From Nitrospirota bacterium (GTDB lineage Bacteria > Nitrospirota > Thermodesulfovibrionia > Thermodesulfovibrionales > JdFR-86), in the NCBI GenBank assembly GCA_016207905.1, contig JACQZC010000071.1, forward strand, positions 1 to 40,089: DNA of 40,089 bases. Reading direction: 5' to 3'. Position 1 is the first letter of the stretch, and each line of letters begins with the position of its first letter. Below are positions 1 through 40,089 of the stretch, in pieces. The notes under the pieces were generated by a model. It had not been told where the DNA came from and searched no databases. It saw nothing but the letters and a program-made list of their open reading frames with translations. Made by a program: the position numbers and the translations under genes.

Positions 1-2
1 AT

Positions 3-95
3 GAGGCTTGCCATGAGATACGCTTTGGCTTCCACCCTATTGGAGTTCTTGATTTAAGAAAAGGGAAGGTCAGACCCAAAGTAAGAAAAGTGTAA
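3..95 (+). CDS. Partial transposase C-terminus (IS end)
   Basis: An open frame enters from the left window edge and stops at 93-95. About 30 residues are visible, ending in a basic tail (GVLDLRKGKVRPKVRKV). The stop lies inside short repeated sequence of the kind found at the ends of insertion sequences with an integrase-type (DDE) transposase such as the IS481/IS21/IS3 groups. Those transposases commonly end in such a basic tail right at the terminal repeat. The assignment rests on this context rather than a recognised catalytic motif, because the DDE domain is outside the window. It could also be a fragment of an inactive element. Confidence 0.4.
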   Translation, partial: EACHEIRFGFHPIGVLDLRKGKVRPKVRKV

Positions 96-127
96 CCCAT
101 GTCCATAGGTTAAAATGTAACCCATGT
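91..127. repeat. IS terminal direct repeats TGTAACCCATGT x2
   Basis: The 12-mer TGTAACCCATGT occurs at 91-102 and again at 116-127, a 25-bp period. Tandem short repeats of this kind at the end of an element, starting in the transposase stop codon, fit transposase binding sites at an IS end. The right boundary of the element is probably close to 130. The partner inverted repeat would be outside the window. Confidence 0.55.
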
Positions 128-199
128 GAATGTTGAACAGGAGATTTTATAATTAAAAAAAACTCCGCCCGACTGTCGCTCTGTGTCCTGAGAAATTTC

Positions 200-240
200 C
201 TTGACAGCAAAGACATGTCTGCTTAAGATAAGGGGCAAAG
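200..240 (+). repeat. Dispersed promoter-like repeat, copy 1
   Basis: TTGACA, a 17-nt spacer ending in CTGCT, then TAAGATAAGGG. The core CTGCTTAAGATAA is shared exactly with two minus-strand copies near 22282 and 23043, and TTGAC at the same distance is conserved as well. The layout matches a sigma70 promoter (TTGACA-17-TAAGAT). It points toward the dksA-like gene, but about 360 nt away, so it may be a mobile-element remnant rather than that gene's promoter. Confidence 0.5.
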
Positions 241-504
241 GAGTTTTTCCTATGAGTTGTAAGACAAGGGAAGGGACAACATCAAGGGGGATGCAAACCA
301 TTGAGAATAAAGGCTCTGAAAGAATTTGCAGAAAAGACTTGACAATATCAGTGTCTTAGTCAGGAGTCATCTTTACACTTGGCATAAAAAAGCAATAGCC
401 AAAATCCCTCCAATGGGTTATAAGGTAATTCGGGCCATGCGAGCGAATGTAAAAAATAATAATTCCTTTTTATCCCTTCTGGCTTGATTGGAATAACATG
501 TTTA

Positions 505-534
505 TTGACGAAACTAAAGTAGTTCTGTTATCCT
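505..534 (+). promoter_or_regulatory. Likely sigma70 promoter for dksA-like gene
   Basis: TTGACG at 505-510 and TATCCT at 529-534 are separated by 18 nt. The gene starts at 591 with AGAGGT 8 nt upstream. The -35 matches consensus at 5 of 6 positions and the -10 at 4 of 6. Confidence 0.4.
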
Positions 535-590
535 AAATAAATTTTTCTTTGAGAGAGATTAGTTAAAAAACTAAAAAGAGGTCGATTAAG

Positions 591-1043
591 ATGCCGATAA
601 AAAGCAGTAAAAAGAAGAAAGCCATTAAAAAGCACTCTACTAAGAAAAAGCTTCCACAAAACAAAACAAAGAAACCTTCAGGAAGTAAAGGGCATATGCT
701 TGACAGGGTAAGGGAAAAGCTACTCAGACAGAAAAATGCTATTCTGACAGAGGCAGGAGTTGCCATAAACAACCTTCCAGAGCCGAGCCTTTTCTCTGAC
801 CTTGGAGACCAGGCATCAGCTGAATGCGACAAAAACTTCATGCTCAAATTAAGAGGCAGGGAGCAGAGACTCCTGAAAAAAATAGAAGACGCCATAGAGC
901 GCATTGACTCAGGCACATTCGGAATATGCGAGGTCTGCGGAAACCCGATTGAAATCAAAAGGCTTGAGGTAAGGCCTGTTACGACCATGTGCATCGACTG
1001 TAAAACAGAGCAGGAAGAAGAAGAAAAACTAAGAGGACTCTAA
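591..1043 (+). CDS. dksA: DksA/TraR family RNA polymerase-binding zinc-finger protein
   Basis: The product (150 aa) has a lysine-rich N-terminal 35 residues, a long helical region, and a C-terminal four-cysteine zinc finger of the form C-x2-C-x17-C-x2-C (about residues 114-138). Family proteins insert a coiled coil into the RNA polymerase secondary channel and modulate initiation, often with ppGpp. The motif DLGDQASAE at the coiled-coil tip keeps the acidic D-x2-D-x-A pattern typical of DksA. Length is normal for the family apart from the basic N-terminal extension, which is low complexity. AGAGGT lies 8 nt before the ATG. It is transcribed in the same direction as rpsO-pnp but has its own promoter candidate. 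A general TraR/DksA-family protein rather than true DksA is possible. Confidence 0.88.
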   Translation: MPIKSSKKKKAIKKHSTKKKLPQNKTKKPSGSKGHMLDRVREKLLRQKNAILTEAGVAINNLPEPSLFSDLGDQASAECDKNFMLKLRGREQRLLKKIEDAIERIDSGTFGICEVCGNPIEIKRLEVRPVTTMCIDCKTEQEEEEKLRGL

Positions 1044-1065
1044 CCTCCTACCGATTCAATTTGCC

Positions 1066-1093
1066 TTTACATTTTTAGTATATGTGTGATAAT
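1066..1093 (+). promoter_or_regulatory. Extended -10 promoter for rpsO-pnp
   Basis: TTTACA at 1066-1071, a 16-nt spacer, and GATAAT at 1088-1093 preceded by TG at 1085-1086 form an extended -10 promoter. The expected transcription start is near 1100. This lies downstream of an in-frame ATT/ATG region at 1086 and so supports 1128 as the rpsO start. Confidence 0.55.
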
Positions 1094-1127
1094 ATCAATA
1101 CTTAAATATCCGAAAGGTGGTGAAGGG

Positions 1128-1397
1128 ATGCCTCTTCAAAAGGAAGGCAAACAGGTTTTAATAGACCAGTACAAGGTACATGGCACAGACACAGGTTCTC
1201 CTGAAGTACAGGTAGCTATTTTAAGTGCAAGGATAAATTATCTAACAGAACATTTTAAGACCCATAAGAAAGACCATCATTCCCGCCGTGGGCTTCTGAA
1301 GCTCGTTGGACAAAGAAGAAAACTACTCGATTATCTGAAGACATCCAACAAAGAAAGATACGAAAGACTGATAGTCAGCTTAGGTCTCAGAAAGTAG
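1128..1397 (+). CDS. rpsO: 30S ribosomal protein S15
   Basis: S15 is a primary 16S rRNA-binding protein of the small-subunit platform. The 89-residue product has the normal S15 length and the typical run including [22 protein letters not shown]. The open frame extends upstream to 1086, but that part overlaps the promoter -10, and a GGTGGTGAAGGG ribosome binding site sits directly before the ATG at 1128. It lies just upstream of pnp, the classical rpsO-pnp order. S15 often represses its own mRNA through a leader structure; the short leader here (about 28 nt) was not folded. Confidence 0.97.
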
Positions 1398-1402
1398 GAA
1401 AA

Positions 1403-3478
1403 ATGACCCGCTTAGAACTCACAATCAGGGATAAAACCCTTATTTTAGAAACCGGTCAGATAGCAAGACAGTCAGATGGTGCAGTTGTCGTAAGATATGG
1501 AGACACCGTTGTCCTTGCTTCTGTAGTTGCAGATAAGAAGACAAAGGAGGCGGCTGATTTTTTCCCCCTCACCATCGACTATCAGGAGAAGGCTTATGCG
1601 GCAGGAAAGATTCCCGGTGGATTTTTCAAAAGGGAAGGAAGGCCCTCTGAAAAAGAGGTTCTCACATCTCGTTTAATAGACCGTCCTTTAAGACCTCTTT
1701 TCCCCGATGGGTTTTTTTCAGAGACACAGGGTATTGCCTCTGTCCTTTCATATGGCAGTGAAAACATATCCGATGTCTTAGGGATAATCGGTATGTCCTC
1801 TGCCCTGATGGTGTCCAACATCCCTTTTGATGGACCTGTCTCTGCCGTAAGGGTGGGACTTCTTGAGGGAAGATTTATCATAAACCCCGATATGGAAGAG
1901 TCCGAAAGTCTTGACATGAACCTTATAGTGGCTGGAACAGAGGAGGCAGTTCTCATGGTAGAGGGTGGAGGTCTTGAGGTCTCGGAAAGCACCCTTCTTG
2001 AGGCAATCGATTTTGCGCACCATGAGATAAGGCATATCTGTGCTTTACAGAAAGAGTTAAGATTGCAGAGTGGTAAGCCAAAAAGACCGATTCAGCCGGT
2101 TACTGTCGATGAAGGGCTTAGGGAAAATGTAAAAGCATACATAATGGAGCAACTCAAGGATGCAGTGAAGATTCAGGGAAAACTGAAACGCCAGGAGACA
2201 TTAGATTTAATCCTTAACGATACTATCAAGCATTTTACTCCAGAGGGTGACCTTGCAAGGGATGTCTCCTATATATTCTATGATATGGAAAAGAGGCTCG
2301 TAAGGGATGCAATAATGAATGAAGGCATCAGGGCAGACGAAAGAAAGCCCGATGAAATAAGGGATATAAGGTGCATTGTCGGAATACTTCCGAGGGCTCA
2401 TGGCTCATCTCTTTTTGTAAGGGGTGAGACACAGGCACTTGTGGTCTCTACATTAGGCACATCCGATGACGAGCAGAGGATAGATGCACTTGAGGGCGAA
2501 AGCTATAAGGCATTTATGCTTCACTATAATTTCCTTCCCTTCAGCGTCGGAGAGGTCAAGCCACTTCGCTCACCGGGAAGGCGCGAAATCGGACATGGAG
2601 CTTTAGCAGAAAGGGCACTGAGGTCCGTTATACCTTCAAAAGAGGTCTTTCCATATACCATCAGGGTCGTCTCTGACATCTTAGAGTCAAACGGCTCGTC
2701 CTCTATGGCTACCGTCTGTGGTGCAACCCTTGCCCTGATGGATGCAGGTGTCCCTATTACAGCGCCTGTTGCAGGCATAGCCATGGGGCTTGTCATAGAA
2801 GGAGATAAAACAGTTATTCTTACAGACATCTTAGGGCTCGAGGACCATTTAGGCGACATGGACTTTAAGGTCGCAGGCACCCAAAAGGGGATAACTGCAT
2901 TCCAGATGGATGTGAAGATAAGTGGAGTAAAAAGGGAAGTGCTCGAGGAAGCCTTGGGAAAGGCAAAAGAAGGAAGGCTCTTTATACTAAATAAGATGAA
3001 AGAGGCAATCCCTGCACCGAGAGATGTGCTTTCCACACATGCACCGAGAATCTATACTATGCGGGTAAAGCAGGAAAAGATAAGGGATGTAATCGGAACA
3101 GGAGGAAAGGTTATCCGGGGAATCGTAGAGCAGACAGGCGCTAAGATAAACATTGGCGATGACGGTGTAGTCAATATTGCATCCTCTGATGAGGCATCCG
3201 CACAAAAGGCAATAGAGATAATAAAAGGCATTGTCGCAGAAGCAGAGATAGGAAAGGTTTACATCGGCAAGGTAAAACGCATCATGGACTTTGGTGCATT
3301 TGTGGAGATAATGCCTGGAACAGAGGGGCTCCTTCATATCTCCCAGATATCCCACAAACGCATCGAAAAAGTGACAGATGAGCTTCACGAAGGAGACGAG
3401 GTCACTGTAAAGGTTATCGAGATAGACAGAGTAGGCAAGATAAGGTTAAGCAGAAAAGAGGTATTGAAAAAGGCATAG
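1403..3478 (+). CDS. pnp: Polyribonucleotide nucleotidyltransferase (PNPase)
   Basis: PNPase degrades RNA 3' to 5' by phosphorolysis and can add tails; it is a trimeric degradosome component. The 691-residue protein shows two RNase PH-like halves, a KH domain near 555-615 with the GTGG loop (DVIGTGGKVIRGI), and a C-terminal S1 domain (VYIGKVKRIMDFGAFVEI, about 622-690). Length is normal. It starts 5 nt after rpsO; AGGA overlapping the rpsO stop serves as ribosome binding site, so the two genes are almost certainly co-transcribed. Confidence 0.97.
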   Translation: MTRLELTIRDKTLILETGQIARQSDGAVVVRYGDTVVLASVVADKKTKEAADFFPLTIDYQEKAYAAGKIPGGFFKREGRPSEKEVLTSRLIDRPLRPLFPDGFFSETQGIASVLSYGSENISDVLGIIGMSSALMVSNIPFDGPVSAVRVGLLEGRFIINPDMEESESLDMNLIVAGTEEAVLMVEGGGLEVSESTLLEAIDFAHHEIRHICALQKELRLQSGKPKRPIQPVTVDEGLRENVKAYIMEQLKDAVKIQGKLKRQETLDLILNDTIKHFTPEGDLARDVSYIFYDMEKRLVRDAIMNEGIRADERKPDEIRDIRCIVGILPRAHGSSLFVRGETQALVVSTLGTSDDEQRIDALEGESYKAFMLHYNFLPFSVGEVKPLRSPGRREIGHGALAERALRSVIPSKEVFPYTIRVVSDILESNGSSSMATVCGATLALMDAGVPITAPVAGIAMGLVIEGDKTVILTDILGLEDHLGDMDFKVAGTQKGITAFQMDVKISGVKREVLEEALGKAKEGRLFILNKMKEAIPAPRDVLSTHAPRIYTMRVKQEKIRDVIGTGGKVIRGIVEQTGAKINIGDDGVVNIASSDEASAQKAIEIIKGIVAEAEIGKVYIGKVKRIMDFGAFVEIMPGTEGLLHISQISHKRIEKVTDELHEGDEVTVKVIEIDRVGKIRLSRKEVLKKA

Positions 3479-3545
3479 TCTTCTTTCCGACTGCCTGTAT
3501 TGCTCTAATATGGATTCCCTATTGTAAATAAAATTAGGAGGGACT

Positions 3546-4790
3546 ATGTTCAAAAAGGCACATCTTGACAACGGCATGCCCCTGGTCATGAAGCAGTTGA
3601 AAAACATGCACTCGGTCTCGCTGGGCGTATGGGTCAAGGTCGGCTCAAGAAACGAGCCTCCACATAAAAACGGAATCTCCCATTTCCTTGAACATATGTT
3701 CTTCAAAGGCACTAAAAAGCGCTCCTCGAGGGATATATCGGTGGATGTAGATTACATGGGTGGTGACCTCAATGCATTTACATCAAAGGAAAGCACAACC
3801 TTTTATATAAAAGTCCTCGATGAATACCTTGACAAAGGTATAAGCCTGCTTTCCGATATATTCCTCCATTCCACATTCCCCGAGGAGGAGATAGAAAAGG
3901 AAAAAGGAGTTATCAAAGAAGAGATAAAGATGGTCGAGGATACACCCGAGGACTATGTCCATGATTTGTTTAGTCAGGCAGTCTGGGGCAATGTGGGAAT
4001 AGGACAGCCTATCTTAGGCAGAACAGATACGATTAAGACAATCACGAGGGAAGACCTAATCAACTATATCAAAAAGTTCTACGGCACAAAAGACACGCTC
4101 CTTGCCTGTGCAGGCAACTTTGAGCCCGAAAGACTTGTCGATACCCTTAATCGCCGTTTTGGAACTTTAAGGCAGGGCTCTGAGCCAGACACCGGAGGGT
4201 ATCCTGAATTCCATGCAGGCCAGAATATTCATTCAAAGGACTGCTCAGAGGTCCATATCTGTCTTGCGGCTGAGGGGATTCCACAGGCAAGCCCTGAGAG
4301 ATACTGCCTTTCTGCCTTAAATGCCATACTGGGAGCAGGCGTAAGCTCAATACTATTTCAGGAGATAAGGGAAAAAAGAGGGCTTGTATACTCCATCCAT
4401 TCTTTTTTAGCATCTTATTTCGATACAGGGCTCTGGGGAGTTTATGCAGGCTGTAGCAGAAAAAATGTAAACGAGGTCTTAGATCTGATACTAAGAGAGT
4501 TTAAAGGACTCCCTGAATCGGTCGGCTATTCTGAGCTTGAGAGGGCAAAAAAACAACTAAGGGGCAACCTTATCTTAGGATTAGAGTCCACATCCGCAAT
4601 GATGCATAACATAGCCCGACAGGAAATCTATTACGGCAGATATTATTCTTTAGAGGAGCTGATAAAAGAGATAGATTCCCTGACTCTTTCGTCTTTAAAG
4701 GGGCTTTCCGAACGGCTCATAAAGGGCAAGGGCATAACCCTCACTATACTTGGCCCTGTGGATAAAGACTCTATTCAGGTTCAGCTCTGA
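3546..4790 (+). CDS. M16 family zinc peptidase (processing-peptidase-like)
   Basis: This 414-residue protein carries the inverted zinc motif H46-F-L-E49-H50 with a downstream acidic helix (EKGVIKEEIKMVEDTPEDY) supplying the third ligand. The C-terminal half is the second, non-catalytic M16 domain, including the R-E-K-R-G-L-V-Y stretch. Family members degrade or process peptides; a pnp-adjacent M16 gene is a common bacterial arrangement. No signal peptide is evident, so a cytoplasmic location is likely. AGGAGG sits 4 nt before the ATG. It ends 1 nt before the convergent copper ATPase gene, with no obvious terminator between. Confidence 0.93.
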   Translation: MFKKAHLDNGMPLVMKQLKNMHSVSLGVWVKVGSRNEPPHKNGISHFLEHMFFKGTKKRSSRDISVDVDYMGGDLNAFTSKESTTFYIKVLDEYLDKGISLLSDIFLHSTFPEEEIEKEKGVIKEEIKMVEDTPEDYVHDLFSQAVWGNVGIGQPILGRTDTIKTITREDLINYIKKFYGTKDTLLACAGNFEPERLVDTLNRRFGTLRQGSEPDTGGYPEFHAGQNIHSKDCSEVHICLAAEGIPQASPERYCLSALNAILGAGVSSILFQEIREKRGLVYSIHSFLASYFDTGLWGVYAGCSRKNVNEVLDLILREFKGLPESVGYSELERAKKQLRGNLILGLESTSAMMHNIARQEIYYGRYYSLEELIKEIDSLTLSSLKGLSERLIKGKGITLTILGPVDKDSIQVQL

Positions 4791-4791
4791 C

Positions 4792-7122
4792 CTATATCTT
4801 TACTGTCTTTAAAAGGGCAGAGTTTGTTACAACGGAAAGAGAGCTTAATGCCATTGCAGCTGCCGCAACAATAGGGTTTAGCAGTCCAAATGCCGCAACC
4901 GGGATTGCAATCGTGTTATAGCCAAATGCCCAGAAAAGGTTCTGCTTTATCTTACGCATAGTTGCCCTGCTTAATTTTATTCCCTTTATGACATCCCTCA
5001 GGTCGTCCCTGACAAGGATAATTCCACCTGTTTCCTTTGCAATATCTGAGCCAGAGCCGATTGCAATTCCAATGTCTGCCTGTGCAAGGGCAGGTGCATC
5101 GTTTATTCCATCTCCAACCATTGCCACTACCTTGCCTTCTGCCTGAAGGTCTTTTATGACCTTTGCCTTATCCCCTGGAAGGATATTAGATACGATTTTC
5201 TCGATTCCAACTCTAAAGCCAATTGCCTTAGCAGTTCTTTCGTTGTCCCCTGTGAGCATAACGACCTCTATGCCTTCTGTCTTAAGCTCTCTTATGACAT
5301 CCTCTGCATGCTCTTTAAGCGTATCTGAAACTGCAATCAATCCAATAAGCTTTTTTTCTCTGACGACAATCATCACTGTATTGCCTTTTTTTTCGAGTCC
5401 TGAGATTGCTATCTCTTTATCTCCAATATCGACACCCATGTCCGCTATCAGCCTTCTATTGCCGATTGCGATTTCACTGCCATCATAGAGAGCCTTAACC
5501 CCATGCCCCGGGACAGCCTCAAAAGACTCTGCATCAGGGATGCTCAAGCCTTTCATCTGTGCCATCTTCACTATTGCCTCTGCAAGCGGATGCTCAGAGC
5601 CTTTCTCTGCAATCGAGGCAGTTTGTAAAACCTCATCTTCTTTAACGCCAAGCTCTAAAGAGGGCAGTATCTCGACCACCTCTGGCTGTCCTTTTGTGAG
5701 AGTTCCTGTCTTATCAAAGACTATAGAGCTTAGTTTTTCTGCCCTCTCTAAGTATTCGGCTCCTCTTATGAGAATCCCAAGCTCCGCACCCTTTCCAACT
5801 CCAACCATCAGTGCCGCAGGCGTGGCAATACCCAATGCACAGGGGCAGGCTATGATTAAGACCGCAACAAAAGAAAGAAGCGCCATGGTTGGGTTAGCCA
5901 TGATTAGCCATATAAGGGCAGTTAGTATTGCAATTCCTATGACCGAAGGCACAAAATACGATGCGACCTTATCCGCAAGCCTCTGTATCCCTACAGAAGA
6001 TGCCTGTGCCTCCTCCACAAGCCTGATTATCTGGCTCAATGTCGTGTCAGCACCAATCCTCGATGCCCTGAACTTGAATGAGCCGACCTTGTTCATGGTT
6101 CCGCCTATTACCTCATCGCCTGATTTTTTCTCAACAGGAACGCTCTCTCCTGTGAGCATCTTTTCGTCCACAGAGGAATGCCCCTCTATTACAACCCCAT
6201 CAGTTGGGATTTTTTCCCCGGGCCTTACAACTACAGCCTCGTTAACCATAATCGATTCAGCAGGGATTTCAACCTCTTCGCCATCCCTTATGACCTTAGC
6301 TGTCTGTGGCTTGAGGTCAAGCAGTTTTCTGATTGCGGCAGAGCTTCTCTTTTTTATTATCTCCTCCATATACTTTCCTAAAAGCACAAAGGCTATGATT
6401 ATAGCCGAGACCTCGAAATACACATTTTTCTCCTCACCAGGCAGAATCTTCGGGAAAAACACTACAAAGGCACTATAGATATATGCAGTTGATGTGCCTA
6501 ATGCAATAAGGAGGTCCATGTTTGCTACACGCTTTTTTATGGCATGATATGCACCTATAAAAAAACCTTTTCCTCCAAATACCATAATTGGAGTTGTAAT
6601 AATGAAAAGCCACACACCCCATGTAAACCATGGAAGCCATGGGATTGGAACCCATGTAAGAACAGTTGCACCTGCGGCAAGCCCTAAAAACACGGCGGCC
6701 CTGAAAACAGCAAGTGCAAGGACACCTGTAAGGGCAATGGCAACCCTTCTTTTCATGGATTTAAGCTCTGCCTCAGGAGCCTCGAATGTCCTCACACAAT
6801 CCTCGGAACAGAAATAATACTGTCTTCCTGCCATCTCCCTTTTTATGGAGCGCTCCTTTGGAATGACCATTCCGCATATAGGGTCTTTTGCCATCTCTCC
6901 AATTGCCTTCTTTGTTTCGGAAATCAATGCCTCCATTGAAGAGACTTTTGTCATCTTTGGCTTTATAAGTGGTTTTTTGCCTAGGAAAGACTCAGGGTCT
7001 TTGTCAAATCTCTCCTTGCACATGGTCGAGCAGAAATAATATGTAGTGCCTTTATAAGTGGATTTGCCTTTTGAAGATGTGTCCTCTATAGTCATGCCGC
7101 AAACAGGGTCAATTACCTTCAT
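4792..7122 (-). CDS. Copper/silver-type P1B ATPase with two N-terminal YHS domains
   Basis: A heavy-metal exporting ATPase (776 aa). Two YHS metal-binding domains come first (residues about 2-45, with DPVCGM and YYFCSTMC; and 79-120, with DPICGM and YYFCSEDC) in place of the usual HMA domain. Then follow membrane helices, TGES (324-327) in the actuator domain, the CPC ion-binding motif (426-428), phosphorylated D470 in DKTGTL, the SEHPLAEA motif, and GDGINDAP. These are P1B-1-type Cu(I)/Ag(I) features. The frame opens with TTG at 7152, but ATG 7122 has a clear GAGGAGGT site and begins exactly at the first YHS domain. It overlaps the end of the methyltransferase gene by 14 nt. The nearby methionine-rich protein supports copper. 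Confidence 0.95.
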
Positions 7123-7726
7123 GTAACCTCCTCGATTTCCTACATGCACCAAAAACTATTATACCATCTATGTGCCTCAGGGTAATTATATCAAAGCCCT
7201 CGGAGATAAGGGCTTCATGGAGCTCCTTAAGTGTAAACATTCCGCCTTCTGGATGTGCTGTAAGAGCCCTTATGGGAAGACTTTTCAGAAGTGGAGCAAG
7301 AAGCTCATCGAAGAAAAACTCTCCTTCTAATTTTAAGACCCTTCCTACTTCTTTAATTGCCTTTCTCCAGTTCTCTGTATGATGTATCACGCCAAAGGAA
7401 AAGACTGCATCGAATCTCTCCGATGGCTCATCTAATGCCATGACATCAGCTATCTTGAATTCCACATTGTCTTTAAGGCTTGGGCAGAGGCGCTTTTTTG
7501 CCTGCTCTATCTGCTTAGGGTCTATATCGGTTGCAATAACCTTTTCTGCACCAAACCTTCGGGTTATTACCTCTGCCCCTACACCCCTTCCGCATCCAAT
7601 CTCAAGGCACAAAGGATAATTCTCCTTGCCAGCCATCTTCTTTAGCATAGGCCCTTCTATGTGCCTTTGGAGGAATGCCCTTAAAGGGCTGTTCGTTATA
7701 AGGCGCTCGATTATATTGAGTTTCAC
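7109..7726 (-). CDS. Class I SAM-dependent methyltransferase
   Basis: The 205-residue protein has the SAM-binding glycine motif [13 protein letters not shown] near residue 40, an acidic motif II (VIATDID), and [12 protein letters not shown] as motif IV region, the pattern of the UbiE/Methyltransf_11 group of small-molecule methyltransferases. The substrate cannot be read from sequence. The start is GTG, 10 nt after the methionine-rich gene, with no strong ribosome binding site, so translation may be coupled to the gene upstream. Its 3' end overlaps the copper ATPase start by 14 nt, placing it in a probable four-gene operon. Confidence 0.88.
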
Positions 7727-7736
7727 TGTCTAAGGT

Positions 7737-8312
7737 TTAGTGCCCATGAGGGTCTTTTCCGGGCGTTTCCTCCTTTATATCGGGTTTTTCCATTGGCATC
7801 ATACACATCGGACATGGTGTAATACATTCGTATGCCTTTTTCATCATCTCCATCATCTCAAGCTGCGACTCTGCTGTTGCGGTCTGTGGGTCTTTTATGT
7901 GAATCTCATGAAGGTCTATTGCCTTTTTAAGCCATTCCTCTATGCATTGCATCTTGCCCTTCATTTGACCAAAGGGCTGACCCATCATACCCATACCCAT
8001 CATGCCCATGCGACGGGACATCATCTGCTTCATCTTTTTACGCATCTGAGCCATTTCCTTCATCAGCTTTTTCCGTGCCCCTTTTTCTGCAGTCATCATC
8101 TGCTCCTGTACATCGAGCATATTGTCCATCATCTCAGCCATCTCCTGCATCTGCTCCTGCATCATCATCTGCTGACCCATCATCTGGTTCATCATCTGCA
8201 TCATAGGCATCTCCTCACCCTTCATGCCCTTCATCTGACCTTTTTGCTCTTCAGGCTGTGCCCATGCAGTCGCACAAAATACAAGCAATAACACAATAAC
8301 CAACCTTTTCAT
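7737..8312 (-). CDS. Secreted methionine-rich protein, putative copper binder
   Basis: The 191-residue product begins with a signal peptide (MKRLVIVLLLVFCATAWAQ) and is extraordinarily rich in methionine: about 40 residues, many as MM, MxM or MMxxMM. Toward the end come CITPCPMCMMPM and a terminal HGH. Methionine and cysteine clusters of this kind bind Cu(I) or Ag(I) in periplasmic proteins. The frame extends to 8489 but ATG 8312 follows AAAGGAGG and starts the signal peptide. It lies upstream of a methyltransferase and a copper ATPase in the same direction, which supports a metal role, but no named family is recognised. A structural coiled coil with fortuitous Met content is the alternative. 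Confidence 0.85.
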   Translation of the reverse strand: MKRLVIVLLLVFCATAWAQPEEQKGQMKGMKGEEMPMMQMMNQMMGQQMMMQEQMQEMAEMMDNMLDVQEQMMTAEKGARKKLMKEMAQMRKKMKQMMSRRMGMMGMGMMGQPFGQMKGKMQCIEEWLKKAIDLHEIHIKDPQTATAESQLEMMEMMKKAYECITPCPMCMMPMEKPDIKEETPGKDPHGH

Positions 8313-8326
8313 TCCTTCCTCCTTTC

Positions 8327-9445
8327 TTACCTTCTGATTTCCCTCGATATCTGCACATATCTTGCAATACCGTTTCTCGTTATCAGCCCAACCATCTTTT
8401 CTCTGTCCATCACAATCAATCTTCCCTTGTCCATATTTATCATCTGCTCGAGGGCTTTTACGGCATCGTCTCCTTCCTCTGCCTCCCATGCCTTATTATG
8501 GGGTATAAAGATTTCCGATACCCTGACATTCATCCAGTTTTCTTTCAGGACATTCTTTATCTCCTTTAGTGTTAGAATGCCGAGGAATTTTCCGTTCTCT
8601 AAAACAGGAAATCCGCCATAACCATACTTAAGGAAATACTCATTCACTGCGGTGTCCACTGTCATATCAGTCGCAACCGTTACAATGTCCTTTACCATTA
8701 TGTCTTTGACCTTTATGCTTCTGAGTGCCTCCTCAAAGCTTGCCCTCTGACTGCTTGCCTGCGCCGCACTATAAAGAAACCACCCTATGAGCATAAACCA
8801 GAGCCCTCCTGCAAACCCTATGAATATGGAAAACAAACCAAAGATTATAAATGCCATAGAGATTTTTTGTCCATAGCCTGCGGCCTTTTTTGTTGCGTAA
8901 AAGAAATCTCCTGTCTTTCTCCAGAGAATTGCCCTTACGACCCTGCCTCCATCCATAGGGAATCCGGGGATTAGATTAAAGACACCCAATATGAGGTTCA
9001 GATGAGAAAGATACCGAAACAGGGCTTTTAGTGCCTGACCATCAAAGACGCTATAAGCAAGAAAAAATATCACCGACAGAAGAAAACTCGAAATAGGACC
9101 TGCTATAGCCATCTTAATCTCTACACCCGGGCTCTGAGGTTCACCCTTCATCTCTGCCACACCTCCAAAGATAAAAAGGGTGATGCCTGATATCGAAATG
9201 CCGTATCTCAGTGCAACAAAAGAATGCGAAAGCTCATGAAGGGCAACGGATATAAAAAGCAAAAGTGCTGCCATAGCTCCACTTAGCCAGTATGAAAATC
9301 CAGGAAGCTCGGGAGCGGCCTTTGGAAAATAAAATGTAGACAAAGACCATGTAATCAAGCCGAATATGATAAGCCACGAGAAATGCACCTTTATCGGTAT
9401 TCCCATAACCGTGGCTATCCTTAGAGAGCCTGTCTGAAGTGTGTT
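8327..9445 (-). CDS. M50 site-2 protease family protein with CBS pair
   Basis: A multi-pass membrane metalloprotease (372 aa). HELSH gives the HExxH zinc motif within a membrane helix, and NLIPGFPMDGGR supplies the second conserved motif with the third ligand Asp. The C-terminal part (about residues 245-365) is a tandem CBS domain, which usually senses adenine nucleotides. Site-2 proteases cut membrane-embedded substrates such as anti-sigma factors; the substrate here is unknown. The ORF can start at ATG 9475, but GTG 9445 has AGGGG 5 nt upstream, and the ATG has none, so GTG is preferred. It is followed 14 nt later by the methionine-rich gene, probably in one operon. Confidence 0.9.
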   Translation of the reverse strand, partial: NTLQTGSLRIATVMGIPIKVHFSWLIIFGLITWSLSTFYFPKAAPELPGFSYWLSGAMAALLLFISVALHELSHSFVALRYGISISGITLFIFGGVAEMKGEPQSPGVEIKMAIAGPISSFLLSVIFFLAYSVFDGQALKALFRYLSHLNLILGVFNLIPGFPMDGGRVVRAILWRKTGDFFYATKKAAGYGQKISMAFIIFGLFSIFIGFAGGLWFMLIGWFLYSAAQASSQRASFEEALRSIKVKDIMVKDIVTVATDMTVDTAVNEYFLKYGYGGFPVLENGKFLGILTLKEIKNVLKENWMNVRVSEIFIPHNKAWEAEEGDDAVKALEQMINMDKGRLIVMDREKMVGLITRNGIARYVQISREIRR

Positions 9446-9514
9446 CACAATATCCCCTACAAAAAAGCATAGCACAATGGGAAATTAAATCAAGTAATTT
9501 TAAGGTATGGGGCT

Positions 9515-10228
9515 TTAAGCCATTCTGATGTTATTTATGAATAGCTGAAACTCGCAGTTAAGGGCTTTTGCGGCGCGCCTACATGCAGTCATTCTCGAAA
9601 GAAATATCTCGAAGTACTCTATCACCTGTGAAATCCTCGTATCTATAACAAGGGAAAGAGTGATAAGCTTTTTTTCGGGTGTAACGGTGAGTTCGGACTC
9701 TGTTGCGGCATAGTTGACCCTGTCGTGAATGTCGTCACCGAGCTCGGAGGGGTTTCTCACCCTGCTTCTATGGACATCCGATTTATCAGCTATGAGAAGT
9801 GCGGCGGCTATCTCCTCGGGAATCGAACCTTCGTCTTCTTCGTGTATTACGATAGCCATCATGACCCTTCCGATGTCCTTGAGGTTATAGCCAAGCTCCT
9901 CAAGGATTTCCTTTGCAAGGAGTGCTCCCATCCTGTGATGCTGGCTTCTGCCAAGCATATTTCCGATATCATGAAGAAGTCCTGCTACCTCTGCAAGCTC
10001 GATGGAGCTTTCGTCAAAGGATAGCTCTCTTAAGATGCTACCAGCAGTCTTTGAGACTATCTCGGAGTGTCTCAAGCCGTGCTCTGTATAGCCTATGGAT
10101 TCAAGATAGCGGTCTGCAAGCTCTATGTAGAGCTTTGTCTTTGGATGATTGTAAAGGGCACTTATGGCTTTACCTGAATCACTCTTCTTCTGTAGGAGGC
10201 CTGACTGCCGCAATGTATGCCTTTCCAA
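9515..10228 (-). CDS. HD domain phosphohydrolase-like protein
   Basis: The 237-residue protein contains a complete HD domain: H in HGLRHSE, the HD pair in LLHDIGN, H in HHRMGA, H in IVIHEED and D in LIADKSD. HD proteins are metal-dependent phosphohydrolases, often acting on nucleotides or cyclic dinucleotides; the substrate is unknown. The C-terminal 80 residues are a separate alpha/beta region. Start choice is uncertain: TTG 10228 gives AAGG at 6 nt, and TTG 10213 gives GGAAAGG at 6 nt. Either way it overlaps the end of yajC by 35-50 nt, so the two genes are translationally linked. Confidence 0.85.
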   Translation of the reverse strand: MERHTLRQSGLLQKKSDSGKAISALYNHPKTKLYIELADRYLESIGYTEHGLRHSEIVSKTAGSILRELSFDESSIELAEVAGLLHDIGNMLGRSQHHRMGALLAKEILEELGYNLKDIGRVMMAIVIHEEDEGSIPEEIAAALLIADKSDVHRSRVRNPSELGDDIHDRVNYAATESELTVTPEKKLITLSLVIDTRISQVIEYFEIFLSRMTACRRAAKALNCEFQLFINNIRMA

Positions 10229-10508
10229 ATTTTACCTTAACATTCTCGGCTATCTTAAGCATAACCGTATTTTCCGATACAGATTCAACAAGTCCATAAA
10301 TACCGCTCTGGGTTACTACCTTGTCGCCTCTCTTAATTGCCTCGAGCATTTTCCTATGCTCCTTTGACCTTTTCTGCTGGGGCCTTATGAGGAGAAAGTA
10401 AAAGATAACGAATATCAATATAAGAGGCAGAAAGCTTACAAATGCACCTCCTCCGCCCTGCTGCCCCGGTTGAGATGGAGCCATCGCCCATGCTATATCA
10501 GAAAACAT
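10179..10508 (-). CDS. yajC: Preprotein translocase subunit YajC
   Basis: YajC is the small single-pass accessory subunit of SecDF-YajC. The 109 residues include a Gly/Gln-rich N-terminus, one membrane helix (LPLILIFVIFYFLLI), the signature RPQQKRSKEH, and the conserved GDKVVTQSGIYG region. AGGAGGT lies before the ATG. secD and secF do not follow; an HD-domain gene overlaps its end instead. Confidence 0.95.
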   Translation of the reverse strand: MFSDIAWAMAPSQPGQQGGGGAFVSFLPLILIFVIFYFLLIRPQQKRSKEHRKMLEAIKRGDKVVTQSGIYGLVESVSENTVMLKIAENVKVKFGKAYIAAVRPPTEEE

Positions 10509-10538
10509 ATTAACACCTCCTATATATTTTAGTCTTAT

Positions 10539-10567
10539 ATACTAACCTTTTAGAGCAAAAATTTCAA
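10539..10567 (-). promoter_or_regulatory. Likely promoter of yajC
   Basis: On the minus strand TTGAAA (10567-10562), a 17-nt spacer, and TAGTAT (10544-10539) lie about 30 nt upstream of the yajC ATG. The match is 5 of 6 for the -35 and 4 of 6 for the -10. Confidence 0.4.
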
Positions 10568-10577
10568 ATCCTTTAAT

Positions 10578-10721
10578 ATGGGACGCGCCCTATCAGTCTC
10601 TTTTAAAGATTTTCCTTTCGGAAAAAATAAAGGAAGAGCTGAAGACGCACTGAGAATAATGGGTAAGGTTTACAAAGCTATGGAAATGGAGATGGATGTG
10701 GAAAGACCCTTCTTTGGATAG
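10578..10721 (+). other. Short open frame of 47 codons, possible gene fragment
   Basis: ATG at 10578 opens a 47-codon frame with a protein-like, helical composition (for example AEDALRIMGKVYKAMEMEMD) ending FFG. I do not recognise it. There is no ribosome binding site, and it partly overlaps the yajC promoter region. It could be the remnant C-terminus of a lost gene next to the accessory operon. The rest of the 10509-10804 spacer shows nothing else. Confidence 0.25.
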
Positions 10722-10804
10722 CAGGGATTGAATCGGACAGAGAGAGGTAGGAGGCAATAAGCGAGTTGATGGGGGAGATAGAGGTCAGGGCGAACTGAGG
10801 ATTT

Positions 10805-12001
10805 TTATTCTGTGGTGGAAACGACAGTGCATCTACATCCAATATGCAAAGGAGTTTTTGGATATCTGTTCTTGCTATATTTCTTTGAAGCGGCTCTCTT
10901 GCAATAAGGGCAACACCTATCATCGTCCACTGCCATGATTTCCCAGCCATTAATGAAATCCCCCATGTCAGCCTTATCATTTTGTCTACGCATAGAATAC
11001 CCAGCGTGCATATATGTTCCAGAAATAAGATAAGCCAGTTCCTGTGCATATTGCCAGGAATGAGAAACTGCGTTTATATCTATGCCAGCGAACTCTGATG
11101 GCAAGGGTTGGATTTGGAAGAGAGATCGCAAGCTTATTACTTTCCCGATGCGATCTCTTATATCCGGCACATTCGTCAGGTACTCAATCGCCTTGGCTTT
11201 TCTTGAAAATTTGGGAGGATTTAAATCAGAGACAAGAGCTGACAATTCCTTAAGTTTTAGACCCGAAAGTGCCGCCTCTAAGGGGATAGAATCGCCTCTG
11301 AAAGCAAGACCAACCTCAGTTAATTTTTCAAATATTTTCCTCTCGTAATGGTCAGCAGGAATAATGTGGACTCCGTCTCTTTTCCTTATATAAAAACTTA
11401 TCGTGTCGAAGCCATATCTTTTAACTAAGGCATCATCGATAGTCAAATCAAGCTTATGGGCTTCGAATAAAATCTCCAGATTGCAATCTGGTCTTACATC
11501 GAGCGAATTAATTGCGGTAGCCCTGAATTCAGATAGCAAATCTTCTTGGTCGAGTGCAGATGCTGAAGCCCACTCAGGTGAAGTGGCTTTCTGTTTTTCG
11601 ATTTCTTCCAGATAGACCGTCTTGAATTTTTTTACATAGTCGTCGGCTTCCTTGCATTCGATGTTATGCTGGGCTATGAGGGGCATCAATGCCTTCGTAA
11701 CATAATAAGAGGACTGAGAGTATCCGCTGTCGAGTACCTTCTTCATTTCTAAAGCTATAGACTTATCGATGCCATAGACAGTCAGCGGAAATGTGCTTTT
11801 AGGATTGAGCAGCCAACCATCTCCCGACGAAATGACATCGCCGGTATCTGGATTATCAAAGCTCGGGGAGCTATCTACCGAAACAGATACCTTGATTGGA
11901 ATATCGACGGAAGCTGATGAGGATTTTCGTAGGGAAGAACGCTTAGACTTGAAATAAAAATATATACCGGCGCAGATAATTATAAAAATTAGCAACTTCA
12001 T
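10805..12001 (-). CDS. Membrane-anchored protein with phage Mu gpF-like C-terminal Cys/His motif
   Basis: The 398-residue protein begins with one membrane helix (LLIFIIICAGIYFYF), then a Ser-rich linker. The middle is a helical region, with a SAP-like stretch near 245-275 (LKLKELSALVSDL). The last 45 residues read DDDR-C-C-PYC ... PLHIGCRCTVV: Cys363/364 and Cys367, then His386, Cys389 and Cys391. This arrangement is characteristic of the C-terminal domain of phage Mu gpF-like minor head proteins. Here it sits on a membrane anchor with no other phage genes, which is unusual. A strong ribosome binding site (AAGGAGGAACAGG) precedes the ATG. It is the third gene of a putative operon, 11 nt after the membrane-protein gene. 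Function is unknown. Confidence 0.82.
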   Translation of the reverse strand: MKLLIFIIICAGIYFYFKSKRSSLRKSSSASVDIPIKVSVSVDSSPSFDNPDTGDVISSGDGWLLNPKSTFPLTVYGIDKSIALEMKKVLDSGYSQSSYYVTKALMPLIAQHNIECKEADDYVKKFKTVYLEEIEKQKATSPEWASASALDQEDLLSEFRATAINSLDVRPDCNLEILFEAHKLDLTIDDALVKRYGFDTISFYIRKRDGVHIIPADHYERKIFEKLTEVGLAFRGDSIPLEAALSGLKLKELSALVSDLNPPKFSRKAKAIEYLTNVPDIRDRIGKVISLRSLFQIQPLPSEFAGIDINAVSHSWQYAQELAYLISGTYMHAGYSMRRQNDKADMGDFINGWEIMAVDDDRCCPYCKRAASKKYSKNRYPKTPLHIGCRCTVVSTTE

Positions 12002-12012
12002 CCTGTTCCTCC

Positions 12013-12696
12013 TTACTTATCTTTCTTCGACTGCATTCGGTTGTGGGCTTGTGATCGATGGAAATTTTGCCCTGCCCTTGCAACCTTTATCAGACTAATA
12101 ACTGATACCATAACACAGCCACAGGCTATTATATAAAGCACACCTAAGACGAAACCTGACGATATTGCGTATGTAGTAGCCCCCAGAAATACTATTGATG
12201 TTGTTTCCACAATGATCACAAAGAACATCTGGCCTGCAGAACGTAGTAGAATCCATTTGCGTTTTGCGTCCAGAGAAGGTTCATCATCCCAGTAGAGCAC
12301 GGTCGAACCAAGCAACGCAGTTAACCTAGGCTTAATCTCATACTGTATATATTGTGCGATAGCCAAGATACCCAAAAAGAAACTTCCAATTCTGAGCAGC
12401 AATAAAGAATTTAAAATTGGGATAAACATGAAGAGTGCTGTCAAGACAGGTGTTGATTCTATGTGTCTTAGGTATTGCTGTAGATCAAATGTACTATCGG
12501 GACGTAGAAGATATCCAATGATACCAAACATGGCTGTAATATATAATCCAGCCGTCTTGTCGATCCGTTGCGAGTAAAGTTCTATCTCGCTTCGTAGTGC
12601 TTGATATTCCGCGAGGTGGACTCCTATTTCTTTGTCTACAGATATAGGCGTGTGCACCGCTGAATCACTTTTATTATTAAGCGTAGCATTCTTCAT
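12013..12696 (-). CDS. Multi-pass membrane protein of the accessory operon
   Basis: The 227-residue protein has a hydrophilic N-terminus with EYQALRSEIELYSQR (residues 30-44), then about four to five membrane helices: near 49-65, 84-118 (one or two), 155-175 and 178-204. A loop near 130-150 is charged. The motif preceding the first helix and the overall size recall small 4-TM proteins that act as pore-forming effectors in bacterial conflict systems (SLATT-like families), but I cannot confirm family membership. The ATG overlaps the stop of the DUF4062-TPR gene in an ATGA, so the two are translationally coupled and presumably work together. Confidence 0.82.
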   Translation of the reverse strand: MKNATLNNKSDSAVHTPISVDKEIGVHLAEYQALRSEIELYSQRIDKTAGLYITAMFGIIGYLLRPDSTFDLQQYLRHIESTPVLTALFMFIPILNSLLLLRIGSFFLGILAIAQYIQYEIKPRLTALLGSTVLYWDDEPSLDAKRKWILLRSAGQMFFVIIVETTSIVFLGATTYAISSGFVLGVLYIIACGCVMVSVISLIKVARAGQNFHRSQAHNRMQSKKDK

Positions 12697-14102
12697 AGCT
12701 GATCAAACGCGCCATGTTCGGTAGCAAGTTTTTTTGCCTCTTCTTTAATATCAAATGCTTTTATAAGTTTGCCGTTACAAAGATATGCTACAGCAAGCTT
12801 TCTTAGCCCCCTAACCAAAAAACCAGGTCGGGTACCAGAGCGGAGTAGCGATACGCCTTCTCGACAGTAGTCTAACCCTTTATTGAAATGGAACCGCTTA
12901 AGGTATGCATATCCTAATTCGGACATTGCCTCACCTATCGCAGAGAGATTTGCACCGCATGACTGACGAAGATTGAGTACCGTTTCATACTCAGAAATAG
13001 CCTCTGTTATATTACCAAGTTGTCTATAAATACTACCACGTATAGCTCGTAAACCAGCTTCATCAGATTCTGGAAGTTGCATAGCTATATCAAGGTCGTT
13101 TAATGCTTCATGAAAACGCCTTTCTCGGTCTTGTTTTTTAATCAAACGTTTGGCTATTGAATATTTTGCGCTTGCAAGTGCACCGCCGGGATACCCAATA
13201 TCAGAAGGTTTTAAGACTGACCCCTGTTTCTTTAGGTGCTCTCTAACCTTAGTGACGCTGTTTAAGGCTGCTAAACACCCAAGAGGCGTATCTGCGTGCA
13301 AACCATACCAAGCGCCCGCTTTGCTCCATTCACTAAGAAGGGCATTCCAGTATTGGAGAAGCTCCAAATCCGAACAAGTCGAATATGGGGCTGCCATTAG
13401 TTCCCAAATCCCAATAAATAGGCGCGCAAGGCGTCGTTCTTCGTTTGGTTGCGTGTGAATTAATTCGGAAATATTTTGTAACAGGTGGCGATCCGGTTGA
13501 CTGTGGCGTGATACATACTCTTCAGCAAGAAAACGAATTTTATTTCTGCGGCGTGCGGTATATAAGCCCTGTACGAATCGCCGGACAGGGGGATATATAT
13601 GCCGAAGCGACCGGAACGGACTTGTCGGTCGTTCCCGATTTGCCAGACGCCGACAGTGTTCAATAATTTGGCTATCATCACATTTTTTAGATATCCACTC
13701 AGGCAGAGAAGATTCCACTATCGTTAAAAGGTCCGATAGGCGCGGATCTGGAACGTAATCATTACGTATAAAAAAATGGACAGGTTTTCCCATCAAAGCC
13801 GATAGAAAGAGTTCTATTTCAAAAAATGATATGCTTGATATATTTTTATTAATCTCAATATCAGTACCACGCCTAGTGCCTCCAAGGATACAGACAAAGA
13901 CGCGTGCTTCCCGAATGCGTTGGATCAGGTCATCAACTGATTCAAGGGGAACTGTTTGTTCGATATTTCGTGGTTTAACTTTCTCATCCACATAAATATA
14001 TTTTTCTTCGCCCACTTTAAAAATATCTTCTCGTAGCTTATCCATTTCTTCAGGCTTGCACACCGAAGATAGAAAGACTGGATACACTTTATCAGTTTCC
14101 AT
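12693..14102 (-). CDS. DUF4062/TIR-like N-terminal domain with C-terminal TPRs
   Basis: The 469-residue product has an N-terminal alpha/beta domain (1-125) resembling DUF4062 and TIR-like folds: a first strand VYPVFLSSV, then RVFVCILGGTRRG, and SFFEIELFLSALMGKPVHFFI where an acidic residue precedes a helix and strand. The C-terminal half contains TPR-like helices (about 355-460: AGLRAIRGSIYRQLGN, LGYAYLKRF, LAVAYLCNGK). Such sensor/effector architecture is common in bacterial immunity and NLR-like proteins. The frame opens at 14144, but METDKVYPV at 14102 begins the first strand and overlaps the stop of a short upstream frame. It is the first gene of the accessory operon. Arginine codons look more CGN-rich than in neighbours, by eye, which suggests transfer. 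Confidence 0.82.
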   Translation of the reverse strand: METDKVYPVFLSSVCKPEEMDKLREDIFKVGEEKYIYVDEKVKPRNIEQTVPLESVDDLIQRIREARVFVCILGGTRRGTDIEINKNISSISFFEIELFLSALMGKPVHFFIRNDYVPDPRLSDLLTIVESSLPEWISKKCDDSQIIEHCRRLANRERPTSPFRSLRHIYPPVRRFVQGLYTARRRNKIRFLAEEYVSRHSQPDRHLLQNISELIHTQPNEERRLARLFIGIWELMAAPYSTCSDLELLQYWNALLSEWSKAGAWYGLHADTPLGCLAALNSVTKVREHLKKQGSVLKPSDIGYPGGALASAKYSIAKRLIKKQDRERRFHEALNDLDIAMQLPESDEAGLRAIRGSIYRQLGNITEAISEYETVLNLRQSCGANLSAIGEAMSELGYAYLKRFHFNKGLDYCREGVSLLRSGTRPGFLVRGLRKLAVAYLCNGKLIKAFDIKEEAKKLATEHGAFDQL

Positions 14103-14205
14103 AGGGCAATCTTTTAGCCAGCTCCCGCACCGTCGTCTCAGCATGCTTCAAAAGATTCTCCCACTCATAAGTTACAAAATCCGGATGTGTCGAATTAAAT
14201 ACTTT
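14092..14205 (-). other. Short overlapping frame upstream of the DUF4062 gene
   Basis: A frame on the minus strand entering from the hemE end reads through with protein-like composition (HPDFVTYEWENLLKHAETTV, then RELAKRLPYGN) and stops at 14094-14092, overlapping the DUF4062 ATG by 11 nt. It has no ATG or GTG near its beginning; TTG 14151 preceded by GGGAG would give only 19 residues. It may be a leader peptide coupling translation or the decayed tail of a gene replaced by the accessory operon. Confidence 0.35.
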
Positions 14206-15238
14206 ATCTTCCCTTAAGCTCTCTGCTTAGCTCATGAACAAGCCTTACAAGTGCCTTAACAGCAGAAACAGGTGTTTCAGGCAGTATGCCATGGCCTAAG
14301 TTAAATATATGACCTTTGGCAGGGGATGCCTTTATGAGTATATTTTTTACCCTTTCTCTTAGTTTATCCTCAGGAAGAAAAAGCAGAAGAGGGTCTAAGT
14401 TTCCCTGAACAGAAACCTTTTTTCCGAGTGCCTTTACTGCATCTGCCATATCAACCTTCCAGTCTATGCCTATCACATCTGCGCCTGCCCTCTTTATATC
14501 TTTAAGAATACCTGCTGAGCCATAAACGAAATATATTACAGGGACTCCCTCTTTCTTAAGCTCAGAGGCAGCCCTTTTCACATAAGGAAGGGCAAATGAC
14601 CTATAGTCATCAGGAGAAAGAATCCCTGCCCATGTATCGAAGAGTTGAACTGCCTGTGCACCTGCCCTTATCTGGGCAGAAAGATATTGAATTACGGAGT
14701 CGGTTATCTTTTCCATGAGGTATTGAAAAAGCCCTTCTGCCGAAAACATCATCTTCTTTGTATTAATAAAATTCCTTGAGCCTTCGCCTTCTATCATATA
14801 TGTTGCAAGCGTAAATGGAGCTCCTGAAAACCCAATAAGAGGCACATCGAGTTTTTCTCTTAAGAGCCTTATTGTTTCGAGGACGAATCCAAGGTCATCC
14901 TCAGGATAAGGAACTCTCAGCCTTTCGGTTAGAGACCTGCTTCTTATCGGCTCTGAAAGCTGGGGACCTTTTTTTTCATGAAACTCAAGCCTCATGCCCA
15001 TTGCCTCTGGCAAAACCAAGATGTCAGAGAAAAGTATAGCGGCATCGACCCCAAGGATATCCACTGGCTGAAGCGTCACCTTTGTGGCAAGCTCAGGGCT
15101 CTTGCAAAGGGTAAGGAAATCCACATCTGCCCTTACTGCCTGATACTCAGGCATATACCTACCTGCCTGTCGCATAAGCCACACAGGCGTGTATGAGACC
15201 TCTTGACCTTTACATACCCTCAGAAATGTATCATTCAT
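14204..15238 (-). CDS. hemE: Uroporphyrinogen decarboxylase
   Basis: HemE decarboxylates the four acetate side chains of uroporphyrinogen III to give coproporphyrinogen III. The 344-residue protein has the N-terminal signature [15 protein letters not shown] and the later [16 protein letters not shown], plus the conserved GNLDP stretch. Length is normal. TAGGAGG precedes the ATG, which overlaps the end of the radical SAM gene by 8 nt, so both are translated from one mRNA. The pairing with an AhbD-like protein is metabolically interesting. Confidence 0.97.
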
Positions 15239-16316
15239 CTTGCCTCCTAAGTGCTTTCTTTTTCATCTTCACAGGAACATAGCCGCAGAAGGGCTCCTCC
15301 TCAAGGTAATCTCCATAAATAGAATATGCCCTTGCCCTGCATCCACCACAAACCGTTATGTATTCGCATGAGCCACACTTGCCCTTGTAGCTTTTAAAAT
15401 CCCTCAATTGCTTGAAAAGCTCGGAGTTTTCCCATATCTCCTTAAATGGCTTTTCCCTTATATTTCCCGCTGATTTTGGAAAATAACTACATGGAAGGAC
15501 ATTTCCGTCAACATCTATGAGGCATATGAGCTGGCCAGCTATACAGCCCTTTGCACCACCTGTTGAAAACTTAAGGGTTCTCCTTTGAAACCTCTGTCCT
15601 TCCTCCTTTGACTTCTGTAGGACAATCCTGTAGTAATGTGGTGCACATGTTGGTCTTACGAGCATATCCTTTTCAGCTTTTTCCATCTCATAGTGCCACT
15701 TGAGAATCTCTTCATAGTCTTCCTTTGATATAAGCTCATTCATAATCTCCTCTGCCCTTCCAGTTGGCACTATCATAAACATGTACCATGCAGTTGCACC
15801 AAGTTCCTTTGCGAGACGATAAACCTTAGGGATTTCCTCCTGATTCCTCTTTGTAAACGAGGAGTTTACGATGAACTCGATGCCATATTCGCGGAAGAGC
15901 CTTGCTGCATTTATTGTGCCTTTGAATGCACCTCTTTCGGCCCTGAAGTCATCGTGTATGGATTCCTCTCCCCCATCGAGGCTTAAAGATACAATTTTTA
16001 TTCCCGAGTCTTTAATCTTTAAACATATTTCGGATGTGACTAATGTGCCATTCGTTGCAAGACACATCCTTAAGCCTTTTTCCGTGCCATATCTTGCAAT
16101 GTCAAAGACATCGGCTCTTAGGAGTGGCTCACCACCTGAAAGCACAATAACAGGCTTTGCATAGCCAGAGATGTCATCCATTATGCGTAGTGCCTCCTCA
16201 AATGAGAAGTCTGGATGTCCTCTGACCTCTTCTTCTGATGAAGACCTGCAATGAATGCATCTCAGGTTACATCTACGGGTTATCTCCCATGCTATCCATT
16301 TAGGCGCAAATTCCAT
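15231..16316 (-). CDS. ahbD: Radical SAM/SPASM protein, AhbD-like heme synthase
   Basis: The 361-residue protein has the radical SAM motif C16-x3-C20-x2-C23 ([10 protein letters not shown]), the GGEP motif ([10 protein letters not shown]), and a C-terminal SPASM-type cysteine cluster ([17 protein letters not shown]). The tail [14 protein letters not shown] closely fits AhbD, which oxidatively decarboxylates Fe-coproporphyrin III to heme b in the siroheme-dependent route. AhbC and NirJ relatives are similar, so AhbC is the alternative. Its neighbour hemE supports a tetrapyrrole role. It begins within the hflX end (17-nt overlap) and overlaps hemE by 8 nt. Confidence 0.82.
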
Positions 16317-17961
16317 GCTCTATTATAACCGACTCCTTTATTTTTTCCTGCCATAGTTGACTCTCTATTGCCTTAAGAAGTGGACCGAATGTCTCAGGGT
16401 CAAGTGCTGATATTGTAATGGCACCATATCTTACCGAGAGGTTTTTTGCCTCCTCACTGCTCAGTTTATCTATCTTATTAAAGACAACTATAGAGGGCTT
16501 TTCGGAAAGATTAAGGTCTGAAAGTATTTTTCCCACAGATGCCATATGCTGAGGAAACATAGGGTTAGATGCATCTACGAGGTGAAGTAAAAGGTTTGCA
16601 TCGTTTAGCTCATCGAGCGTGGATTTAAAAGCACTCACAAGGTCCTTTGGCAGGTCCCTTATGAAGCCGACTGTATCGGTGATTATAAGTTCTCTTTCTT
16701 TTGGAAACCTTAGTCTTCTCGATACAGTATCCAGTGTGGCAAACATCTTGTCATGGGCAAATGTTTCGCTTTCCGTGAGTGCATTAAGAAGCGTTGATTT
16801 TCCTGCATTCGTATAGCCTATGATCGACACAATTGGTATAGACCTTTCAAGCCTTCTTTGTCTTCTCTGCCTTCTTCCTGCACTGAGTGACTTTAGCTCT
16901 CTTTCAAGAAGATGAATCCTATCTCTGACCCTTCTTCTGTCCACCTCGAGCTTCATCTCACCAGGGCCTCTTCCGCCTATTCCACCCATAAGCCGGGACA
17001 TTGCAGTGCCCTTCCCTGTGAGACGGGGAAGCCTGTATTTAAGCTGTGCAAGCTCTACCTGAACCTTTCCTTCCTTACTATGTGCCCTTCTTGCAAATAT
17101 ATCTAATATTAGCTGGGTGCGGTCTATGACCTTCATCTCCGTAAGCTCACCTATCTCCTTTATCTGCGATGGGCTCAGGTCTTGGTCAAAGACAAGAAGC
17201 GTTGCCCCAAGGTTGAGGGCATTTATTATCACCTCCTTTAGCTTTCCCTCTCCCATGAGATACTTAGGGTTTATCTCCTTAAGCCTTTGAATCACAGAGT
17301 CTAAGACAAGAAGGTCGCTCGATAAGGCAAGCTCTTTTAGCTCCTCTATGGAGTCTTCCATCTCATGTCTTGCTCTTCGGTCTGCACTTATCAATATAGC
17401 CCTTTCCCTTCTGTCGGACTGCTCAAAGACCCTATCTCTTTGTATCTCCTCCTCCAGAGAGACGATGAAGTCTTTAAAATTAAAACGGAACTGATAGAAA
17501 TCCTCCTGAGGAAGCACACTCACCAGTACTCCTCTGCCACTTGGAAGGAGATGTGCAGAATATATATTTTGAGGCATGCCATTTGCATTTGAGCCTATCC
17601 CTGCTATAAAGTCCAGCCTTAAGAGGGCAAGGTCCGTAAGGTCTTCCTGATTCAGTGGCTCGTTTTTAAGGTGGGTGTGAATGAATCTTAGCCCACGAAG
17701 AGCCTTTCTTCCAATAGGATGCTCCTCTAAAGAGGGGATAAAAATACCCTTTGCATCTCCAACTATCACATGGGTTATCTTGCCTTCCCTTGAAACAAAG
17801 ATGCCTATCTGCCTTCCAATTTCAGAGGAAAGCAAAGTCATATACTTTGCAAGCTCAGGTGTGATTAAAGCCTCTGGCGGGATTCTCCTTCTGTAGATCT
17901 TCTCAAGGCTGTTGACCTCACTGCCCTTGAGCCCTGATGTGTTTCCGAATACTACTGGTAT
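16300..17961 (-). CDS. hflX: GTPase HflX, apparently initiated at an ATA codon
   Basis: HflX is a ribosome-associated GTPase that rescues or splits stalled 70S ribosomes. The Walker A region [15 protein letters not shown]3 DTVGF and G4 NKID are present, preceded by the HflX N-terminal domain with the glycine-rich segment GGRGPGE. The first usual start is ATG 17841 (513 aa), but the open frame continues upstream for 40 codons whose product ([18 protein letters not shown], then [15 protein letters not shown]) matches the conserved HflX N-terminus. The only codon preceded by a ribosome binding site is ATA 17961 (AGGAG, 6-nt spacing). There is no ATG, GTG or TTG between. The conservative annotation is 16300-17841. 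Confidence 0.93.
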
Positions 17962-17967
17962 AAATTA

Positions 17968-17975
17968 CTCCTTCC
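17968..17975 (-). promoter_or_regulatory. Ribosome binding site deciding the hflX ATA start
   Basis: GGAAGGAG on the minus strand, with AGGAG ending 6 nt before the ATA at 17961-17959. It lies 4 nt beyond the HEPN stop codon. No comparable site precedes ATG 17841. Confidence 0.65.
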
Positions 17976-17979
17976 TTTT

Positions 17980-18177
17980 TTATTTTATCACATTTAAGTG
18001 GCGTTTAATGCCTTCAAGGAAGTCCTCTGGAGCTAAAACCGCATAAAACATAGAATAGTATGCCCTGTTTACAATAGACCTTGGGCTGAGTTTATCCTGT
18101 AACATTCTTTTAGCATCTGAGAGGGTTTCCTCTGCCTGTTTTAGCCGATATGTAAAAAGACTTTCTTTGTCCGTCAC
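17980..18177 (-). pseudogene. Truncated HEPN domain protein with apparent internal deletion
   Basis: The 65-residue product starts as a HEPN protein (FTYRLKQAEETLSDAKRML, then SPRSIVNRAYYSMFYAVLA) but jumps to a C-terminal-like end (EDFLEGIKRHLNVIK) and stops. Normal HEPN toxins of this type are about 120-135 residues, so roughly 50-60 residues with the central part of the fold seem to be missing. It begins at GTG overlapping the MNT stop as GTGA, the usual MNT-HEPN toxin-antitoxin layout. It is probably inactive. Confidence 0.7.
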
Positions 18178-18491
18178 ACCACCACTCCTTCTTCCACGAT
18201 ATTCCTTACAATTGGTGATACTTTTAATGGAGAGTTTTCAATCTCATCTTTTGTAAAAATAAGTGGTGAGATAACAATAAAATGCTCAAAGCCAACTTCC
18301 CATACAATATCTAAAATCTTCTCTTTAAGCTCTCTATCAAGCGATTTAACTTCAATGAAGACATCCATATCAGAGTACTCGTCCTCATCTCCTCTTGCCC
18401 TTGAGCCGAAGACCCTGAAATCAATTAAGTAGACAGCCTCAGATAATCTTTCTTTTAGCCTTTTTGCAATTTCAAGGTCTTTTTGACGCAT
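18174..18491 (-). CDS. MNT-type nucleotidyltransferase (antitoxin of MNT-HEPN pair)
   Basis: The 105-residue protein has the nucleotidyltransferase signature GSRARGDEDEYSDMDVFIEV, with the G-S motif and D-x-D metal ligands. In MNT-HEPN systems such proteins modify the HEPN toxin by AMP transfer and neutralise it. A longer start at GTG 18509 is possible; ATG 18491 is preferred, though neither has a good ribosome binding site. The partner HEPN gene overlaps by 4 nt but is truncated, so this gene may be a leftover. Confidence 0.8.
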   Translation of the reverse strand: MRQKDLEIAKRLKERLSEAVYLIDFRVFGSRARGDEDEYSDMDVFIEVKSLDRELKEKILDIVWEVGFEHFIVISPLIFTKDEIENSPLKVSPIVRNIVEEGVVV

Positions 18492-18524
18492 TTTAGTCCC
18501 AGTTCCCACCAGTCTGTAGGAGCA

Positions 18525-19916
18525 TTATCTTCCTGCTTTAATCTGCCTTCTTAGCCTTCTTATCTGTCTTCTTACCTCCACTGGCGATGTTCCGCCCTCT
18601 GAAACCTTTGCCTTTATAGAGCCTTCGGGAGTAAGCACAGGATATATATCTTTTTCTATAAGGGCTGAAAACCTTTTTATCTCCCCTAATGAAAGCTCAT
18701 CGAGATTCTTTTCCTTTTTAATCGCATAAAGCACGAGTTTCCCGGTTATTGCATGTGCCTTTCTAAAAGGCATTCCTTTTCTTACTAAGTATTCTGTCAT
18801 GTCAGTGGCAGTCGAGTATGACCTTGTCACTGCCTTTAGCATCCTCTCCCTATTAAATCTAATCTCAGGGAGCATCTCATTAAGCACAAAGAGGGATGCC
18901 TTGACAGTGTCTATGGAGTCAAAGACAGGTGGTTTGTCTTCCTGCATATCTCGGTTATATGAAAGGGGAATGCCCTTCATCATTGTAAGAAGGCTTATGA
19001 GGCTACCAAATACCCTTCCTGTTTTTCCTCTTATAAGTTCAGGCACATCCGGGTTTTTCTTCTGAGGCATTATGCTTGAGCCTGTTGAGAAGGCATCTGG
19101 AAGCTCTATAAATGAAAACTCCTCGCCTGCCCAGAGTGTAAGCTCCTCAGCCATTCTCGAAAGATGCATCATGATTATGCTTAGGCAGAAGATAAACTCG
19201 ATTAAAAAATCCCTATCAGAGACCGCATCTATACTGTTTTGAGAGACCCTTTCAAATCCTAAGAGCCTTGCAGTATACTGCCTGTCGATTGGAAGGCTTG
19301 TGCCTGCCATGGCACATGAGCCAAGTGGAAGGATATTTATTCTCTTTAAGCAATCGGAAAGCCTCGCTATATCCCTCTTAAGCATCTCCACATATGCAAG
19401 GAGATGATGGGAAAGCAGGACCGGCTGTGCCCTTTGAAGATGCGTATAGCCGGGCATTATGGTTGTGATGTGGGTTTCAGCCATAAAAAGGAGGGTCTTT
19501 TGAAAGCCCCTTAAAAGGGCTGTTATCTTTTTTGTCTCAGCCCTGAGATAAAGCCTCATGTCCAATGCAATCTGGTCGTTTCTGCTTCTTCCTGTGTGGA
19601 GCTTTTCTCCTACAGTTCCTATCTTTCTTGTAAGTTCAGACTCTATGTTCATGTGAATGTCTTCGAGCTCTGTCATGAATTTAAATCTTCCAGCCTTGAT
19701 TTCCTCTCCGATGTCCTTAAGCCCCTGTATAATCCTTTTTGACTCATCTATAGGGATAATGCCTGTTTTCCCAAGCATCTTTGCATGGGCAATACTGCCC
19801 TCGATGTCATACCGAGAAAGCCTTCTATCAAAGGATATGGATTCTGTGAAGGACTCCACGGACTCTCTTGTCTTTTCCTTAAATCTTCCTGCCCAGGGTT
19901 TCTTTAACCTCTGCAT
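18525..19916 (-). CDS. argH: Argininosuccinate lyase
   Basis: ArgH splits argininosuccinate into arginine and fumarate, the last step of arginine synthesis. The 463-residue protein has the fumarase-superfamily signature GSSIMPQKKNPD, the N-terminal LWGGRF-equivalent (PWAGRFKEKT), and TGRSRNDQ. Length is normal. It starts 2 nt after the slipin gene with only a weak purine-rich site. No other arg gene is in the window. Confidence 0.97.
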   Translation of the reverse strand: MQRLKKPWAGRFKEKTRESVESFTESISFDRRLSRYDIEGSIAHAKMLGKTGIIPIDESKRIIQGLKDIGEEIKAGRFKFMTELEDIHMNIESELTRKIGTVGEKLHTGRSRNDQIALDMRLYLRAETKKITALLRGFQKTLLFMAETHITTIMPGYTHLQRAQPVLLSHHLLAYVEMLKRDIARLSDCLKRINILPLGSCAMAGTSLPIDRQYTARLLGFERVSQNSIDAVSDRDFLIEFIFCLSIIMMHLSRMAEELTLWAGEEFSFIELPDAFSTGSSIMPQKKNPDVPELIRGKTGRVFGSLISLLTMMKGIPLSYNRDMQEDKPPVFDSIDTVKASLFVLNEMLPEIRFNRERMLKAVTRSYSTATDMTEYLVRKGMPFRKAHAITGKLVLYAIKKEKNLDELSLGEIKRFSALIEKDIYPVLTPEGSIKAKVSEGGTSPVEVRRQIRRLRRQIKAGR

Positions 19917-19918
19917 AT

Positions 19919-20695
19919 TTATTTCTTTTCCATCATCTGAAGAAATGGTTTTATCAGGTCTATTGGGATTGGAAAGATTGTAGTTGAGTTTTTCTCAGCT
20001 GCAACCTCAACGAGTGTCTGGAGATACCTTAACTGTAATGCCATTGGCTCGACTGATATAATCTTTGCGGCATCTGCAAGCTTCTGAGATGCCTGAAACT
20101 CACCTTCTGCATGGATTATCTTTGCCCTTCTTTCCCTTTCAGCCTCTGCCTGTTTTGCAATTGCCCTCAGCATCTCAGGAGGCAGGTCAACATTCTTGAC
20201 CTCAACGACACTAACCTTTACTCCCCATGGCTCTGTCTGAAAGTCTATGACCTTCTGAAGCTCTGCATTCAGATGCTCTCTTCTTGTAAGAAGGTCATCG
20301 AGTGTGCTCTGCCCAAGAATGCTTCTTAAGGTTGTCTGAGCTATCTGGCTTGTCGCATAATAGAAGTCCTCCACCTCTGTTATTGCCTTAATCGGATCCA
20401 TTGGTCTGAAATAAACGACTGCATTGACCTTCACAGAGATATTGTCTTGAGTAATAACATCCTGAGCAGGCACATCCATTGTCACGGTTCTCAGTCCGAC
20501 CTTCACGAGCTTGTCTATTATGGGCCATATGATGACAAGCCCAGGACCTTTAACCGGGATGATTCTTCCTAATCTGAATACAACACCCCTTTCGTATTCC
20601 TTCAAAATCTTGATTGCCGCTGAAAGAAAATACATAACGAGAAACACTACAAAGAGAAAACCGATAAATGATGTTCCTATTACTGGTACTGGCAT
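19919..20695 (-). CDS. SPFH/stomatin-like protein (slipin)
   Basis: The 258-residue protein has an N-terminal membrane helix and an SPFH domain ([14 protein letters not shown], then [13 protein letters not shown]), followed by a coiled region rich in A/E/R ([17 protein letters not shown]). Slipins form membrane oligomers and pair with NfeD-type proteins, often as protease and partner. AAGGAGG lies 6 nt before the ATG and the gene follows nfeD by 12 nt, so the pair is an operon. Confidence 0.95.
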
Positions 20696-20707
20696 CTTAA
20701 ACCTCCT

Positions 20708-22039
20708 TTAGGGTTGTTTTTTAACCTTTACCTTAAGTCCTGAGATAGATTCCACTATTACTTTTTGTCCTTTCCCTACAGGCTCATCCGAATACGCAGA
20801 CCACAGCTCCCCGCGCACCATGACCATGCCGCCTGCCTCTGTGACATCTTCTTTTACAATGCCTTCCAGACCTACAAAACCCTCGGAGCCAGTGGTTGGC
20901 TTTCTCCTAAGTGCCTTAAATGCAAGTCCAATGGTCAGCGAAAAAAACAGTGTTGTTATAAGGACAGCAGGCAGTATTATCGATAAAGAGAGCTTGATAA
21001 ACGGAGCACCTGCTTCAAAGAGCATGATTGAGCCTATCACCATTGCGATTACTCCGCCAATGGTTAAAACACCATGGGAAACGATTTTCACCTCTAATAT
21101 AAACAGTATAATGGCAAGTATTATCAAGAGAAGCCCTGCATAATTAACAGGCAGTGTCTGAAATGCATAGAATGCAAGTATTAGGCATATGCCCCCGAGC
21201 ACGCCCGGAAATATCGCACCCGGGTTTGTAAGCTCAAAGAACAGTCCATAGAAGCCTAAAAGCATAAGGATATAGGCAATATTAGGGTCGCTTATGAGAT
21301 TAAGGATCCTGTGCCTGAGCCCCATCTCCTGCCTGAGCACATCTGCATCCTTTGTCATAAGGGTCTTCATGCCTATGACAGTCTCCACCTTTGTTCCGTC
21401 AATAGCAGAAAGAAGCTCTGAGATATTGTTTGCAATAAGGTCAATAACATTTTCCCTTAATGCCTCTGTCTCAGTGGCAGTTATGCTTCTTCTTACAGCG
21501 TCCTCTGCCCATCTTGCATTTCTTTCCCGTTTCTGGGCAAGGGTCTTTATATAAGCCACTGAATCGTTTGTTACTTTTTCAGCCATTGTCTTATCCATTT
21601 TTTCACCAACTGCCACAGGATGTGCCGCACCTATACTCGTCTGCGGAGACATAGCCGCTATGTGAGCTGAAATAGTAATGAATGTTCCTGCTGATGCTGC
21701 CCTTGCTCCTCTTGGAGACACATAAACAACAACAGGCACCTCACTGCTAAGAATCTCTTTTATGATGCTTCTCATGGAGGCATCGAGCCCACCAGGGGTG
21801 TCAAGCTCTATTATAATTGCCTCGAACCCCTGTTTATTTGCCTTTCTGATGCTCTTGGTTATAAACTCCGAAGAAACAGGGTTAATAACACCGTCTATCG
21901 TGACGACCATTACAGTTTGCCTCCGAATGGATTCTTCGGGGACCTTAGCGTCTTTCTTTATCGGAGTATTTTTGAGGGCATCGACTGTGCTGTTAAATGC
22001 AAAGAGAATTAGCGCAACTAAAAGGGTTTTCCTTAGCAT
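20708..22039 (-). CDS. nfeD: NfeD-type membrane serine protease
   Basis: The 443-residue product has a signal peptide, a ClpP-like serine protease domain (VVVYVSPRGARAASAGTFI with the catalytic Ser in AASAGT), then about four membrane helices and a C-terminal OB-fold NfeD domain (GLEGIVKEDVTEAGGMVMVR). This full-length (1510-C type) arrangement cleaves the C-terminus of stomatin partners. It starts the operon nfeD-slipin. No ribosome binding site precedes the ATG; a TGCTATAAT promoter places the transcript start at the ATG, so the mRNA may be leaderless. Confidence 0.93.
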   Translation of the reverse strand: MLRKTLLVALILFAFNSTVDALKNTPIKKDAKVPEESIRRQTVMVVTIDGVINPVSSEFITKSIRKANKQGFEAIIIELDTPGGLDASMRSIIKEILSSEVPVVVYVSPRGARAASAGTFITISAHIAAMSPQTSIGAAHPVAVGEKMDKTMAEKVTNDSVAYIKTLAQKRERNARWAEDAVRRSITATETEALRENVIDLIANNISELLSAIDGTKVETVIGMKTLMTKDADVLRQEMGLRHRILNLISDPNIAYILMLLGFYGLFFELTNPGAIFPGVLGGICLILAFYAFQTLPVNYAGLLLIILAIILFILEVKIVSHGVLTIGGVIAMVIGSIMLFEAGAPFIKLSLSIILPAVLITTLFFSLTIGLAFKALRRKPTTGSEGFVGLEGIVKEDVTEAGGMVMVRGELWSAYSDEPVGKGQKVIVESISGLKVKVKKQP

Positions 22040-22045
22040 ATGAAG

Positions 22046-22054
22046 ATTATAGCA
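22046..22054 (-). promoter_or_regulatory. Extended -10 promoter at nfeD, leaderless start
   Basis: On the minus strand TGCTATAAT ends 6 nt before the nfeD ATG, with no clear -35. A start 7 nt after the -10 end falls exactly on the A of the ATG. Confidence 0.5.
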
Positions 22055-22361
22055 TTAAACCCAATCAATTACACAACAGGACTTCATCGCGAGCCTCTGA
22101 GCAGAAGTGAAATTTAGTAAAGGGGGTAGGTTTTCTCAGGTGAGCCAACTACTATATAAATTTGCCGTTCTTTAAAATTAAATCCATCGTCGGTTTCAAG
22201 AGAAAAAGTAAAAGGGTACGGTTCTATTTTTCAGCATCCATCTCTTTCTTTGACCTGACATTATCCCTTTCTCTCCTTTCCCCATTATCTTAAGCAGGCA
22301 TCTTTTTACTGTCAAGAGCTTAGTGCGATAGGGTGGCAGCCTGTTGGAGTTAATTACTTAA
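22055..22361. other. Spacer between nfeD and PIN toxin remnant
   Basis: I see no gene in this stretch. It holds copy 2 of the dispersed repeat (22282-22318) and otherwise only unstructured A/T- and C/T-rich sequence. Confidence 0.5.
22282..22318 (-). repeat. Dispersed promoter-like repeat, copy 2
   Basis: On the minus strand: CTCTTGACA, a 17-nt spacer ending CCTGCT, then TAAGATAATGG. It shares the 18-mer CCATTATCTTAAGCAGGC (plus-strand reading, 22282-22299) and GTCAAGAG with copy 3. Copies 2 and 3 flank the PIN toxin-antitoxin locus in the same orientation. Confidence 0.65.
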
Positions 22362-22779
22362 TTATACAAACACAACCTCGAACTCAAAAACATCCCTTAT
22401 CGCCTGAAAGTCTCTCCTGTTCTGCGTGTAAAGGACAGCGCCAGCACTTCTAACAGAAGCCGCAATAAGGCAATCTCCTGTTATTGATGCGGATTTCCTT
22501 ATGTTATAGCCTTTTTTGCTCTGTAGCAATGAAATGATTGCTCCTGCCTCTTCATAGTCCCTTACAGAAGGAACAACAACCCTGTCTACCCTTTTGAAAA
22601 ACCCGATAAGCTCAGCTACAGCCTTCAAAGACTCTTTAGAATGCGACCCTGCCCTTGAGTTCCATTAAAACAATAGAGGACAGGTATATAATGCCGTCAG
22701 AAAGAAAAATGTCTTTAAACAAGGCAGGATTTGAAAAGCGGTCAATGAAGATATTTGTGTCTATCAGCTTTTTAAGCAT
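22362..22779 (-). pseudogene. PIN domain toxin (VapC-like), split by a frameshift
   Basis: The N-terminal frame 22779-22636 encodes 47 residues starting MLKKLIDTNIFIDRF and reaching SIVLMELKGRVAF before TAA. The remaining PIN domain continues in another frame from about 22640 (SKESLKAVAEL ... SASITGDCLIAASV ... YTQNRRDF) to 22362. All four acidic PIN residues are present across the two frames. One extra base around 22641 would explain the break. PIN toxins are ribonucleases. The toxin start overlaps the antitoxin end by 8 nt. A programmed frameshift or a sequencing error are alternatives to a true pseudogene. Confidence 0.8.
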
Positions 22780-22975
22780 AGACCTTTTTTATCTTTGTCT
22801 CTCTGTATTTTTCAAAGATGCCTTCAAGCTCTATTTTGCCGGTTGCCATGTCAAGAGCCCTTCTAATGGCATCTCTATCATCTTTTACCCTGAAAACCCT
22901 TTTGACTTTCTCAATATCGCTTTTTTTGACCTCAAGGTGTTCTATTGTCACAATATTTGCCTTTGCCAAAGCCAT
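22772..22975 (-). CDS. Putative VapB-like antitoxin of the PIN toxin
   Basis: The 67-residue protein (from ATG 22975) is short, helical and charged, with KDDRDAIRRALDMATGKIEL resembling the C-terminal part of ribbon-helix-helix-type antitoxins. It ends 8 nt inside the PIN gene. The frame extends to 23023, but AAGGAGGTG immediately precedes 22975 and a likely promoter lies at 23004-23012, so the shorter start is preferred. TTG 22969 would give better spacing. The family is not certain. Confidence 0.7.
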   Translation of the reverse strand: MALAKANIVTIEHLEVKKSDIEKVKRVFRVKDDRDAIRRALDMATGKIELEGIFEKYRETKIKKVYA

Positions 22976-23003
22976 CACCTCCTTTTTAACATGAATTTCT
23001 TTT

Positions 23004-23012
23004 AGTATAGCA
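23004..23012 (-). promoter_or_regulatory. Extended -10 promoter of the PIN toxin-antitoxin locus
   Basis: TGCTATACT on the minus strand, 28 nt upstream of ATG 22975, predicts a transcript start near 22997. The -35 is weak. Confidence 0.4.
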
Positions 23013-23042
23013 GAAAATCCCAATTATAAAGAATGACTCCTG

Positions 23043-23078
23043 CCATTATCTTAAGCAGGCGATTCTTTGAGTCAAGAG
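23043..23078 (-). repeat. Dispersed promoter-like repeat, copy 3
   Basis: On the minus strand: CTCTTGACT, a 16-nt spacer ending GCCTGCT, then TAAGATAATGG. It shares an exact 18-mer with copy 2 and 13 core bases with copy 1. It is upstream of the antitoxin gene and could act as a second promoter. Confidence 0.65.
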
Positions 23079-23092
23079 TCCCTTGGATTACC

Positions 23093-23317
23093 TCATCGAG
23101 TAGCTACTTTTTCAAGAGGGAGATTTTCAATAGAGATATTAACAAGCTCTGAAAGTTCAAGTTTCTCGCTGGCATCAAGGATTTCAATCCCAACGATATG
23201 ACCTTTTTCATCAAGGTCAACTGTTACTCCTTCCTCTATATCCATTGAATCTGCAATCTTTGCCTCTCTGAGCCTTATATATAAGGCATCAACATCCTTG
23301 CTGTATTCTATTTTCAT
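23093..23317 (-). CDS. DUF2283 family protein
   Basis: A 74-residue protein with the DUF2283 pattern: MKIEYSKDVDALYIRL, EEGVTVDLDEKGHIVGIEI and LDAS. The family has no proven function but is repeatedly found next to DUF4258 genes in toxin-antitoxin-like pairs, here separated by 4 nt. AGGAGG lies 7 nt before the ATG. Confidence 0.88.
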   Translation of the reverse strand: MKIEYSKDVDALYIRLREAKIADSMDIEEGVTVDLDEKGHIVGIEILDASEKLELSELVNISIENLPLEKVATR

Positions 23318-23321
23318 AAAC

Positions 23322-23558
23322 TTACCTCCTAAATGGTCTTTTTCTCACTGCAACCGTTATAACTAGAACAGAATCGGATTCTTCTTTGAATGTAACCCTT
23401 AAAAATCTATCACTCATAAATTTGAAGGCATTCTGCCTTCCTTTTACGCTCTGCTCCAGATATTCATGGTCTCTTATCACTGTCTCTGCCTCTTCTTCTG
23501 TGACCTCACGCTCTTTCATCCTCCTTTTTGCGTGGCGGTCATAGCGGATAGGCTTCAT
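23322..23558 (-). CDS. DUF4258 family protein
   Basis: A 78-residue basic protein beginning MKPIRYDRHAKRRMKEREV and containing VTEEEAETVIRDHEY, typical of DUF4258. The family resembles small RelE/BrnT-like toxins and may be a toxin, with the DUF2283 protein as its partner; this is inferred from size, charge and gene order. There is no strong ribosome binding site. Confidence 0.85.
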   Translation of the reverse strand: MKPIRYDRHAKRRMKEREVTEEEAETVIRDHEYLEQSVKGRQNAFKFMSDRFLRVTFKEESDSVLVITVAVRKRPFRR

Positions 23559-23662
23559 GGTATTAAGGATAACAGATTTTCAGAACAAATGAAATATACA
23601 AATAGGGCAAATGCAGACGGATTTTTTCTGTCAAGGGAATTTCTCAGTATGATAGGGCATAT

Positions 23663-23680
23663 CGCAGGCTAAAGCCTGCG
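23663..23680. repeat. REP-like hairpin CGCAGGC-TAAA-GCCTGCG
   Basis: A perfect 7-bp inverted repeat with a 4-nt loop, followed by GCTAC. It lies between a convergent-looking accessory block and pdxA. It lacks a following T-run, so it looks like a dispersed palindromic repeat rather than a terminator. Confidence 0.5.
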
Positions 23681-23708
23681 GCTACATTGATTAAAGAGAG
23701 GGACTGGA

Positions 23709-23729
23709 TTCCCCGAACAAGTCGGGGAA
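23709..23729. repeat. REP-like hairpin TTCCCCGA-ACAAG-TCGGGGAA
   Basis: A perfect 8-bp inverted repeat with a 5-nt loop, followed by TGACA. The same CGA-N5-TCG stem design recurs at 27247-27265, indicating a repeat family. Confidence 0.55.
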
Positions 23730-23777
23730 TGACAAATGAGATTTAAAGAGAAGCAAATATTGTGTTAAATTATATTA

Positions 23778-24746
23778 ATGAAAAAGAAAATTGCCATAAC
23801 AATTGGAGAGCCCGGAGGCATAGGGCCTGAGGTTACACTTAAAGCCCTGATTGACGAGGAAATAAAGGCTGAGACTATACCTATCGTGATAGGCAATAAG
23901 GCAGTCCTCAAAGAGACGATAGGGCTTCTTAATATACCCATGAAGCTAAATCCAATAGTCTCCCCTGATGAGGCAACTCATGGTGTTATAAATTTTATAG
24001 ATATCCCCTGTAAAGGATTTCAAAAATCCATGCCTACAGAAGAAGGAGGCAGGGCATCGTTTGCATTTATCAAAAAGGGAGTTGAGCTTGCCCTTAAGAG
24101 AGATGTTCATGCCATAGTCACAGCACCTATCTCAAAGTCTGCTCTTAAGATGGCAGGTCTTTCATGGCACGGGCATACAGAGATGATTGCAGAGCTTACA
24201 AACACAAAGGACTTCAGGATGATGCTCATAGGCGGTACACTCAGGGTCATACTTGCTACTATCCACACAGCTTTAAGAAATGTCCCTAACATGTTAAGCA
24301 AAGACAGGGTGTTAAAGACAATTCTTTTTGCAAAGAGGGCATGCCATATGCTTAACATCGAAGAGCCAAATATCGGAGTTGCAGGGCTTAACCCGCATGC
24401 AGGCGAGGCAGGGCTTTTTGGAGACGAAGAAGAGGTGAATATCAGCCCTGCAATCCTCAAGGCAAAGGCACAGGGAATAAATGTCAGTGGCCCATATCCG
24501 CCTGATACAGTGTTTTTTAGGGCACTAAGAGGAGAATTTGACATTGTCCTCGCAATGTATCATGACCAGGGCTTGATACCAATCAAACTCCATGCATTCG
24601 AAAAAGGCGTAAATGTTACAGTAGGGCTTCCTATTATTCGCACCTCGCCTGACCATGGAACTGCTTATGATATTTCATGGCGAGCAGTGGCAAACCCATC
24701 GAGTATGATCGAGGCTATAAAACTTAGCCTGAGCCTGAGGCTTTAG
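23778..24746 (+). CDS. pdxA: 4-hydroxythreonine-4-phosphate dehydrogenase
   Basis: PdxA oxidises 4-phosphohydroxy-L-threonine in pyridoxal phosphate synthesis. The 322-residue protein has GEPGGIGPEVTL at the N-terminus, the metal-binding HGHTEMIAELT, LNPHAGEAGLFGDEE and YHDQGLIPIKL. Length is normal. No ribosome binding site is visible; TGTTAAATT at 23763-23771 would place a transcript start at the ATG, so a leaderless mRNA is possible but weaker than for nfeD. Its 3' end overlaps convergent yidC by 23 nt. Confidence 0.95.
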   Translation: MKKKIAITIGEPGGIGPEVTLKALIDEEIKAETIPIVIGNKAVLKETIGLLNIPMKLNPIVSPDEATHGVINFIDIPCKGFQKSMPTEEGGRASFAFIKKGVELALKRDVHAIVTAPISKSALKMAGLSWHGHTEMIAELTNTKDFRMMLIGGTLRVILATIHTALRNVPNMLSKDRVLKTILFAKRACHMLNIEEPNIGVAGLNPHAGEAGLFGDEEEVNISPAILKAKAQGINVSGPYPPDTVFFRALRGEFDIVLAMYHDQGLIPIKLHAFEKGVNVTVGLPIIRTSPDHGTAYDISWRAVANPSSMIEAIKLSLSLRL

Positions 24747-26250
24747 CCTTCTTGTTCATATAGACCTGCTGGACAATGGAAAGGACATTGTTTACAAGCC
24801 AGTAAAGCACAAGCCCAGAGGCAAAACTCAGGAAAAGGAATGTGAAAATTACAGGAAGAAACATCATGAGCTTTTGCTGTTTTGGGTCTCCTCCTGAGGG
24901 TGTGAGCTTCTGCTGTATGACCATGGTGGCGCCCATTACGATTGGCATGATGTAGTAAGGGTCTTTTAAAGACAGGTCTGTGACCCAGAGCATAAAGGGT
25001 GCTCCCCTTAGCTCGATTGCAACGGAAAGAATCTTATAAAGGGCAAAAAACACAGGTATTTGTAAGAGCATGGGAAGGCATCCGCCCATGGGGTTTACCT
25101 TGTATTTTTTATAAAGCTCCGATAGCTCTGTCTGCATCCTTTTTGGGTCTTTTTTGTATTTTTCCCTTATCTCTGCCATTTTAGGCTGAATCTCCTGAAG
25201 CTTCTTCATAGCCTTCTGCCCTTTGTTCACAATAGGTATAAAGGGAATCCTCACGATAATCGTAAGGAGCACAATTGCCCATCCATAGTTTCCTACGAAT
25301 TTATTCAGAAACTTTAGAAGCCAGAAAAGAGGCCTTGCGATTATGGAGAAAAAACCAAAATCTATTATATGCTCAAGTCCAATACCGAGTGCCTTCAGTT
25401 TTTCGTGATCCTTTGCTCCTGCATAAACGATATAGCTATTTAGCTCCGAATCGCCTTTCAAGGAGATTGCCGCTGAGCCCTGATGCTCCCATGCCTTTGC
25501 CTCATTCATTCCTTGAAGGGGAACAAGCGATGCAAAGAAGTATTTATCCTCCTGAGCTATCCACCGGAGTTTTCCTTTGTAGGTCTTTGGCTCTTTCAGT
25601 TTCTTTACGGTCAGCTCTACTCTGTCTGAATCCGTAAGGAGCACAGGGCCTATGTGGGCAGTTGCATCTTTCTTAGATGAGACCCCAAAGTCGGTGCCGA
25701 GAGTTATCTCGTATTCAGGGATGCCCTTGAGTTCGTCTTTGAGGTCGAACCTGTAAGAGTCGCTATAAAAAGTGTATGTCCTCCTTATAGAGTATTTTGG
25801 GCTGGCATACTCAAAGACAATCGAGCCTGTTTTTTTCTCTCCGCTTAATGTCAGGTCATTTCCAATGAGAGCAAAGTTTTCCTTTGAAATGGAGAAATCG
25901 TTTTTTGAGCCAATGCCCAATGCTGGATACACACCGATGTCTTTAAGAAGGCTGATGCTCAGTCCATCTTTGTCTTTATAGTGTCTGAGTTGAAGAGACT
26001 TAAGGGTTCCACCTCTCGTTGTAAAGACTGCTGTATATAGCTCTGTCTGGACCTTCACTGTGCTTTCAGGTAGTTGAGGTGTTGGCTTTCCCTCGGTGGG
26101 CTCGATGGGCATAATTACCTTAATAGGCTCCTCCTTTGGAGCAGGTGGTCTTTCTGAAGGAGGCGGAACAGGCTTTCCAACGAAAATGACCTGATAAAGA
26201 ATCAGGACCGTGATGGAAAGCACAATTGCGAGGAGTGTTCTTTTTTCCAT
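24724..26250 (-). CDS. yidC: Membrane protein insertase YidC
   Basis: YidC inserts inner-membrane proteins alone or with SecYEG. The 508-residue protein has an N-terminal helix, a proline-rich linker, a large periplasmic beta domain (about 60-330) and the C-terminal five-helix core (YGWAIVLLTIIVRI, NPMGGCLPMLLQIPVFFALY). The large periplasmic domain is a Gram-negative feature. It starts 2 nt after yidD, in one operon with rpmH. Confidence 0.97.
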   Translation of the reverse strand: MEKRTLLAIVLSITVLILYQVIFVGKPVPPPSERPPAPKEEPIKVIMPIEPTEGKPTPQLPESTVKVQTELYTAVFTTRGGTLKSLQLRHYKDKDGLSISLLKDIGVYPALGIGSKNDFSISKENFALIGNDLTLSGEKKTGSIVFEYASPKYSIRRTYTFYSDSYRFDLKDELKGIPEYEITLGTDFGVSSKKDATAHIGPVLLTDSDRVELTVKKLKEPKTYKGKLRWIAQEDKYFFASLVPLQGMNEAKAWEHQGSAAISLKGDSELNSYIVYAGAKDHEKLKALGIGLEHIIDFGFFSIIARPLFWLLKFLNKFVGNYGWAIVLLTIIVRIPFIPIVNKGQKAMKKLQEIQPKMAEIREKYKKDPKRMQTELSELYKKYKVNPMGGCLPMLLQIPVFFALYKILSVAIELRGAPFMLWVTDLSLKDPYYIMPIVMGATMVIQQKLTPSGGDPKQQKLMMFLPVIFTFLFLSFASGLVLYWLVNNVLSIVQQVYMNKKAKASGSG

Positions 26251-26252
26251 AT

Positions 26253-26474
26253 CTATTTTATCGGGTCATATCCGCCTGAGTGAAACGGATGGCACTTAAG
26301 AATCCGCTTTATGCTTAAGAGGATGCCTTTTAGGGCTCCGTATTTTTCGATTGCCTCCTTTGAGTATGCCGAACATGTCGGAGTGAACCTGCACCCTGCA
26401 GGCAGAATTGGAGATAATACCATCCTGTATAAGGCAATGGCATAAAGCAGTGCCTTTTTTATAATTTCTCTCAT
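26253..26474 (-). CDS. yidD: Membrane protein insertion efficiency factor YidD
   Basis: A 73-residue protein with the family signature [23 protein letters not shown] and [11 protein letters not shown]. It assists YidC-dependent insertion. It lies directly between rpmH (20-nt gap) and yidC (2-nt gap); the rnpA gene normally found here is absent. No good ribosome binding site precedes the ATG. Confidence 0.93.
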
Positions 26475-26494
26475 AGGATTAAGGAGATTTTGGT

Positions 26495-26635
26495 TTAGAC
26501 TGCAAGCTTTTTTCGGCCCTTTGCCCTTCTTCTGTTTAGAGTCTTTCTTCCGCCCTGTGTGCTCATCCTCTCGAGGAAACCATGAGTCCTTTTCCTTTTT
26601 ATCTTATGAGGCCGATAAGTAGTATATGTTCCCAT
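26495..26635 (-). CDS. rpmH: 50S ribosomal protein L34
   Basis: The 46-residue product has the L34 sequence pattern: [39 protein letters not shown]34 is a small basic large-subunit protein. The gene opens the rpmH-yidD-yidC operon. The N-terminus MGTYTT is slightly longer than the usual MKRTY, and there is no ribosome binding site; the promoter puts the transcript start about 2 nt before the ATG. Confidence 0.95.
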
Positions 26636-26643
26636 AACTTGTT

Positions 26644-26673
26644 ACTATAAAATCTTCTGTCCGTTAAAGTCAA
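26644..26673 (-). promoter_or_regulatory. Promoter of rpmH operon, near-leaderless
   Basis: On the minus strand TTGACT (26673-26668), an 18-nt spacer and TATAGT (26649-26644) match consensus at 5 of 6 positions each. The predicted start is near 26637, 2 nt before the ATG. Confidence 0.55.
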
Positions 26674-26722
26674 GCTCCTTTATAGGTTGGGTAGTGTAAA
26701 ATCTTCTGTGTAAAATCTTCTG
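26648..26722. repeat. Three copies of TAAAATCTTCTG
   Basis: TAAAATCTTCTGT occurs at 26648-26660 and 26697-26709, and TAAAATCTTCTG at 26711-26722. The last two are a 14-nt tandem. The first copy lies inside the rpmH promoter spacer, so the repeats could be operator-like sites or simple duplications. Confidence 0.5.
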
Positions 26723-26946
26723 AAATCGTTGCCATCTCCTTTTTTGTCATCTATAGCATCAGCCTTGAACCTTTCCTGCTCTTCATCATCCCTTTGCTTT
26801 AGTTTACTGGGGAGGGGGGGGTATCTCCTAAGTTATTGATTTTAAATGATTCCCATGTTTACTTGTTTACTTTTCCTTTACTTTTGCTTTACTCTTTTCT
26901 ATTAAGAGGGGTAGATGTGTAATCCTTTTCCATATTACCCTTCTGT
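26723..26946. other. AT-rich spacer upstream of rpmH
   Basis: I see no gene here. A G-run (26811-26820) and AT-rich pyrimidine tracts are present. No clear DnaA boxes (TTATNCACA) were found, although rpmH is often near oriC. Confidence 0.4.
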
Positions 26947-27011
26947 AAACCATAGTTAAAATAATAACACTACCAAAACCCTTTTGTCAAGTAAAAAATG
27001 AACTATGGTTT
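26947..27011. repeat. Inverted repeat AAACCATAGTT / AACTATGGTTT
   Basis: Perfect 11-bp arms at 26947-26957 and 27001-27011 with 43 nt between, AT-rich. It could be a small element (MITE-like) or an operator pair. No coding sequence lies inside. Confidence 0.5.
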
Positions 27012-27017
27012 TCTTTT

Positions 27018-27105
27018 CCCTCTCCCCTTGCGGGAGAGGGCGAGGGTGAGGGGTCATTGGACTTTTCTGTTCACCCTCCCCAAACCCCTCCCCTCGAGGG
27101 AGGGG
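27018..27105. repeat. Two C/G-rich REP-like hairpins
   Basis: CCCTCTCCC-CTTGC-GGGAGAGGG (27018-27040) and CCCCTCCC-CTCGA-GGGAGGGG (27085-27105) are perfect stems with 5-nt loops. Similar palindromes are common as dispersed intergenic repeats. Transcription termination is possible but no T-run follows. Confidence 0.55.
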
Positions 27106-27109
27106 ATAA

Positions 27110-27355
27110 AACAGGGGTCTGTCATTCGGGATTCATTTCAGAATCTCAATTAACTGTCATTCCGACCCCAAAGGTGTCATTCCTGCTTGTCAGGAATCCA
27201 TCCTCTTCCTTGTCATTGCGACCCGCCCATTTTGTCATTGCGAGGAGTCCCGAATCAGTCGGGACGACGAAGCAATCTCAGCCTATCATTCTGAGCACAG
27301 CGAAGAATCTCATCTTCCCTTGTCATTCTGAATTTATCTCAGAATCTCAAAAATT
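27110..27355. repeat. Cluster of TCATTC-type dispersed repeat units
   Basis: About seven units beginning TCATTC or TCATTG occur in a row, several with CAGAATCTCA or CGAAGAATCTCA ends. One is a hairpin GTCCCGA-ATCAG-TCGGGAC (27247-27265). This looks like successive insertions of short palindromic repeats into one another. Apparent open frames across it are artefacts. Confidence 0.6.
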
Positions 27356-27376
27356 CCTCTGTCTTGCCAAAATAAT

Positions 27377-27404
27377 AATGTCCTTATTAACCAAATAGGA
27401 CATT
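27377..27404. repeat. Inverted repeat AATGTCCT-N12-AGGACATT
   Basis: Perfect 8-bp arms at 27377-27384 and 27397-27404. It could be an operator or the end of the repeat cluster. A small hairpin GGCTT-GAT-AAGCC follows nearby. Confidence 0.35.
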
Positions 27405-27490
27405 TCTAAATTGGCTTGATAAGCCTAAAATTAAAGTTTGACATCTCGCCTGATATGTAGTATTAGTTGCATTAAGTTTGTTGTATGGAA

Positions 27491-27687
27491 TCAGGATGCT
27501 GATAGCCTTTCCATTCCTTCCTTTGCCCTTTGGTTTTCAGGCTGGCTTCTGAGTACCTTTTCAAAATTCCCCTTAGCCCTCGGAGATTTTGGAATTACCC
27601 TCGATGAGAGCCCCAACACCGCTTATGGAGTAATCGAGTATATTGCCTTTTAATAAATCCCCTTTAAGGGAAAGATTAAATGAGGCT
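27491..27687 (-). pseudogene. Remnants of a PilZ-like domain and TPR tail in different frames
   Basis: Immediately downstream of the PilZ-receiver gene, one minus-strand frame ending at 27573 encodes SLKGDLLKGNILDYSISGVG then ALIEG, with the PilZ D-x-S-x-x-G pattern. A second frame ending at 27491 encodes GNFEKVLRSQPENQRAKEGM then ERLSAS, resembling the last TPR helix of a protein. Neither has a start codon. This fits a decayed gene with frameshifts and deletion rather than an active one. Confidence 0.5.
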
Positions 27688-28374
27688 TTATTTTACCTCT
27701 TTCAGAATCCTCTTGATTGTCTCGGAAAGCTTTATAGGGGTTGTGGTGCTCTTGATGAGGTATTCTTTTGCACCTAATGAAACTGCCTTATCTATCTCCT
27801 CAGGGAGGATTCGGGATGAGACAATCACAACTGGTATGCGTTTGAGCTCCGGGTTTGCCCTCATAATCTGCATGAGCTTGAAGCCATCGACCTTATCGAG
27901 GTGAGGGTCAAGGACTACAATATCGGGTCTTATCTGCTGAAGGGTTCTGAATGCCTGTAACCCGTTTTCAGCCTCATGCACCAAAAAGCCGTCCTGAAGG
28001 AGACGGTTTTTGTATATCTCTTTTGTCTGGCTGTTGGCATCTGCTACAAGGACTTTTTTTGAGTGCTCCAAAGGTGCTTTGGTCTTGGTATAAATCAAAG
28101 CCTTTATCAGCATAATGTTTTCTGGAAACTTATTCAGGTTCAGGAATTTGACTCCTATGCCTATACCGGACTCTATATGCTGTATTCCAGACTTAACATT
28201 TATGCGTTTTCCACTTATGTCAAAGTCAAGGTCGACAACCGCCCCAGGCACAAAATCAGCAAGGCTATGGATATACATGCCGGCTTCGCTTATATCGAGG
28301 GCGTATCCTTTTATAGCACCATTAATTATGACATCCTTCTGAAAGATTACCCTGCGTTTTTTTCTTTCTTCCAT
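27688..28374 (-). CDS. PilZ domain plus response-regulator receiver protein
   Basis: The 228-residue protein has an N-terminal PilZ domain (1-100; KKRR, then D27-x-S29-x-x-G32), which in other proteins binds cyclic di-GMP, and a C-terminal receiver domain (106-225) with D112, phosphoacceptor D156 and K208. PilZ before REC is the reverse of the common order. The second arginine motif of PilZ is only partly kept, so nucleotide binding is uncertain. It starts 8 nt after thiE. It may link phosphorylation and cyclic di-GMP signals. Confidence 0.88.
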   Translation of the reverse strand: MEERKKRRVIFQKDVIINGAIKGYALDISEAGMYIHSLADFVPGAVVDLDFDISGKRINVKSGIQHIESGIGIGVKFLNLNKFPENIMLIKALIYTKTKAPLEHSKKVLVADANSQTKEIYKNRLLQDGFLVHEAENGLQAFRTLQQIRPDIVVLDPHLDKVDGFKLMQIMRANPELKRIPVVIVSSRILPEEIDKAVSLGAKEYLIKSTTTPIKLSETIKRILKEVK

Positions 28375-28382
28375 AGGGTATT

Positions 28383-29009
28383 TTACACCCTTACGCCATG
28401 TTTTTGGATAATTTTTAAAAACCCTCTTGCATTTTTCTTTATATCGCCCTTAAGTATTGCAGATGCCACTGCAACTGCATCCACACCTGTCTCAAGAACG
28501 GAGGGAAGGTTTTCTATATTAATTCCTCCGATTGCAACAACAGGGATATTCACTGCTGATTTAATCCTCCTGAGCATAGCTAAACCCTTAGGGGGTCCTG
28601 CATCTTTTGTTGTTGTATGAAATATGGGTCCAAAGCCGATATAGTCAGCTCCCTGTTTTTCAGCCCTTAGTGCCTCTTTAATGCTATGGGTTGAGACGCC
28701 TATTATCTTATCTTTGCCAAGAATCCTTCTTGCCTCGGCAATGGGCAGGTCTTCCTGACCTAAGTGAACCCCATCTGCATTAACTGCGAGTGCTATATCT
28801 ACATAATCATTTACAATAAGTTTTGCACGGAAGTCTCTTGTGAGCCTTCTCAGGTTTAATGCCTCGTAGTAAAGCAGATGCCTGTTTTTTTGTTTTTCTC
28901 TGTACTGAACCCATCTGACCCCTGCCCTTAGTGCCATGAGGGTCATTTCAGCTGAAGAAAGAGGCGATGAAGAGGTCTCTGTGATAAAACAAATGCCTGT
29001 AAGGAACAT
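28383..29009 (-). CDS. thiE: Thiamine-phosphate synthase
   Basis: ThiE joins the pyrimidine and thiazole moieties to make thiamine phosphate. The 208-residue protein has VQYREKQK, LIVNDYVDIALAV, DGVHLGQEDLP, GVSTHS and GFGPIFHTTTK, all typical of the TIM-barrel family. It begins 1 nt after accC, in the same operon; no TPP riboswitch was recognised. Confidence 0.95.
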   Translation of the reverse strand: MFLTGICFITETSSSPLSSAEMTLMALRAGVRWVQYREKQKNRHLLYYEALNLRRLTRDFRAKLIVNDYVDIALAVNADGVHLGQEDLPIAEARRILGKDKIIGVSTHSIKEALRAEKQGADYIGFGPIFHTTTKDAGPPKGLAMLRRIKSAVNIPVVAIGGINIENLPSVLETGVDAVAVASAILKGDIKKNARGFLKIIQKHGVRV

Positions 29010-29010
29010 C

Positions 29011-30387
29011 CTACTCTAAGGGGGCGGTTTCAACGGTCTTTTCCCTGCCATTCAGTTTGTCAACGAATGTAGTGGTGAAATTTCCGTTTATGAAATCGGT
29101 TGAGCTTAAAACCTTTTTATGAAATGGTATTGTGGTCTTTATGCCTTCTATTATGAACTCATCCAATGCCCTTTTTGCCTTTGACAGTGCCTCTTGCCTG
29201 TCTCCTCCATGGACAATGAGCTTTGCAACGAGTGAGTCATACTCGGATGGCACAACAGCACCACTGAAGGATGCAGTATCCACCCTTACCCCGGGGCCCC
29301 CTGGAGGGTAAAAGAATGTTATCTTTCCTGGTGAGGGGATGAACTTTTCTGGGTCCTCGGCATTAATCCTACACTCTATGGCATGTCCCTTTGGTTTTAT
29401 CTGACTTTGTTTATAAATGAGCGGGAACCCTGCGGCAAGTCTTATCTGCTCTTTAATCAGGTCGATGCCTGTTACAGCCTCTGTCACAGGATGCTCTACC
29501 TGAATACGGGTGTTCATCTCCATAAAATAGATATTTCCTTCAGGGTCAACTATAAACTCTACCGTACCCAGGTTTCTGTATCTTAGTGCCCTTGCGGCTT
29601 TTACACCAAGCTCGCATAATTTCTTTCTGAACTTATCTGTGGAAAAAGGCGATGGAGATTCCTCTATGAGCTTCTGATGCCTTCTCTGAATAGAGCAGTC
29701 CCTTTCTCCGAGATGAATGATATTGCCTTTTGAGTCAGCCATAACCTGAACCTCTATATGTCTCGGCTCAGGAATATATTTTTCGACATAAAGCTCATTG
29801 TTTCCAAATGCAGTGAGTGCCTCTCTTTGTGCCATGTAAAATGCCTGCTCGATGCCTTCCTCCTCAGAGACTACCTTCATGCCTCTTCCGCCGCCTCCCT
29901 GAGATGCCTTAAGGATAACGGGGAACCCTATCTTCTTTGACACCTTCAAAGCCATCTCAACGGATTGAACCGGTCCGTCACTTCCAGGGACGATAGGGAT
30001 ACCCCTTCTTCTCATTATCTGTCTTGCCTTTGCCTTATCGCCTCCGAGCCTGATGTTCTCAGGGGTCGGACCAATAAAGACAATGCCTGAGCTTATACAT
30101 GTCTCTGCAAAATGCGGGTTCTCGGATAGAAAACCATAGCCCGGATGTATTGCCTGGGTGTCTGTAATCTCTGCGGCTGTGAGAATTGCAGGTATGTTGA
30201 GGTAGCTCTGAAGTGGTGTTGCAGGCCCTATGCATATGGACTCATCCGAAAGACGGACATGCATGGTGTCCTTTTCTATATCAGAGTAAACGGAGACCGT
30301 CTTTATGTCTAATTCTTTGCACGCCCTGATGATTCTCACGGCAATCTCGCCTCTGTTTGCAATAAGGATTTTATTGAAAAGTTTCAT
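29011..30387 (-). CDS. accC: Acetyl-CoA carboxylase, biotin carboxylase subunit
   Basis: AccC carboxylates biotin on AccB using ATP and bicarbonate. The 458-residue protein has the ATP-grasp signature KASQGGGGRGMKVV, the biotin carboxylase motifs ERDCSIQRRHQKLIEE and EMNTRIQVEHPVTE. Length is normal. It follows accB after 13 nt, and is followed by thiE. Confidence 0.97.
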   Translation of the reverse strand: MKLFNKILIANRGEIAVRIIRACKELDIKTVSVYSDIEKDTMHVRLSDESICIGPATPLQSYLNIPAILTAAEITDTQAIHPGYGFLSENPHFAETCISSGIVFIGPTPENIRLGGDKAKARQIMRRRGIPIVPGSDGPVQSVEMALKVSKKIGFPVILKASQGGGGRGMKVVSEEEGIEQAFYMAQREALTAFGNNELYVEKYIPEPRHIEVQVMADSKGNIIHLGERDCSIQRRHQKLIEESPSPFSTDKFRKKLCELGVKAARALRYRNLGTVEFIVDPEGNIYFMEMNTRIQVEHPVTEAVTGIDLIKEQIRLAAGFPLIYKQSQIKPKGHAIECRINAEDPEKFIPSPGKITFFYPPGGPGVRVDTASFSGAVVPSEYDSLVAKLIVHGGDRQEALSKAKRALDEFIIEGIKTTIPFHKKVLSSTDFINGNFTTTFVDKLNGREKTVETAPLE

Positions 30388-30400
30388 CTATAGCTTCACC

Positions 30401-30829
30401 CTAAACCGGCTCGATGAGATACAAAGGCTCTCCGTATTCCACTGGCTGGGCATTTTCGACAAGTGCTCTGACAAGTATGCCGTCTGTGTCGCACTCTATC
30501 TCATTCATTAGTTTCATTGCCTCTATTATGCAAATTACCTGTCCTTTTTTGACCTTCGAGCCTGCCTCTACAAAAGGCGGGGAATCAGGCGAAGGAGACT
30601 TGTAAAATGTCCCTACCAAAGGTGCGGTTATCGTAATGAGTCGCTGTGTCTCTGCCTCTATCTCCTTTACTGAAGGGAGCCCTATCTGTGGAGGCTTCTT
30701 TATCTCGATAGATGTCATCATCCTCTCTCTTTTTATCCTTACCTTTGTGTTTTCCTTCTCTATCTGCAGGTCAGTGATGTCTGTATCTCTGAGAAGCTCT
30801 ATTATTTTTTTGAGTTCATCGAGTTCCAT
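30401..30829 (-). CDS. accB: Acetyl-CoA carboxylase biotin carboxyl carrier protein
   Basis: The 142-residue protein has the biotinylation motif EAMKLMNEIE with the target K106, a proline-containing linker, and an N-terminal helical part. It carries carboxybiotin between AccC and AccAD. Its ATG overlaps the efp stop (TAATG), so translation is coupled. Confidence 0.97.
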   Translation of the reverse strand: MELDELKKIIELLRDTDITDLQIEKENTKVRIKRERMMTSIEIKKPPQIGLPSVKEIEAETQRLITITAPLVGTFYKSPSPDSPPFVEAGSKVKKGQVICIIEAMKLMNEIECDTDGILVRALVENAQPVEYGEPLYLIEPV

Positions 30830-31389
30830 TATCTCACCCTTTCTATATATTGTCCTGTCCTTGTGTCAACCTTTATGATATCTCCCTCGTTTATGTGAAA
30901 AGGCACCTTTACCACTGCGCCTGTCTCAAGCGTAGCTGGTTTTGAGCCTGCTACTGCCGTATCCCCTCTGAATGCAGGCTCTGTCTCTTTGATAGAAAGC
31001 TCAACGAATGTTGGCATTTCTACTGCAATTGGTGCCTCCTTAAAGTAGAGGATGCTGACTACAGTGTTTTCCTTAAGATATTTTCTTGCCTCCTTGAGCA
31101 GTTCCTCTGAGAGTAAGACCTGCTCGTATGTCTCTACATCCATAAAATAATATACCTTATCCTCTTTGTAAAGGTACTGCATTTTTTTTTCCTCTAAAGA
31201 AGGCGTCTCAAACTTCTCTCCAGACCTGAATGTCTCCTCTAAGACCGAGCCTGAGACGAGGCTCTTTAGCTTTGTTCTTACGATAGCGCCTCCTCTTCCC
31301 ATCTTTACATGCTGAAAGTCCACTATCTCATAAGGCTCGGCTTTATGCTGTATTTTTAAGCCCCTTCTAAAGTCCGAAGTAGAAATCAA
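30829..31389 (-). CDS. efp: Elongation factor P with arginine at the modification site
   Basis: EF-P relieves ribosome stalling at polyproline. The 186-residue protein has the three OB-like domains and normal length. The tip loop of domain I reads HVKMGRGGAI: Arg32 replaces the lysine modified in many bacteria, and Met30 replaces the usual proline. An Arg at this position is known from the rhamnosylated EF-P of Pseudomonas and relatives (EarP type). Neither EarP nor EpmA/B is in the window. It follows the peptidase gene and precedes accB-accC. Confidence 0.96.
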   Translation of the reverse strand: MISTSDFRRGLKIQHKAEPYEIVDFQHVKMGRGGAIVRTKLKSLVSGSVLEETFRSGEKFETPSLEEKKMQYLYKEDKVYYFMDVETYEQVLLSEELLKEARKYLKENTVVSILYFKEAPIAVEMPTFVELSIKETEPAFRGDTAVAGSKPATLETGAVVKVPFHINEGDIIKVDTRTGQYIERVR

Positions 31390-31413
31390 TATCGTTCTCC
31401 ATGATTAAATTAG

Positions 31414-32481
31414 TCAACCTATAATTTTTAACTCTTTAGTTAGAGTTGTCAAGACCTCGGCATTTGTCTTTTTAACTAAAACCATATCCTCGAGCCTTAC
31501 CCCTCCGATGCCAGATACATATATGCCGGGCTCTACCGTAAAAACCATGCCCTCTCTGATTCTTCCCCTTGCCCTGCCTGTTATATGTGGCATCTCATGG
31601 ACCTCAAGTCCAACTCCATGACCAAGACCATGTCCGAATGAGCTTCCATAACCAGCCTTTTTTATAACATCTCTTACAGTATTGTCAATCACACTTGCCT
31701 GAATGCCATCGGAGACCGTAGAGATACCTTTTCTATTTGCCTCGAGCACAAGATTGTAAATCTCGATCTTTTCTCCAATGTTAGCACCCCGTATGAGTAG
31801 TGTCCTTGTCATATCGGAATAGTATCCATGAGACTCCCCACCCCAATCTATTATAACGAGGTCTCCGGCTTTGAGCTTTCTTTCAGTTACTTTTGCATGA
31901 GGCATCGATGAGTTTTCGCCAGATGCAACTATTATATCAAATGGAATTCGGTTACAGCCGTTTTTTTTAAGCCTTTCTTCAAGCTTAAGAGCAATCTCCT
32001 TTTCCCTGACCCCTGCCTTTATATAAGGCATTACCTCAAGGAATGCTTGCTCTGCCCTTCTTACAGCCTCTTTTATGGATATAACCTCAGAGGAATCCTT
32101 TTGAGCCCTTAGCCTTTCCACTCCTGCCCTCATTGGCTTGAGCCTTAATCCAGCAGTCTTAAGCCTCTCAAAGAACTCATATGAAACAGATGCCTCAAAC
32201 CTTAGAGACTTTAGCTTTAGCTTTTTTATAATCTGTCTCAGTGTAGTCATCCTGTCTTTTGCGATTAGGATGTCCCACCCCTTGACCTCTTTTTCAGCCT
32301 GTAGTTTATATCTGAAATCGGTTATAAAGGCTCTATGAGTTTTTGTAACGAATGCGATACCAGAGGAGCCTGTAAAACCAGTAAGATACCGCACATTATT
32401 AATGTTCGTGATTATGAGACTGTCAAGTCCTTTCAGCGAATGCCTTAACCTGTCAAGGCGGTTTTCATAGGGCTCGGGCAT
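31414..32481 (-). CDS. M24 family Xaa-Pro aminopeptidase
   Basis: The 355-residue protein has an N-terminal creatinase-like domain and a C-terminal pita-bread domain with the metal ligands D, D, H, E, E: IIDWGGESHGYYSDMTRTL, GHGLGHGVGLEVHE, FTVEPGIY and GVRLEDM. Such enzymes remove N-terminal residues preceding proline. Placement before efp is common in bacteria. It starts 9 nt after aroQ. Confidence 0.94.
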   Translation of the reverse strand: MPEPYENRLDRLRHSLKGLDSLIITNINNVRYLTGFTGSSGIAFVTKTHRAFITDFRYKLQAEKEVKGWDILIAKDRMTTLRQIIKKLKLKSLRFEASVSYEFFERLKTAGLRLKPMRAGVERLRAQKDSSEVISIKEAVRRAEQAFLEVMPYIKAGVREKEIALKLEERLKKNGCNRIPFDIIVASGENSSMPHAKVTERKLKAGDLVIIDWGGESHGYYSDMTRTLLIRGANIGEKIEIYNLVLEANRKGISTVSDGIQASVIDNTVRDVIKKAGYGSSFGHGLGHGVGLEVHEMPHITGRARGRIREGMVFTVEPGIYVSGIGGVRLEDMVLVKKTNAEVLTTLTKELKIIG

Positions 32482-32490
32482 TTCTTCGAC

Positions 32491-32949
32491 CTAAGTCAGG
32501 TAGTCTTTTGCGGCCCTGAGGGCAAGGAGATAGCTATTCGGCCCAAATCCGCTTATCTGGCCTAACGAGACCTCTGCAATAAAGGACTTCCTTCTGAAGT
32601 CCTCCCTTCTCAGGATATTCGAGAGGTGAACCTCTATGGATGGCTTTCCAACCGATGAGATTGCATCCCTTATGGCAATGCTCGTATGGGTGAATGCCGC
32701 GGGGTTTATTATAAGGATGTCATAGTCTTTGTCCTGTATATGGCTTATAATCTCGGATTCGCTGTTTGACTGGGCAATAAGGACATTTAGCCCGAGTTCC
32801 TTTGCGAGGGCATTGATTCTTCTGTTTATCTCCTTTAGCGTAATCCTGCCATAGATGTCTGGCTCTCTTTTCCCTAAGAGGTTGAGATTAGGCCCATGTA
32901 TGACAAGAACCTTCGTCTTTTTAATGTCTTTAGGCTTTTTCCCTTTCAT
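32491..32949 (-). CDS. aroQ: Type II 3-dehydroquinate dehydratase
   Basis: AroQ converts 3-dehydroquinate to 3-dehydroshikimate in the shikimate pathway. The protein has HGPNLNLLGKREPDIYG with the catalytic tyrosine, SNSESEIISHI, NPAAFTHTSIAIRDA and PSIEVHLSNI with the catalytic histidine. ATG 32949 gives 152 residues, near the family's size. The open frame extends to 33048 with a possible start at TTG; those extra residues (including ALCPMCLKKL) are not typical of AroQ, though a native extension cannot be excluded. Confidence 0.93.
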   Translation of the reverse strand: MKGKKPKDIKKTKVLVIHGPNLNLLGKREPDIYGRITLKEINRRINALAKELGLNVLIAQSNSESEIISHIQDKDYDILIINPAAFTHTSIAIRDAISSVGKPSIEVHLSNILRREDFRRKSFIAEVSLGQISGFGPNSYLLALRAAKDYLT

Positions 32950-33042
32950 GGTCGTTATACTTTTATAAACATTTTTTAATCTCAGGTCAAGAAGTTTTTT
33001 TAGGCACATTGGGCACAAGGCAATTATCACTACTGTCTCCCC

Positions 33043-33072
33043 TTGCAATAGCCAGTTGAAAAGAAATATTAT
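33043..33072 (+). promoter_or_regulatory. Promoter of the RadC-like/type IIG operon
   Basis: TTGCAA at 33043-33048, an 18-nt spacer and TATTAT at 33067-33072 lie just upstream of a GGAGGG ribosome binding site and the start at 33095. The -10 matches 5 of 6 positions. Confidence 0.4.
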
Positions 33073-33094
33073 TTAGGGTGAAGGAGGGTGGTTT

Positions 33095-33397
33095 ATGAAG
33101 ACATGGACTCATCCGGGTGGAAAGCTAAGAGAGCTTGGGGCAGACTCTTTAACTGATGCAGAGCTTTTGGCAATTCTTCTTTCTACAGGCACAAAAGGTA
33201 AATCAGCAGAGGATATAGCCAATGAGATTCTCAATAAATTTGGTTCATTTAAAGGCATGGCAAACCAGCCTCTTGAGAAATTCCTTGAGATTAAAGGAAT
33301 CGGAGATGTTAAAATCATCAGGGTTGCGTCTGCTTTTGAAATTGCAAAAAGGATTGTAAGTCAGGTGTTAAAAGAAAAAGAAGATGTCAAAGATTAA
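33095..33397 (+). CDS. Stand-alone RadC N-terminal helix-hairpin-helix protein
   Basis: The 100-residue protein matches the N-terminal domain of RadC (UPF0758): KLRELGADSLTDAELLAILL, STGTKGKSAEDIANEIL and the helix-hairpin-helix IKGIGDVKIIRVASAFEIAKR. The C-terminal MPN/JAB peptidase-like domain of RadC is absent, and the gene ends naturally by overlapping the next gene by 14 nt. It may act as a DNA-binding partner of the restriction enzyme. A good GGAGGG site precedes it. Confidence 0.88.
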   Translation: MKTWTHPGGKLRELGADSLTDAELLAILLSTGTKGKSAEDIANEILNKFGSFKGMANQPLEKFLEIKGIGDVKIIRVASAFEIAKRIVSQVLKEKEDVKD

Positions 33398-36300
33398 AAG
33401 GAAGCCAATAAAACTTTCTTCGCCATTTGATATGGCAAGTTCCAAGACTGAAAGGACTTGCGTTGCCAAAATTGCAGAATGGATTAACAGGACAATTGAA
33501 GAAAAGTCCTTACCCCTCGGTAGGGCAGAGGTAGAAACAAAGGGGGCTGATGCTAAATACCCTGATTTTGTTCTTTATAAAAGTCCTCAGAGCACAGACA
33601 CCCTTTTAGTTGCTGAATTTAAACAGCCTTATTTTGACCCATACGATTATAAAGAGCTTAAAGAGCCAGCATGGGAAAAAGCCAACAGGAGAAAAGCCAG
33701 ATACTTTGTAACATCCAACTTCAAAAAGCTTATCTGGTATAAGACAGAAGAGGTCAACAGGATGGCTGATGAAACCACACAGATAGCAGGGATTTATGAC
33801 CTCTCAGTTATAGAAGACCTTAATACTATAGATGAGCCACGCTTCAAGACTGCCATTGTTAAGGGGATTGAGAGATTTCTTTCTGACCTTGTAGAGGTTT
33901 ATACAGGCAGGAAACCCGAGCCCCTTTTGCCTGTTGATGAGTTATTGATCCAAAAGCTTCGTGGGAAGAATGACCGTCTCTCACGCTTTTATAAAAACAT
34001 TATAAGAGACAAATTCCACAAAGACCCTGCTTTTGCAAAAAAACTTAGTAACTGGTTTTCTGAACAGCAATGGAGCTTTGCAGGGCAAGATGTGGATTTT
34101 GAGAAGGCTGCAAGACAATCAGCTTATCTGCTTATAAACAAAATTCTCTTTTATCAGACTCTAAAGGCAAAGCAACCACGCCTTTCATCTTTGGTTATTC
34201 CCGATGACCTGACTGCTGGCGGACAGATCCAGAAGCAGTTACAAGGTTATTTCAGTTATATAACAGAGAATATTGATTATGAGACTATATATGATACGGA
34301 TTTTATTGACCAGATAGCATTCCCTGACCAAAAAGAAGTCGTTGAGGAAATAAAAAGTCTCATAAAAATAATAGGTGAGCATGACTTCTCCAAACTCGGC
34401 TATGATATTATCGGCAGGATATTTGAAAGGCTTATCCCCCATGAAGAACGGCATAACTTAGGGCAGTATTTTACAAGCCCTGATGTTGTTGACCTGATTT
34501 TAAAATTTTGCATTAGACATGAAGACGACAAGGTTATAGACCCATCATGTGGTGCAGGCACATTCCTTGTCAGAGCATATAAGCACAAACAGCTACTAAA
34601 TAGCAGACTTACGCATCAGGAAGTTCTTGAAGACCTCTGGGGTATTGACATTGCAAAATTCCCTGCGCACCTTGCAACAATAAATCTTGCAATAAATGAC
34701 CTTAAGGTTGACAAAAATTATCCGAATATTGCTCATGAGGATTTCTTTAATCTTCCTGTTGCTCCTGTAGGAGGAATGCAGATTACTGAAAGATTTAGGA
34801 GGATAAGGGCGCATGCACTTGGCCGTGAACAAAAAGAAATAACATATCCAAGATGGTTTGACTGTGTTGTTGGGAATCCACCATATACCAGACAGGAAGA
34901 GATAACTGAAATTACAGGGGAAGAAAGCTATAAAGAGGCACTCATCAAGAAAGCCCTTTATTATGCAAGACGTAAACTTGCGGACATATCAAAGAGAGCG
35001 GGAATACATGCCTATTTCTTTGTGCATGGGACAAAGTTTCTAAAAGAAGGTGGCAGGTTTGGCTTTATTGTCTCAGATTCATGGCTTGATACAGACTATG
35101 GCAAGGGGCTTCAAGAGCTATTCTTAAAAAACTACAAAATCACTGCGATAATCTCATCTAAGGTTGAAAGGTGGTTTGAAGATGCAGACATTAATACCTG
35201 CATTATTATTCTTGAAAAATGTAAAGACTTAAAAGAAAGGGATGAAAATCTTGTGAGGTTTGTTTATCTCAAAAAACCCTTAAGGCATTTTATCCCTCCT
35301 GCACAGGATATGTGGGAGAAACAAAAGCAAAGACTTGATGCCACTGAAAACCTGAAAAAGACAATACTTTATCACAATGACTTCTATCAGAACGATGAAC
35401 TCAGGATTTATCCAAAAAAGCAGAGCGTGTTATGGGAAGAAGGATTTGATGCAGAAGAGAACAAATACACAGGCTCAAAATGGGGGAAATATCTGAGGGC
35501 GCCGGAGATATTCTTTAAGATTCTTGAGATGGGTAAGGATAAGCTCGTGCCATTAAAGAAAATAGTTGATGTTAGAAGAGGGTTTACCACAGGCGCTAAT
35601 GAATTTTTCTACTTAACAGAAGAAGAAATAAAAGAGAGGGGAATTGAGAAAGAGTTCTGGATGCACAAAGACGAAAAAGACAGATGGATGCCTAATAAGG
35701 TGGTTGTCAGCCCGAGGGAGGCAAAGACTGTAGTCATAAATCCTAATGTTTTATCCAATGTTGTTTTATTTATAAACAAAGATAAGACAAAACTCAAAAA
35801 CAAAAAGGTTCTTTCTTTTATAAGGCATGGAGAAAGAAAGGGTTTTCATAATAGGTCAACTTGCTCATCACGCAGTAGATGGTATGAGATTGAATACCGT
35901 GAGCCATGGCCGATACTTCACCCGATGATACATCATGATAGACAAATGGTAATTTCTAATAAATATGGAGTTCAGGTAGACCATAATCTATTTGAGATAA
36001 GACCCAAGAGAAAACGAGATACACTTGCAGTTTTATGCTTTCTACTTTCAACTGTAAGTATGCTTTTCAAGGAGTTTGGTGGGCGTGTAAACTTAGGTGA
36101 GGGTGCACTTAAAACAGAAGGTATAGATATAGAGAAATTGCCAATCCCCAAAGAATTTTTAAAAGAGGCAAAACAAAAGCTAATAAAACTTGCAAAAAAA
36201 TATCCCTCTTCTAAGATAACATCAATATTTGAAGATTTAGATGCCAATAATCCTGATGAAGTCTCCCTTGCCAAGGTTAAACCAGCCCGTCGTGAACTTG

Positions 36301-36860
36301 ATAAAATCATCATGGGTGATATTTTAGGCTTAACAGACGATGAACAGCTTGAGGTTTATCGTGCAGTTGTTGACCTCGTGAGGTCAAGGATTGAAAAAGC
36401 AAAGAGTGTTGACAATAGAAATAAGACAAAAGAAGGTATTGATGTTGAGCTTTTAACAAGGATAATAAAGGAAAGGCTTGGAGATAAACTACTTGGTCAT
36501 TTTTACAGAGAAAATATCCTTAATCAGAAAGCTCTAAAAACAGTTAGACTCTTTCACCCCCAAAAGGAGATTCAAATCAAAAATGGGCTTTGGGGCTGGC
36601 GTCTTTCATCAGGTAAAGACCTTATAGAGTGTGAAAGTGAGGCAGAAGCGGAATATCTTAAAATATGGCTTGAATCAGGGCTTGAGGAGGTAAAAGTCCC
36701 TAAAGATGAATCTTATCTTTCAAAAATCCTTCCTGAGCTTAAAGCCCTTAAAGAGCGGATAGACCAGATAATCAATGACCACATCTCCTCTATCAAAAGC
36801 CAGAAGATACAAAACGCAATTCTGAGGAAGCTACAAGGTGAATTATTTCAGGGCAGTTAA
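33384..36860 (+). CDS. Type IIG restriction endonuclease-methyltransferase
   Basis: A single 1158-residue polypeptide with an N-terminal PD-(D/E)xK nuclease (D61 in YPDFVLY, E78-x-K80 in VAEFKQP), a helical region, an N6-adenine methyltransferase (LGQYFTSPDVVD at 359-370, VIDPSCGAGTF at 384-394, catalytic NPPY at 498-501), and a C-terminal target-recognition part (about 700-960) followed by a helical tail. It probably cuts and methylates the same site. It overlaps the RadC-like gene by 14 nt. The methyltransferase motif order F-x-G, NPPY is of the gamma class. Specificity cannot be predicted from sequence. Confidence 0.92.
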   Translation: MSKIKRKPIKLSSPFDMASSKTERTCVAKIAEWINRTIEEKSLPLGRAEVETKGADAKYPDFVLYKSPQSTDTLLVAEFKQPYFDPYDYKELKEPAWEKANRRKARYFVTSNFKKLIWYKTEEVNRMADETTQIAGIYDLSVIEDLNTIDEPRFKTAIVKGIERFLSDLVEVYTGRKPEPLLPVDELLIQKLRGKNDRLSRFYKNIIRDKFHKDPAFAKKLSNWFSEQQWSFAGQDVDFEKAARQSAYLLINKILFYQTLKAKQPRLSSLVIPDDLTAGGQIQKQLQGYFSYITENIDYETIYDTDFIDQIAFPDQKEVVEEIKSLIKIIGEHDFSKLGYDIIGRIFERLIPHEERHNLGQYFTSPDVVDLILKFCIRHEDDKVIDPSCGAGTFLVRAYKHKQLLNSRLTHQEVLEDLWGIDIAKFPAHLATINLAINDLKVDKNYPNIAHEDFFNLPVAPVGGMQITERFRRIRAHALGREQKEITYPRWFDCVVGNPPYTRQEEITEITGEESYKEALIKKALYYARRKLADISKRAGIHAYFFVHGTKFLKEGGRFGFIVSDSWLDTDYGKGLQELFLKNYKITAIISSKVERWFEDADINTCIIILEKCKDLKERDENLVRFVYLKKPLRHFIPPAQDMWEKQKQRLDATENLKKTILYHNDFYQNDELRIYPKKQSVLWEEGFDAEENKYTGSKWGKYLRAPEIFFKILEMGKDKLVPLKKIVDVRRGFTTGANEFFYLTEEEIKERGIEKEFWMHKDEKDRWMPNKVVVSPREAKTVVINPNVLSNVVLFINKDKTKLKNKKVLSFIRHGERKGFHNRSTCSSRSRWYEIEYREPWPILHPMIHHDRQMVISNKYGVQVDHNLFEIRPKRKRDTLAVLCFLLSTVSMLFKEFGGRVNLGEGALKTEGIDIEKLPIPKEFLKEAKQKLIKLAKKYPSSKITSIFEDLDANNPDEVSLAKVKPARRELDKIIMGDILGLTDDEQLEVYRAVVDLVRSRIEKAKSVDNRNKTKEGIDVELLTRIIKERLGDKLLGHFYRENILNQKALKTVRLFHPQKEIQIKNGLWGWRLSSGKDLIECESEAEAEYLKIWLESGLEEVKVPKDESYLSKILPELKALKERIDQIINDHISSIKSQKIQNAILRKLQGELFQGS

Positions 36861-36874
36861 TTAAAAGTTAAAAG

Positions 36875-36910
36875 ACATCTGAATCCACATCTCCTTGAGA
36901 CCTCAGATGT
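36875..36910. terminator. Possible hairpin after the type IIG gene
   Basis: ACATCTGA (36875-36882) pairs with TCAGATGT (36903-36910) across a 20-nt loop. No T-run follows, so it is at best a weak terminator. Confidence 0.25.
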
Positions 36911-36930
36911 TATCTCAGGGCACATTGGGG

Positions 36931-36959
36931 TTGACAAAAAATTCAATCTTTGGTAGAGT
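36931..36959 (+). promoter_or_regulatory. Promoter of the str operon
   Basis: TTGACA at 36931-36936, a 17-nt spacer and TAGAGT at 36954-36959. The -35 is perfect, the -10 matches 4 of 6. It directs rpsL-rpsG-fusA-tuf. Confidence 0.6.
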
Positions 36960-37011
36960 TAAGTTTCACCTTAAGTAAATTACTGATTTAAATGTTTGTT
37001 ATGGAGGTATT

Positions 37012-37383
37012 GTGCCTACAGTAGCACAGCTTGTAAGACATGGCAGAAAGAGCCTCGAGAGGAAGACGAAGAGTCCTGCCCTGGCGAACTGTCCTCAGAA
37101 AAGGGGTGTATGCATAAGGGTCTATACGACAACTCCAAAGAAGCCGAATTCTGCCTTGAGAAAGGTTGCAAGGCTCAGGCTCACAAACAGCATGGAAGTC
37201 ACTGCATATATTCCGGGTGTAGGGCATAACCTTCAGGAGCACTCTGTGGTTATGATGAGAGGAGGCAGGGTTAAAGACCTGCCCGGAGTGAGATACCATA
37301 TTATAAGAGGAACACTGGATTCAGCAGGCGTGACCGATAGAAAAAGAGGAAGGTCCAAATATGGGGCAAAGAGGCCCAAGTAG
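37012..37383 (+). CDS. rpsL: 30S ribosomal protein S12
   Basis: S12 sits at the decoding centre. The 123-residue product has the conserved [19 protein letters not shown], with the streptomycin-interacting lysines unchanged, and [16 protein letters not shown]. The start is GTG with GGAGGT upstream. First gene of the str operon. Confidence 0.97.
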
Positions 37384-37388
37384 GTAAG

Positions 37389-37856
37389 ATGAGAAGAAAG
37401 GTTGTTGTAAAAAGAGAAACATTGCCTGACCCAAAATACGGCAGTAAGCTCGTTAGCAGGTTCATAAACATGATGCTCGAGGACGGCAAAAAGGCTGTGG
37501 CAGAAAAAATATTCTATGACGCATTTGAGATTATGAAGAAAAAGGCAGGCGATGACCCGCTTAAGGTTTTTAAGACTGCTGTGGATAATATTAAGCCTGC
37601 GATAGAGGTTAAGCCCAGAAGGGTTGGCGGTGCTACATATCAGGTGCCTGTAGAGATAAGACCCCAGAGGCGCACATCGCTTGCATTTAGATGGATTATA
37701 AGTTACGCAAGGGCAAGGGCTGAAAAGACAATGTCCGAGAAGCTCGCAGGAGAGCTTCTGGATGCACTTAACAACACAGGGGCTTCTATAAAGAAAAAAG
37801 AAGACACCCATAGAATGGCCGATGCTAACAAGGCATTCGCACATTACAGATGGTAA
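37389..37856 (+). CDS. rpsG: 30S ribosomal protein S7
   Basis: S7 binds the 16S rRNA head and nucleates its assembly. The 155-residue protein has [37 protein letters not shown] and [10 protein letters not shown]. It starts 5 nt after rpsL, in the standard order. Confidence 0.97.
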
Positions 37857-37871
37857 GAGGAATTAAATCAA

Positions 37872-39950
37872 TTGGCAAGATTTCCATTAGAGAATACAAG
37901 AAATATCGGCATCATGGCTCACATAGATGCTGGAAAGACAACGACGACAGAGAGGGTACTTTACTATACGGGAGTCACTTACAAGATAGGAGAGGTGCAT
38001 GAAGGCACTGCCGTAATGGACTGGATGCCTCAGGAGCAGGAAAGAGGCATAACCATAACTGCGGCGGCAACGACATGCTACTGGAAAGACCATAAGATAA
38101 ACATAATAGACACGCCTGGTCATGTTGACTTTACTATAGAGGTTGAGAGGTCATTAAGGGTGCTCGATGGTGCAATTGCTGTGTTTGATGTGGTCTCGGG
38201 AGTTGAGCCACAATCAGAGACTGTATGGAGGCAGGCAGATAAGTATGGTGTACCGAGGATTGCTTTTATGAACAAGATGGATAGGGTAGGTGCGGATTTC
38301 TATATGAGTGTAGAAAGCATGGTCGAAAGGCTCGGAGCAAACCCTGTGCCTGTTCAGATACCCAATGGCGCTGAAGATAAATTCAGAGGCCCGATTGACC
38401 TTATAAGAGAAAGGGCGATTTATTTTAAGGATGACTCCCTCGGTGCCGAATATTTCGAAGAGGATATTCCTTCGGATTTGATACCTATAGCTAAAAGATA
38501 CCGTGACAAGATGCTCGAGAAGCTTGCCGATATAGATGAAACGATAATGGAGAAGTTTATATCAGGCAATAAGGTCACGGTCTCTGAGATAATCTCTGCC
38601 TTGAGGAAAGGCACTATCCAGATGAAGCTTACCCCTGTGCTTTGTGGCTCTGCCTTCAGGAACAAGGGTGTTCAGCATCTTCTGGATGCCATAGTGGATT
38701 ATCTTCCCTCGCCGATTGATGTACCGCCAGTGGAGGGCACTACGCCTGGTAACGGAACGAGGATTCAGAGAAAGGTATCTGATGAGGAGCCCTTTTCTTC
38801 GCTGGCATTTAAGGTTACATCAGACCCGTATGTCGGACAACTTACATATCTAAGGGTATATTCAGGCATTCTTAATTCAGGCTCGTATGTTTATAACTCA
38901 TCAAAGGATACACGGGAGCGTATTGGCAGACTCCTTAAGATGCATGCAAATAAACGGGAGGAGCTAAAAGAGGTAAGGGCAGGAGATATTGCCGCAGTAG
39001 TAGGATTGAAGGGCACTCTTACAGGCGATACCTTATGCGACGAGAAAAGCCCTGTTGTTCTTGAGGCGATGGAGTTCCCTGAACCGGTTATCTCGGTTGC
39101 AATAGAGCCAAAGACAAAGGCAGACCAGGAAAAGCTCTCGCAGGCACTTTCGAAGCTTGCACAGGAGGACCCATCTTTCAGGGTCTCTGTCAATGAGGAG
39201 ACCGCACAGACACTTATATCGGGAATGGGAGAGCTACATCTTGAGATAATAGTGGACAGGCTTTTAAGGGAATTTAAGGTCAGCGCTAATATCGGCAAGC
39301 CACAGGTTGCCTATAAAGAGACTATAGCAGGACATTCAAAGGCAGAGGGAAGATTCATCAAGCAGACAGGCGGCAGAGGCCAGTATGGACATGTCTTTAT
39401 AGAGATAGAGCCATTAGGGGAGGAAAAGGGATTTGAGTTCGTAAATAAAATAGTAGGTGGCGCAATTCCAAGGGAATACATATCTGCTGTTGAAAAGGGC
39501 ATAAAAGAAGCCCTCGACACAGGCATACTCGCAGGCTATCCGGTTGTCAATGTGAAGGCAACCCTTTATGATGGCTCTTACCATGAGGTTGACTCATCCG
39601 AGCTTGCCTTTAAGATAGCAGGCTCGATAGCTTTTAAGGAAGCAGTAAGAAAGGCAAAGCCAATCCTTCTTGAGCCGATTATGAGTGTTGAAGTTGTCAC
39701 ACCCGAGCTTTATATGGGTGATGTTATCGGAGATTTGAATTCAAGAAGGGGAAAGATACAGACAATAAACAAAAGAGGCGCGGCACAGGTTATAAAAGCA
39801 CTTGTGCCACTTAACGATATGTTTGGTTATGCCACGGACCTCAGGTCTAAGACGCAGGGCAGGGCTACATATACTATGCAGTTTTCCCATTATGAGGCGG
39901 TCCCAAAGGCAATATCAGAAGCAATCGTAGCAAAAGTGAAAGGTGAATAG
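37872..39950 (+). CDS. fusA: Elongation factor G
   Basis: EF-G drives translocation with GTP. The 692-residue protein has the G1 motif [27 protein letters not shown], and all five domains to the C-terminus. The first codon is TTG with AGAGGA upstream; [17 protein letters not shown] is the expected N-terminus. It lies 15 nt after rpsG. Confidence 0.97.
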
Positions 39951-39962
39951 GAGGAATAGGTT

Positions 39963-40089
39963 ATGGCTAAGGCAAAGTTCGAGAGGGTAAAGCCTCATGC
40001 AAATGTAGGCACGATAGGGCATGTAGACCATGGGAAAACCACCCTTACTGCGGCTATGACGAAGGTTATGGGCTTTAAGGGACTTGCCA
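39963..40089 (+). CDS. tuf: Elongation factor Tu, cut by the window end
   Basis: The first 42 codons are visible: [20 protein letters not shown] then [15 protein letters not shown], including the P-loop of EF-Tu, which delivers aminoacyl-tRNA to the ribosome. AGGAGG precedes the ATG. The gene runs off the right edge. Confidence 0.95.

Follow-up and report, generated by a model that had tools for sequence, protein, structure and literature searches.

A methionine-rich exported protein near a Cu(I) ATPase as a candidate copper sponge carrying a conserved helical hairpin

What might an exported protein, more than a fifth of whose residues are methionine, do close to a copper ATPase? The question is raised by a minus-strand gene in a 40,089-nucleotide stretch of DNA from a Nitrospirota bacterium, the whole of which is called the window here. 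An earlier note on this DNA had described a secreted protein of 191 residues with about 40 methionines and read it as a Cu(I) sponge or chaperone of no nameable family. The count is indeed 42 Met (22%), behind a signal peptide, against a background of 2.5% in the 27 other window ORFs of at least 150 aa (binomial p = 4e-27); the second Met-richest ORF of that size reaches 4.3%. The methionines had also been seen as clustered in MM and MxM. However, these pairs (13 and 9, respectively) are not more frequent than in shuffled sequences, and it is the MxxM spacing that is enriched instead (18 versus 9.4 in shuffles that keep the composition, p = 0.001), a spacing that is helical as judged from the sequence.

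The start codon is an ATG preceded by AAGGAGG, and homologues elsewhere keep the reading frame at 50–60% identity, indicating that the frame is real. Taken together, the AGGAGG site, the signal peptide and the frame-keeping homologues show that the product is a real exported protein. On the opposite strand, the His/Leu-rich ORF at 7740-8291 (+), of 183 aa, is no gene; it mirrors the Met codons (as CAT) and should not be annotated.

Table 1. Features of the Met-rich gene and its surroundings, in window coordinates
Feature	Position	Strand	Remark
Met-rich exported protein, CDS	7737..8312	-	191 aa, 42 Met; homologues in other genomes
Ribosome-binding site AGGAGG	8318..8323	-	directly 5' of the ATG; read from the sequence
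Signal peptide MKRLVIVLLLVFCATAWA	8259..8312	-	AxA-type cleavage before Q19, assigned by eye; A-x-A followed by Q kept in relatives
Module A, residues 36-104, Met-rich	8001..8207	-	helices predicted with low confidence at 39-72 and 77-104; Met spaced at a helical period
Module B, residues 114-164, conserved helical hairpin	7821..7973	-	C123/C163, H135/H138, M153/M154/M157; AlphaFold2 and 44 copies
CPMC segment, C167-C170	7803..7814	-	present only in the window orthologue; alignments
C-terminal HGH	7740..7748	-	HxH ending in nearly all bacterial relatives (final residues of every member)
M50 site-2-type protease, two CBS domains	8327..9475	-	14 nt upstream of the Met-rich gene; same neighbour in L020
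SAM-dependent methyltransferase	7109..7726	-	10 nt downstream of the Met-rich gene; kept neighbour in several related loci
Cu(I) P1B-1 ATPase, two YHS domains	4792..7122	-	CPC, YNx4P, MxxSS; start moved to ATG at 7122 as in relatives

Along the minus strand, the M50 protease gene is followed by the Met-rich gene, the SAM methyltransferase gene and the ATPase gene. The earlier placement of the Met-rich gene between the protease and a YHS-type copper ATPase was therefore correct on the protease side, but the methyltransferase gene separates it from the ATPase. With its revised start, the ATPase gene overlaps the methyltransferase gene, and the ATPases of relatives begin at the same point (MKVIDPVC). 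The ATPase scores above the cut-off of the copper model TIGR01511 and carries CPC, YNTIAIP and MALSS, the motif set of the P1B-1 Cu(I) signature. The Met-rich gene and the gene for a Cu(I) exporter thus probably belong to one operon, separated by a single gene.

The methyltransferase (MKLNLxERLITNNPLRA..QRxIEGPMLxKM) recurs next to genes of the Met-rich and module B family, at L019:4091-4699, L020:7570-8181, L023:6689-7285, L049:4262-4858, L051:5331-5939 and 7219-7677, L052:10182-10781 and L055:1971-2567. ICMT/PEMT-like membrane methyltransferases and cyclopropane synthases also recur near the module B family.

Alignments of the window protein with its relatives reveal two modules, followed by a variable linker and the terminal HxH. 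In the window protein, the signal peptide ends in AWA before the Q. Module A follows the pattern MMQMMMxMMxMQEKMMxGxKPAEKKxMMxxMxxM, and module B, of about 50 aa, the pattern C-x3-WLxxAIxLHExHxKDPxTATxxSQxEMMxxMxxAYxC. The methionines of module A follow a helical period of about 100 degrees in 15 of 18 bacterial proteins (shuffle p < 0.05). Two further elements had been singled out earlier, a CITPCPMC segment and the terminal HGH. Both are present, but their conservation differs: C123, C163 and the HxH tail are conserved among relatives, whereas the extra CPMC cysteines, C167 and C170, are private to the window orthologue. The two modules also occur apart. Module A stands without module B in L024, L025 and L026, with a YHS ATPase adjoining in the first two, and module B stands with little or no module A and few Met in L022, L023 and L049, so the hairpin need not accompany a sponge.

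The AlphaFold2 model of the window protein, computed from a two-row alignment, has a mean pLDDT of 52, which rises to about 83–86 across residues 121–160. Module B is modelled as two helices (114–140 and 147–164), and module A as helical with pLDDT below 55. The helix limits, rather than the coordinates, suggest an antiparallel hairpin whose open end would bring C123 and C163 together, with H135/H138 facing residues 149–154. A Foldseek search of the model against the PDB returned nothing at E <= 0.001 (best 0.44, to ING4 helices), which is no surprise given the mean pLDDT of the model and a hairpin of only two helices.

A search of 60 relatives found homologues of the window protein in 11 other genomes, and a scan of contigs with the single sequence, which detects close relatives only, found one in Methanosarcina sp. 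DH2. With a profile of module B, matches were obtained in 21 of the 396 genomes of the home phylum and in 8 of the 150 genomes of the order to which the Methanosarcina genome belongs, one of them a marginal 24-residue match; among 345 genomes of that archaeal phylum there were three, all already found. In total, 44 copies of module B occur in 28 proteins: 21 bacterial proteins of one phylum and one Methanosarcina protein have a single copy, and six archaeal proteins of 321–559 aa, with 47–82 Met, have 3–4 copies in tandem. Across these copies L128 is invariant; A131, H135, P142, T146, S149 and A160 are each kept in 43 of 44, M154 and M157 in 41 of 44, H138 and C123 in 34, and C163 in 30 of 41. 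As judged by sequence, the window protein is a member of a conserved family that is not represented in Pfam, NCBIfam or the PDB.

The Methanosarcina protein (L014:7557-8246) begins with near-identical MHCCMMGDHSANGT repeats, another metal-rich sequence, and continues into one module B hairpin. A decayed copy in genome G190 (L059:6560-6910) joins the family signal peptide to a short TTTDASH remnant with a partial module B match, next to a YHS Cu ATPase.

We then considered the genes around these relatives. A Cu ATPase above the TIGR01511 cut-off lies within 6 kb of the gene in 17 of the 22 bacterial genomes with a match (one being the decayed G190 copy), a frequency with p of about 3e-25 if each genome is generously allowed a 2% chance and the genomes are treated as independent; they are not independent evidence, because synteny can be inherited among related genomes. 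Five bacterial genomes have no such ATPase nearby. In one of these the gene sits with CusCBA-type genes (L023); of the remaining four, three carry it on short or ending contigs. Homologues outside metal contexts, which according to the earlier note would have refuted the sponge or chaperone reading, are thus mostly not seen. On the archaeal side, the Methanosarcina and G539 copies have a TIGR01511 ATPase of the HMA-CopA type within 3 kb, and the Methanosarcina gene adjoins an HMA chaperone as well; in the other five of the seven archaeal loci, no Cu ATPase comes as close as 6 kb (it lies at 8 kb in G540 and at 15 kb in G530). The search for Met-rich homologues beside P1B ATPases that had been proposed therefore finds them, and the Cu(I) sponge or chaperone reading gains support at the level of sequence.

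Among 100 neighbouring proteins, the commonest families are YHS (15), E1-E2 ATPase (12), methyltransferases (9), PEMT/ICMT (8) and HMBD (6), with OEP, YtkA and SHOCT also present. In L022, the neighbours were confirmed to be complete CusB and AcrB-type pump proteins. Since the partners differ from locus to locus (YHS ATPase, HMA-CopA or CusCBA), we argue that the link to copper is functional and not only inherited.

Two other proteins recur in these clusters. A fusion of a YHS domain with a pyridine-nucleotide disulfide oxidoreductase is encoded at L052:11540-12610, L018:7310-8377, L016:10004-11071, L055:2669-3730 and L021:287-1360. The other is a Met-rich family with no relation to the first (302–315 aa, about 12% Met), with a lipobox-like LxGCGGGG and the motif GTxSGTAxKGPVSxA, which is encoded directly next to module B at four loci (L017:6114-7061, L022:7398-8330, L049:7269-8177 and L054:5878-6789); its L017 member has no Pfam match.

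The impression that the protein fits no nameable family was borne out. Searches of the window protein against Pfam, NCBIfam and PDB sequences gave chance-level matches only, and the Pfam DUF305 model matched neither this protein (to E 1) nor 31 relatives (to E 0.05). Against 72,556 plasmids, tblastn of the protein found no relative, and no homology to plasmid-borne SilE/PcoE, at E 0.01, and the module B consensus gave a single weak Streptomyces match (E 0.2) in the plasmid collection. The PDB matches of the module B profile, to leucine-rich repeat proteins, were rejected; they rest on 15–18 residues of the type LkqAxxLHELHxx, which is repeated in leucine-rich repeats. In the literature we found no paper describing a Met-rich, copper-ATPase-linked protein with the module B hairpin.

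By export, Met content and linkage to Cu(I) efflux, all read from sequence, the window protein nevertheless fits the functional class of Met-rich extracytoplasmic Cu(I) proteins. CusF and SilF likewise handle periplasmic Cu(I) or Ag(I) together with a Cu ATPase and CusCBA, but CusF is a small beta-barrel, whereas the window protein is predicted to be all-helical and shows no sequence match to it in Pfam, NCBIfam or the PDB. SilE, an exported Met/His-rich protein whose gene accompanies those for a P1B ATPase and RND efflux, binds Ag(I) and Cu(I) experimentally and acts as a multi-ion sponge (PMC5008109). SilE and PcoE, from the sil/pco operons of Enterobacterales, resemble the window protein in being exported, Met/His-rich, and disordered or helical; they differ in having ten His and 10–15 Met, against four His and 42 Met here, in the SilE-type MxxH/HxxM motifs, of which the window protein has none, and in lacking its additional conserved hairpin. 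CopM, of the DUF305 proteins of cyanobacteria and others, is also exported and Met-rich, with Cu(I) binding established experimentally and homologues adjoining RND, ATPase and chaperone genes (PMC4335983), but the window protein lacks the DUF305 HH motif and has H-x-x-H as its conserved pair. The copper storage proteins Csp1-3 are helical too, and the window protein would similarly hold many Cu(I) ions; they use Cys-lined four-helix bundles (PMC9484137), whereas Met would take that place here and only two of five Cys are conserved in relatives. As the sequence tests for SilE/PcoE and for CopM failed, we file the protein under neither. It is, on sequence grounds, a new family inside a known functional kind, and would act like SilE/PcoE and CopM.

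We consider it likely that the window protein, with its two modules, binds Cu(I) after export and serves as an extracytoplasmic receiver and sponge for copper from the adjacent P1B-1 ATPase. This reading draws on the signal peptide, the 22% Met, the placement of Met on one face of predicted helices, the conserved hairpin and the operon-type spacing from the ATPase. The ATPase would export Cu(I), which the Met-rich protein would receive and soak up; Ag(I) would suit the same ligands. The Met-rich helices would give thioether sites of moderate affinity for several Cu(I) ions. A C123-C163 bond would staple the open end of the hairpin, placing H135/H138 beside M153/M154/M157, so that the hairpin might serve as a better-defined His/Met site or as a docking face for the pump, and the HxH tail may add a Cu(II) site. 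Copper could pass onward where CusCBA is co-encoded, and would only be sequestered in the window genome. In this draft genome (98% complete), MsrA and MsrB are both absent, and no CusA scores above the cut-off of its model, a 104-residue RND fragment being all that was found. Onward transfer to a Cus system is therefore unlikely there, and, in the absence of both Msr enzymes and of a full-length CusA-type pump, local sequestration of the exported Cu(I) is favoured.

The strongest competitor is a targeted periplasmic metallochaperone of the CusF kind, which would bind few ions and mainly deliver Cu(I) leaving the ATPase to another acceptor, either CusCBA or a cuproenzyme, instead of storing it in bulk. 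The gene does share a cluster with ATPase and CusCBA-type genes in several loci (L016, L018, L052; L022), and the small, folded module B is better conserved than the rest of the protein and stands alone in L022, L023 and L049. However, the window genome has only the RND fragment and no CusA above the cut-off, 42 Met far exceed the needs of a chaperone site, and the PDB sequence searches show no CusF similarity; we therefore regard this role as unlikely.

A sponge for another soft or borderline metal (Ag, Hg, Zn or Cd) exported by the neighbouring ATPase is highly improbable, since the ATPase has the P1B-1 motif set and passes the copper-specific cut-off, and thioethers bind Zn and Cd poorly, even if Met/His-rich sponges such as SilE also take Ag(I) (PMC5008109). 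Equally remote is a sacrificial sink in which Msr-recycled methionines would shield the envelope from ROS or HOCl: the Met content is very high and copper stress has been linked to Met oxidation in E. coli (PMC9302797), but the window genome has neither MsrA nor MsrB, MsrA is missing from 12 of the 24 family-bearing genomes, no Msr family is among the listed recurrent neighbours, and conservation extends to His, Cys and HxH positions.

Beyond the sponge itself, we tentatively propose, at somewhat less than even chances, that module B represents a new domain for handling Cu(I), mobile between proteins and built as a helical hairpin with a disulfide staple and an H-x-x-H and Met site. Common to one bacterial phylum and to Methanosarcina and its order, it would have been combined with metal-rich sequences of unrelated kinds (Met helices in the bacteria, MHCCMMGDHSANGT repeats in the Methanosarcina protein, 3–4 tandem hairpins in other archaea), and might be where docking or nucleation of the sponge takes place.

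If these readings are true, annotators could name a set of currently unmodelled Met-rich proteins, and copper handling outside the cytoplasm would gain an undescribed domain and protein family, both in bacteria that have been little studied and in archaea of the Methanosarcina order, for which little is known of what happens to copper once CopA has exported it. Moreover, a module of about 50 aa, single in bacteria and repeated 3–4 times in tandem in archaea, would provide a compact test of how metal capacity evolves through repeat number.
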